DNA from: Circinella umbellata
Taxonomy: Eukaryota; Mucoromycota; Mucoromycetes; Mucorales; Lichtheimiaceae
Length of the DNA stretch: 64,000 nucleotides
Assembly: GCA_025093555.1 (NCBI GenBank)
Contig: JAIWNF010000019.1
Span: forward strand, 558,001-622,000
Direction of reading: 5' to 3'
A program made the position numbers and the translations under genes. This document shows positions 1 to 64,000 of this stretch, in pieces (position 1 is the first letter of the stretch; each line of letters starts with the position of its first letter). Under the pieces are notes generated by a model. The model saw nothing but the letters and a program-made list of their open reading frames with translations, ran no database searches and was not told the DNA's origin.

Positions 1-3000
1 TCTGGTTGTTGATTTTAAAACGATCATAGAAAGGTTGTAAATTAACTTGGCCGATATAAAAGTCAGCAGAACCCAAAATGGGAGCACCAGGTAACAACAT
101 ACGGGCAAGAAAAGCTGAAATCAAAACTTCGCCAGAATTCAAAGCTCCAAACAACTGAATGATCGTGTTGCGTCCAACACCAAGTTCTGTGCGAGTCCGA
201 GGTCGTAGTCGATTGATATTATTGTCAAACAGATAAGCATCAGACACAAGTAAGATAGACAGAAATTTGGTTGGAACATATGAGGAACCTTCTTGAACTT
301 GAATGACAAAAGAGAGGGGGAGACAGAGACAGGTTGCCATGGATGGGTCAGCATTTAATGGTCCTGGCTCAAGATCGTCTATTGCTGAAAATAAAGATGA
401 AAGTGTGTGCATGGAACGAAGAGTAGAAGAACGTAGAGAGGGAAAGAGTAAAGGTAGAAGGGGATCAACACAATTAGAATTTGATGTTAAAAAATAAGAT
501 AAAAAACAAGAAAGGAAAGAGGGAGCAGAAGATGAAAGGGGAAATAAAGAAGAAAGCCATCGAATCTGCATTGCTTGCTGTTGTAATCTTGAATCCAAAA
601 TACCTAAACCACCTATAAATTTGGGGAGTGTGAGTATGTCATATTTAACGGGTGGGAACATTTTATACATAAGGAACCTAGTCACCAATCCGCGTATACG
701 TTGATGAAATTGTTTTGAAACTGGAGTAACTCGAAGTACATGCCAAATTTTTGACATAATAAGAGTGTTGATGACAGTGCTGCGACCTTGAACAGATAGT
801 CCACGTTGAAGGTGCATGTCACTTGCAGTTCGTAATTTGACCAAAAGACCCTCCAAAAAGGCATGCAGTTGAGAATTAGTGGAAGTCAAAGGATAACCAA
901 GGTACCGAACAGCAGATAATGAGCGATAATCATGCCAGGCGTTGATGCCAGCTGATTGTAAAAAGTCTTGCCATGCTGTTTGGCGAGCCCCAGATAATGA
1001 GATGGCCTCAGTCTTGTGGTAATTAACCTTGGCATTTGAAGCACGGCTGTAAAGAGAAAGAGCGTTTTGAAGTTGATGAAAGTCATTAAAGTCAGAAAGA
1101 AAAAACAGAGCATCATCAGCATATCCCAGAACCTTGATCGGCGCAGGTGGTACTATAGGAATAGAACCAAGATTACGTTGTAAGGAAAAACCTTGAAATA
1201 TTGGATCAGCTAATATAGTTCGTAAAAGTGGATCAAATGCTAGGTTAAAGAGAACTGGAGATATGGGATCGCCTTGTCGTAATCCTCGACCTTGTTGGAC
1301 AGGGTCACTAATAAACCCATTAACCATGACAGAAATAGATGTGCTAAAAAATAAGTTGCATAGTGATAGGACCAATGAGGTCGGCAGCCCAATGTGGAGA
1401 AGAACAATTCGCAGATAAGTGGGATGAACCGCATCGTACGCCTTATGTTGATCCAAAATTATACCCACACCTGGAAGACGGTGGTGGCGAGCATATTCCA
1501 TGATCAACCTTGCAGTAAGACCATTCTCACCAATAAACTTACCCGGCAAAAAGCCTGTTTGAGCAGGTGAAATAATAGGTTGGACGACAGGCAGTAATCT
1601 TGCATTTACCAGACGAGTAAAGACTTTGGCATCAGTATTGATTAATGAAATAGGCCGCCAATTGGATAATAGAGACAAATCTCCTTTTTTTGGTAAGAGG
1701 CATAAACGAGTTTCAGACGAAGAGCCTGGGAAAACACCAGCATGAAGTGCATCATTATACACATCGACGGCAAGAGCTCCAGTCAGAGGATGCTCAAAAA
1801 GAAGGCGTAAAATGGGATAAGGTAAACCATCACTACCAGGACTACTAGCTCGGGGAGCACGTTTGGCACCAGCAATGAGCTCTTCTAAGGTAAAAGTGGA
1901 AGTTAAACGGGATTGAATATTGGATGAAGAAAGTAAATCACTGGGGACCGATTGGAGTATCATATCAATGGCATTATGGTCAACCGGTTCTGGTGAATAA
2001 AGATGTTGATAGAACGTTTTTGCAGCTTCGGTCATCGAGTCAGGCGTATTACATAAGGTGTTGGTGGTAGGATGACGAAGATGAGTTATAGTTCTTTTGA
2101 TTTGACGGACTTCAATTGAACGTTTAATGTAGCTCGCCGACCGTTCTCCATGTTCGCGCCAACGTAAACCAGCTCGAAGAGCATCAATATATACTAAGTC
2201 AGATTGAATGGTTGCAATTTCGGCTTCCAATGAAATCAGATACGTGTCGTGTGGAAGCTCTGTGTTGATGCAAGTTGATAAGTAGTTTCGTCGTTCCTTT
2301 TGTAGTGATTGTAACCGAATTTTATTATGTGTTCCTCGTTTCCTAGAGTACTTACGCGCAAATTTACCAGTGATTAGCTTGATGTGTTCCCATTTATGTT
2401 GAGTGGAAAGAGTATCAGGTAATTTTGGATATTCGTCTGTAATTAATTGATTTAAACTGCTGCAGAATTGTTCATCATATGCTAAAGTAGGATTGCATCG
2501 CCAAAGACCTGGTCCAAGAGGAGCTTGACCCAAGCGTAATTCTATAGAAACAAGTTGATGATCAGTCCATAGGGGGTTAATAAAATCAATAAGTGGAGAA
2601 GAAGTGAAAGAATGCAAATCATTTGAGGTAAAAATATAATCAATACAGGAACGAGAAGAGTTACGAAGAAAAGTGGGGGATGGGCAATCACCAGAAGGTG
2701 TGATACAATCCACCCAAGAAGTAGAAAGATGGTTTTTCCAGATATCTGGAATTCCATGAGAAGAACGGGAAAGAATTTGATAATTAAAATCTCCCAAAAG
2801 AACACTACGTTCAATGGAAGAAGAAGAAAAAAAAGGCAATTGAGATAAAGAAGAATAAAAAGGTGTACGTTGATAAGAACGGGCAGGGGCGTAAATGACA
2901 ATAATATTAATAGGGGCAAAAGAAAATGATGAGTGAGAAGCGGTGACATGCAAGACTCGACCATCCAACTCGAAGGAATTTAAAGAAAGTATAATAGATG

Positions 3001-3232
3001 GATTAAGAGAAACGATCCCAACATGTTGGGACCAAAAAGAGGAAGATGCTTGGAATTGTGTATGAAAACGAGATTGAATGGTTTCATCGCCAGCATGAGA
3101 TTCTTGTAGAGTTAAAATATCAAGAGATTGTGTTCGAAGAAAGCGAATAAATTGTTTACTGCGTTGGGGATCGTCTGTCTTGGGCAAGCCACGACAGTTG
3201 AGGGTGCCAATTCTAATGTTGATATTTTTCAT
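1..3232 (-). CDS. LINE ORF2: endonuclease and reverse transcriptase (partial)
   Basis: The frame starts at ATG 3232-3230 and stays open to the left edge, giving at least 1,077 codons. The N-terminus (MKNINIRIGTLNCRGLP, then LTLQESHAGDE) is the start of an apurinic/apyrimidinic-type endonuclease domain, with the N and E of its metal site. Reverse-transcriptase motifs follow: motif A LDQHKAYDAV near 1450-1480, RQGDPISP near 1260-1290, and the catalytic YADD at 1123-1112 (about residue 704), all in one frame. The start overlaps the ORF1 stop by ATGA, which suggests coupled or reinitiating translation. In the family the protein nicks target DNA and primes cDNA synthesis from element RNA. The C-terminus is outside the window. 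Confidence 0.93.
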   Translation of the reverse strand, partial: MKNINIRIGTLNCRGLPKTDDPQRSKQFIRFLRTQSLDILTLQESHAGDETIQSRFHTQFQASSSFWSQHVGIVSLNPSIILSLNSFELDGRVLHVTASHSSFSFAPINIIVIYAPARSYQRTPFYSSLSQLPFFSSSSIERSVLLGDFNYQILSRSSHGIPDIWKNHLSTSWVDCITPSGDCPSPTFLRNSSRSCIDYIFTSNDLHSFTSSPLIDFINPLWTDHQLVSIELRLGQAPLGPGLWRCNPTLAYDEQFCSSLNQLITDEYPKLPDTLSTQHKWEHIKLITGKFARKYSRKRGTHNKIRLQSLQKERRNYLSTCINTELPHDTYLISLEAEIATIQSDLVYIDALRAGLRWREHGERSASYIKRSIEVRQIKRTITHLRHPTTNTLCNTPDSMTEAAKTFYQHLYSPEPVDHNAIDMILQSVPSDLLSSSNIQSRLTSTFTLEELIAGAKRAPRASSPGSDGLPYPILRLLFEHPLTGALAVDVYNDALHAGVFPGSSSETRLCLLPKKGDLSLLSNWRPISLINTDAKVFTRLVNARLLPVVQPIISPAQTGFLPGKFIGENGLTARLIMEYARHHRLPGVGIILDQHKAYDAVHPTYLRIVLLHIGLPTSLVLSLCNLFFSTSISVMVNGFISDPVQQGRGLRQGDPISPVLFNLAFDPLLRTILADPIFQGFSLQRNLGSIPIVPPAPIKVLGYADDALFFLSDFNDFHQLQNALSLYSRASNAKVNYHKTEAISLSGARQTAWQDFLQSAGINAWHDYRSLSAVRYLGYPLTSTNSQLHAFLEGLLVKLRTASDMHLQRGLSVQGRSTVINTLIMSKIWHVLRVTPVSKQFHQRIRGLVTRFLMYKMFPPVKYDILTLPKFIGGLGILDSRLQQQAMQIRWLSSLFPLSSSAPSFLSCFLSYFLTSNSNCVDPLLPLLFPSLRSSTLRSMHTLSSLFSAIDDLEPGPLNADPSMATCLCLPLSFVIQVQEGSSYVPTKFLSILLVSDAYLFDNNINRLRPRTRTELGVGRNTIIQLFGALNSGEVLISAFLARMLLPGAPILGSADFYIGQVNLQPFYDRFKINNQ

Positions 3233-4644
3233 TGATTATATTTTTTATTTGGTTTGGGTTGGCGAGAACTACGTCGAACACCTGTTTCACTATAAGTGGA
3301 TCCAAGTAATCGTGTAGCGACACCATTTACTGTTTGCAAAATCGACGTAGTAGTAGAATTGTAGTGATTCGGTGCTATAAAATTAGGCAGAATATTATCA
3401 TTTGTCTCAGGAGAAGATGTCTCTCTGGAGTTTAAAGTGTTAGAGTCATTTTCAGTTTCAGTTTCTTGACACGTTATACCTGTGATACCAGAGCTAACTG
3501 GATTAGTCAAGAGAGAGATATCGGGTGCCGTTCCAGCTGAAGAAGAGTGACCTTGATCCTGTTCTTTTTTATTCAAAGATAGAATGGGTGCAATGGCATC
3601 AATATCCATATCTGGTGACTGATATGGTGATGGAGGAGCAGAAGAAAATTCCACTTCACTTTCGGGTTCCTCCTCAGCTGATGTGCTTAAACCATCCAAA
3701 GGGCCATCCTTTTTATTTTTAGTTTGTTGAGGTGAAGGCCCAGATGCAGTTGTGTCACCCTCGTGATGCTGAGTTAGTTGAGGTGGAGTTGATTTTTGTT
3801 GGCAATGTTGCAAGGAGTGACCATAAACACCACAAGATGAACATGCTTGAAGATGTTTTGATTTGACTTTTGGGCAAGCATCTTTTTCGTGAGTATCTTC
3901 GCGGCAGATTCGGCAATAAGGGGGTGATCCTTTCCAAAAAGCTCGAATTTCATGATCCATACTGGGAAATTGAAGGGTGTGTGTGGTCAATTTTTGATCC
4001 GAATTCGTAACATCTAAACATGCACTACCTTGACCCATGAAGAAAGAATGAGGTGACGATAAGTAAAGACTGATATCTAAGAGCCGACCATATGGTTCAA
4101 GGACCTGTTGAATAGCTTGGGATAAGTCGAGTTCTGGCAAATGTGGTAAGTCATAAAGATTAATAGTCATAAGACCTGATCCTTTACGCAGAGCAGGAGT
4201 GCCAAGGATTGTTTGTCCTTGAAGAATCAGTCCGGTGGATGATAAAGTATGACGTTGTTCGTCGTTACGAGGTGTTATTTCGACAACAACTCGTTTATCT
4301 TTAAATCTGAATTCTACTCCTCGAGGAGAAGATGGAGAAAATTGTTGGGCAATAGCATCACAGATGAGGTGTCGATTGTTAGTGATGGCGGTGGTTTCAA
4401 AGAAGAAACTTGGATTTATAGATGAAAAATATTCAGTAGTGCGAATGTGGTTGCCAGGAGCAATATGATGAGTGCCAGAAGACGAGAAAATTGAGCGGCG
4501 CACACTTTTGAGCACTGGTATGGTTGTTTTAGGGCGATTGTCGTTAGTTGACTTGTTCGCATGTAGAGAAGGATTTGTTGTTTTTGTACGAGGACGTTTT
4601 TTTTGACTCATAGGCGAAAGAGGTGGCGCGTTGTAATAGAGCAT
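3229..4644 (-). CDS. LINE ORF1: gag-like RNA-binding protein with zinc knuckles
   Basis: About 471 residues from ATG 4644; a later ATG at 4614 (MSQKKRPRTK) is an alternative start. The frame is open further upstream to 4710 but has no ATG there. The N-terminus is basic. Two CCHC knuckles with spacing C-x2-C-x4-H-x4-C (CRICREDTHEKDAC and CSSCGVYGHSLQHC) lie around 3820-3920. They are followed by a Ser/Pro/Glu-rich tail and a basic C-terminus (RRSSRQPKPNKKYNQ). This is the usual layout of the RNA-binding ORF1 protein that forms the retrotransposition particle. The stop TGA overlaps the ORF2 start. Confidence 0.9.
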   Translation of the reverse strand: MLYYNAPPLSPMSQKKRPRTKTTNPSLHANKSTNDNRPKTTIPVLKSVRRSIFSSSGTHHIAPGNHIRTTEYFSSINPSFFFETTAITNNRHLICDAIAQQFSPSSPRGVEFRFKDKRVVVEITPRNDEQRHTLSSTGLILQGQTILGTPALRKGSGLMTINLYDLPHLPELDLSQAIQQVLEPYGRLLDISLYLSSPHSFFMGQGSACLDVTNSDQKLTTHTLQFPSMDHEIRAFWKGSPPYCRICREDTHEKDACPKVKSKHLQACSSCGVYGHSLQHCQQKSTPPQLTQHHEGDTTASGPSPQQTKNKKDGPLDGLSTSAEEEPESEVEFSSAPPSPYQSPDMDIDAIAPILSLNKKEQDQGHSSSAGTAPDISLLTNPVSSGITGITCQETETENDSNTLNSRETSSPETNDNILPNFIAPNHYNSTTTSILQTVNGVATRLLGSTYSETGVRRSSRQPKPNKKYNQ

Positions 4645-4645
4645 G

Positions 4646-4729
4646 CCCAACGGACTCCCCAAATTTTTTGCTAGATATAAACCCAGAATCAGTGCAATTG
4701 TGCAAATCACCCAACGGACTCCCCAAATT
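4646..4729 (-). repeat. 20-bp direct repeat at the LINE 5' end
   Basis: The 20-mer CCCAACGGACTCCCCAAATT occurs at 4646-4665 and again at 4710-4729, 64 bp apart. The inner copy lies directly upstream of the ORF1 ATG. It may be a partial 5' promoter monomer or a trace of a nested 5' junction. Confidence 0.85.
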
Positions 4730-4742
4730 AAGATTTTTTATT

Positions 4743-5486
4743 TCAAGGCACAGAAGGGTGCACGTCGATGCTGATTGGGTTTAAAAAATAATCATCAAAC
4801 ATGATGATCGATTCAAGGTACCAGGAAGCATATTTATTGACTAAACCATTAGCTTGTTCAAATGATATGGGCGATGCATTTGGAGGCACCCTTTCAAAAT
4901 CCGCTTGGGTATCGTCAATTATATAAATACTGTTGTCTTCAACAATTTTCACTGCTGATAATGGTACAGCCGTGGCAACAGAAGCTGTAGTACCTGTTGA
5001 ACTAACCGTGCTTGTGTTAATTTTTCGTCTTTTAGCTACCCCTGCCTTCCAAGCAAGTTCCTTCATTTCATAATAATTTTTTTTAATATTGTTGGGTGTT
5101 TCCACATCATTGAGATGATCATAATCGTAATACATCCTACGGCGTTGCAAAGGTACTAATGTCGATGAAGTATGCGTTTCATTCGATGTTGTTGCTGTTA
5201 TTGGTGGTGTGTGTGATTCGTTGGCTGTTGGTACTGTTGATGATAATATGTGTATTTCATTAGATGATGACACTAATGGTGTATGGCTCTCATTCAGTGA
5301 AGCTAACATCGTTGTTGATGCGTGTTCTTCGTTTGATGTCGCTGCTGTTGTCAATGCATGGCTTTGATGGGAAGCTACTGTAGTTACTAACCCACCGAGT
5401 TTGTTAAAAGTTTCAGTTGCTGTTTTTGTTGTTATTGTTTGTGCTGATGATGTATCATCACCATCCATTATCATACGCCCAGACAT
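4743..5486 (-). CDS. Uncharacterised Ser/Thr-rich protein with degenerate NESHTP repeats
   Basis: A single open frame of 247 residues from ATG 5486. I do not recognise a family. Residues about 40-110 are Ser/Thr/Ala-rich and contain a motif repeated about five times at roughly 18-20-residue spacing (SNEEHAST, LNESHTPL, SNEIHILS, ANESHTPP, SNETHTSS). After it come RRRMYYDYDHL and a lysine/arginine-rich segment (ELAWKAGVAKRRK) that could be a nuclear signal. The C-terminal 60 residues look more ordered. The LINE 5' end abuts the stop codon, so the native 3' UTR is probably displaced. It could instead be the downstream part of the F-box gene at 5517-5999, but I found no in-phase splice pair joining them. 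Confidence 0.6.
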   Translation of the reverse strand: MSGRMIMDGDDTSSAQTITTKTATETFNKLGGLVTTVASHQSHALTTAATSNEEHASTTMLASLNESHTPLVSSSNEIHILSSTVPTANESHTPPITATTSNETHTSSTLVPLQRRRMYYDYDHLNDVETPNNIKKNYYEMKELAWKAGVAKRRKINTSTVSSTGTTASVATAVPLSAVKIVEDNSIYIIDDTQADFERVPPNASPISFEQANGLVNKYASWYLESIIMFDDYFLNPISIDVHPSVP

Positions 5487-5516
5487 TATTCTAGGTATGG
5501 TAACTTTAATGTGTAA

Positions 5517-5999
5517 TTATTTTGAAGTATAAACGGATTTATTCATAACCAGAGGTATAATATCCATAACTTGGTTTGTTGAAATGCATAGATTCATACT
5601 TTCACGGATCCTTGTCACATCCTTCAAGAGTAATCTTGCGCAACGTTTAGTGAGAGCCCCACTTGCAGAAACATCAATATCCAACACTGAATTGAAGTTA
5701 TGAATCCTTGTTTTAAAAATCTCAGAAAAGCCTTCTTCTCTTGATTGAATTTCGATTCTGCAATGAGTAGCAAAACGTTGAGGGAACACACATGTCAAAT
5801 TATAATTACGAGGAGTTAATACGAAAGGTGTTGATGTTGATTGTTTGGAAATCATATTATACATTTCATTACAAGCTGTCGCAAGCTTAAATATTTCTTT
5901 ATAATTAAGGCATTCAAAGATTAACTCATATATTTCGTGTGGAAGCTTGAACAACTGTTGATAGTGATTCTGTGTGACCGGATCAACGACGAGTGTCAT
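5517..5999 (-). CDS. F-box protein, short
   Basis: 160 residues from ATG 5999; the frame is open upstream but without an ATG. Residues about 17-50 (LPHEIYELIFECLNYKEIFK, then LATACNEMYNMI) match the F-box, the Skp1-binding motif of SCF ubiquitin ligases. The remaining 110 residues have no recognisable substrate-binding repeats such as LRR or WD40. The C-terminus is short, so the gene may be truncated or have a further exon. F-box identity is from pattern recognition of the LP..I...I...L periodicity. Confidence 0.65.
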   Translation of the reverse strand: MTLVVDPVTQNHYQQLFKLPHEIYELIFECLNYKEIFKLATACNEMYNMISKQSTSTPFVLTPRNYNLTCVFPQRFATHCRIEIQSREEGFSEIFKTRIHNFNSVLDIDVSASGALTKRCARLLLKDVTRIRESMNLCISTNQVMDIIPLVMNKSVYTSK

Positions 6000-6142
6000 T
6001 ATTATAAGATAGATTTGATACCGAGCTGACAGAAGATAATACAAGCGACTTTAATAAATTTGAGTCAGAGCCGTAAAGAATTTAGAACCAGTATTACTCA
6101 GGAACAATAGCTTTATAACATGCTACTTACGTTTAAGGGTAA

Positions 6143-7565
6143 TCAAAATAATATTAAAAAGATCAAATAGTTTTTGATGAGATGTTTAAGCAGTTCTATA
6201 AAAGTTTGAAATTTAAAGTTTGAAAAAGAAAGAAAAAACAAGTTCATTAACTTTGTCATCCTCGCTACATCCAACATATATAAGTGCTTCCAGAGCGTCC
6301 ACCAGCGAAGCACCGATGCACCAAATGCGTGCTCAATTGCCATTCTCGTTCCCGAGTGAATTTTATTAAACTGAATATGATCCCTTTCTCTAGCATTGAG
6401 AAAAGGAATAACCACAGTAGGCATCATCGGAAACGCAGAATCTAATACAGAAACATCGATAAAATTGATTAATAAAACCCTTTGTGTTTATAATGTTATG
6501 TGTAATCTAAACCGTACCTGCAATAACAACAGTTCTGTCCATACACATACGCTCTGAGATTCGCAGCATTCTTTTATATAGGGCGCTAGATCTGAAACCA
6601 CGAGCATCATTTGTGCGACCTAGACACCATCTCGTTAATTTCAATTCATGCTGTAAACAATTTACCAGTTATATTTTGAACAACGTACCTGAGTTTCCCA
6701 GTTTGATGAATGTGAAGCGTTTTTTATGGTCGCAAACTGCGAGCAGACAAAGAAAAGCATGGTTTTTTCTATCAACGTAAAAATCACTATATCTTGCATG
6801 TTTTTGAATGACCACAAGTTTACCATCCATGGCACCGATGACACTTGGAAGCCGAGGCTTTTCTCGAGTGCTCTTGATTATAAATCCTTCGGCAATTTCT
6901 CGTGTTCGAACAAGATCATCTTTTGGCCAGGTGATATATTTATGACTGACTACTTGCATTGCAGAAATAAATCGATCCGTGAAATTGGTATAGGACCCAT
7001 CACTAATTCCAAGTGTTTCTTGCATTACCCGAAATCCAAACATGGAGTTGGCAAACCGCCAAAGCACAACAGCCACTTGGATTTCTACAGGGTATCCATC
7101 TTTTGCTTGTGAACCAGCATATTCGGGTCTACCCTTCAATTCGTCCACCAACTCCGTAAAAGCCCTAAGAGTGATACGGTAATCGGCTTTAAAACTGTTA
7201 CGAATTCTTGCATCATCACGAAGATTGGGGTAACGAATAGTCCACCAGTAGATACTTTCGAATGCACGTTGTTGTCGTGGTCTTCTTGTTTCGTTAGCCA
7301 TTACAAATGCGGGATTAGCCCAGTATATTTCAAAAAAAAAATCCTCTTGGACGATTCTGGCTCTAAGAGCTGCTTCTGTCATCAGTCTTGTAATACTTTC
7401 AAAGGGGATATAATCCAAGATTTCAGTCTCCCGAACACCAATTGCAAGTAGTAAATCTTGCTCTTCACGTCTCAAAAGCTCCTCCTCATTTTCTTCTTGT
7501 TCCTGCTTCAAGATGTCCACTACAGCTGCTGTTGCTATCTTTACGCTTGCAAAGCCTGATTCCAT
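6143..7565 (-). CDS. PIF/Harbinger-type DDE transposase (HARBI1-like), 3 exons
   Basis: Exons (minus strand): 7565-6689, 6619-6518, 6441-6143, with introns of 69 and 76 nt. The phases close and give 425 residues. The N-terminus has an acidic Glu-rich coil (EQEENEEELLRREEQD). The catalytic core reads VIGAMDGK (first D), then LGNSG joined by splicing to RTNDARGF (second D), then IADSAFP, and IEHAFG (E). These are the conserved blocks of the Harbinger DDE superfamily. The last 30 residues are hydrophobic and unlike the family, so the true end may use another intron. No terminal inverted repeats or companion Myb-like gene were found, so it may be domesticated or an incomplete element. Confidence 0.82.
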
Positions 7566-8598
7566 GTTGACAAAAACAAAATTGAAATCTTGATTATAAC
7601 TGAGATCAAGAAGGGAAAATTTATATTACTGTCTATGCTGTCAGTGTTGTTTCTGTTGCTGTTGGTGTTCATTATTTGATAGTTGTAACTGTCAACAAGT
7701 TTAAGAGTTTAAAGAAGCATTCAACTCAGATTTGTATACGTCATCTTACATACCAAAATAGGTATATCCTAAAAGGGTAACTCGATTTTTTTTGTGAATT
7801 AATTCGCACCTTGTGAGCAACTAATATGTTTAACGTATTATGCTGTTGATTGAACGTTATAGTTACTTTCTCTTTCTAGCCATAAAATATACTCAAATCT
7901 CAAAAAATCGCTAATACGTGTATATATATATATATATATTGTAAATATACAACAAAAATGCAAAAGGTGATTGCGAGCAGTTGAGGAAAAGACCAAAAGA
8001 AAACAAATGTAATCGAAGAAAAGACTACCTTTGTATTAAGATGCATAATTAAGATTGGTTTATGGGGGGATGGTAAGCTTTCTTTTATATTCAAAGCTTA
8101 TTGAACAGTTGCAGAAGATGGATGCACTCGGTCAAAGTGTTATGTATTAATATGTGTTAATATATTGAAAAAGTAATACGTATTTCTTGATCAAAGAGTA
8201 ACAAGGCTTACATAGTGATGTAAAATTATGCGTGGCTGATAAACATCACGTGTAGGTATTGATAGATAGTTTCCCAAAAAAGTAAGAGCTACTATTAGAA
8301 AAAGACATGACGATGAGAGACTTTGTATACAGTGTAAAACGATGTTACATTGTCATTCTTTCTCAAAATAAATTATGTTCTATATTGGAATAAAATGATC
8401 ATGGTTCACTGACAATCACTTAGAATAGTATTTCTCTTTAATTATCAATGATAGTAAAAGTAAAAAAATGTTCAGATATGTTTTCTGATTTTCTGCCCTG
8501 TTTTAATTGGCTATAATGTTTTTCTAATGACAGCAATAGCCTGCTTAAAACAGCAGCTATCTAAATTTTTTTTATTATTTTTTTTGTGTAAAATCAAT
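7566..8598. other. Intergenic, with (TA)n microsatellite
   Basis: Divergent upstream region between the transposase and the SMAP-domain gene. Apart from a (TA)10 tract at 7921-7940 and AT-rich DNA I see no gene. An in-frame ATG at 8527 precedes the chosen start of the next gene but adds only a low-complexity hydrophobic leader. Confidence 0.6.
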
Positions 8599-9515
8599 AT
8601 GGGAAAATCAGAGAAGAAGAATAGGGTAGAAAAAGAAAAGGTTGTTGCCAATGATTCAGTAACGGACGATTCTACCAAGGTAAAAGAAAAAAAAAACAGA
8701 AAACAACGCTAGAAAATATTTGGAAACTTATGATCATATTATCGTACCCTTTTTTTTTCATTTAGAACAAGAAAAGCAAAAAGTCAAAAAAAGACAAACA
8801 TAACGATGGTTAGTAAATATAAGATTGAATGGAAAGAAGTTTTTATGTAAGAGTAAAAGAAAAACTAATTGTTTATTTAAATAACAGGAAAGAAACGCAA
8901 ACGCGATGATTCAACTGATTCCGAGATCAAAAAGAAGAAAAAATCTAAATCGTCAGATAGTGACGAAAGTAGTGTAAAGAAGGAAGATAAAAAGAAGAAT
9001 AAAAAGAAAGAAAAGAAAAAGGAAGAAAAGGATGATGAATCTAAAGTTAAAAAACAAAGAAAACATGCCTGTGAGGAAACAGTTATACCTGTCACTGAAG
9101 AAAAGGTAACTTGTTAGGGGGTTTTTTTATGTCAATTTGAATTTGCTTAGCAAAAATATGTTAATAATGCTTATTTGGATGTATATCACAGAAGGAAAAG
9201 GTTGTTCCCAAGCAACCAGAAGAGGAATCATCAGGAAGTGGTTGGAACAATTGGAATAAGGCAACATTCGGTGGTGATGAAGCACAAAAGAGTAAGTTCT
9301 TACGATTGTTAGGTGCTAAAAAATCGGGTAATCAACAGTCTCAACCTACTGCTACTCCAAAGAAATCAGGTGGAGGTCTTTATGGTTCTTTGAAAAGTGC
9401 CATTGATGAAGATGAAGGAACTCGTATATCCAATGATTTACAACGACAGTTCAATGATGGTTTAAAGATGAGAAAACAACAACAAATGGGTCGTCGTGGA
9501 GGTTTGGGTAGTTAA
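8599..9515 (+). CDS. Lysine-rich SMAP-domain protein (KNOP1-like)
   Basis: Four exons: 8599-8679, 8766-8808, 8888-9105, 9192-9515; phases close. The first 130 residues are almost only K, E, D and S (for example KKKKKSKSSDSDESS), as in disordered nucleolar proteins. The C-terminal 90 residues resemble the small-acidic-protein domain shared by SMAP and KNOP1: GWNNWNKATFGGDEAQKSKF, then LRLLGAKK, then ISNDLQRQFNDGL and a terminal RRGGLGS. The start is placed at MGKSEKK; ATG 8527 in frame would add 24 unlikely residues. A role in nucleolar or RNA processing is inferred from the family only. Confidence 0.75.
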
Positions 9516-9754
9516 AAAAATTATAGACAATCATGTAATAATATCTTGTCCCCCCCCCCATTTTCTTGTTTTCACCTTTTCAAACACACACACACACACA
9601 TCTAATGCATACATAATATATACTCTCATCCATTTCATTCTCATACACACTCATCAAGTGATACAAACATTTTTTTGCTAATTAATGTAGACTCTAATGC
9701 GTATAAAGATCTCTTTTATGCATAAATTTTGTATATTACATTTTAACAAATTGT
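9516..9754. other. Convergent 3' region with CA repeat
   Basis: Space between the ends of the convergent SMAP-domain gene and ATP4. It holds a short (CA)n tract near 9585-9600 and presumably both 3' UTRs. Confidence 0.6.
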
Positions 9755-11040
9755 TTAAGCAGTCTTTGCGAGCTCTAAAAAAATTAAAGAAAAAACACAC
9801 ACATTCATTTTGATTAGTTAACTGTAAAATCCAAAAATACCCACACATAACACCATGGTATCATTTATATCCCCACACCCTTTTTTTATTTCATATATGA
9901 TATAGGTATATAAAAACAAACTTACTTTCAACATCAGCGACAGCTTGTTCCAAAATTTGGTTTTGGATAGCAGGATCTTGCAAATCCTTTTGAATCTTTT
10001 CGATCAAGAAAGCAGCCAATTGCTTTTGTTCACGTTCACGAACGTTAGCTTCATGACGAACCCAGGAATCAAGAGTGCCCTTGACTTCTTGAGCAACAGC
10101 AACTTGTTGCTTCAAAGCGAAAGCTTCAGCTTCAATTTGGGCAGTTTCACGGGACAATTCGAATAAAGCCTTGGTGACATCAACAAGATCCTTCATTTGA
10201 CCAGCTTCAGAAATACGTTCTTCAACAGCAGACTTGTGATCGTTACGGGCTTGGTTCAAGATGCTCTTGATACGCTATTTTTTTTGTAGAAAAGAAATAA
10301 CAAATATAATATTAGCATCGACCCTTTATTTTTTTTAAAAAAAAAACCCTCCCCCGCTTTCTTCAGTTCTTTTATAATTTTATATCTTACGTTAATGTGA
10401 TCATTAGCCATGTTGTTGTAGGGTTCACGAAGGTACTTCAACAAAACAGCCAAAAGACCACCACTGGCAACCAAGACTAAAGTTTCTTCGTTCAAAATAT
10501 AGATTTCCTTAGCAATCAAGGCAGCAGAAGCACCACCACCAACAGCCAAGTAACCAGCCTTAGCGGCAATAGAGTCACCGGGAAGAGAGTCAAGGATAGA
10601 AGGGGACTTCTTGGCTAAATTAATGATATACATATACACAAATATTAATATTTTTTTTTCCAATTATCCAACTTTTATATTCTTTCGTGTGTATATATGT
10701 TAAGAAAGTAGAATTCACCTTCAGCTTCAGCGGAATAGGCACGAACACTATATTAATAATAAGAAAGTTAACATTGAATGTTAAATTAGCTAAATTTAAA
10801 TGTCGAAAATATATAAAAATAAAATATCAAACGTACGCGGCAATACCGGCAGTACGGCGCGAGGCATTCAACATGGCGGGACGAGCAGCAGCAACTATAT
10901 TATTCATGAACGCGTATTAGATTTTTATTTTATTTTTTTTCCTCGACATATAATAAAAGAGTGGAAAAAAATTGATTATTATCATCTCGAACAATGGTAA
11001 AAGTACCTGCAACGTTCTTGGTCAGCAGTCTAAAGGCCAT
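9755..11040 (-). CDS. ATP4: Mitochondrial ATP synthase subunit b (subunit 4)
   Basis: Six exons (minus strand): 11040-11007, 10894-10837, 10747-10719, 10614-10391, 10274-9926, 9774-9755. They total 714 nt, 237 residues, close to the usual Atp4 length. The N-terminus (MAFRLLTKNVAG, then RRTAGIAAVRAYSAEAE) is a mitochondrial presequence. PSILDSLPGDSIAAKAGYLA and EIYILNEETLVLVASGGLLA form the membrane part of the subunit. The remainder (NQARNDHKSAVEERI onward) is the long helix of the peripheral stalk, which holds F1 against rotation. The last exon is only 20 nt and codes KLAKTA and the stop. Confidence 0.93.
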
Positions 11041-11794
11041 TTTAGTCTATAAAATTTTTATTTTATTTAGAAAAACAAAAGTTTTTAAAGGTTAATTTTC
11101 TAGACAAATGGAAGAGCCTCTATTTAAAATATTCCTCATTCTCTTTTTTTTTTACATATTCTTTTGCAACTCACTTTATTACAGTTAGAGAGAACGACGA
11201 ACTGGGGTCACCGTTGTAAAATTTATTGGGAAGCGGATATGACATCTTGCGTGACTGTCTCTATGGCAATTTAGAAGAAAAATTCTCGGCTATCATTGCA
11301 TAACTTTTGGTAACCTTGGGAGCAAGAAAGTAAACTGGATTTTATAATTATAGTTTCTTCATCTGATATTTCTAAAACCATTAAATAGCATGGTGATAAA
11401 ATTATTGAATTTTTGAAAAAAAAAACGCTATTTTCGTTATAAGGCTCTATCAAATGATAATTATCTTAATATAGCTTTTACTTGAAAATGGATGATATAA
11501 CAGAATAACATAATATTTATATAAAGATAATTTTGAATGGTAGATTGATTACAAATATTATGACTTTATATGAATAAAAAATAAAACAAAGGAAAGAAAA
11601 TATCTACAATGGATGTTTTGAGAATTGGAATACTGGTGAAAAGGGAGTTGAATTGTAAAATATATGCTTAGTTTTTTTTTTTAACAACAAAAAGTTGAAC
11701 TATCGCATAAATCTTACAATCTCACAATAATCTAAAAAAACATTCTTTTACATTTGGAGAGGGTTTTTTTTATGATATAAAGAGAAAAAGGAAC
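11041..11794. other. Intergenic, nothing recognised
   Basis: AT-rich DNA between ATP4 (upstream side) and the end of MPP6. No coding frame of quality, no RNA gene and no repeat seen. Confidence 0.55.
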
Positions 11795-12621
11795 TTATTG
11801 AGGTTTAATAAAATTTTGTTCTTTTGGATCTGATTGCCTTGGTCGTTTAGGGTCTTCTGCTTCATTAAGTTTATTAAGGACCTCTTCCATATTAGCTGCT
11901 CGACGACCTCGTTTCTTTCCTTTATTGGAAGCAGTATCTACTCGCTTTCGCATTTCATTCAATGTTTCCTGTTCTTCTAATTCAGAAGCTTTATCCAAAC
12001 GCTTTTGATGTTCCTGTTCCTTCCTCCGTGCTGCTTCTTTTTCAGCCTCCTATATATATAGTATTAATTACCTTTGATCCATGCACTTAATAACATATTT
12101 TTTTTTATTTCTTTTTCTCTACCTCTGTTTTTTTGTTAAATTCTTTAAATGATCGACGTCCTGTACTAGCTGGTTTAGCAAATGCAAGAAAACTTGGTTG
12201 ATAATCAACTCGGATTTTTCTATTATTTTTATTATTGTCAAATAGAATATGTATCACAGTTAGTTAGTTAGTTAGTTACTGTTCATAAAACAGAAGCTTG
12301 TAAAGAAATAATAGATTGGGAATATACATTACGGTTTTTGAATCTCATCGCTTTCATATTCCAAGACCCATTCTGATTCTGTAATAATTCGTTTACGTTC
12401 TTTTTCAAGTTGTTCTTGTTGTTCTTTCTCAAGAGTTCGTTGCATGAACTATTAGAATATTCAAAAAAAGATCGATCAATATTTATGCATCTATATATAT
12501 TTTCCATTCGAGAATGAATCAAAATAACAATCTTATTTTTTATTTTTTTTGCTTTTACCTTCATGCTTAACAGTCTATTTGAAGGTTTTTTTCCTGTATC
12601 TTTTTTATCATTATCGGGCAT
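11795..12621 (-). CDS. MPP6: M-phase phosphoprotein 6 homologue, nuclear exosome cofactor
   Basis: Four exons (minus): 12621-12559, 12448-12333, 12219-12123, 12049-11795; 531 nt, 176 residues, phases close. RLLSMK joined to FMQRTLEKEQQEQLEKERKR is the N-terminal signature of MPHOSPH6/Mpp6. This part contacts the exosome core and helps recruit the Mtr4 helicase. The block GRRSFKEFN matches the second conserved motif (GRxSFxxFN). The C-terminus is highly charged (GKKRGRRAANMEEVLNKLNE) and probably binds RNA. The protein acts in the nucleus in rRNA and non-coding RNA 3' processing. Assignment rests on both motifs in the right order and the right size. Confidence 0.85.
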
Positions 12622-12809
12622 GTTTAAAAGTAGAGTAAAGTGTATAAAAACGCGATTACAAGAAAGTTAATAAAATAAAATAAAAAAGCGTTCGTGACTT
12701 AAAAAAAAAAATTAAAAATGTGAAAGGCTGTTTTCATGATTAGCTGTTTTTTACCCCCCCTTTCTCTTCTTTCTCTCTTTTTCTCTATATCATCAGTTAT
12801 ATATTTATA
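12622..12809. promoter_or_regulatory. Bidirectional promoter between MPP6 and GNAT gene 1
   Basis: The 188 bp between two divergent start codons must hold both promoters. A pyrimidine-rich stretch (CCCCCCCTTTCTCTTCTTTC) precedes the acetyltransferase start. No clear TATA box was seen. Confidence 0.5.
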
Positions 12810-13394
12810 ATGGTGATACCAAAGTATACAAATTTAGAAATTCATCCAGCATTGACTGAAGAAGATAAACAAAAATGTATTGATATTCGCATCAAGGTAT
12901 TTGTTCATGAACAAAAATATCCTTTAAAAAATGAAATTGAGTAAGTTACATACTTCTATATACAGTTACAGTTACACTATCATTCATATCTTTATATAAA
13001 AACTAATTCAATAATTATCTTTACCGTTACATAAATTAATAGTCAATATGATCCACTATCTCAATATTGGCTTGCAACATGTGAATCAATTGATGCAAAA
13101 GAACGTGTAGCTGTTGGTACCGTAAGACTTTATAAAGTGAATGATCAAGTTGGAAAAGTAGGCCGTATGGCTGTATTATCAGATATCCGCGGCATGTCAG
13201 TGGGTAGTAAATTAATTTATACATTAAGAGAGGCTGCAAAATCTCAAGGTGTTCAATCACTCTTGTTAGAAGGTCAAGTGGATAAGCGTATTTTTTATGA
13301 AAAAGTTGGATTTGTAGTGGAAAAAGAAGATGAAGTACCTTATGATGTACGAGGTACACTTCATTACAAAATGTGGATGCGATCTATTCCATAA
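12810..13394 (+). CDS. GNAT-family N-acetyltransferase, copy 1
   Basis: Two exons: 12810-12940 and 13043-13394; 160 residues. MVIPKYTNLEIHPALTEEDK is followed by CIDIRIKVFVHEQKYPL, then a TVRLYKV strand. The acetyl-CoA pyrophosphate loop is RMAVLSDIRGMSVGSKLI (R-G-x-x-x-G). DKRIFYEKVGF and a YKMWMRSIP end complete the GNAT fold. It is close to bacterial YjcF/ElaA-like enzymes of unknown substrate. The intron splits the GAT codon of the DQYDP motif. The neighbour at 13844 is a tandem paralogue with the same intron position and phase. Confidence 0.88.
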
Positions 13395-13843
13395 TTGATA
13401 GTAGAAATGTAATCTTTGTCAACTATGTTTTTTTTGTATTTCAATTCAATAGAACAGTAAAAATAACATTAGAAATAAAGATAATCAACAACAGCATAAA
13501 ATGACTCACCAGCTATTTGAAACTGTACAACTAATCTAAAAAAGGAAATTTAAAAAACTCAGAGCACAACAATAGATTTTGTCATGTGTGGAATACTGGT
13601 TGTCAACTGAAAATATGACGATTCTTGCTTTACATATTTTATTATGTTTCTTTTTATAAAGGGGAACACTATGTACAAGTAATTTAGCTGATATCACAGT
13701 GTGTACTACCTGAGCTGAGAAATAGTAACTATTGGTTTAAATAAAAGATAAAAAAAAAGTATTCTTTTTTCCTTTTTCACCTCTTTCTATTTTCTTAACG
13801 CAAACAACCTTAGATATATATATTTCTTTATTCCTCCAATAAA
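13395..13843. other. Spacer between tandem GNAT genes
   Basis: 449 bp holding the 3' end of copy 1 and the promoter of copy 2. A pyrimidine-rich run (ttcctttttcacctctttc) precedes the copy 2 start, as it does copy 1, suggesting that the promoter was duplicated too. Confidence 0.5.
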
Positions 13844-14472
13844 ATGGTAACACCACGATATATGAATTTAGAAATTCGTCCTGCACTAACTGACGAAGAC
13901 AAGAAAAAATGTATTGATGTTCGAATTAAAGTTTTTGTTTATGAGCAAAAGTGTTCTTTGGAAACCCAAACTGACGAGTACGTAAGGAAAAAAAAAGGAG
14001 GTTGAGGAAGTTAGGTAGATGAAATACATCGGTTGTGAATATGTATTATTTATAATCGACTTTCTTCTAATTAATAAAACATGTTATTTCCTAATAAAGT
14101 GAATATGATCCAATTTCTACTCATTGGCTTGCAACATGTCAAATAGCCGATACAAACGAGCGTGTACCTGTTGGTACAATTCGTTTAGTTCCTGTCAAAA
14201 ATGATCAACAAGTAGCAAGATTAGGTCGATTAGCTGTTTTACCTGATGCCCGTGGTTTATCTGTGGGTAAAAACTTGGCTCTAACCATGCTAGAAGGTGC
14301 TAAAGCACAAGGTATAAAATCAATTGTTTTAGATGGACAAGTTGATAAACGAGGTTTTTATGAAAAGGTCGGCTTTGTTGTAGAAGACGCTGATAAAGAA
14401 CCATTTATATATTATGACAAGCCCCACTATCAAATGTGGATGAGATCTATTCCAAAAGAAAAGTTAATATAG
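13844..14472 (+). CDS. GNAT-family N-acetyltransferase, copy 2
   Basis: Two exons: 13844-13977 and 14100-14472; 168 residues. It is collinear with copy 1 (MVTPRYMNLEIRPALTDEDK; RLAVLPDARGLSVGKNLA; DKRGFYEKVGF; YQMWMRSIP) with a short extra tail KEKLI. The intron sits at the same place and in the same phase as in copy 1, so the pair arose by tandem duplication. Many conservative changes (DIRGMSVGSKL against DARGLSVGKNL) show that the duplication is not recent. Substrate is unknown. Confidence 0.88.
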
Positions 14473-15209
14473 AATAAACTATTATTATAATAAAAGTGTT
14501 TTGACCCACCCAACCCTTTCCATGAACAATCCATCTGGTCCAATACGAGTCATCAAGTTACTCTCAAATACTGATAGGAGTAACGCCAGAGAAAAAGAAA
14601 AAAGTTACAAAACAGAATATATACTTATTAGCTTATGTTTATATGTCCTTTTGATACTATATTGTGAAGAAAAGAGATAGAGTTTATCTTTTGTGATCAC
14701 TTGTTGCAAAGGTACAACACACCTAGCCTACCTCAACCGGAAGAGAATCAATTCATCTGAAGGAGTTTCTGTTACGTTTGGAGGGAACAAGTGCTACATT
14801 ATTCTTTATTTAATTGTAGCCCTTCGATTATAAGAGCATTCACCTCTTCATTTCAGATTAAACAAGAAGAAATACCAAAAGTACATTGTGCGCAGTTCAT
14901 AATTCTTACAAAAGAACCGCAGTAAAATTGCTTAAAGATGTCTTGCGCCTCCTCAACCCAAAAATAACTCATTTCAATTACATGACCCTAATACGTAAAA
15001 TAAACTATTCAGACTCACATAAATTATAAAATAGAAAACGTGTTCAATTATCATTGTAAAAACAACTTTATTTTATTATATAAATTACTATCCAAGATAT
15101 AGAACAAAGTCTATTACGTAGTAAAGAGTTTTACCCTCCCCCTTTTTTTCTGGCACTTTTTCTAAGCTAACCAAATACGTACACCGTGTTGCCATCGTTT
15201 TTTGCGTGT

Positions 15210-15492
15210 CACCAAGGTAATCGTCATTATCAAATCGTGGAGAACTGTATCGCTTGCCCTCCAGTTGATCGTCCTACAAAAAGTGCCCTATCCTTACCCC
15301 CAGCCAGATACAGCTTTCCGTTGTTGGTCTTGTCCATCGTATCTATATATGATAAAAAATAAAAGAAAATGTTCTAGTCATTATTATCTACAGCAAGTTA
15401 TTTTATTATTACCGTTGTCGCCATGTCACCAAGCTAATCGTATCGTCCAATCGAGGAAAACTGCATCGCTTGCCCTCCAGTTGATGGTCCTA
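15210..15492 (-). repeat. Two degenerate 66-67 bp exon-like repeats
   Basis: Copies at 15210-15276 and 15427-15492 share TCGCTTGCCCTCCAGTTGAT and flanking matches. Read on the minus strand each starts after a TAG acceptor (CTAG or GTAG, then GACSATCAACTGGAGGGCAA), and further GT donors follow (GTGTACGT and GTAATA). One frame of copy 1 gives DDQLEGKRYSSPRFDNDDYL; copy 2 has an indel. No family is recognised. Confidence 0.6.
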
Positions 15493-15584
15493 GATTAAAG
15501 AAATTATTGTTTGAGGAAAACAGGAGTATAATAAAAAACAAAAGTAAAAGGACACGAAAAGGTACATAACTTTAAGTACTTGAT

Positions 15585-16012
15585 AAAAAATAAAGAAGAG
15601 TAGTACTCACTGCACTTCTTTTTTTTTGAGTGTTGGGGGAAAAGAGCAAGTGGAAGAAGGAATATGAAGTTACAAGTAATTTTAAATACTTGTCAAAATA
15701 AAAAGGATGTTACATAGGGAAGAAAAGAAATAATGTAAAGAAGAAGAGTAGTAAACTCACTGCCCTTCTTACTGTTAGGAGGAAAGAAAAGGTGCAAAAA
15801 AAAAGGGTGAAGAGTACTGCTCTTTTACTCTTTTTTATGTTGTCTTTTCTTACATCTCTTTTTACTCATTATTCTTTCCAATCAAAACAAATATCAGAAC
15901 AAAAGAAGGGTAGTTCTCACTGCACTTCTTTTTTTAATTATTGATAGGAAAGAATAAAGAAAAAAGACAATATAAAAGAAAAAAAAGTAGAAAAGTAGTA
16001 CTCACCGCCCAA
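15585..16012 (-). repeat. Four copies of a 27-bp splice-site-like repeat
   Basis: The motif agaagagtagtactcactg, followed by cacttctt, recurs with donors at 15610, 15760, 15920 and 16005. On the minus strand each copy reads as a poly-A/T-flanked AG, then 7-11 nt (AAGTGCA, TAAGAAGGGCA, AAGTGCA; TTGGGCG in the fourth), then GTGAGT or GTGAGA. That is the look of tandem micro-exons. Flanking sequence (ttaagtacttg / ttaaatacttg) is partly repeated too. Confidence 0.55.
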
Positions 16013-16720
16013 TTTTTTCATTTTGTTGGGAAGAAAGAAAGAAATGAAATCCTTGATAGCTTTTTTTTTGATAAAAGAATTCATCAATGGCTATGACAAT
16101 AGCGATAATCCGCAGCAATACATGATCTGCATGAAGTACACATGTGAAACTAAAAGGCACCGGGTCAAAAAAAAAAAAGAGAATCAAAGATATGTAAAAG
16201 CGATACACTATAACATTCCGTGTCAGAATAAAATTAGAATGTGAAATTCCATTACCATGACAAGTGTCGCTTAACAACATCTTCTTTTATTTAAAAACAA
16301 ACACGCTTTTTTTTTACCGTTTTTTTTACCAAGACACCCGAACGTTTTCCGGGGGGGGGGTTATAAGGTAATAATAGTATATTTTCACTTCTTACTTTCT
16401 CGCGATATATCTCGTTACATGTTAATAACACTCAATAATAATATTTTAATACATGAAAAAAAAGGCTGTAAAAAGTTCAAGCTAATGAAAAAGTAAACAG
16501 CGTTCTTACTTTTATTACGATAACAAGCCAGTCATTGTGGTAAAAAAAAGGAAGGGGGAAGGGGTTCACATTAAGGGAATAAACTAAAAAGTAATAATTC
16601 TGCAAGAAAGGTTTGTGATCACTTGCTTTTTCTTCTAAAAAGAAAGAGGAAATGTTTGAAACGTGACGACACGAAAAAGGTCTTTTTTACACTATGCGAA
16701 GAGAGAAGGGAATCCAATGG

Positions 16721-19435
16721 CTAATCATATTCATTATCACTTTCACTTTCATTATCATGATCATGATCATTCTTATTTGCATTTGTCTGTTTGGTTTTTT
16801 TCTTGACAGGTGTGAATAAAGTATCTGGACTAGGAGGCCGTTTCGGATTTGAGGGTAATCGATAAGTGTGTAATTTACTCTTGGCTTGTTCTCGGTAGAA
16901 TGCAGGTTCAACTATTTCAGTCATGTTAATAAGATGATGTTTGTATTGATATAAAAGATTAAGAGTACTCTTGAAATCTTTTAAGTTGTTCAATGTTGGT
17001 GGTATCATCATATCACCCATGTGATAAGCACAATATCCATCATCCACATGTTTTACTGCAATCATGTAGCCATTTTGCCCTAGCAGTATATAAATCCCAT
17101 GTTTAGTTGTGTATAATATATATAATGTACAGGAAAAAAAAGATAAAATCAGCTTACCGATCCAATCCATTCCCAGAACAAATAAACCATCACGTTCATT
17201 ATCATCCATGCTCATTTTTTCCAACGTCCTTAAAATCGCTTTGTTAGTTCGAGCGTTTTTGACTTGTTGTTGTTTGCCAAGACCAGGAGATGTGCTGTCT
17301 TTTTTCCACTCTGAAGATCCCAGTTCTATACCCATGGTACTCAACAATAGGTCAATACGGCGGCCAACAATTACCTTCTTGTCATTATCATTATAAGTAC
17401 GTGCATTATGTTTTCGTACTTCCTTCGTCGCTTTACTACATGTTTCACCACTATTATCAATTGTTTAGTATGTATCTAGACTAAAATATCACAAGAAGAA
17501 CACTAATTAAAAAAAAATTACCACACTTACTCTTTCATTTCTAATCCTGTTTTTCGAAAAATAATATCAAGAAAACTTGCAACACGTCGATAATGGGTGA
17601 GCTCTGTTTGGTTATTGACAGGACTTGAAGTAGCTTGATTACGGTCAGGAAGACTTGCAATAACAATGTCCAATATGTCGAGCATTTGCATTATTTCACT
17701 GTCGTTAACTTCTTGATCCAACAATGCGTACTTTTTGGCACAAATAAGTTTTCGTGCCGCATTTTTCCCAGATATAGCTTCCTATATATAGTAATTATAG
17801 TATAATTTGAGATAATAGGATAATAGGATAAGTAGGAAATACGTTGAACAAATCAAAATTATCCTCTACCTTTACAATTTCATCATATGCTAACCCCATG
17901 TCAGTTGTCATTCCCGGGGGAAGAGATGGTTTCTTCAATAATAATCCTTCATATGTTGCCTTGATATTTGTTTGCTGTTTGAAAAAGTTGTCATAAATTT
18001 CAACAGAGTCACCTCCAACCAAGTAAATAATACGGGATAATGACAACCTTTTTAAGTTAGTAAAATAGAATCTTCCATAATATCCAATCCACAACTCCAA
18101 TAGTCTAACTTACTTTAATGTTTCATTGATGGGAGTGGTTTGTTTAAGGCCGATGAGATGATGAGAAAAATGGTCAAGGTATTCTCCAAGAGTGGATGGT
18201 TGAACATTTTGCTTTGCCGTGTTGATTTCCAAAATGTCATATAAATCCAAGTGTCCTTTGAACTAAAGAAAACAAAAGAAGGATGAATAAACGTAATACA
18301 ATAAACGCACTACTAATATTTTAGACCATCAATCTACTTACCAATTTATAGCCCTTTTCAAATATTAAGCTTCTGAACTTATTACTTGTTACCGTTGTGG
18401 TATTATCCCTTCCTGCTTGTAATGTTTCATCGTCGTCGTTTTCATTGGGTAATCTTCTGTCTTCGTTGGGCTGTCTTCGTTGTTCATGCTCTTCTTCAAA
18501 CCCATCATCTGGGCCATATTCCGGTTCCGAACCAATATCGATATCTTTGGATAAAACAGCTGCTGGCCCGGGTAAAGTGATACAATCCTAAATATTGATC
18601 GCAAGTAAAATGTCCGTCAGGTTATATTTGCAGTATAGTGATCAATATAAAAATATACAAGGAGGTATACTTACATCACCATCATGACAAGTTTGATCAT
18701 TCTCATTTCGTGAAAAGAATCGATCTATTGCGTCAATTGATGATTGTTGCTGCTCCTCCTCATCATTATCATCATCATCATCAGCGCCTTTATTGACTGG
18801 GGAACGGTGTCTTTGTTGTTGTTGCTCACTTGTTACTCTTGTTATAGGTACAACTTGTTCTCTTTTTTTAGGTGATCTACCTTGTTCTTGTGTATTTTTC
18901 AAAGAAAAAGGATTTGATCAGCATCATTAATACAGGTATTTTAATAACATTATCATAAAATTACCTCTTGTCAAATCTCTCTCTTGTTTAGAATCGATGA
19001 TTATGGTGCCATGAGAACCAACATTGCAATTGTTTGGATTGTACACCGTGTATGTTGGAGTACCAGCACTACTACTTGTTGATGGAGATTCAGACAACTA
19101 TAATGAAACACATATTCAAATCAGAACGACTAGGAATACAAAAGAATAAATAATAAAATAAAATACGGCATTACCTCTTTTTTTACATTCTTTGACAATT
19201 GTTTGATAAAACTAACAACCTCTCTCGGCAGATCTTGTTTTCGCAATAAAGCCAAGTCGTTTGTATAAGATTGAAGTATTGTTTTTTCGATGGCGTTTTT
19301 CGGGAATTGAGATTTATAGTTTTGATAAAACCATTGAGATAACAGTCGGTTGGAAAAGAATTTTCCAGTTCCATCAATGTCAAACTGGAAGGTGCAATGT
19401 TTAAAGTTCTTTGGCACACAGTTTTTGTATGACAT
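16721..19435 (-). CDS. Uncharacterised 693-residue protein with PD-(D/E)XK-like motif, 9 exons
   Basis: Exons (minus): 19435-19175, 19097-18965, 18886-18675, 18587-18342, 18262-18114, 18047-17870, 17781-17531, 17450-17158, 17079-16721. They total 2,082 nt and every phase closes. The N-terminus (MSYKNCVPKNFKHCTFQFDI) leads into a helical region, then a Gln/Asp/Glu-rich disordered centre with a basic patch (SPKKREQ). Exon 8 carries GETCSKATKEVRKHNAR and then GRRIDLLLSTMGIELGSSEW followed by KK. The spacing of D, E and ExK there resembles the core of PD-(D/E)XK nucleases. The C-terminus has RPPSPDTLFTPVKKKTKQ and an acidic end. I think such genes form expanded families in Mucoromycota, but that is recollection. 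Function unknown. Confidence 0.78.
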
Positions 19436-19585
19436 TTTGAAAAAAAGAAAAAGGGTGCAGGAAATTAAGCAGATCAACGGTACAAAAATATAAATGCCGC
19501 AACCCAAATTGTTCCGGCGTAGCTAAAAATCACCAGAAAGTCGAAATTATACATCCGCAATTTTTATAAAACTTCCTCTTTGACC

Positions 19586-21317
19586 ATGGCTGCCATTCCT
19601 TCAAACCCCCAACATTTCTCTAAAGGTTCGTTACTTGACGAACTAGGTTTTATCTCAAAAGAAACTCCCAATTACGACGTACATCCTTTTTGTAAAAGCT
19701 TTAACACTGAAGAAGAATGGCAGTCATGGTTTAAAACAGTTCCTCAAAATCATGCCACATTTATTCGTAATGGTTTTAGCTTAGGCAAAGCAACTAGTAA
19801 TAATAATAATAATAATAATAATAATACCAATGATAATAACAATAACTATAGCAACAATAATAATGATAATAATAATAATAACAATGAAAAGTCAGAAACA
19901 ATTGGGCGTCCTGCTGTATATCAAATGAAGTATCGTTTTATTTTTAACCATGGTGGAAAACCTCGTAAAGCATCAAGTGCTTCTTCTTCGTCGTCATCAT
20001 CATCAATATCTCCTTCCAAAAAACGCAAACGTGATCCATCCAAAATGATTCCTAAAGTTGATTGTCCTGCTAAGATTGATTTGTATAAGTATTCAGATGA
20101 TTCATATGAAGCTGTTTATTATTGGTATCACCATAATCATGATCCTACAAATTCAGAAAGTATTATTGCATCTCGTTTACCTGAAGAAGCTCGCAAATGG
20201 ATTATTGAACATGTTGATAAAAATATGGACTGGGAAGCTATACAGAATGCATTGCGTTTGACGCGTAAAGAAAGAGATTACGTATGTTTTGTAAACTTAA
20301 TATATGATAATAATGATGTAATACTAATTGTTATAAAAAAACAAATGTATAGCTTGATAATAACCCAAACTTGTTGCCTGTGTCAGAACTTATTCATTAT
20401 AAAGACGTCCAAAATCTCATTCAAACAAAACTTGCTCGACTTTCAAAAAAAAGCAGCACTCGATAAAGATACTGTACGTCTTTGGCTTAAGTATCTTGAT
20501 GATGAAGGATATGATGTATTGTCAAACATTGATGAAGATAATAATAGATTTACAATTGCTTGGATATCCAAATGGCAAAAACCAGTAAGTAAAAATGATC
20601 TGTTGTTAATTGATGATTGATTCGATATTGATTATTATGGTATTTCTTTTTAGATTCTTCAAAGGCAGGATATTGTTTGTGTTGATTCGACACATAAAAC
20701 ATGTAAATCATTTATTCGAAGTTCTGATAGTTGCTATTTATTTACCATTGTTTGCAAAAATCTTGATACAAACAAAGGTTGTCCTGTTGGGTTTATGATA
20801 ACAAACTCGGAAACCACAGTCTCTGTTGCTAGTTGGTTTGAATGGTTAAAAAGTGTCATCAACTTTGTCCCTAAGTCTATAATGATCGATTGTAGTCCTG
20901 TTGAAATAAATGCTATAAACCAAGTATAGGGTGATGTTGTTCAGGTTCTTTTGTGTCATTGGCACATTAAAAGAGCATGGGAGAAACATATAAAAAAAAT
21001 GGTAAGTGAATTTGGTTTTATTTTATATATGAAACGTTATTATTTGTTTTGGTACGATGTATTAACTTGTAACTCATTGTTTTAATTTCTATAAGATCAA
21101 AGTCGAAAATTCTACACATGAAACAAAAGAACAACAACGGCAAGCTCGTAATTCTTTGAATCTTTTGATGAATTGTGATAGTATTGATTTGTTTGAGGTT
21201 CTATGGGATTCGTTTAAATCAATGTGGCACGATGTAAATGGTTATGTTGAATTCTATGATTATATGTACCAATATTGGTACCCTAAAAGAGAGAAATGGT
21301 GTAAAGCTTGGAGACCT
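19586..21317 (+). pseudogene. Mutator-like (MULE) transposase gene, frameshifted, stopped and truncated
   Basis: Exons: 19586-20281, 20353-20584, 20654-21001, 21096-21317. The N-terminal part carries a poly-Asn run (19796-19886), a poly-Ser run with KKRKR, and a FAR1/WRKY-GCM1-like region (CPAKIDLYKY, YYWYHHNHDP). SELIHYKDVQNLI is followed by an A8 run at 20445-20452 after which the conserved frame (AALDKDTVRLWLKYLDDEGY) is shifted by one base. The MULE catalytic core follows: VCVDSTHKT, IMIDCSP, CHWHIKRAW. An in-frame TAG at 20927-20929 interrupts it. After 21317 (CKAWRP, donor GTATGT) no further exon is found, so the last part of the core and any SWIM finger are missing. Confidence 0.8.
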
Positions 21318-22155
21318 GTATGTATCATAATTTTTATAACAACATGTACGTATACGTAGAAATACTGTAGAAAAGTATTCGTAATATTTGTTGGTACGTA
21401 GTAACAATAACAATCAAACACTTTTCCTCTACTGTATAATTATTATATTGAATAACAACAAACAAAAAGTAGTATTCAAAGTAACTCTTTGTTTTTCTCA
21501 ATAAATCTTCAGCCAATAATTTTTTTTTTACAATTTTGTTAAGCGGAAATGTTTTTCCGGTAATGGAATTAACCATTATTCTTTGCTTTCATTGTATCAT
21601 ATACTCATAATTAAATCAAAACATTTATACTAAATGGTACAATACGTAATTATTGTACGTACACCATTTATCTTGTTCCCTTTCTTTTTATCGTACACAT
21701 ATTTTCTTGCTTAAAGTAAAAGATATAATCACAAGTATGTCTGGTGCTGTTAATCTGACGACTGGGTGTTTCAGAAATACGGACGTCCGCGGTCTTTAAA
21801 AATGATAAAAGGTTAAAAGTTATATTTATTAAAATGGGAGACTACAATGACCTTCGCCAATGGGCATGTGGTCATTTCCTTGTAGTACAAATGGGTAACA
21901 GCTGTGTAGACGGATCATGTCGTCAACCGCACAAAGTTTAATTTAAAAATCATTTTCTTTATTATTACAATTCTCAGAAACATAATTGATACATCCTGCT
22001 GAAGTGATGATGAGGATCTCATGTATAAATAGAGAGAATATTTTGTTTTAATTGACTACACCTCAATTATATTGGCTACAATTAAATTTTGTTCTTTTGA
22101 GGTCTCATTGGCTTTTTCTCTCTCTTTTCCTATCTTTATTTTTAGTGATAAACGG
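21318..22155. other. Intergenic, nothing recognised
   Basis: AT-rich stretch after the MULE remnant. I looked for the missing transposase C-terminus and terminal inverted repeats and saw neither. Confidence 0.5.
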
Positions 22156-22503
22156 TCATTGATAAAAAATAGTCATTGATAAATGGTCATTGATAAAAAA
22201 TAGTCATTGATAAAATAGTCATTGATAAAAAATAGTCATTGATAAAATGGCCATTGATAAAAAATAGTCATTGATAAATGTTCATTGATAAAAAATAGTC
22301 ATTGATAAAATGGCCATTGATAAAAAATGGTCATTGATAAATGTTCATTGATAAAAAATAGTCATTGATAAAATGGCCATTGATAAAAAATGGTCATTGA
22401 TAAATGTTCATTGATAAAAAATAGTCATTGATAAAATGGTCATTGATAAAAAATAGTCATTGATAAAATGGCCATTGATAAAAAATAGTCATTGATAAAA
22501 TGG
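22156..22503 (+). repeat. 22-copy CATTGATAAA minisatellite
   Basis: The core CATTGATAAA recurs 22 times without a break. Units of about 15 bp (TCATTGATAAAATGG) and 17 bp (TCATTGATAAAAAATAG) alternate, and a higher-order unit of about 63 bp repeats two to three times in the middle. It ends about 150 bp upstream of the Fanzor start codon. Confidence 0.95.
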
Positions 22504-22539
22504 CTGTTCTGAAAATGATCTATTTAGCCAACGGTTAAG

Positions 22540-22547
22540 TATAAAAG
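22540..22547 (+). promoter_or_regulatory. Possible TATA box of the Fanzor gene
   Basis: TATAAAAG lies 108 bp before the ATG at 22655, between the minisatellite and the start codon. A triple TTTTCTTACA repeat (22598-22625) follows, probably in the 5' UTR. Confidence 0.5.
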
Positions 22548-22654
22548 AACGGTTTCTGCAAACCTCATAAAATTATTCATCATCTCTTTTTTTTTTACAT
22601 TTTCTTACATTTTCTTACATTTTCTTTATTGCTACTTGTTCTTATTCTCCAGCC

Positions 22655-25600
22655 ATGGAGCCTATGGATATTGATAGTGCCGACAGCGTAGGTGATGATG
22701 ACATTGAGGATGCCATGTCAATCGATTCCATAAATTCATTTAATTCAAACGGGTCAGGGTTTTCATTTCTAAGTAATCGATCTGATGCTGATATTATTGA
22801 AGACCAAGAAGTGGTATTCCCCGTAACACGGGGCCCAAATCCAAGACCGGAAACATTGGCGGAACGTAAGTATTTGGATAATGTAGTACTTTATGTTATA
22901 CACACACGCATATCAATATAACAATATTAGATGTATTTACTTATTTTTATTATGTGTTTTATCAGGACGAGAACGAGCTAGAGCATATTTGAGAGAAATT
23001 TTCCCCGATAATCACAGAGCAGCAAGAAGACGTAACAGAGTTGTTACACGTAAATGTAAACTCCAAACCATTCTAGAAAATCCTTATTTGGCAGGTGCAA
23101 GGCAGCCACCACCTGGTACGCCGGATATGTTGGTAATTATATATGCATTTTTTTTTGTTGTAGTTAAAACTTCACGTGCAAATATATAATGAAAAGTATT
23201 TACTGAATTGTGGTTTTTTTTATAGAATTTCATACGTCGACTTGCAGAAGAATATACTATTCTTCGACGGGATGCAATGAACCTTGTAACGTTACATGTG
23301 TTACGATCTGTTGAAGATCCTGCCAATGTCACTCGTCCTGTATTAACAGATCAAAACTTTTGGGAAAATGCCTTTCATTTGGTGACGACACCACCTGGTG
23401 AAGCTCTTGCTCGAGTAAGTTTTGTTTATAGAGTTATGTATTGACTGTCCACATGCCTAACATGAATAACTTATTAACCATATACATATATACATATATT
23501 GTTTAGCCAACACCTTACCCTGAACTTGATAATACATTTACAAATCACTTTAATCCTGCTCGTGTACAAAATAATGGTCAAGGTAAGCTTTACGTTTGTT
23601 TTTATGAATTACCAAATAGTGCATGATTATGTACTGTAATAGGCTCTAATTAAATACTATTAGCTTATTACGCAGTACCTGCATGGGATCCTGGTTTACG
23701 TGCCGAAGTTAGAAGAAATTTTGCCAGAAAAGCGATGACAAGTATGTATTGTTGAATTTTATCGTCGTCCCTTGATATTCTATATTTTATTTTGTTACCT
23801 ATACAAGAGTCTAATTTTTGTCATTTATTACCATTTATAATAGATGCCCGTAATCACTTGCTTATGAATATTCCTAACTTTTTGAAAAGAGTATGGTTAT
23901 CTTACATTAATGGATTGGTTACCGAGCTTAATATAAACTTACGACAATCACCTAATACTTTGGGTAACGTATTAAATCATGCTTTGCTATTATAATTTAT
24001 GTTTACTGTTAACATTGCTGAAATTAATAAATAATAACTTCTTATTATCTTTCTTTTTTTTAATCTACAGCAAATAAAATTTACAAGCAACTCGTGGACC
24101 GATCTGATCATCTCCCGAACAATATTATTTCTATGTTTCCCGCTGCCATCCGAAACAGAGTAAATAATTATTATGCGTAAGTGTCACTTTTTTTTTATTA
24201 CAGTACCTGATACTTTTTACTGTATAATACTATTCTATGTATTTAACGAACTTATTTTCTTTTCTTTTGCTTTACATCACGCAGAGAACATCATCAAGCT
24301 TTTCAAACAGCGTTTGCTGATGAAAATGCCCAAAGTATCATTGAAAGGCCAAGTAGCGTGCAACAAGTAAACATTTATCAACGATTGCCTACTTATTTAG
24401 TATATTTACTGAACCAAATAGAAGAAAATGGTGTAAGACGGTGGACTGTACTTCCTGTTGCAAAGCATCAAGTGGCTTACATGCCAATCGATCAACGGTC
24501 ACTATATCATATCTTAAAAATTTATTCAATTCAGTACCCTAACGCCCACATGCCTCCTCATATCATGGTAAGCATTTTCTATTGTATTATTAATATTCAA
24601 TGTATATTTTAAACAGAGTATCTCTAATATAAACGTTGGATACATGCTATTAGTCACCTAACCCACCAAGAGGAAGACGACAACATCGACTAATCACAAT
24701 TGCTGCCTTTCGAGCACTTTCTTCTGTTCAAATGGAACAAATATGGGAGGATATATTTAATTTGAATCACGTTATACCTCGCCGCTGTACATATTGGGAA
24801 ACTGACGGCAAGTATTCTTTATTTGAAATAAGATCTTTTTCAATGATTTTCTTCAAGGCGTAGCAAAAACTGATGAATAGCACGAGTGTCCTTTTAATTT
24901 ATAGAAGCCGGTATGTTTCCATCTCAACATCGTGAACGGTATTTGTTCAACAATTATATTGAAACTGATGGTGTTGGGGTGTCACTGACGTTCAGAAGAC
25001 CAATCGCAACTATCCGTGGTGGTAAATATACTGCTTATTACAACTTTATTTTGATGTTGTACCAAAATGTTTATATCCCATTATTTTTTTTTTAACTTTA
25101 ATCGTATATGATTTTAGAGCGATTGCCACAGTCCTCTAGAGAAGTTGTACGATATCCTCGTAATCAAGACTTGACAGCATGGCGACGTGGGATGTATCAT
25201 CTCTCTAAAAATCCTCAGGGATTAACTCAACAACGCGCCGCTGATTCTCGCTTAGTATATATTGATCCAGGTACAGTAATAAACGTACTTATTGTTACAT
25301 TGCTATAACTGTGCTTTACCAAAGAGCAAATGTGTACTTACTGTTATTTAAAAAATTATCTATATTAATAAAACAAATAGGCATTCGTTCTTTGGTCACT
25401 GCTGTGGATACACTGGATGCGCTGGAAACAGATCAACAACGTGAACAGCACACAATAAAATTACATAACGGACAATATCAGTATGTTTTTTTTTCTTTTA
25501 ATATGTAGTAAATTAACTAAGATAATAATTTATTATAATTGGCATACATTAATTATATTATAACTATTTACCTAAATAATAGAGTCCAATCTTTGTTCAA

Positions 25601-27104
25601 GTGGTCTCAATACAGAGAGCTTGAAAACCGACGTCAATACGTCGCTGAAGAAGCATTACGTGGTCGAGAAGCTACCGACTTACATCTGCTTATCATATGA
25701 TGGGATTTGTTCCAGCAACAGTGACACAACTGGAAATTTCATTCAATACATTCGTATGATAGGTGAATTTCATACAGAGTGAGTAGTTTTTTTTTTCTTT
25801 TTTTAAAAAAAAAGTCTATATTGCACGCAACACTTCATAATAGCTAACATTCTTTACTATAGAATATATGAAAACTTTAATTTTCATTACCGCCATCGTG
25901 AAATGCGTATGCGATATTTTGGAGCACATCGTAGTGCCTTGGAAATGTTAGCCAACTTGCTAACTGGTGTGGATGAACAAAACGATGTATGTATATCCAC
26001 TTGTATTATTAAATTCATTGATATGAAATTGCTAATTTTTTTTGTGTTATTTACAGCCACAACTTCCGCCTCAACTCCCTACCTTTTTCAGACATTCAAA
26101 AAAAGAACGTAAAAATCATCGACGAGCAGTTCGTCGAGAACGACGACGACAACCTGGATATGTGCCACCCTTGCCAACCATTGTTGCTTATGGTGACGGT
26201 AGGCTTAGACCAAGTATGAGGGGTTATGAACCTACTCCAGTGGAAGTATGTGACCATTTATATACATTAAAGCATCATATCATACAAATTCAGGATTTTA
26301 ATCATTTTTCAACCTCTTTTTCTTTATTATTATATAGACATTTCGTGCAGTGTTGGCACGTCGGACTTTAGTTATATTAACTAACGAGTCTTACACAAGT
26401 ATAATGTGTTCTGTATGTCATAATCGTACAGTATCTTTAGTTCATCAAAGTCGGGGTGATCCAGATAGAGATATGTGGATATGTACAAATCATCGGTAAG
26501 ATAAATCATATTAATTGTTTTTCTTTTTATTCAAGTGAGAAACTAACTCTATTTCTTCTTAAAATATAGAAAACAAAAAATAAGAAGAACTACTGGAAAT
26601 AACAGAAAGGGAAGAAAGATACTTTGGTGCTGTGATGAAGAAAATAATCCATTAACACGTACATCACAATGTCCTGATCGCGTGCGTGCTGGTTTGTATC
26701 GTTTCCAACTTGATGATTTTTGAAAAGAAAAAATATCACGCTACTATTGAATATTTTAAAAACTAAATGATCATACTTTCTCTTCTCTTTTTAAAATAAT
26801 ACGTAATAATAATATTGTATATATAGCTGGTTATAGGCGTAATGTATATCCATATCGATGGTGTCGACATTGTGAACGAGGAATTGACGAGAATGGTGAA
26901 AATGTATTAGGTCGTGTAATAGATAGGGATCTTAACGCTGCAAATAATATTGGACGAGTATTTACAGCTTATATCAATAGCAATGGTGATCCTAACTCAA
27001 GACCATTATACCTTCGACGTCCTGATAATCAAAACCAACATATTAATGCACAAATGCAAGAAGAAGAACTTGTTCGAGAAGAAATTGCGAGTGAAGAAGA
27101 ATAA
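22655..27104 (+). CDS. Fz: Fanzor (TnpB-related RNA-guided nuclease), 18 exons
   Basis: Exons: 22655-22865, 22966-23132, 23226-23414, 23507-23582, 23664-23741, 23844-23963, 24071-24176, 24285-24567, 24654-24807, 24905-25021, 25118-25270, 25381-25480, 25583-25778, 25863-25986, 26057-26245, 26338-26495, 26570-26691, 26827-27104. About 940 residues. The N-terminus is acidic, followed by an Arg-rich helix. LLNQIEENGVRRWTVLPVAK and ETDGVGVSLTF match the Fanzor wedge/REC-side region. RuvC-I is IDPGIRSLVTAVD (D about 550). IVAYGDG lies where RuvC-II is expected. NESYTSIMCSVC and WCRHC form the zinc ribbon. RuvC-III is DRDLNAANNI (D about 882). Intron 9 is GC-AG. All phases close except in exon 13, where the frame slips near 25680-25700. 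The family cuts DNA guided by a short RNA encoded at the gene's 3' side. Confidence 0.9.
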
Positions 27105-27473
27105 TAGCTATAAAAGAAAACTAAAACTGCCAGTAAAGATGTGCTGGCATTCATGTATTAAATAACTGGGGTGAAGTAAGTACTTGTTTCTTTTGTTTCT
27201 GGTTAACATGAAAAAAAATTATGCTGTGCGCTGACTTCAGTTTTTTTTTATGTGAATTATATTTTTTTTATGACGTAATTTTTTCTGATAAATAAAGAAC
27301 TCCACACACTCTCGTTTTATATAAAAAATATAAACCCAGTTATTTTTTTTTTCATTGACTCTCCGCAAAATAGTTTGGATTATGCAGACCAAGTTTTAGT
27401 TAAAGTAACCTTTTTGAGTTACTTTTCTCCCTTTCTGCTCTCTCTCTCTCTCTCCCTTTTTTTATTTTATATA
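27105..27473. other. 3' flank of Fanzor and promoter of ATG4
   Basis: 369 bp. It holds the hairpin listed next and the sequence ATAAATAAAGAAC near 27289, a possible polyadenylation signal. A (CT)n tract at about 27439-27453 lies just before the ATG4 start. No coding frame. Confidence 0.5.
27128..27149 (+). other. Hairpin just after the Fanzor stop codon
   Basis: TGCCAG, a 10-nt loop, then CTGGCA: a perfect 6-bp stem 24 nt after the TAA. Guide RNAs of TnpB and Fanzor are encoded at or beyond the 3' end of the gene, so this could be a scaffold hairpin, but a stem this short also occurs by chance. Confidence 0.3.
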
Positions 27474-28216
27474 ATGAGTCAGTTTACTACGGGTGTATCT
27501 AATAGATTAACAAAGAATAACTCACCATGTCCATCAGATAATAATAATAATAACGAACAAAAAAAGAATGACAATGACCATTTACCACAACCACAAAACT
27601 CCAACCATTTGAGCACTGCGCCATTAAAAGATAAATTGTTAACCAATTCTTCTTATTTAGCAGCTGAAATACCACTCAAGTTAGGTCATTGGGTATCTCA
27701 TTTATGGCACCAACATTATTCAACAGAAGAAAATCAAGATTCTACTTTGTACCTTTTAGGACAATGTTACGACATGCCTAATATGGTACAAATTCAAAAA
27801 GATATTTTTAATGCACAATCAGAAACTTTTTTCAATCACGACAATGACGATAATGGTTATGATAATAATAAAGAAAATAAACAACGACAACGACAGCACC
27901 AAGAAGAAGAAAATAGAAACAGTAGTAGTAGTAGGAGTAGTAGTGGGAGTAGTAATAATCAAGGAAGTGAAAGAATACAAGAACAAGTAACAACCCCTTC
28001 ATTATCTATGATGTGGCCACCAGCATTTTATGATGATTTTATTACACGAATTTGGATGACATACAGGCATAATTATCCACCTATTCGTCCTTCAAATTAT
28101 AAAACAGATATTGGATGGGGTTGTATGCTTCGTAGTGGTCAAAGTTTACTTGCCAACGCATTATTAATACATTACTTGGGAAGAGGTTTGTAATCTTTTT
28201 AAAATAATATAATATA

Positions 28217-28255
<39 letters not shown>

Positions 28256-29500
28256 GTTAATATGATATATATGTTTGTTTGTTTTATAGATTGGCGGAGG
28301 AAAGGAAATGAAAAAGATCCTCAATATCTCAAGGTATATATATATATATATAGTCTTATATATCGTATGGGTTTTTATTCACTCATATATGAATATAACT
28401 TATTTAGATTATACAATGGTTTTTGGATGAGTTATCACCACGTGCTCCTTTTTCAATTCATCGGATTGCTTTATTGGGTAAACAACTTGGAAAAAATATT
28501 GGTGAATGGTTTGGTCCCAGTACAATCAGTCAGGTGATCTTGTAAATAAAAACACTTTTTTGTTTTAGAAAAAAAAAAGTATATCATAATTCAAAGAGAA
28601 CGTCATTGATAATTTTTTTATAGAGCATTGGTATCAGATTTTCCAGCTGCTGATCTTGCAGTTTATATTGCAACAGATGGTGTCGTTTATCGTAATGCTG
28701 TAAAAGATGCAGCTACTGGTAAACGACCACGTGGTGAATTTAGTAATACATATCAATGTCGAAATCAAGAAGCCAGAGAAATTTATGATCAATATACACC
28801 TGATAAAAATAAAGGGGATGATGAAAATAAAGAGAATGATTTTCAATCTTTACTTATATTAGTAGCTATACGATTAGGTATTGATCAACTTCATCCTACT
28901 TATTATCCAGCTTTAAAAGCATGTTTTGAACTTCCTTGGTTTGTTGGTATCGCAGGGTAAACTATTATTATTTTTACATACACAGATATTATTTATTTAA
29001 AGAAATACTAAATCATGTAATTATGTAGTGGTCGACCTAATTCATCTTTATATTTCTTGGGTATGCAAGGCGATGATCTTATTTATATGGATCCTCATTT
29101 TTCACGTACTGCATTAGAAACAAAGGGAATGAATTCATATGATGAAGAAAGTCTTGGAACATATCATTGTACGATGCCACGTAAAACTCATATATCACAT
29201 TTGGATCCATCTATGTTACTTGGATTTTATTGTCGAACTGAACAAGAATTTAATGATTTCTGTGATCATATTAATCAGGTAATAATGACAATAATAATAT
29301 AACGAAAAGTATATATATAAATATATAGAAACTAATTGATTTTTATGATTATAACAAATAATAAGCTTGCCACTGTTCATACCCCTATATTTACAATTGA
29401 GAACCATGCACCTGAATATGATGAAGATGTACGAAGTGAGAATGATTTTGGTATTGTTAGTGATGATGAAATAGAAGAAGAAGAAGATACCATTTTATAA
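27474..29500 (+). CDS. ATG4: Autophagy cysteine protease Atg4
   Basis: Six exons: 27474-28185, 28290-28333, 28408-28541, 28624-28956, 29029-29278, 29366-29500; 1,608 nt, 535 residues. The start is [11 protein letters not shown]. Catalytic Cys lies in [19 protein letters not shown]; Asp and His in [28 protein letters not shown] and WFGPST are family blocks. Atg4 cleaves the Atg8 C-terminus and later releases Atg8 from lipid. Compared with yeast Atg4 it has an extra low-complexity insert (Asn/Gln/Ser-rich, about residues 120-175) before the catalytic domain. The C-terminus is very acidic and ends EEEEDTIL, which lacks the aromatic residue of a standard Atg8-binding motif. Exon 3 uses the second of two possible donors, because only that keeps phase. 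Confidence 0.94.
28222..28252 (+). repeat. (TA)n microsatellite in ATG4 intron 1
   Basis: About 15 TA units following an AATAT-type run. Confidence 0.9.
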
Positions 29501-30081
29501 GTTCATTATTTATCTGTAAAATACAAAATAACCCACCTTAACAAAAACACATTTCCTTATTTTTAAGTAGTTTTTTTTTTTTTTCAAACACTTTTATTTT
29601 ATTATATTATTTCATTAAAATGTCATTTTAAACTTCTTTGTAATATACTCTAAGATACTTGAAATTTATTTGGTATTTTCATATATACGTATTAGATCAA
29701 TTATTCTTCTAATTTAAAGATAGATATAATAGTAGTTCATGCCAATCATTCAATTTGTATGTACAATAAGCATTATTATATTAATAGTACGTAGTTCATT
29801 TAATTTATAAATAATAGTAATTCATATTATTCTTTATACGTAAATCATAACAATATTTTTATTTCCATTTGCATAGCTACATAACTTCTGAATTTTTGTG
29901 ATATAGTGAACAATATTTTAGTGATTAATATATACACCCATGATTCATATATATATATGTCAAAAAAAATTAGCTCTTGGGAGAATATATAATAATCTCA
30001 GTATAATGATTAATTGATTGCATAAAACAAGGACCTTCTAATTAGATTATCCGGTTCATTTGTAGGTGAAAACGAATTTAA
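29501..30081. other. Intergenic, nothing recognised
   Basis: AT-rich 3' flank of ATG4. No gene or repeat supported. Confidence 0.5.
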
Positions 30082-30692
30082 ATGTGTGGAATTATTTATT
30101 CCTGGATAACTATTATCTACTTGAGTTCCATATCAAAGGGAGGGAGGGTTTCAAATTCTATGTGAGTCTTTTAAAAATCGTGTTAAAACAACTCGAAAAA
30201 CTTTTAGTTGGACAAAATAATAATAATAACAACGAACCAACAGCAGTATTAGAATCATCATCGTCATCCTTTTGTTCCCCAACGATATCGCAAGATGTCA
30301 TGATCGATCATAATATTTGTTCTTCTCCAGTTTATGGCTCACAACAAACACGCATATAACAAATTAGTTATCGTTTTTTTTTTCATATGAATGATGTTGA
30401 AAACATCCCTTTATCAATTGGTCAACAATACCAACAAATTATATCAACAGATGGCATTAATAGCGGCGCCGAAAAAAAAGGTCTTGTTAACCTTCTCATC
30501 ATATCATTTGGAATTACTACGACAGCCATTATCTAATTTATACTTATTCTTGGTGCGATAAGATAAAAAAAACGAGACTTTGTATGATTATTATACTGTT
30601 GATTTATATAATAAAGTAAAAAATACCAAGTTAAAGAAAATTGTTAGTACGTAACACTCTTTGATACACTAATGTAATCCGTATGGTAAGTC

Positions 30693-30731
<39 letters not shown>

Positions 30732-31830
30732 ATATACTGTAAGTTCTATATATGTTATTACGCGTCTAAACAATATTACTAATGAGAATCTTTATCTTTT
30801 TTCGTGTGTATACGTATGTGTGATATATAACAATAGTTTATTATTACTACTAATATTGCTGCTGCTATTCAGAGTCAAGATTTGAAAATACATTGACAAC
30901 ATTATTATCAACATATGTCAAAGTGTAACATTGAACTATATACAACGAGAATTGTTTATACGTAACATTATTATGCGGGGTAAATATTCTGTTGCAGCAA
31001 TTGGAAAACCGTTCCTATTAGAGATGAGGATTTTTATGTTTAGGTTCCATCCGATTATGAACAAGAATTTAATGATGGAATCACACCCAAGTAAATTTTT
31101 TAAGTGTTAGATATACTATTCTTAAGTTATTAGAATAAAACAAAAAGCGTATATTCGTGAAAAACGATCCAGTCGATTACGTACATGCATGTTCGAACTG
31201 TTTCCTTGTCTGTCATGAATGATGAGTCGTATTCTTGATTCTCTGTACGTATGTTTCCAAAATGGTAAATGAAAATGCTACTATTGATCTTGATATCATT
31301 ACGAATTTGGATGAAGCACTTATTACTTGGTGACAAAAAGGTTTTGAAAAGCCGCGCAGAGTTACATTTTTCATAATAATGGTAAATAGTTATTTTGATT
31401 TTCTTCACATATGTGTATGTATGTATCCATGGATATTATGTGAATAAATCTTATTGTTCCTTTTTTATTCTCACATTGCAGCAATATATCAATGGAATAA
31501 TGTTTTTCGCCAGTCCCAGAATGACATCATGTTATACGAAACTCTCGATTATTTACCCCACGGGGAAGAAAAAGAAAGAAGATACACTCTCCGAAAAACA
31601 GCACAGATCATCACTATCTTCGTTTACATCATCCATTATCAAAAATGAGTATCAGAGATCATACGTATAGCGTTATATTATCACAATTAACTGATTATAA
31701 TGGTGGGTTTCTAACGAACCCTTCTTCAACAATCACAGCAGCACTGTCTAATAATTTTCTGGAAAATGGTAACCATTCCAATAATGAGTCTTTCATGAGG
31801 ATCCTTTTTTTGTGGCAACAATTACAGTGA
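30082..31830 (+). pseudogene. Possible decayed asparagine-synthase-like gene
   Basis: ATG 30082 begins MCGIIYS, the start of a class-II glutamine amidotransferase (Cys2 nucleophile), but a stop follows within 30 codons. Further fragments in changing frames look coding: DVENIPLSIGQQYQQII and INSGAEKKGLVNLL near 30400-30500, VPSDYEQEFNDG near 31050, DLDIITNLDEALITW near 31290, and MLYETLDYLPHGEEKERR near 31530. Their order would fit an ASNSD1-like protein, whose amidotransferase domain is followed by a synthetase domain. Many stops and frameshifts, and a T34 run at 30696-30729, argue against function. Weak evidence. Confidence 0.28.
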
Positions 31831-33081
31831 GTGAACACTAATAACTGACACGAAATGATTTTAAGATGATTATGTACGTAGCCAAATCCTGTGGATTTGT
31901 TGAATCTTGATGATTAATTTCTTATTACAATAGTCGTAAGCATCAATATAATGTCATCATTAAAACAAATAAAAAACGATATAATTGGTGACAAAAGACA
32001 TGATTATTCACTCTTCTTTTATTTATTTTTATATTTTTTTTACCTTTTATTACGTATATAGCAAACAATTACTATATATTCACCACCACTATTATTATTA
32101 TTACGTATATAGATAAACACGTTTACCTTTTTTGTAAATAAATGTGGATCGATACATGTATTTTTATTCCAGTTTTATAAGCTACATACCTTTTATAAAA
32201 AAATGACGCTTTAGTAGTTTAAATATTACACTTACTTGATGAAAGGAAAAAAATATATATATAGTAAGCACACAATTAACAATGATGTCAGTCTGTATTA
32301 TATCAATAAACTTGCTATCCCACGCCACTTTTTTTTTAGCTGTGCAGTTGTATATATTACATGCACGATTTCAATGGTGTTTGTAATACAAACTTCTTGT
32401 AACTTGGTTTCATACGCCACTACGTACTATGACTGCAGATAAATAAACAATTCTCATTTTTCCATTGTTTTGATATGTGTCAATTTTGTTTTTTTTAACC
32501 CTACATTAATAATCAATCTTCCCCTCATTTTTTTTTAAAAAAAAAGAACAATCAACAAGTAAAAGCTTATATTAGTAAACTCACCAAGAAGATGACGATA
32601 TATTAATGGCGCATGTAATTAAAATTCATGGTAGCACAAAATTTTGTTGATGAAAAATGGATAAAGATGCATCACAAACCAAGATAAAGCATTTTAGTGG
32701 CGTTTACCTAATAGCTTATGCCATCTTTTGTTCCAAAAATATTTTAACAAAACACATAAAAGACTTGACGCCACATTTTTTTTTTGTACGTAACTTCTTT
32801 TAATAACATAATATACTAATAATTGGGTGATACGAAAATTAATCATAGGCGTAGCCATGAAAAAAAATGGGGTTTTTTCTGTAATAATAGCGTAGTAGAG
32901 TAGTTTTTCAGTAGTACACACTATCTCACCTAGTTTACTTGGCTCGTGAACATTGGAAACATTAAGACTAAATTTGTGCTACCCACAAAAAATAACTATT
33001 AAAATAAAACTTCTTTACTCACACTCAATCAATCTTTTTTTTTTCTTTTCTTTTCTTCTCTTCACCAATAAAATAATACAC
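31831..33081. other. Intergenic, nothing recognised
   Basis: Very AT-rich. Short frames here have no family features. Confidence 0.5.
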
Positions 33082-34793
33082 ATGAGCTATAATACTCGAT
33101 CACCGCCTGTAAGTGATAATGATAATAACATTTCAATATCATAATATAAACACCCCTTACTAAACAGAAAATTTATATTATTGTTATTATCGTCGCCATG
33201 GTATTATTCCCTTTACGTTGATATAAAAAGCTACCTGTTGCAAGCACAAGCACAGATACTATAAATTCACACCAATCATCTACCTTGGGAACCGGCAATG
33301 GATACAATAATAATGAGCATCTTCTCATGAAAAAAATCGAGCTGACCAAACTTAATCCCGAAGAAATAAAAATCATTCAACTATTTCGTCCTGGAGTATT
33401 ACGTGATCCAAGTTATCGACGTATTTCCTTATCAGCCGTTGAATATATGAAAAGCATAAAAGAACAAATGATCGACGATATCAAAAATCAAGCTTTATAT
33501 GCAATAGAACCACCAGATACAGATGCAGAACAAATAAACAATAACAGCCATTTTATGGATGAAAATCATCAACTTGTACCACGTCGAAAGATCGCCCAAA
33601 CTTTTCTTTACCGCGCAAATCCAAATGCTGATGATTCTGTTGGTACGAGTCCGACAGATTCAGCAGATAATAATCTCGATTCCATTTCGAATTACAATGA
33701 TTTATTTCGGTCGGCAGGCGAACTTCGTCATCGCAAAGTTACTTTCAATAAATTAAAAGACTTTGATTTGGAGCCTTTGTTTGACCATGTGCGTCGAATG
33801 GACCGTAAGCCGTCAGTTTTTACTTCTCTTCAAGATACTATGGTATTTTTACGTGGATTAGAACCACCTGCACCGCCTCGACGGTCAGGAACGAATACCA
33901 TCGGTAAAAATAATTCACCATTGTCATCATCATCAGCCTCACCACGACAGTTTTCAATATCATCAAGACGACGTATCATGGAAGAAAGTAATATCAGTGC
34001 TAATGAACTTTCGGATCGACATCGTCGCCACTGGGCTAGTTGGGAAAGTAACTTGATGACGTTTATTCATACGGCCAACACCTTGATGGGAAATTTCCAT
34101 GGTCATTTACCTTATCATTGGTTAAATCTATATCAACTTAACAGAGACTGGCAGAAAGGTCCTGAAGTAAGAAAATTACCGCGAATACCTACATTAGAAG
34201 AATTTGATCGATCTCGTTATTCTATCAGTGCATTCCCTCGTATCAAATATGGAATTAAAGTTATTGGGAAAGAAGTTTCTCTTCAAGTTCTATCACTTAC
34301 AGATTTTCGTTATCGCATTGAAGATGAAACTAACTTGCTAGAAAATCCTACGATCTGGAGATATTATTGCGAGAGTATTTTAAAGCTATCCAAACTGATA
34401 CCTAACAAACGGTCATTTGATGTTGCAGTCGATGTCGGAATGATACCAGAGGATATGAAAAGTATGGTAGATTTTACTTGGTGGACAAACAATGTTATCA
34501 AGTTTGGAAGAGAGATTGAACGTATGCCGACATCAAGTGAAGGGGGAGGAATTATTATTGGCAAGGAAACATACGAATTATTTGATGAACTTCACAAGGG
34601 ATATTATAGCTTTGTCAAGACAGTCAGGCGTGATACCGGGGAGCAACTTAAATATAATCCAGTTCAATTCATACTTAACATTATTATGGCAATTTTGACA
34701 CTTGCTGGTGTGGTGTTTGCAATTACTGGTATTATTCAAGTGCTCCAAGGATTTTGTGTATTCGGAAATGATTATTGCAATGCAGGGGGATAA
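33082..34793 (+). CDS. Uncharacterised protein with C-terminal membrane helices
   Basis: Two exons: 33082-33108 (MSYNTRSPP) and 33231-34793; 529 residues. The second exon is one uninterrupted frame with an unusual degree of order for this window. I do not recognise the family. The first 240 residues are hydrophilic with Ser-rich and Pro-rich parts (PPAPPRRS, SSSSASPRQ). Residues about 240-480 look folded and rich in aromatics (HWASWESNLMTF, YHWLNLYQLNRDW, DFTWWTNNVIKFGREIE). The last 50 residues contain a hydrophobic span (FILNIIMAILTLAGVVFAIT, then GIIQVL) followed by a Cys-containing tail, so the protein is probably membrane-anchored at its C-terminus. The short first exon is inferred from matching phase and GTAAGT. 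Confidence 0.75.
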
Positions 34794-35890
34794 TAAGATG
34801 TATTATTACACAATCTTGTTTAATTGTCATATAAGTTCTTGAAAATATAATTATATTTATTAACAATAAGTTGTAGCTTACGTACATATAAACAGTAATA
34901 AATAATAAATAATTTTACGCAATACACTCACAAAATACATAATAAAAAAGAATCGATCAATGAAGCGATGCATTGGAAAGTCTGAACGAATGTTAGTGTA
35001 CGTATAATCATGTTTAGTTCATAATATACGTACAGAATAGTAGTTGGTATCAGATAGCGAAGTGTATACATATTTACGTAACAATGATGAAGAGTGATAT
35101 AAAATATCCTGATGACCACATATTTACCTATATAATAACAGTGTCTACATACTCAAATTATCATAATGATAGATAGCATTAATTTACAGTAAGTGATCGG
35201 TGTGTTATCAAATCTTTGGTCTACGTATAAGGCTTGTTTCTCTTCGTATCATACATGATTTCAAAAGTAATATATAGATTTGTTCGACTTGTTCATTTGA
35301 TTTCTTTTGATTTTTATAAAATACATAGGTTAACACGATAAATATATTCCAACTAGTCGTAAAAACTATACGTAAGAGAACGAAAAAATAATAATATATG
35401 CTGTCAATGGGGGGTTTTTTTTTACCAAGCACTCTCGATTTTTCCTATCGTCATATGCTTCCTTATTCCTTTTCATATTTTCAATTTATAATGAGAACCA
35501 AAACACACAAGTAATAATAATAGCAATAAAATCGTAAAAAAAAAGAGTATGTTAATATACAAAAGAACAATATGGATTTTTCTTTTCTTTTCTCGCTATG
35601 GAATGCGGATAGTTTTTAAGATTTGAGCCGATTTCTTTTTACCAGCAGAAAAAAGAAAAAAAAAAAAGAGGTAAAAAAAAAAGAGAGAGAGAGAGAGAGA
35701 AGGCGTAGGAAATGAAATAACAAGATGACAAATGAGTTTGAGAAGAGGTTTTTTTTTAGTGAAGTTGAAAAAAAAACATGTATATAGGAGGTTTTTTAGA
35801 CTAGAATAAATAATAACAATAATAAATGATACAAAAGAGTAGTTAATTGAAAAGTATTATTCTTCCTCTTTTTTTTTTCTTAGATTATTA
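34794..35890. other. Convergent 3' region, nothing recognised
   Basis: 1.1 kb between the ends of the membrane-anchored orphan and TPD3. It holds purine-rich tracts and a (GA)n run near 35688-35701 but no gene. Confidence 0.55.
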
Positions 35891-38800
35891 TTAATTAATT
35901 AATATACCTGTTTCCAACGCCCTTGTGGCAAAAAACTTCACATCACCATCTGTATCGATGCTGAGCTTTTCCAATGTAGGTTTTACCATACTGGAAATAA
36001 GTTCTAACGTGGCTGGGTTTTGCTTTAACAGTGGTATCATCGTTTCCAACGATTTAGCAACATTAAACCGAATATTTGGAATAGGATCGGTTGATAAACC
36101 AATTACTGTAGGAAGAACAGAATCTCGGACAGTGTTTGCTGGTAATGCATCGGCCATTGTCTATATTATATATCAATTTGATATTTAGTAATATATCCTC
36201 CCGAAAGTATTATAACCTCTTCTTTCTCCTCATAAAAAGAACATCATACCGTCAATGCGAAAATAACTGTCATTCTGTGCAAATAATTATCGTCAGTTGC
36301 CATCTTTTGAATTCTTGGAATGATGGCCTCTTCTGCCCAGCTAGCACCAAAAACTTGGGTTAATCTTTGAAGATTGGTTGTAGCTGCTTCTCGAATTGAA
36401 AAGACCTTATCACGTAACCAAGCCATACAAAGATCCAAAAGTTTCTCTTCAAAGAATTGGGCACCGAATTGTTTTGCCAACAGAGGAATATATTCAATAA
36501 TAGCAAGTCGAATGCGCCATTGTTTATCTTCTGATAATTCATGAATGGCTGGAAGTAATGCTTGTGAAAGACGTTCGATACCAATGGCTATATGTATAAA
36601 ACATTTTTCAAGATGAGAAGCAATGGAAAAAGCAAGAAAATTTGCTAACTAAAAGCTTTGTAATGCATAATCCACAACCCAGCTCAAAGTATCTTTCAAA
36701 AAAAGGGTTTCCTCCAAGATTATGTTTGTTAGATCAAAAAAGTCCATTGTTCCTTTTCTTTTTTTACCTTTATTAATCTCATCCAAACTGGAAATAACAT
36801 TTAACCGTACGTCGGGGAAATCATCTGTCAATTGTTGCAAAAATGTGGGCAACAAATACTCCATTGTTCTATAAAACAAAAATATAATTTAGTGTAACTC
36901 TTTTTTTTTTATCGTGGCTCTTAAAAATTTGCGCATACATAACATTTTTTTTATACTTACGGCATTTGTCCGACAATCAATGCCAAACCACTGACTTCCT
37001 TTGCAAGTGCAGCACGAGCATGCTGGTTTTCATCTGCAACAAGATCCCTTACACACGGCAGTAACCGTTCGATAGCGACGTCCTTGTCTATAAGCTGGGC
37101 GTATCCTAAGATCCCCACCCCATATATATAAGAATCCAATGATCAGAAGGAAAATAATGAAATTTGAAACCAGGGTTTGTGATTTTTTTCAGTGTATTTA
37201 TATATGTGTGTATATGTGTTTTGTGAGAATCTAACCGAACCATTTGCGTACCAGTGATTCGTCCTGCAGCTGCCGTTCTAACTTCCCCTTCAGGGTCGTC
37301 CAAGAAACTAAGGAAAGGTTCTGTAAAATGTTCGCGTACAATAGGTTCACCAAATGCTTGAGCAATCTAAAAAAAAACAGCATATCAAGAAAAAAAAAGT
37401 CATATTAAATCACTTTGAAAAAGTGGAATATATAGATTCATCTGTAGTCTTTTCACTTCTTCCCCTGATTTTACCTCAACATATTCTGATGCAACCATAT
37501 ATCGTACACGCCACGATTTATCTTCTGCAAGGGCTTTAAAGATAGGCAAAAGATGTTGACTATTTTGTTCCGGAGTGAACAATTTACCAAATGCTACAAG
37601 ATCTTCTGCAGCTAACAAACGAACAGAATCTTGTGAATCTTGTGCTAATTCCTGTAAAAGTTCCAATCCTCCACCAAGTAAATCATTTGTAGATAATTGC
37701 TCCACAAATGTCTAAAGGTTTTATTTTTTTGGATGTTACGCCAAAAAAAAAAAAAAGATAAAAAAAAGCGCCCCAATCCAAATTAAGTCAGCTCTAAGAA
37801 AAACCAGTTAAGTTTCAAATGGTTTCTTTTTAAGAAATAAAAAAAACTTACGCTCAATGCCTTGGCAGCAGCTCTTCGAACCATTGGGCTATCATCACGT
37901 ACAAGTTGAGCAAACATACTATTGAACATAATAGTAAACATGTTATTAATCAGTATAACAACAATAAACCCCATCCAAATTCAGTCTTAAAAAAGGATAT
38001 CCACATACTTTCTCAATTCAGCTTGTACATTGGCCGGGACTCTTTTATAAGTGGCAGCATAAAGCCCCGCAGCTGATGTCCGACTCGTGAACCATTCACC
38101 CATACTCAATCGCTTCAAAAGAGGCAAAAAGTACTGTTCAACGTGATTTGGTGCAATATTACCAGCAAGTTGACAAAGCGATTCAACAGCCTAATATACA
38201 ATCAAGCATAATAACAATAGATCCATTAATTGTTATGGTAATTTTCTTTGTACTCGTAGTTTCTTTTTCTCTTTTTTTTAAAAAAAAATAGAAATAAGAT
38301 GTATTTATACATACCTTTTCTCGTACTGAAGCTTCCTCAACAGCTGCAATATTTTCTAATGGTACAAGTAAATGATAGGCATTTTCAATACCACCCAAAT
38401 ATTCAGTCAAGTTCGATAATTCTTCAGCCAATACAACCAATACTTCATCCTCGTCATCAATGCATTCTAAAAAAGTATAATATAAGGATTAGTTCAGTGA
38501 TACGAGGAAGAGTAAAAGCGAGAAAAGAAGAGAAAGGGGGCGTGGCTCAAGGTGGCGCGAGAAGCGTTGCTCCCGAGAATTGATAAAGCGTATAATACAT
38601 ATATATAAAGTCAGAGTTTGAAAGTAAAAAAGATAAACGGTCATGTAGTTTATGGAATGGCAACGCGTATAATTTGTTTCACATTGGAACATAAAGCAAC
38701 AATAACAAGAAGTTGTTGTTGTACGCGAAAATGATGAAATAAAAAAAAGGGGGGGGGCACATGTTGATTTGTTGATTATTAAAATATTTTTTTATCTTAT

Positions 38801-39084
38801 TTACCTTGAAGAAAAGGCAATAGCTCATTACGTGTTCGTTCTGGACCTAAAGCTTTTGCAATGACGGGTAAGTTTTTGATGGCATTCAATCTGTATTGAA
38901 CATCTTCGTGCTTAAGTTCATCAATCAATAAAGCAACAGCGAACAAGTCATCTGATTGTTCTTGTGATTCCTGCTGTTGTTGCTCGGAAGAAGGATTGGC
39001 GGTGTCTTCGTCCATATAATCTGTTGTGGTTGTTGTTGCTGTAGTATTAGCCGATGGTGGTTGAACCTTTGTGTCGACTTCCAT
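35891..39084 (-). CDS. TPD3: Protein phosphatase 2A scaffold subunit A (PR65)
   Basis: Ten exons (minus): 39084-38805, 38466-38315, 38190-38009, 37918-37852, 37711-37475, 37366-37252, 37105-36961, 36868-36768, 36587-36250, 36160-35891; 1,887 nt, 628 residues, phases close. After an acidic, Gln/Thr-rich extension of about 48 residues, the body is a solenoid of HEAT repeats: [109 protein letters not shown]. The extension makes it longer than the usual 590 residues. The subunit holds the catalytic C and a regulatory B subunit together. The C-terminus ends LETGILIN instead of the usual LxxL-type end. Confidence 0.95.
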
Positions 39085-39837
39085 TGTGAAAATAATAAAG
39101 AGAGAGAGAGAAAAAAAAGCTAGAGAAAAAAAAAAGAGGGGGAGTTGCTAAATGATATGTAATAAAAAAAATTGAGAAGGGTGTAGTTTTTCCTTCTTTT
39201 CAGTGTTTGAGGGTTATTATTATTATTAGTGCTGTTATTGTTATTGTTATTGCTGCTATAACAGAACAGGATAGTTTTTGGTATCTATAAAGAATAAGGT
39301 TTTCTCTTTTCGAGATAAAAAAAAAAAATAAAAGGTTAAAAAAAGAGGTTATACACCGAGCAACTATTAACTATTAACGTGTGCTGTGTGGATCTTTCCC
39401 TACCTCTAAGCAAAGTCCTGTGACGGTTTGAAAAGAAAGAGCGGGATTAAATTTACTTTGAGCAGATCGCCGATTCGACTTTTTTTTTTTTTTTTTTTTT
39501 TCTTTGTGTTGTTGGCATCAACTTCTTTTTCATACTCACTCTCTCTTTTTTACTTTATGAAAATTGACCTTATTCTTATCAAACTTGGATTGGTGGCTCG
39601 TCGTCTTTGCATTCTGTTTCACCGTTAGATTTTCCCTTTGTTTCATTAATATATTTTTTTTCAGTTACCTTCTTCCACTCCCCCGCTCTGGTTGCATCTA
39701 GCTATCATCCTTATTATTATTATTGCCCTCTTTTTCTTTCTATTTTTCTATTATTTGTTTTAAAAACCCCTCTCTCCCGGTACCACTCCTCTTTAACAAT
39801 AGTCTAAAACAAACTATTTTCTCTTTATTTTTTTACG
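39085..39837. promoter_or_regulatory. Divergent promoter region of TPD3 and the S6-kinase-like gene
   Basis: 753 bp between divergent starts. It contains a T22 run (39480-39501), pyrimidine-rich sequence up to the kinase ATG, and TTATT/GTTATT microrepeats near 39216-39260. No TATA box is convincing. Confidence 0.5.
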
Positions 39838-41794
<1,957 letters not shown>

Positions 41795-44700
41795 ATCCAA
41801 GGTATTAGAATATTACCAGCAATAATAGCAATCATGTTATCACCAGTAATAAACCAATTTTTTGACAAAGCAAAATTTATTAGAATTATTTTGCTGTCAA
41901 TAGTGTTCTCAAAAAAAAAAGTGATAAAACAATTTTTTCATTCAATCTTTAAATATTTTTCCCCTATCCTTTATTAAAAGAATATTAGGGTTTTCGAAAG
42001 AGAGAGCATACAGATGAAATGATATCTGAACAGCTCATTTTCTATGTTTACCAGCTCATCGGTAAAAATAAGTGGTCAATTCAGTCTTATATTTATCAAC
42101 TTTTTCGTGTTATCAATTTTTTATATAAAAAAGTTTATGCATTGGCTACTTCATATTCTTCACTCAATAGTGAGCGTTATACGATACAGTCGACAAAAAT
42201 GAATACACTTTGCTACTTGACCCCTACACGAAGAAATTATATTATGGCATTCCGAATTTTGGATGTCAACTTTAGGATAAGTCCAGCGCATTGAACAATC
42301 ATCCCCCGTGCTCTGAAATCGGTTTTACAGGACAGCAGTAATGGTTGAAAAATAAAAAAGAAGTAAAATAAAAAAAAAAAAACTTGACCAGTTCTGATTA
42401 TTTTACGAATCGTGACACGTCGGTTGTAACAAAGTCAATCGACATCTTTGGTATATAGCATCATTATATGTACCGAAAATACGCAACATTTCTGTATAAG
42501 AACTATGAACTATCAATAATCTTGGTAGGATTAGACTAACAACCTTTCTCATACTTACCCGAGCCTCGGGATGGCTGTTCGTCTTTCTAAATCGAGTAGC
42601 TAGCAAATTTCTCTTTTATACTAAATCAGACTCATAGTTTATTGAATTGTTTCCATATACTGTTGTTATCCAAATTGATCGAATACGACGAGAGAGAGAG
42701 AGAAAATCACTCTATAGTCGATAACTTAACTTTTGACAAGTAAAATAAAGTTTTTTTCTACACAGTAATTAAATTGTTTCATCATTTATTCATGAATAAA
42801 ACAGACTTATCATACATACACACAGTAATGTTTTGTTGCTGATAATATAATTTTATGCGTTCAAATAAAATTAGACGGATTTTATATACTTTTGAAAGCT
42901 TATCATAGTAATAATTAAAGATGAAAGACACATTAACAAAAAATAATAATGGTTTCAGTGGTGATGAATAATTTATAAAGAATATTGAGAATATTCGTTT
43001 CTAGTAATTTGACGAAATTTTCTGCCTTTTTCTATAAGGTTTAAACTTTTTTTTTTCCATATGATTTTATTAGTTTTCTGTAAAAAAAATTATTTTATTC
43101 TTTAATTATGTACGTATGACGAACACAAAAGATAAATTCTGTGTGAACTTTGTGAAGATGTTATAAAGTTTTCTTTATGATATGTGAAGTACGTATTCAG
43201 CCAAAAGTCCGATTGAAAAAGAAGAATGCCCATACAAGAATAGAACATTGTTTTCCTGTCAGTATTGAACTTTAAGCTCTAAAAAATGGGGTAAAGAACG
43301 AAAAATAAAGGGAGGAAGAGTGTAGAAGAACTGGTAACTTCCTTATGGGGGAAGTGCCCTGGATGACCCATTGTCGTCATGAATTTATACTCTGCGTGCC
43401 CTGTGCCCAAGCAAGTAGGACAAAGAAAACCCTGTTAACGGTTGTCGTGTGTCTATACCATCTAATTACTATAAAAAGAACTGTCTAGTCTTAAAATAAT
43501 ATGCTTTTCTCGCTCTCTCGCTCTCTCTATGATCCGATTTAAGATAAAGGTGATAGTATATTTTCTAAAACGATCACTTGCTATATGCGCCGAGATAAAC
43601 ACACATGCATCGTTACGTGTCGATACACACATATATTCAGTTTTTCATGACATATATCGCACATGGAATAAACGTTCAGATATACGGCTGAGATAAAAGA
43701 AAAAAAAATAAGCTGTCAATGCGCATAGAGTGCGGAGAAGAGACGAGACTCTGAACATTATAATGCACAAGTAATATAAAATAAAAGTATCTCTGAAGAT
43801 CGTCAAGTGACAATAAATGAAGCAAAGAAAGACGCTTTTTACTCTGAATCTCGTGTAGATATTTTTGATCAGCCAAACATAATCTAGTAGACCTTGATTA
43901 ACGAGGGCAAGATTAGCCCCAGATGGATGAATGACATCTCTATCTAAACCTTATCGCTAAGGCGTCGTTATATTTTCCGCGCAGCTTGCTGTATTTACCA
44001 CATACAGTAATAGCCCAATATCGTGCTAAACTTTGCATACATATTATTTGATGAAGTGCTGATGAATTTTATGATGACAATAAGAAGAGGGGGTGATAAA
44101 TACTATATCAAGGTATTTGTACTGCTGATAAGAGGAACAAGTGACTTTTATGAGCATGCTCGCGGTATATTAACAGGTATTTTTTTTTCTTCCGTAAAAA
44201 AGCCTGTTCAATCGATCATAATCATGGCTGTAGAATGAAAATTAATAGTATGGTACTTTTTCGCTGTGTTGCCATGGTAAAAAGAGTTTGATAGAAGCAC
44301 AAGCTGCCCCGGAGCCGGACAAGCGCGTGAAATCAGACATAAGGTTCCGTTTTGATAGTGGAAAAAAATATGTGAAAAAAAATTGGACAGAGTAAAATCT
44401 TCCATTGATATCATAAATGATGAAAGCCTAATAAATAATAATGCATATTTTTTCTCCCCCCCCCCCATTACTTTTCTTGTTTTTCCCCCACCTTATTTTA
44501 GCTGACTTTTTATTTGTTCCAGTAATTTCCAGCTCACTATAAAGAAAAATTGTTGTCTGCGTGATAGATCATATATAAGTCGAATACAAAAAACGAAGAT
44601 CAGGAACAATGGAGTTTATATCTTTGTATCTTATTTTCTAAAAAGTTGGGTTTACCAGAAACGGTTATAAGGTTGCCCTGAAAATCTTCCGTTTGGATGG

Positions 44701-45091
44701 GATAAAATACATAAAAATGTTGGGGGGAGTAAGAAAAAATAATATGGTTTTTTTTTATTACAATAATGATAATAAGTTACTTTTCTGCCCAGTCGGTGTT
44801 TTTACTCTATTAGTTGATTGGGGGGTCTACAAAGCGAAAACGGTGGAGAGGAAAGTGAGAGAAGAATAAAGAAAGTTGGGGGTCGAAGGGATTTTAAAGC
44901 GGGACAGAAGAGAAAAAAAAACTTGTTGAAACGCGAAAAAATTGCCCGTCTGTCCTCAATTTGGGAATTACTCGGGTTCGCCGATGATCAGTAAAAAAAA
45001 AATCAGTGCAGGTATATAAAGAGCTTGTCATGTTTTGTTGGGCGCGCCCATCCCTCTTTCCCCGATTCGCCCAACTTCTTTACTTTTCAAA
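41795..45091. other. 3.3-kb intergenic stretch
   Basis: No gene supported. Frames such as 42019-42294 (plus) and 42403-42606 (minus) have no family features. There are GA and CT microrepeats (42690-42704, 43507-43530), a perfect CCCGAGCCTCGGG palindrome at 42561-42573, and C runs (44455-44466). No tRNA or snRNA was recognised. The last 200 bp carry the transketolase promoter. Confidence 0.5.
45013..45020 (+). promoter_or_regulatory. TATA box of transketolase
   Basis: TATATAAA lies 72 bp before the start codon at 45092, with a pyrimidine-rich leader between, as expected for a strongly expressed gene. Confidence 0.65.
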
Positions 45092-48000
45092 ATGGTTCAA
45101 AATATCGAACAACACTCTGTTAACACCGTCCGTGTTCTCGCCGCTGATATCGTCCGTGGTGCTAACTCTGGCCATCCTGGTATGTTGTCTATATATTTCT
45201 CAAGAACGCGTCGTCTTTTGTTCTTTTTGAGACTCGCTAATAGAAAAAAAAAATCTTTTGAGCTGGAAAGGAAAAAAATGACTCATCCATCTTATTTTTT
45301 TTATTGCGCATTTCTATTATTATTGTTAAAATAAAATAAAATACTATAGGTGCCCCTATGGGTTGTGCCCCTATGGCTCATGTCTTGTTCGGCAAGGAAA
45401 TGACCTTTAACCCTAAGAACCCCAAGTTCATCAACCGTGATCGTTTCGTCTTGTCCAATGGCCACGGTTGTGCTTTGCAATATATCTATTTGCATTTATT
45501 GGGTTATGATGTTTCCATGGATGACTTGAAGCAATTCCGTCAAGTTGGCAGCAAGTAGGTTACACTTACAATTGTAGAGACAATAGTGTTTATTTCCAAG
45601 GAAAACAAATATATTAACCGTTTTTGCTCTTAAAATATCAATAGGACTCCTGGCCATCCCGAAGCCCATGATACCCCCGGTATTGAAGTCACCACTGGCC
45701 CTCTTGGTCAAGGTAAGAATTTAAAGAACATATCGTTTAGATAGATCTGAGAGGGGAAAGTATATGTAAAATATTAACTGGTTCTAATCATTTTCCTTTT
45801 TTTTGTTTCAATAAAAAACAGGTATTTCCAACGCTGTTGGTTTGGCTGCTGCCGAAGCCCAATTGGCTGCTACATACAACCGCCCTGGCTTCGAACTCTT
45901 CAACAACTACACCTACACCATCCTTGGTGATGGTTGTCTTCAAGAAGGTGTTTCTGCTGAAGCTGTCTCCCTCGCCGGGTAAGTTCTCGAAAAAAAATAA
46001 CTCATATTTACCATCGTGTGCAATTGAAAGAGTAGTGTTTTGTGGAACAATAAGGGAAAAAGAACGTAGTTACAGCTGATGTATGCATGTGCATGAGGCT
46101 TAAAGTTATAATTATTTTTGTTGGGTACGGGACTGAGTAATCTGGATGGTTTGGTAATAATAAACTTTATTCTTCTAGTCACTGGAAGCTTGGCAAGCTC
46201 ATTGCTTTGTATGACGACAATGAAATCACCATTGATGGTTCTACTGAGGTCTCTTTCACTGAAGATGTCTTGAAGCGTTTCGAATCTTATGGCTGGCACA
46301 CAGTGTCTGTTGCCGATGGTGACAATGATCTTGCTGGTATCTCTGCTGCTATTGCCGAAGCTAAGGCTGTTACTGATAAGCCTACTATCATCAAGGTCAA
46401 GACCACTATCGGTAAACTTAACTTTTTTTTTCTCTATTGAGCCATCAGCCTGTGGGGCCACGAAAAGAAAAAGTATAGTTGACTTCGGAGTTTTTGTTTA
46501 CTAATGTATGAAATGATTAATTAGGTTATGGTTCTCTTTTGCAAGGTGAAGAAAAGTGCCACGGTGCTCCTTTGTCTGGTAAATATAATAATTTCATATA
46601 AAAAGAGCAATATAGCAAGGAAAGGATGGGATGGGAATAGCAGAATACAACTACAAGTATTTTTTCATATAAGAATATGTTGACGGTTGTATTTAATTGC
46701 TAATCTACTGACCAATTGTTTGTAATCTATTAATCATGAATTCTGTTTCTGTTTGGGTCGCTGACTTATCTTTTCTTTCCACTTAAATTATTAGTTGATG
46801 ACATCAAGCAACTCAAGGAAAAGTTTGGTTTCAACCCCGCTGAGCAATACGTTGTTCCCCAAGAGGTATAGTGTAATCAACTATCTGATCTTTTTAATTA
46901 TAGAATTTGCATTGACACTTTCTTTTGCTCTATGATTTCCTATCAACTTCCACACGAATATTTTAGGTTTATGAATTCTACGGTGCCCGTGCTGCTGCCG
47001 GTGCTACCGCTGAAGCCGAATGGAACGCCTTGTTCGAAAAATACCAACAAGAATTCTCCGCTGAAGGTGCTGAACTCAAGCGTCGTCTTGATGGTAAGTT
47101 GCCTGAAGGTTGGGAAGCCGCTCTCCCCCGTTTCACTCCTGCTGATAAGGCTGTTGCCACCCGTAAGTTGTCCGAAGGTGTCTTGACTGCACTCGCTGAC
47201 AAGGTTCCTGAATTACTCGGTGGTTCTGCTGATTTGACTGGTTCTAACTTGACTCGCTGGACCCAAGCTGTTGACTTCCAACATGTATGTATATATTAAA
47301 CGTCTTCTAGCAACGAATACATAAATATATATATTAATTGGATTATTTTTCTTATCTATTTGAATATATAGCCTTCCACTGGTCTTGGTGAATATAGCGG
47401 TCGTTACTTCCGCTATGGTGTTCGTGAACACGCCATGTTCGCTATCATGAACGGTTTGGCTGCTTATGGTGTCAACATTGTCCCCTATGCTGGTACCTTC
47501 TTGAACTTCTTGACCTACGGTTGGGGTGCTACCCGTCTTTCTGCCTTGTCGCACTTGCGTGTCATCTACGTCATGACCCACGACTCTATTGGTCTTGGTG
47601 AAGATGGTCCTACCCATCAACCTATTGAAACCCTTGCTTTATCTCGTGCTTGCCCCAACATCTTGACCTTCCGTCCTGCTGATGGTAACGAAACCTCCGG
47701 TACCTACTTGGTAGCTTTGTCTGACTCTTCCCGTCCTTCTGTTGTCGCTTTGTCTCGTCAAAACTTGCCTCAATTGGAAGGTTCTTCCGTTGAAGCTGTC
47801 ACCAAGGGTGCTTATGTTCTTCAAGATGCTGCTGATGCTAAGGTTGCTTTCGTTGCCACCGGTTCCGAAGTCTCTCTTGCCGTTGAAGCTGCCAAGCTTT
47901 TGGCTGAACAAGGTGTCCCTGCTCGCGTCGTCTCCATGCCTTGCAGCGAATTGTTCGATGAACAACCCGTTGAATATCGCAAGTCCGTCTTCCCCGCTGG

Positions 48001-48217
48001 TTTGCCCGTTGTTTCTGTTGAAGCTTTGGGTACTTTCGGTTGGGAAAAGTATTCTCATGCTCAAGTTGGTATGACCACTTTCGGTGCTTCAGGCCCTGCT
48101 CCTCAACTTTACAAGAAATTCGGTATCACTGCTGAAGCTGCTGCTGCCAAGGCACAAGCTGTCATTGCTCACTATGCTAAGGCTGGCTACGTTCCTGAAC
48201 TTGGTGTTGAATTCTAA
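45092..48217 (+). CDS. TKL1: Transketolase
   Basis: Nine exons: 45092-45179, 45350-45554, 45645-45712, 45822-45978, 46179-46411, 46525-46578, 46795-46865, 46967-47284, 47372-48217; 2,040 nt, 679 residues, the usual length. Motifs include [17 protein letters not shown], the thiamine-diphosphate motif [18 protein letters not shown] ending in DDN, and the transketolase block [16 protein letters not shown], then [15 protein letters not shown]. It moves two-carbon units between sugar phosphates in the non-oxidative pentose phosphate pathway in the cytosol. Codon use is strongly biased to C-ending and G-ending codons (GTC, AAG, TTC), unlike its neighbours, which fits high expression. Confidence 0.97.
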
Positions 48218-48459
48218 ACCAACTTTATTATATAAATTCTGCATGCCATTTCATATCACACCCACATACTTTTTATACATATAAAAAATACATAAGAAAC
48301 AACAAAGAAATTCCTTAATCAAAATGTTTGTATAATTTTTCACCCACACACACCTTTTTACCCTCTCTCACTTCCTCTCCTCTTGTAAAAAAGACAAGTT
48401 GCATGTATTATAATTTTATAAAAAAAATGAATCCCATTAAATGATTTCAACAAACGAAG

Positions 48460-48496
<37 letters not shown>

Positions 48497-48741
48497 CTAC
48501 AGGGAGAATATTTTGTCTGATAAAGAAGAGATGGAGGTATTATTAATGTAAGATAAAACGTTGTGTATATAATATATGTTGTATGTTGAGCCCACATTGT
48601 ATATATATGGAATTTTGAGGGGGTGATGAGATTTGGGATAAAGAGGTTGTAATGCTATTATGTGTATATTGGTGTATTCTATAAATTATATATTATTATT
48701 ATTTTTATATAATAAAGTAAGAGAAGAAAGGGAGGGATGTT
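48218..48741. other. Convergent 3' region with (TA)n
   Basis: 3' UTRs of transketolase and the EXS gene, with a (TA)16 tract at 48463-48494. Confidence 0.65.
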
Positions 48742-50301
48742 TTACTTTGTAGTATTATCTTCATTATCATCATCCTCTTCCTCACGTATTGGCATTAGTT
48801 TTGATGTTGCTCCACCAGTACTGCCTGCATTATTTATTGAGTCCATAGAAAGCATGGTGGAATTATCCGTTGGTAATGAAGCCATCGTTCGTTTGACCCA
48901 TTCGCTTTCCATACGGAATATAACCCATACCCATCGGCGAATCACTTCCAACAGCTGCATCATAAAAATGCTTCCTGCCAACCTTTTGGCATACAAATGT
49001 GAGCCAATCTTAAGACTCCATGTTGTTCGTAGAAGAAAGTCTATGATCATTGCTGCATAGTATAGTCCTGCTTCATTAAAGTGAAAATGACGTCGAAAAC
49101 GGACAATTGGTTTCGTATAATGACGAATATGATGTTGATGTGCATGGTTGGTCATCATTGTTGTTCGTGAAGATGCTGAGACGTTGATTAAACTCCAATC
49201 CATTGAAATATCCCACCAAAACGAATACATGGAGTTCAAAAATACAAATAGCACCCTATGAGAAGTTTCTTAATATAACACCTTTAAGAACAAACAACAT
49301 CCCCTTCCCTTAATTCTTAAAATACTTACCATAATCGAAATAGTCCAGTGTCGCTAACCCACCAAGTGCTTGGCACTGATCCAGTGGCAGCTATATATCG
49401 ATCTGCTTTCTTTTGAGATGCTGAAATAAGAATTACAGGAAACGCTGATGCGTATTTAAGTGCGTTCCAAAGATGTCGTTTACATTCCCCACCAGAATCG
49501 ATATATTCAGAAAGACATTGTCGTAATCGAATCATATAAGGTAGACTAAAAGTTTGAGATAAAGCTATTTATATTAGATTTGATATGGAAAAGCGGGAAA
49601 TTAGATTAATTTATACCTAATTAATAATGGAACAAGAACATCTCGGTAACACGGATTATCGTTTGTTGTTGCTGAGCAACATGTTGAAAATAAATCACCA
49701 AAAACGTTTGAAAAACTCGTAAGAATATCAGCTAATATTACATCACCAAAATAAACGTTTGAAAATAGATTTGGCGATAATATTCTGCGTAGCACTCTAT
49801 TATTATAAAAAAGTTATTTCATTAAAACAATAATTACGTTAGTCCATTCGTCCATATACATATAGCCCCCCCCCCTCTTTCCCCTTTTCTTGTTTTCTGT
49901 CTTTTTTCCTTTTGTTTTTACCTAATAAATCGTTCACGCTCTTTACGATATAAATTCTTTCCAGGCCACAAAACTAATAAAACGGCAAAAACATAACATA
50001 AAATAGGTGTCCAGTGCCAAGGTGAGATCCAATTATACCACCAAACGTTACAAATTATAAGTCCAGTGGCAATGGTTGCCAAACCAAAAATAGGCTGATG
50101 TAGAGGTGAGTTTTTTTCAACGCCATGAATTAATAATAGTTGAGCCGGATCAATATGTTGTTTGTTAAGCAGATATAAATTAAGTCCCCAGCCCCATAAG
50201 CCAATGCAAAAGATGACGATCGGTCGGTAGATTGCTGAAGGTAATAGATTGTCTACCATGGAATGTTGCATTATTCCTCCACCTCCACCATCTGTATCCA
50301 T
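48742..50301 (-). CDS. EXS-domain membrane protein (Erd1-like)
   Basis: Four exons (minus): 50301-49922, 49796-49617, 49545-49330, 49255-48742; 429 residues. There is no SPX domain. The N-terminal half has several hydrophobic spans (AIYRPIVIFCIGLWGWGLNL, FGLATIATGLIICNVWWYNW, WTPILCYVFAVLLVLW). The EXS domain follows: VYFGDVILADILTSFSNVF, YMIRLRQCLSEYID, HLWNALKYASAFPVI, FWWDISMDWSL, FLLRTTWSLKI, EVIRRWVWVIFRMESEWV. This is the region shared by XPR1/SYG1 phosphate exporters and yeast Erd1, a Golgi protein tied to retention and phosphate recycling. Size and absence of SPX favour Erd1-like. The C-terminus is acidic. Confidence 0.85.
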
Positions 50302-50847
50302 GACAACGGCTACAATAGATGGAATTGAACTATTGGTTGTTATTTGGTGGTGATATTACTCAGTTACTAAATTTTGAAAAAACAAGAGAAGGAGAAAGGA
50401 GGGGAAAGAGTGTGTGTAGTTCCTGTTACTTTGTTGTGAAATCCTGTAATAGATTTAAGAAGAGGAAGAGAGAGAAAGAAGAACAAAAAGGAAGGTTTGT
50501 TTAGAAGCTTTGATTAGAAAAAATGTAACATGAAAATGTCAATTTGGAACTGAACTTGAAAAATATGTTAATTATAAAAAACGTTGTCGTCGATCACTTT
50601 TTTTCACGAACAGCCTCCTTAATAAAGCTTTATTATTTTTGTGTATATGATGCGCCGCATAATTTTTTTCTTTCCCTTTCATACAAAAAATCAAACGCTG
50701 GTATAATATTATGAAATCTTAAGAAAAAAAGACATTTTTAACGCCGTCGGAATATATATCTTTTTCTTTTGTGTGTTATGTACAAAAAGGTCTTGTCGAC
50801 ATGATGAGGAAGGAAGAGAGAAAGAACAAAAAAGAATGAGATTATAA
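50302..50847. other. Spacer between EXS gene start and HSF gene end
   Basis: 546 bp containing the EXS gene promoter and the 3' UTR of the HSF-type gene. No further gene seen. Confidence 0.55.
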
Positions 50848-52861
50848 TTATTGTGCATCGCGCGTCAAGGACGGGCTAGTTGATACAAGCGGCGGTAGCC
50901 TGACATTCGCTATACGTGAAGTTGAAGAAGGTGGGGCAATTGTATCGGACATGTGGGGGAGTGATATACGACGTCGCTTAATATCTCCACTTGGATCGCC
51001 ATAATCATATTTATCGTTGTTCTTGTTATCAAGATAACTATCCAAATGTTCTGTTCTTGTTATCGTATTGCTAGAAATATTTGTTGTCTTTATAGTTACA
51101 TTGGATGGTTCTAATACTGAGGAAAAGGTCTCTGCCATACGTGGGAGTGTATTACTATTATGATGATTGAAGTTATTGACATTATTATGCTTATTATTCA
51201 TGGTGGATGATGTATTGTTGTCGGTAGTATGATCGTTAGTTTGGTGATAATGATAACTGTAAGTTTTGCTGACGTGGTAAGAGTCTCTATTTGGGTGTTT
51301 TAGTCCTCCGGGTAGAACACGGAACTCATGGTCATGATTATCATGTAGTGAGGATAGCTCGTTTTTTGATAATGATGGTGGAACTGAAGTCGGTGGTGAT
51401 GATAAGGAATCAGTTGATTGACACTGTTCGCGTAACTGATCTACTGTTTTAGCGTTTAAAACGGTAAGTTTTCTTTTCTCTTCTTCACAGTTCATACGTT
51501 TCATTGCTCCCATATCATTGTCCAAGTTACTATTTTTTTCTCTCCCATTCCTTCTCATTTTCTAAGAAAAACTTACTCTTTTCAATATATTCCTGGTCAA
51601 CATTTGCTACTATACAAATTTTAATAAAAGCGAAAAAAACCACTATATTGATTGATTTCCATATGCATTTTTATAAATTTTTTACCTTCGGTGAGTGTAT
51701 ATTTCGCGAGTCCTAATAAGGCTGAAATCGTCTATGCCCATGTGCGAAAAAAATAAATTGTTTGGTAAATACGGTGGATCTTATAATAATAAATAACAAT
51801 AACAATAATAAAAGTAGAACATGTGCTCCTGTTTGCATGCTTATTTATGAGAAAAGGCTTTTTTTTTTTTTACCTCATTCTGCCGAGTTTGAGCCAATCG
51901 TAGCTGCAGGATATAATTTTGTGCTGTAGCGCTTTTTGCTTCCATTTGTTGCATACTATGTTCAATTTTAGCCAATCGTTGAGGGATTTCTTCGGTGGCC
52001 TCGCTATTACCACTTGAAAAGGTATTTAAAATAGAAGATCCAGATGCGCCACCAGAAACTGGTCCTCCTACATCAGCCATAGATGAATCTGATAATGGTT
52101 GACGACAATGCCCTCTTTTACGAACAATATGGTGTAGCAAATGACTTGAATCTCGACGGAAGCAATCGTGTCGGAATTGCCAACCCTCCTGTTGTTGTTG
52201 TTGTTGCTGTGATTGCTGTTGAGTAGATTGTTGTTGTTCGCATTGATTTGGGTTTGCCGGGACTTCGGAATCACAAACTTTACGAAATCCATATACTAAG
52301 GAATATATCATTATATAGTATAATAAAAAAAATTAATTTTATAAATTTCTTCTTAATCTTGACAGGGAAGATGACTAAAGAGTATATACGTGAAAAATAA
52401 TCCGTATATATAGTATGTAAATGATCGTGGCTACACGTTCACAACACTAAAAAGAATTTTGTCATTTTTTTTTGTAACATACAGTTGAGTTGCCGAACAA
52501 AGCTTTGCCAGTTGTTGTGCTTAAAATATTGTGGTAACACCGATTTTGCAAAGGCGGCTGCATCCGGTACATATAATCCTTGCCCATTACTGGTCCAGCA
52601 CGCCAAGTTATCTGTAGAACTATCATTGATAATACTAAAAGAGAAAAAAGTTGTTTGTTTAAAGAAGGGAAAATAATTATCAACGGAGAAAAGAGAAAAA
52701 AGAATCTTTACTTACAACCATAATTTTTTAACAAAACTTGGTAACGTTTTTCTTCGCTGTAGTTCACCTTGTAAGTGTGGTTTTTCTTCTTCAAATACAA
52801 GTTCACCATGTTGCAAACGAGCTTGTCCTGTTTCTTCGAATACAAGATCGTTAATCTCCAT
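50848..52861 (-). CDS. Heat-shock-factor-type transcription factor
   Basis: Five exons (minus): 52861-52716, 52634-52483, 52295-51874, 51712-51686, 51561-50848; 1,461 nt, 486 residues. The DNA-binding domain begins after about 40 residues: LPSFVKKLWFIINDSSTDN, then VLPQYFKHNNWQSFVRQLN and LYGFRKV, then WQFRHDCFRRDSSHLLHHIV. The wing between YGFRKV and WQFRHD carries a Gln-rich tract (SQQQQQQQE). A heptad region (RLAKIEHSMQQMEAKSATAQ) follows and could mediate oligomers. The rest is Ser/Asn/His-rich. It could correspond to Hsf1, Sfl1 or Mga1 classes; I cannot decide. Exons 4-5 (27 nt and the last) are chosen only by phase and splice sites and are less sure. Confidence 0.85.
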
Positions 52862-55800
52862 TATAGCGATGTGATGTAATATAGAATTAAATATGCGTGT
52901 TATGTGATAATGGGTATATAAATATGTGACGAAGATAGAAGTATAGTTGATATTATTATGTTGCTATACAAGCTATCGAGTATTAAGTAGAAATGTATTT
53001 CTTTTTGGGGGTGAAAAGGATAGTGATGATGCTGGTGATATTAAATCAAATGGTAAAATGAGTAGAAAATCGATAGAAAAAAAAAGAAAGGAAGAAAGGA
53101 AGAAAAGAAAAAAAAAAGGAGAAAAAGGAGAGTGAAAGAGCAAAAACAGAGAAATAGAGAGTGGGCTGTAGATGGGAAACAGAATATCAGAGAATTTTTA
53201 TTTTTTGTGCAACAGAAAGAAGCTACAAAAGTTCCAGTAAATCGGGCTTTCTTTGTAAACGCGTCATTTTGAGTTCTAGAGCGTGACGATTTTCTAAATT
53301 TCCTTTTATATCATAAGTTCTCTGCTGGTATTCTCTGGTTCCCCCTTCTTGTAATTACAGTTTACGCCCAAACTTAAAAAAAGTTCGTCCTCAACAATAT
53401 AGTATTATTTGCTCTATATGATAATACAAATGAGTTATTAATATATAAGCATTTCTTATTATTTTCCGTTCGTATATAAGATAAGCTACAAACTAGATAT
53501 ATAAATATTGTTGTATTTCATACTCTACTACTAACAGCTGCTCACTTCTTCGTAATATTACATAATCTTGGAAGGTAAAAAAAAAAGTCCCATTAATAAA
53601 ATATGTGTCGGATATCGGGTACAAGCGTTTTTTATTCCGTTCACCAGAATATTCTACTGGGTCATATTCTATAAATAATAGAACTTCTATTGTAACCGAT
53701 TTTCTTATTTCGTTATCTTGGTTTTTTAATTGTTTATTTTTATTATTTCCAAAACTTAAAATTTCTCGGGCTTATGCAAAAATTTTGGTTAATCAATAAA
53801 TAGAAGAATTTCTAGGAAAAACAATAAACCGGATTATAAAGAGCAAACATGACTCTTGGTGGAATGTGATTTGTGTCACAGTGTGCAGAGTCCTTTCTAT
53901 TATTATCGTCATCATTATTATTATTAATAGAATTAGAATCATTTACTTTTATTGTTGTCGCATAACTCAATGGCATATAAACTAATGCTTTTTTTTATAC
54001 GCGTGTGTGGCATTCTGTTTCTGTGTGTTGTACGTTATTTTACCGCCTTTTTAATTTTGATATGATAAGAACAATAACAACGATGAAAAAAACGAGGAAG
54101 AGGAGAAGGTTGTTGATCAGAGTGAGTTTCAAATTTTGTAATAGCTAGTATATATTAGTGTTATAGGAAAGAAACAAAGGAGGAGAGTAAAAATTTCATT
54201 TTATTAATCTTCTCCGGGTAGTAGCAAAGTTCTTTTTTTAAACTTTTATGTTCCTTTAATGTTCTTTTTGACAAAAAAAAAGGACATAATGTGTGTATCT
54301 TTATATACGCATAATAATTATTTATAAATAATCCATTTATCGGCTTTTTCAGAATAAGACGTAAAGCATCTCTATATTTTAAATACTTAAGGAATACATA
54401 TTACCTTTTTTTATAGAGTACTGTTTTATTGCAAAATTCAAGAAAAAGAATCTGCTATGTAGTGGTTCTTTATCTTTGAATTACCCCTTGTTCATCATCA
54501 TTTAGGTCACAAGTTACACTCCTCTTTTCATTCATACGTGGTAATAGAGTGACACACATATTACATTACTCACAGATCAGAATACGTAATATATTTAGCA
54601 AATATATTTATTGTATATATTTACTATAATATTAGTTATTTATTCTTGTTCTCAAGACCTAATATAGCGATGACATTACATGTTAACTTGAATTAGAAAG
54701 TGAATTATATTGTAACCAAAGTAAATAAAAGCTACAAGTCATTTGTTTTGATGTATAAACACGTTCTATCATCTCGTATTACCGAGTTTTTATAGATAAA
54801 AATAAATGACTGTAAAGTCGTTTGTTGGGTACCGTCAAACAGCTATTTTTCGTTTTTACTTTCTTTTTTTAACATGTGTTCTAATACTACGTATATATAC
54901 AGAGAGTAGGCGTTAGAGATCTTTTTCTTCGTACGTCAACATATATATAATTATATGTTACTATACATATTAGTTTCATCAAGTAAAGTGATCCAGTACA
55001 CTAGAGTTATTTTGCCATATATAATCGAATTATTTAATTATTGTCCTGAATATTTTTAAAAAAACAAGTATGTAAAGTATCTTCACAACGATTGGATGAA
55101 ATAAAAAACAGAAGATCGTTGTTTGTACACAATACAATATGGAACCGTTTATTTATTTATTTATTCTCGTCATTAATGTAATTACTCTTTAATCTCCTTT
55201 TTTTAACAAACATCAGTAATATTCACTTCATGTGTATTAATCCTTGTCTCCTCCCATTAACACTCAAAAACAAAATCTCTCTCACGTTTTGTTTTCACCC
55301 ACGATAATACCAACTGCGACTAACTATTAACAATTATTATAGGAATATTATTTTATGCACTTGCGACCAACTTTGTGATAGTATAATTAATCAATTGGAA
55401 ATGTAGGAGGAATGGTGAAAAGTTGAGTAATGTATCTTATTTTGATTGAGACTTAGAGTAGATCTGTTCAAACTAGTTATCACAAGTTGGAGGAGGTTGA
55501 GTATAGAGATAATAAGAATAAATTGTGTAAGCATGTATATTGAAATTATGTATGGATGCATGGCATATTATTTCTTGAATTTACCTTAGATACCTAATTC
55601 GAATAAGTGATTTATCAAAAAGATTATTCTTTGCTTATACTTGATGATAGAGTATCCCAACGATTCAATTAATTATAATATGTATAACTATATATATATA
55701 CTGATAATAACATGCTAAACCCACTAGAAAATACAGCGGGTTTTGTGATTAGTTAATTAATTAGTAAGTTATAGTAAATTAACAAATATATAACCAACTT

Positions 55801-56233
55801 ATTTTCTTCACATCACATCACCCTTATTTCTACTATTCATTCATTACATTGCATAAAAAAAGTTGACATTAAAATCCATGATCTAACGTTTATATAACGT
55901 GTATACTTGCTTTCCAACCATCCTCCTCCCTTCTTTCGCTCTCTTTCCCGCGCATATACACATACACTCTCTATCTCTCCATCATCCATAATTCCTTCTA
56001 GCGTGTTTTTTTTAAAAAATCTATACAAAAAGTTAAAAAAAAAAGATATTTATTCTCTTTTTTTCGTAATCCATGCTTATAATAAATGAGCCGGTTTCTT
56101 TTTCGTTTTTTTTATATATATAAAAGTATGAAATGTATGGTTGGGAAATTATATGGTGAACAGCGGGGGAAGAAAAAACGTTGCGATTATATACGTATGT
56201 AGTTATTTCGAACCCACAAAACAAAAGACTTGC
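52862..56233. other. 3.4-kb intergenic stretch
   Basis: Upstream region of the HSF-type gene and 3' side of QCR9. A purine-rich tract (53070-53160, aaaagaaaggaagaaaggaag) is probably in the HSF gene's 5' region. No gene, RNA gene or transposon found. Confidence 0.5.
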
Positions 56234-56547
56234 TTATTGTTCATACTTGTCCTTGATATCCTTCCATTGTTTCTAATCGAAATCAAATCATCGTAATTAA
56301 GTTATACATGAATTTATTTATTTATTTTTTTATCTAACTTTCTTTAAGTATACACAAATATATGTATAAACAAAAATAAACTTACGCCCTTGTTAGCATC
56401 ATCCCAAATCTTGTCGGTGAGGGTGTCGAAACCCATGTTGAAACCAATGGCCGAAACGAAAATAGTGGTAACGAAGACCGAGTTCTTACGGAAGAATGTG
56501 TTGTAAATGGTACGGGTAAGACCAGACGAAGCGGCAGCGGCAGGCAT
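56234..56547 (-). CDS. QCR9: Cytochrome bc1 complex subunit 9
   Basis: Two exons (minus): 56547-56386 and 56272-56234; 66 residues, the normal size. TRTIYNTFFRKNSVFVTTIF leads into a single membrane helix, then FDTLTDKIWDDANKGKQWKD and a charged end IKDKYEQ. This matches Qcr9/UCR9, a single-span subunit of respiratory complex III next to the Rieske protein. The second exon of 13 codons is too short for ordinary gene calling. Confidence 0.92.
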
Positions 56548-58410
56548 TTTTTTATAAATTAGAGTAGGGGGGAATTGAAAAGGGTGAAAAGGACTTTGGA
56601 GGTTTTTTGTTGTCGGTCAACAAAAAAAAACAACAGCACCAGGCATTCACCGCAAAAGTTGATGTCACAAATCTAGTTAAAAAAGTCCGAATACTTTATT
56701 TGGAAGAACAGTGTTAACTTTTTACTATGCGCGCAATTGCTATTATGGGGTTTAAACGTTTTCAATAATAGACATGATTATTATTAACCCCTTCTCTTCC
56801 CTTGATTCCTTACTGGTAGATGAAAAAATACTACATGCTTGTATTTAATATTCATGCGGCTTAACGTTGTGGTAATTCAGGATAGTTATTAATAACATCC
56901 TATTGATACGAGATAAAAAAAAATCAGAATAAAGACATCTTGTCTCTCGTCATATTAATTTCCATTTCCTCCCATAACTTTTTCGTCCATTGGGATGGCT
57001 TTTAGTGTTATTATAATGTTTTCCATTAATCAAAGAGTCAAATTGAGAATAAAATCCAGTATTAATACAAACTTATCTATAGAAAACCTGGATAATGAAT
57101 GATAACGATCTATTAATTTCGCAAACAATATGTATAAAAATTTTATATCAATATGATGTCAGAGAAAAATAAAGAACATTACATTCCTAATTTTTTTATA
57201 CATATGATAAAGAAAAAAACAGAATGCAAAAGTTGAAGAAGGAGGAAAAAACTAACAATTATGGAAGAGGACGACAAGGAGTCCAAACTCTCTTTTTCAC
57301 CATATCACGTAGCTCCGTATTATCCATCATATAATAGCATAGAGAGAGAAAGATGTATGGCACATACTTCCTCAAACGGTAATGGCGCAACATGCCTAAT
57401 AAGGGGCTGAATTCATTACGAGGAGTAAAAAATAAAAGTAGTGTTTCCTTAAACGTCAGTTTTTAAGGTAATATTCTTATGAGTGTTCCATGATTATTTT
57501 CCTACATCAACTAATATAAAATAAATATATAAAACATACTTATTATGAGGGAGCCAAATGATACCATTCCTTTTTGTCTTTTCAAAAAAAAAAAAAAAAA
57601 AGAGTGACTTTGACGCCATAATTACGACAGTGAGGAGCATAATTTTATTTTTGTTGACGTTTCATGAAAAGCATGAAAAGCATAAAGTATTCTAAATATA
57701 TAGAAATAACATAGAAATAACACACATACATACAGCACACGCATGCTAATGATATAATAAAAACAATACATGTTCTATATATATTAATATGCCACACATG
57801 AAACGCACTTTTTATTCTATTAATACTGGTATTTGCTGCAATTAACGAAATATCTATTGCTTTCTTTCTCCTTTGGTGAGCCAACTTCATTTTCTTTTCT
57901 TTCTTCGATCTATGTATGACAAAAGAGAATTATATAATACGTAGCAATAATAACAACATTAATATTATTATGCATCTACAAAAATCTAGGGGACATTTGT
58001 ATTCGATTTATATTCTATTATTGTTACCCATAATTGTTTGTTAATTTTCTTTCCCTTTTTTTATCTTTCTTTCTTTCTCTCTTATATTACTTTATAGTTA
58101 TATTATTTTATTTCTAGAGCAAAAGCAATTTCGCTCGTTCTTATATCTTTTTAGTCTTTTTATCTTTAGCATAACAACAAAATAGAAGTAGATGTTGCCT
58201 CGGCCACCGAAACTATAGCAACAGAATATATATATATAATAATCCTCTCCGGAAAAAACGCTCAAAATATGAATATTGTTCGTTCAAAACTCCTTCAAAT
58301 TTATCTTCCACAAGTCTTTCGCTTTCAAAGGTATAATAAATAATTATGGTTTAGTGCAACAAACAACTATTTTAATTATTGAGCAATAGTATTAACAATA
58401 TAACATTAGT
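56548..58410. other. Intergenic, QCR9 and G-alpha upstream region
   Basis: 1.9 kb. A minus-strand frame ending at 57259 (EFSPLLGMLRHYRLRKYVPY onward, stop TAA) looks more protein-like than its surroundings, but I could not connect it to a start or a family. An A/T-run of about 18 lies at 57584-57601. Nothing else seen. Confidence 0.45.
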
Positions 58411-60498
58411 ATGGGCTTATGTCATACCGAAGAAGATATAAATAATATTCAACGCAACACTGAAATCGACAGACAATTAGAACGCGATCGTAGTCGACGT
58501 GAAAAAGAATATAAAATTCTACTTCTCGGTATATGCTGGGAATAATATTAAGCCTTCCTATTTTTCTTTTTCTTGTTGTATCATTTATACTTTTAATTCT
58601 AACATATGATTATTATTTATTACTAGGGAGTGGAGAATCGGGAAAATCAACTATTCTCAAACAGATGAAAATTATTAATCAAAACGGATATACAAAACAA
58701 GAATTATTTACATGGCGAGTCATTGTATATCGAAATATCGTTGAATCTGCTCAAGCTCTTACTCAAGCCATCGCTGATTTTAGACTTGATTTTGAGTTGC
58801 ACGAAAATAAAGTAAGAATTCATATTGAAATTAGTATTACTGTGTAAATCTGGCTAGCAACCTAATGGTAACTCTATATTTTATTATTCTCGTTATTTCC
58901 TCAATTATTATTTTTAAGAGGCACGCGCAGAGGATACTTGAATACCAGGTACCTGGTGATCCAAAATTTGAACTTGATACCGATCTTCTCGATGCCATCG
59001 AATCAATATGGAAAGATTCAACAGTAGCCTTATGTGTCGAGGAAAGAAGACACGCGTTTTATTTAATGGATTCAGCACCCTAGTATGTTGTTTATAAAGA
59101 ATCTATGTAAAAAAAATTATGGGGTAAAAGGGGTAGGGTAGAGAGGAAAGCGAGGATGAAGAAAACAAGGATAAAAAAGGAATGATGTTTATGTGGCCCC
59201 TACTATACTCAGACGTCACATTTTTTTCTTTTTTATGCAGATCATTTATTTTGAAAGAGACAAATCGATGATATGGCTAATGTTTATTATTTAATAAAAA
59301 ATAGTTTTTTTACAGAAATTAGACGTATAGGCGATCCTAATTATATTCCAACAGAACAAGATGTGTTGCGCGCAAGATTAAAATCAACAGGTATTATGGA
59401 AATTCGGTTTAAATTGGGAGGTCTTTCTATTCAGTAAGTCCAAAATTGAAGAAGGGAGAACAAAAATGAAAGATATATGTATATCGATATTTTAGGAAGG
59501 GGAAGCTTCCAATGTGTGTGTGTAATAAGTAAAAAGAAAAAGTGAATGTCTCTATATTGTATACGTGATATGACTCGCATACATTATAGTACATATACAC
59601 AGGAACATATACCAAAACAGAAAATTGGGCGTATTTTCCATGCTTATGAAACCAAAAATAAAAAATAAAAATACATTTTTTTAGCATGTTCGATGTTGGA
59701 GGACAACGATCGGAAAGAAGAAAATGGATTCATTGTTTCGATTCTGTTGCATCAATTATTTTTTGTGTTGCTCTAAGTGAATATGATCAAGTACTTTTAG
59801 AAGAATCTCGACAGGTAAAATACATTTCTTTATGCGAGTCTATTTTTTATATTGCTTTATAACAATAACAATATATGGCTTATATTTCCCCCTAGAATCG
59901 AATGCTTGAAAGTTTATCACTATTTGAATCAATAATTAATAGTCGATGGTTCATTCATACCTCAATTATGTTATTTTTAAATAAGGTTGACTTATTTAAA
60001 AGTAAAATAATGCGAGTACCATTGGAGAAGTATTTTCCAGATTATGGAGGTAATAGTCTTACTTCATTACTTTTTACGTATACCCAGGCATACTATATAG
60101 TTTCTTATGGATCGATCTTATTTTTTACTACGTAGGAGGTCAAGACGCAAACAAGGCGGCAAAGTATATCTTGTGGCGATTTTTACAAACAAACAGAGCA
60201 AAACTCAATATATATCCACAGTAAGGATTTATAGAAATATATTTAAGCAGCAGAATATAATATAATGATTTATTTATATACATCCTTCCACTATGTATAA
60301 AATAGTTTAACACAAGCGACGAATACATCAAATGTAAATAACAAAAACAAATACAGTGATAGCATAGCGCTCTCTGATAAAGAAACCAAATACAAACTAA
60401 CTATACTTATTCATGTTGATACGTAGATCCGATTTGTATTTGCTGCTGTAAAGGAAACATTGTTGCAGAATGCCCTGCGAGACTCTGGCATGTTGTGA
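58411..60498 (+). CDS. Heterotrimeric G protein alpha subunit (Gpa2/group III-like)
   Basis: Nine exons: 58411-58528, 58627-58811, 58919-59082, 59305-59433, 59685-59814, 59896-60049, 60136-60220, 60306-60333, 60427-60498; 1,065 nt, 354 residues, the usual length. MGLC gives myristoyl-Gly2 and palmitoyl-Cys4. P-loop GSGESGKST, switch I region [12 protein letters not shown], switch [19 protein letters not shown], base recognition FLNKVDLF and TQATNTSN are all present. The end ([20 protein letters not shown]) resembles fungal group III subunits that act upstream of adenylate cyclase in nutrient sensing; that class is my inference. There is no pertussis-toxin cysteine. Exon 4 uses the upstream acceptor at 59303-59304, because the nearer one would create a stop. 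Confidence 0.95.
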
Positions 60499-63034
60499 AT
60501 AAATTATTATTATTCATGTTTATACACCTCCGCTATCCATAGCAATATAATTATTAGTATTAATTACGCAAACCTCAATTTCTCCCTAGTTCTACTCCTA
60601 GTTTATTATCCCTTAATGTCGCTTATCCCCTTTTCATACTATACACTCACTCACTCAGACAGGTTTTTTTGTACAGATTAACGCTCAGCATTCATCCTCT
60701 TTCTTCTTCAAGCAATATTCCTTTTTTTTCCGGCCCCAAATGGTTACCCTTCTTTTTCAAAAAAGGAAATTACTCAACAATTTACATTATAGTTGTAATA
60801 TTTATTTTAATCTTTATACACTCTCCTCCAATTTCTTTCCTCTTTTCTTTTGATATATCTATCACACTTGATTAGGATTTTATCCATAAAACACAATCCA
60901 AAACCTCTTTGTATGTTCTTCTCAAGTTATAAGAAGTATGTACGAGGAGTCTATATACGTCTTCTGTTTTTGTAATGTTCGATTATTAGAAAGAAAAGAA
61001 GGAAAAAATTGCTGCTAAGCTTAATATGTTATTACTCACATATGATCATTGATAACCTTGAACAAATGAAATTTATATAATTGAACGACTGTTAATGTAA
61101 ATTATTCAATTCCATTCATTATTGACTTTAAAGATCCTATTAGTATTGTATGAGGAAAAGAATGAGACATACGATAATAATAATACAGTAATAACCTTCA
61201 TACATTAATATGCCTCTCTTTATAATATTCATTGAGGGGCGACCTATCAAAATTTAATTTTTAATTTTTATGTACCATTACAAAGATTTTTGTTGTTATT
61301 AATACTATGCATCAAGCTTTTTATCACAATTGCACTATCTGTTTTATATACTGGTGTGTATACATTACGTTAGGGACTTCTATTCTTAAAAAACAAAGTT
61401 TTACAGCATGTTCTTAAGTAGATGGTTATTAGTTTAACAAATTTTAAGTAGTGTTTAATTCTATGCTGACAATAGTACGTAACAGGCCAACAGTTGCAAT
61501 AAATGCTGCCGTAGAATTGCTTATATATAGTATCTAACATACTGAGTAAGAAAGCTACATGCGAAGTTATAAAAAAATATTGACGCATTGGTATTATTTT
61601 TACATTTATTGATGTAGCGAAACCCACTGTTGTTTACGTCAGTAATTTTCATTTGGTTTATATAACAATCTATGCCCTTTTTCTATTAAATATAAGCTAT
61701 TACGTTTGATAAGAAAAAAACAGCCACAATGGAGATGGCAGAACACCGTATTACTTATGAACCTTTCCAGTCGATTGTGTGTCCTTTGTATATTACTACA
61801 GTAGGAAAAAGCTGCCTAGCAATAACACATGCGGTGCAAGATAAAGATTATGTCAATAGAGCACGTGGTTATCTTACCATGTAGGTCTATTGAAGCAATC
61901 CACAAACTTATTACGTATTACATCCTGCGTATCTTCCAAATAATATAACTGCTATACTGTAACGGTATAAGTACTCAAAAAACTACTCTCTCAATTCCGG
62001 TTTAGAAAACACCATTAATTAATTCAATTTTTATTTTTATTCTTTTAATTTGATATAGATTTAGCTTAATAGTAAACTGAGGACCTGTTTTTCGATCTAT
62101 GTGCATTGTATATCAGATATGATATAATAGTAATCGCACCGCCAGTTTGAAAAACACCGAGTATTACTATATAGATTGTACATATAGAATAAATAATATG
62201 GTGTATCTATATATCCCAATTAAAGTAGCTTTCTATTGATAGCTTTTCATTATAATATATGCTCTTGTTTCGCTTTCAGGTCATTATACATATTCTCAAC
62301 GAGTTGACTCCATTGCTCACTCTTTTTAGAACCAGTGTGGTCGCACTCTACCCAAACTACTGCTGCTATAGTAGCATTAGAGAAGCATCCGTTACACCAA
62401 GTACGCCCATTTTGACATTTGAAGTATACAAAGTTATGAAAAACAGTTTTTATGATTACACTTTGTACAAAGGTCCGGATTTTTATCTTGGAACAACGAT
62501 TTCCCGTTTTGATATAGATATATACTAATTAACACCTGACTTTCTAATGAGGTAAACAGTTGAAATGAACCGTATGACATCAAATATCAACTGCCGAACG
62601 TATTAATAATGATAATAATCATGCTAACCCAACTGAACCCCAAATCTTAAATTTCTTGGTATTCTTGGCTGTAAAACAAAATCTGGCGGTGTATTACTTT
62701 CTGTCAAGACAATTAATTACATAACAAAAATAATGATACCTAATGTTAGCTCAAGTCTTTTGCTATAGCAACCAACTTCTAATCGTGCTGAAATATCTAA
62801 TGCCCCTTACCTGAATCATTAACCTTCGATTTCACATATAACTATTTTTTTTGGGGGTGATTAAATTATTTCTTAAAACCCAAATTACATTCAAGAATGT
62901 TGATGTTTGTGCAACCATTTCATTTGGCCATGTGAAAAAGTTAAAACAGCTCCCCCTTTTCTTTGTTGTCACCCTCCAAGTTTATTTTCTCTCCCCATTC
63001 CTTTCTCTCATTGTAATTAACGTGTCATGACAAC
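60499..63034. other. 2.5-kb intergenic stretch with one suspicious short frame
   Basis: AT-rich. A 51-codon frame at 61729-61884 (MEMAEHRITYEPFQSIVCPL, then YITTVGKSCLA) distantly recalls the start of the WD40 protein Utp21 (EPFR...GKSF), but nothing collinear follows. The rest shows no gene. Confidence 0.45.
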
Positions 63035-63952
63035 ATGACTTATTCAGGCACATCACTTTATTTTGCCGCTGCTAGTCTCATTTCTTGCATACCTGCTATA
63101 GCTGGTCTTATAGCACGATGGTATACATACAAATGGACTAGCATTCTTCTTTATTTTTGTTCTGTTGTATTTCTTTTTCTAGCTGTCGTCTTTTATGTCA
63201 GTTACAAACTTATTCAACAAGGATCACCATTTCTCTTAAGTGGCCTTGATAAATTGAATCGTATTTTGTCACCCCTCGTCTCCAAGTTGGCCAACTCAAA
63301 AATTGTGGGACCTGTTATTGCCGTTATAGTCCGAGCAAATTTTTTTGCTTGGTTTATGATTTTATTGTTAAGTGACCAAGTTATTCGAACAATGATTACT
63401 CGTATGATAGGTCATCATGCTACTCAACGTAGTTACTGTAAGTTATTAAACGGGTTTTAGATTCAGAAAATAAAAAGAGTATCATGAAGATGAATAAACC
63501 TTTCTATTTTTGGATTTTTAATACTGATTTGAGATAAAATTTATTAGCCATTGTCAATGCAGTTGATCCAAAATTCCCACTATTCGATAAATTATTGGAT
63601 GAAAATGCTGAAAGGGAAGAGAAGGAAGCCAAGAAATCGTATCAAAAACGCCAATCTCGCCCTGAGTATTCTCAGGCAATAGCATATACACTTGCTGTAG
63701 CAAGTAAGTTGGCATACGAAGAAGTTGGTTTGATTAAGCATGAACTTGAAAAGGATGGATTTGATGTAAAAAGGACATTTTTACCATTAGCATTTAAGGT
63801 ACTCTTTTTTTGAGCTATATTTAAATAGTATGTTATTTTTGAATACAAAAGGATGGCTATTTGGGTGATATTAAGTTGTTTATTCTCTCTTTTTAGAATG
63901 TATGCGCATATATTATTGAAAAGGACGACAATATTTTCTTAGTTTTCCGAGG
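63035..63952 (+). CDS. Membrane-anchored class-3 lipase (partial, 5' part)
   Basis: Visible exons: 63035-63437, 63548-63798, 63897-63952; the gene continues past the right edge, which lies in intron 3. The N-terminus has at least two membrane spans (SLISCIPAIAGLIARW, SILLYFCSVVFLFLAVVFYV) and a third hydrophobic stretch (FFAWFMILLLSDQ). After a charged linker (NAEREEKEAKKSYQKRQ) comes SQAIAYTLAVASKLAYEEV, then CAYIIEKDDNIFLVFRG, the start of a Lipase_3 alpha/beta-hydrolase domain (the VFRG strand lies before the nucleophile elbow). The catalytic GxSxG is outside the window. Substrate and organelle are unknown. Confidence 0.8.
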
Positions 63953-64000
63953 GTAATTATTATAGTAAAAATGGGACACGGACTTATGAAATTTTCAGAT

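Follow-up and report, generated by a model that had tools for sequence, protein, structure and literature searches.

A frame-broken Fanzor1 gene in a multicopy, MULE-flanked and likely recently active transposon family of Circinella umbellata

The Fanzor gene at positions 22655–27104 (+ strand) of the window, as we call the whole 64,000-nucleotide stretch of Circinella umbellata DNA analysed here, probably belongs to a multicopy transposon, flanked by MULE sequence and likely active in recent times, of which this is a frame-broken copy and whose intact sisters would use their Fanzor1, a predicted nuclease, to cut the empty site with a guide taken from the right flank. The element (7.8 kb; Table 1) is composed of a truncated MULE transposase gene followed by the Fanzor gene, and its ends were set by alignment with copies on contigs C136 (two), C5, C174 and C197. 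A Mucoromycota-like host, originally read from the letters alone, agrees with the nearest proteins, which come from Circinella and Lichtheimia and back a placement in Mucorales.

Table 1 Features of the window copy of the element.
Feature	Position	Strand	Remarks
Whole mobile element, window copy	19515..27304	+	7790 bp; left end CGGCGTAGCTAAAAATC..., right end ...AATAAAGAACTCC(A)
Left flank, window copy: CCCA plus eight bases, common target motif	19503..19514	+	
MULE-type transposase gene, 3′-truncated, several exons	19586..21325	+	in-frame stop 20927–20929
Tandem repeat, 32-bp unit, about 11 copies, upstream of Fanzor gene	22146..22504	+	TRF
Fanzor exon 1 (start ATG)	22655..22865	+	
Fanzor exon 2	22966..23132	+	
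Fanzor exon 3	23226..23414	+	
Fanzor exon 4	23507..23582	+	
Fanzor exon 5	23664..23741	+	
Fanzor exon 6	23844..23963	+	
Fanzor exon 7	24071..24176	+	
Fanzor exon 8	24285..24567	+	
Fanzor exon 9, then GC-AG intron	24654..24807	+	
Fanzor exon 10, TDG motif (ETDGVGVSLTF)	24905..25021	+	
Fanzor exon 11, end within RuvC-I motif (IDP)	25118..25270	+	
Fanzor exon 12, start within RuvC-I motif (GIRS)	25381..25480	+	
Fanzor exon 13, two frame breaks, window copy only	25583..25778	+	
Fanzor exon 14, HYRHRE block	25863..25986	+	
Fanzor exon 15, AYGDG...PVE block	26057..26245	+	
Fanzor exon 16, catalytic glutamate in displaced position (NESYTS), first zinc-finger CxxC	26338..26495	+	
Fanzor exon 17, zinc-finger insert, further cysteines	26570..26691	+	
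Fanzor exon 18, second CxxC, RuvC-III DRDLNAANNI, stop	26827..27104	+	
Candidate scaffold of guide RNA (omega/right-end RNA), between end of gene and end of element	27105..27304	+	putative function
Seven-pair hairpin in candidate scaffold	27129..27148	+	
AATAAA, poly(A) signal motif, 8 nt from element end	27291..27296	+	
Right-hand target-site duplication, 9 bp; would be guide start	27304..27312	+	equals left flank of C37 element, not own left flank

The gene runs from an ATG at 22655 to a TAA stop at 27102–27104, and splice dinucleotides are present at all 17 introns, of which 16 are GT–AG and one (intron 9) is GC–AG. Every motif named in the original prediction is in place: ETDGVGVSLTF in exon 10, IDPGIRS across exons 11 and 12, CSVC in exon 16, and CRHC and DRDLNAANNI in exon 18. 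Its eighteen exons in phase hold up as eighteen exons with splice dinucleotides, of which 1–12 and 14–18 fit together; the frame is broken in exon 13, whose entry frame differs from the required exit frame. Responsible are two one-base losses, which all eight further copies aligned at this exon (C5, C136a, C136b, C174, C197, C195, C15 and C189) lack, in DNA otherwise about 99% identical. Five sisters (C5, C136a, C136b, C174 and C197) have an uninterrupted frame of 940 amino acids over the same predicted 18 exons, differing at 0–6 of 940 residues; all 17 splice-site pairs are conserved across them, and 12 of the 17 junctions recur, to within 2 of 12 residues, in gene models of two further Circinella genomes. 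As assembled, the window copy would not yield the full-length protein of its sisters.

Less probable, while keeping an appreciable chance, is a functional window copy, either because the exon 13 losses arose as errors of sequencing or assembly or because an additional intron within exon 13 yields a slightly shorter protein. The two losses lie close together in this nearly identical DNA, and the flanks of the window copy have no target-site duplication (TSD) in common while the left flank of C37 fits, and a switch between copies in the assembly may account for this. An exhaustive check of 75 GT/GC–AG pairs within exon 13 found 23 that produce an open frame, of 896–931 amino acids; such an intron would, however, remove residues that the sisters keep, and by eye the donors of the 23 solutions look weaker than the gene's other donors. 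Because the eight other copies are free of the losses and five of them need no extra intron, damage to the frame is preferred.

Exon-level matches number 134 at E up to 1, across 14 contigs; the copies have common ends and differing flanks, one (C15) being decayed and another (C195) running past the end of its contig. The 17 introns had been taken as a sign of long residence in the nuclear genome; long residence at this locus is not supported by them, since the introns are common to near-identical copies elsewhere in a multicopy mobile family and therefore travelled with the element as DNA. Introners, introns copied from each other, were considered and rejected, as 19 of 100 shuffled sets scored at least as well as the best of 136 intron pairs. 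The window was also scanned against Rfam and for tRNA genes, with no match in either case. Domestication of the Fanzor into a single-copy host gene at this locus, to which its many introns and an ATG4-like reading frame (by eye) beginning 170 bp downstream would lend themselves, is extremely improbable: the family is multicopy and near-identical with differing flanks, its sisters have TSDs, and the copy at the locus is frame-broken.

Sequence evidence supports assignment of the family to Fanzor1, in line with the original prediction, and the intact sisters encode a predicted RNA-guided DNA nuclease. In sister C5 the RuvC-I motif is D550-PG, and DPG was found in nine of the 11 proteins scanned; P0001 and P0010, which lack it, are both seemingly incomplete gene models. 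Separated by six residues from C779 is E772, the displaced catalytic glutamate, whose placement six residues before the first CxxC is a Fanzor1 rule in the available part of PMC10711439; the pattern E..TS..C..C occurs in seven of the 11 proteins, and the four without it are short models of 422–525 amino acids. TDG, which the same portion of PMC10711439 gives as a Fanzor1 rule for the WED region, lies at 482 in C5 and is present in eight of the 11 (absent from P0007, P0008 and P0010). The spacing D-X(125-275)-[TS][TS]-X-X-C4 finger-X(5-50)-RD is also found, with X = 224 and 17 residues from the last finger cysteine to RD, and the zinc finger itself is extended and contains cysteines additional to the four. 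The family thereby matches the Fanzor1 signatures set out in the accessible text of PMC10711439 and PMC3627910.

A C-terminal profile of the family (A4) matches two solved Fanzor1 proteins, Parasitella PpFz1 (E 4.9e-8) and Guillardia GtFz1 (E 2.9e-4); searches of the PDB with full-length queries, by phmmer with a single sequence and with a profile, found no Fanzor. Relatives from Lichtheimia ornata (O0I10_007669 and O0I10_008160), Fennellomyces, Cunninghamella and Rhizopus are 25–33% identical, and DPG and E..TS..CxxC are present in all five. At an E threshold of 0.1, five of the nine A1 members match the zinc-ribbon family PF07282 (best E 1.4e-9). PF07282 is common to TnpB and would also suit a Fanzor2 or contamination with a bacterial TnpB, but seventeen spliceosomal-type introns, the TDG motif, the displaced glutamate and best solved relatives that are Fanzor1 make either identity scarcely credible. 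An AlphaFold2 model of the Lichtheimia relative P0003, built with ten sequences, was poor (mean pLDDT 46.2, pTM 0.33), and the predicted RuvC fold therefore rests on sequence. The genome also holds other Fanzor-like families.

Forming the left part of the element is the MULE-type gene, for which joined pieces from C5 and C37 match PF10551 with 28.6 bits (cut-off 27.6). Homology with Fanzor-less relatives ends at about 21325, and the copies on C37 and C57 run on into further MULE exons. The gene is truncated in the Fanzor-bearing copies aligned, with a stop in the window copy and in C5, and no complete transposase was found in the element. In this genome, the Fanzor part was seen behind a single kind of 5′ part, and the MULE part with varied 3′ parts.

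MULE TSDs range from 8 to 11 bp. Among six copies read at both ends, three (C136b, C174 and C197) have their own TSD, of 8–9 bp, and it is missing in the other three, including the window copy, whose right flank pairs with the left flank of C37. No terminal inverted repeats (TIRs) were found above chance, the best local score being reached by 226 of 2,000 shuffles and by 150 of 2,000 window stretches; typical MULEs differ in having inverted repeats at their ends. AATAAA was found in 12 of 13 right ends read. The family is likely to be a recently active transposon.

Preceding seven of the 12 exact left-end matches is CCCA plus 7–8 bases; the remaining five (C136a, C11, C113, C57a and C57b) are without it. 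Among recent left flanks it is present in seven of eight: six share a single offset, and in C174 the motif lies a base closer. At the frequency of CCCA within the window, 0.002 per position, the chance of finding it at one offset is about 2e-15 for six of eight flanks and about 7e-14 for six of twelve, for a motif chosen after looking at the flanks. The preference for CCCA may be that of the transposase alone.

Between recent copies, exons overall are no more conserved than introns: C5 and C197 differ at 14 of 2,823 exon sites and at 6 of 1,630 intron sites, with 5, 1 and 8 changes of 941 at codon positions 1, 2 and 3. Second positions change least in the four sister pairs compared, in small numbers, a pattern not seen when comparing with the broken window copy; in the comparison with the decayed C15, not used as evidence of selection, first positions change most. 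The candidate scaffold at the right end has a single-sequence fold z of −2.6 and showed covariation in none of 50 pairs, and across five partial copies the right end is conserved no better than introns 16 and 17, with no selection seen on the 3′ region. The protein could on these grounds be Fanzor1 by descent and now only a passenger, with a MULE-type transposase moving the element and the nuclease irrelevant to its persistence; the MULE-length TSDs, the MULE gene within the element, the exons' lack of extra conservation and the absence of detectable constraint on the right-end RNA would all suit this. We nevertheless regard it as distinctly unlikely, given five open frames of 940 amino acids with all catalytic residues kept and the second-position pattern, within the limits just stated.

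For a transposon whose nuclease acts on the empty site, the reading preferred here, we propose that transcription passes through the element's right end and that the poly(A) signal would place the 3′ end of the RNA in flanking DNA, the 200-nt right-end segment serving as scaffold and the flank as guide. Bound to the right-end RNA, Fanzor would cut the empty site once the element has left, recognising it by its match to the flank beside a CCCA-like motif, and repair from a filled copy would retain or multiply the element. Owing to the truncation of the transposase gene in the aligned Fanzor-bearing copies and its stop in the window copy and C5, movement would depend on a MULE-type transposase supplied in trans. 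The right end of the window copy could remain a source of guides.

An extension of this scheme, offered tentatively as something that may well not hold, is that the insertion motif is also the recognition motif of the nuclease. With entry at CCC^A, the empty site would carry CCCA plus the exact guide sequence of the filled copy's right-end RNA, and the element's own right junction, TCCA, would escape cutting. As the poly(A) signal lies 8 nt inside the edge and the RNA would end in the flank, the gene's own polyadenylation would write a new guide with each insertion, and broken copies could guide intact sisters.

Fanzor1 inside MuDR-like elements of Mucorales is already known (PMC3627910, available part), and the window family adds to this kind. 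The MuDR-type elements with Mucoromycota Fanzor1 described there have 9-bp TSDs, and are like the window family in combining Fanzor1 with MULE-length TSDs; as far as that text goes, they have MuDR-like TIRs and no transposase gene, whereas the window family has a truncated MULE gene and no TIR was found. MCi-2 of Mucor circinelloides, from the same text, is likened to the window family by element layout, not by protein comparison: its nearly identical Fanzor-bearing 3′ part stands on other 5′ parts, it is described without TIRs, and both carry part of a foreign transposase, a Crypton in MCi-2 and a MULE here. The start of the TSD is fixed in both, as ATAATT plus 4–5 bases in MCi-2 and as A plus 8 in the window family (CCA plus 8 on an 11-bp reading); motif and transposase type differ.

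Parasitella parasitica Fanzor1 (PDB 9cf0), also from Mucorales, is matched by the family profile over the TDG, DPG and DEFRTS-CxxC blocks and cuts DNA in vitro according to the available text of PMC11423790; its recognition motif there is ATN and that predicted for the window family is CCCA, the two proteins being similar through the profile only. Chlamydomonas CRe-2 and CRe-3 are likewise mobile Fanzor1 with many exons (ten, EST-supported), but have Helitron-like ends in the accessible part of PMC3627910, where a 3′ excess is reported for CRe-1; in the window family the predicted exons number 18 and the left part is of MULE type.

The family suggests that mobility as DNA is compatible with a nuclease gene interrupted by 17 predicted introns. 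Two points are new and testable: CCCA may be what the nuclease recognises, and transcripts would be able to take up flank sequence as guide by virtue of the poly(A) signal lying at the border of the element. The family offers five or more uninterrupted, near-identical copies with sharp ends, readable TSDs and a common insertion motif, in which the idea that insertion motif and recognition motif are one is directly testable.

Splice-site inspection places the Fanzor gene on 18 exons, with exons 1-12 and exons 14-18 forming in-phase blocks and a frame shift within exon 13. Intron 9 has GC-AG borders and the other sixteen introns have GT-AG; lengths range from 70 to 135 nucleotides (mean 96). The motifs and gene named in the original prediction are present at the coordinates predicted; its eighteen exons in phase fail for the window copy under the 18-exon model, in which the entry frame of exon 13 differs from its exit frame. 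An extra intron inside exon 13 could reopen the frame: with a minimum intron length of 20 nt, 23 of the 75 GT/GC-AG pairs there do so and give proteins of 896-931 aa. Twelve of the 17 junctions are matched within 2 of 12 residues by deposited Circinella gene models (8 by Circinella umbellata, 9 by C. minor), which are predictions by others and not transcripts.

The genome, in which the window is C101:558001-622000, spans 50.8 Mb and 210 contigs; a protein search of it, taken to E 1, gave 134 exon-level matches spread over 14 contigs, and many showed 93-99% identity. Aligned to the window gene, the coding sequences on contigs C5, C136 (two copies, a and b), C174 and C197 run uninterrupted for 2823 nt (940 codons and a stop), keep all 17 intron boundaries and differ among themselves at 0 to 6 of 940 residues; the C15 copy is decayed and the C195 copy lies at a contig end. 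Two one-base losses in exon 13 are private to the window copy, being absent from all eight other copies aligned there (these five sisters, C195, C15 and C189). The family thus has intact members; the window copy is a damaged one, barring sequencing errors or splicing that skips the losses. Second codon positions are the least changed in the four sister pairs compared, and exons overall are not more conserved than introns among the recent copies compared. The C197 element carries a foreign insertion of about 6 kb, and its Fanzor is intact.

A C-terminal profile, built from seven sequences (one of them a distant Fanzor-like gene of the same genome), retrieved the solved Fanzor1 proteins of Parasitella parasitica (E 4.9e-8) and Guillardia theta (E 2.9e-4) as the top two of five PDB matches up to E 10. 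The second half of the X-joined window sequence scored 22 bits against PF07282, under the cut-off of 26.3. The Lichtheimia relative P0003 exceeded that cut-off at 38.4 bits. The full-length profile retrieved neither Fanzor1 from the PDB, and the X-joined window sequence found no Fanzor chain there, giving only two unrelated matches (E 0.8 and 1.1). Sister C5 has a TDG motif at 482, DPG at 550-552, and E772 followed by six residues and then CxxC; its D-to-TS spacing is 224 residues, and 17 residues separate the last finger cysteine from RD (882-883). These hallmarks agree with the Fanzor1 signatures in PMC10711439 and PMC3627910 and, with the C-terminal profile matches, argue that the protein is Fanzor1-like, as first proposed. 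Additional cysteines lie between the two CxxC pairs of the zinc finger. Protein searches, each scoring only the roughly 8000 candidates with most shared words, gave 3, 6 (including the query) and 5 (including P0003) matches, all in Mucorales (Circinella, Lichtheimia, Fennellomyces, Cunninghamella and Rhizopus). These relatives make Circinella, or a genus near it, the likely source of the window.

Copies match the window across the whole element and diverge outside it (see table). Its left part holds a MULE-type transposase gene, interrupted by a stop shared by the window copy, C37 and C5; joined pieces of C5 and C37 score 28.6 bits against PF10551 (cut-off 27.6). The related left parts on C37 and C57 have the element's initial 1866 bp in common (gapped in C57) before running on into further MULE exons, with no Fanzor match in the genome protein search at E up to 1, where C37 ends 3.2 kb past the left end and C57 was read about 6 kb either side of its pair of copies. 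The Fanzor element is thus a chimera, MULE on the left and Fanzor on the right; the MULE end seems to have been shuffled onto different right-hand modules. Between left and right ends, inverted repeat did not rise above chance. Immediately ahead of the Fanzor gene lies a tandem repeat with a 32-bp unit; its length seems to vary among sisters in alignments, and it may serve as a promoter or as an array of binding sites. The element sits upstream of an ATG4-like frame, in a region rich in mobile DNA, given a Harbinger-like fragment and a LINE ORF1-like protein.

Features of the window and of related loci elsewhere in the genome
Feature	Location	Strand	Remark
LINE ORF1-like zinc-knuckle protein	3229-4737	-	by eye
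Harbinger-like transposase fragment	6669-7625	-	by eye
Fanzor-bearing element	19515-27304
MULE-type transposase gene	begins 19586
Stop in MULE gene	20927-20929
Foreign insertion in C197 (L036, L037)	between window-equivalent 21823 and 21835
32-bp tandem repeat	22146-22504
Fanzor gene	22655-27104	+
ATG4-like reading frame	27474-28193	+	by eye; begins 170 bp past element right end
C57 pair (L045, L046)	C57:697887 and C57:720463		inverted segmental duplication, 99% over ~5 kb; fuller MULE gene; SWIM-like zinc-finger stretch (by eye)
C37 junction of MULE left part and Myb-like reading frame (L044)	C37, from about 2645		Myb-like reading frame (by eye) comes after the further MULE exons
L001	C200:171142-171306		second, distinct TnpB/Fanzor-like family; C200 gene nearest in PDB to TnpB-like protein L79 (E 4e-21)
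L002	C156:668025-668177		same second family; resembles decayed relative (by eye)
L003	C134:1002832-1003050		third Fanzor-like gene, its exons long; distant relative of window family (P0003 matched by BLASTP at E 3e-7)

Six copies were read at both ends. Three (C136b, C174 and C197) have their own target-site duplication (TSD) of 8-9 bp; the window copy, C5 and C136a have none. Nine bp of the window copy's right flank match the flank to the left of the C37 element, for which the best explanation is that copies exchanged sequence or that the assembly switched between them. Exact matches to the left-end pattern number 12, with five more at one or two mismatches. Seven of the 12 exact left flanks contain CCCA: 8 bases separate it from the element end in six (window, C5, C37, C46, C136b and C197) and 7 do so in C174; it is absent from C136a, C11, C113, C57a and C57b. 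Leaving out C11 and C113 (degenerate) and the older C57 pair, the count is 7 of 8. CCCA has a per-position frequency of 0.002 across the window; on that basis, the chance of CCCA at a single offset is ~2e-15 for six of 8 and ~7e-14 for six of 12, for a motif picked after inspecting the flanks. The right-end segment gave 20 matches at 19 places, as against 12 exact left-end matches, several copies being the 3' part only. Among the 13 of 19 read, ten end in TCCA, one in CCCA and one in TCCG, and one is truncated; AATAAA lies near the element end in 12 of 13.

This kind of system is already known: in 2013 PMC3627910 described MuDR-like elements in Rhizopus, Phycomyces and Mucor that carry Fanzor1 and have 9-bp TSDs. 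It also described the MCi-2 family of Mucor, whose 5' parts vary, which lacks terminal inverted repeats and whose TSDs are led by a motif. The same account gives CRe-2 and CRe-3 ten exons and reports a 3' excess for CRe-1, like the 3'-only copies here. The present family, its exon count and the CCCA motif were not found in the open-licence papers searched.

The 200-nt right end folds more stably than its shuffles (z -2.6) and shows no covariation; five partial copies match it at an identity of 0.93 to 0.97, similar to that of introns 16 and 17 (0.89 to 1.00). RNA 3' ends usually lie 10-30 nt past AATAAA, and by this rule the AATAAA at the edge would put RNA 3' ends in the flank. In published Fanzors, according to PMC10432273 and PMC10711439, the guide is the RNA 3' end and comes from element-flanking DNA; the latter adds that the TSD joins the scaffold in some Fanzor1 elements, as a fixed flanking base does in IS607. 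Because a TSD or flanking base becomes scaffold there, we infer that the scaffold here would finish with the right end's constant CCA, and that the guide would start at the variable bases. In an empty site, CCCA would precede the variable bases matching the guide; in a filled copy the right junction reads TCCA, which may spare it from cutting.
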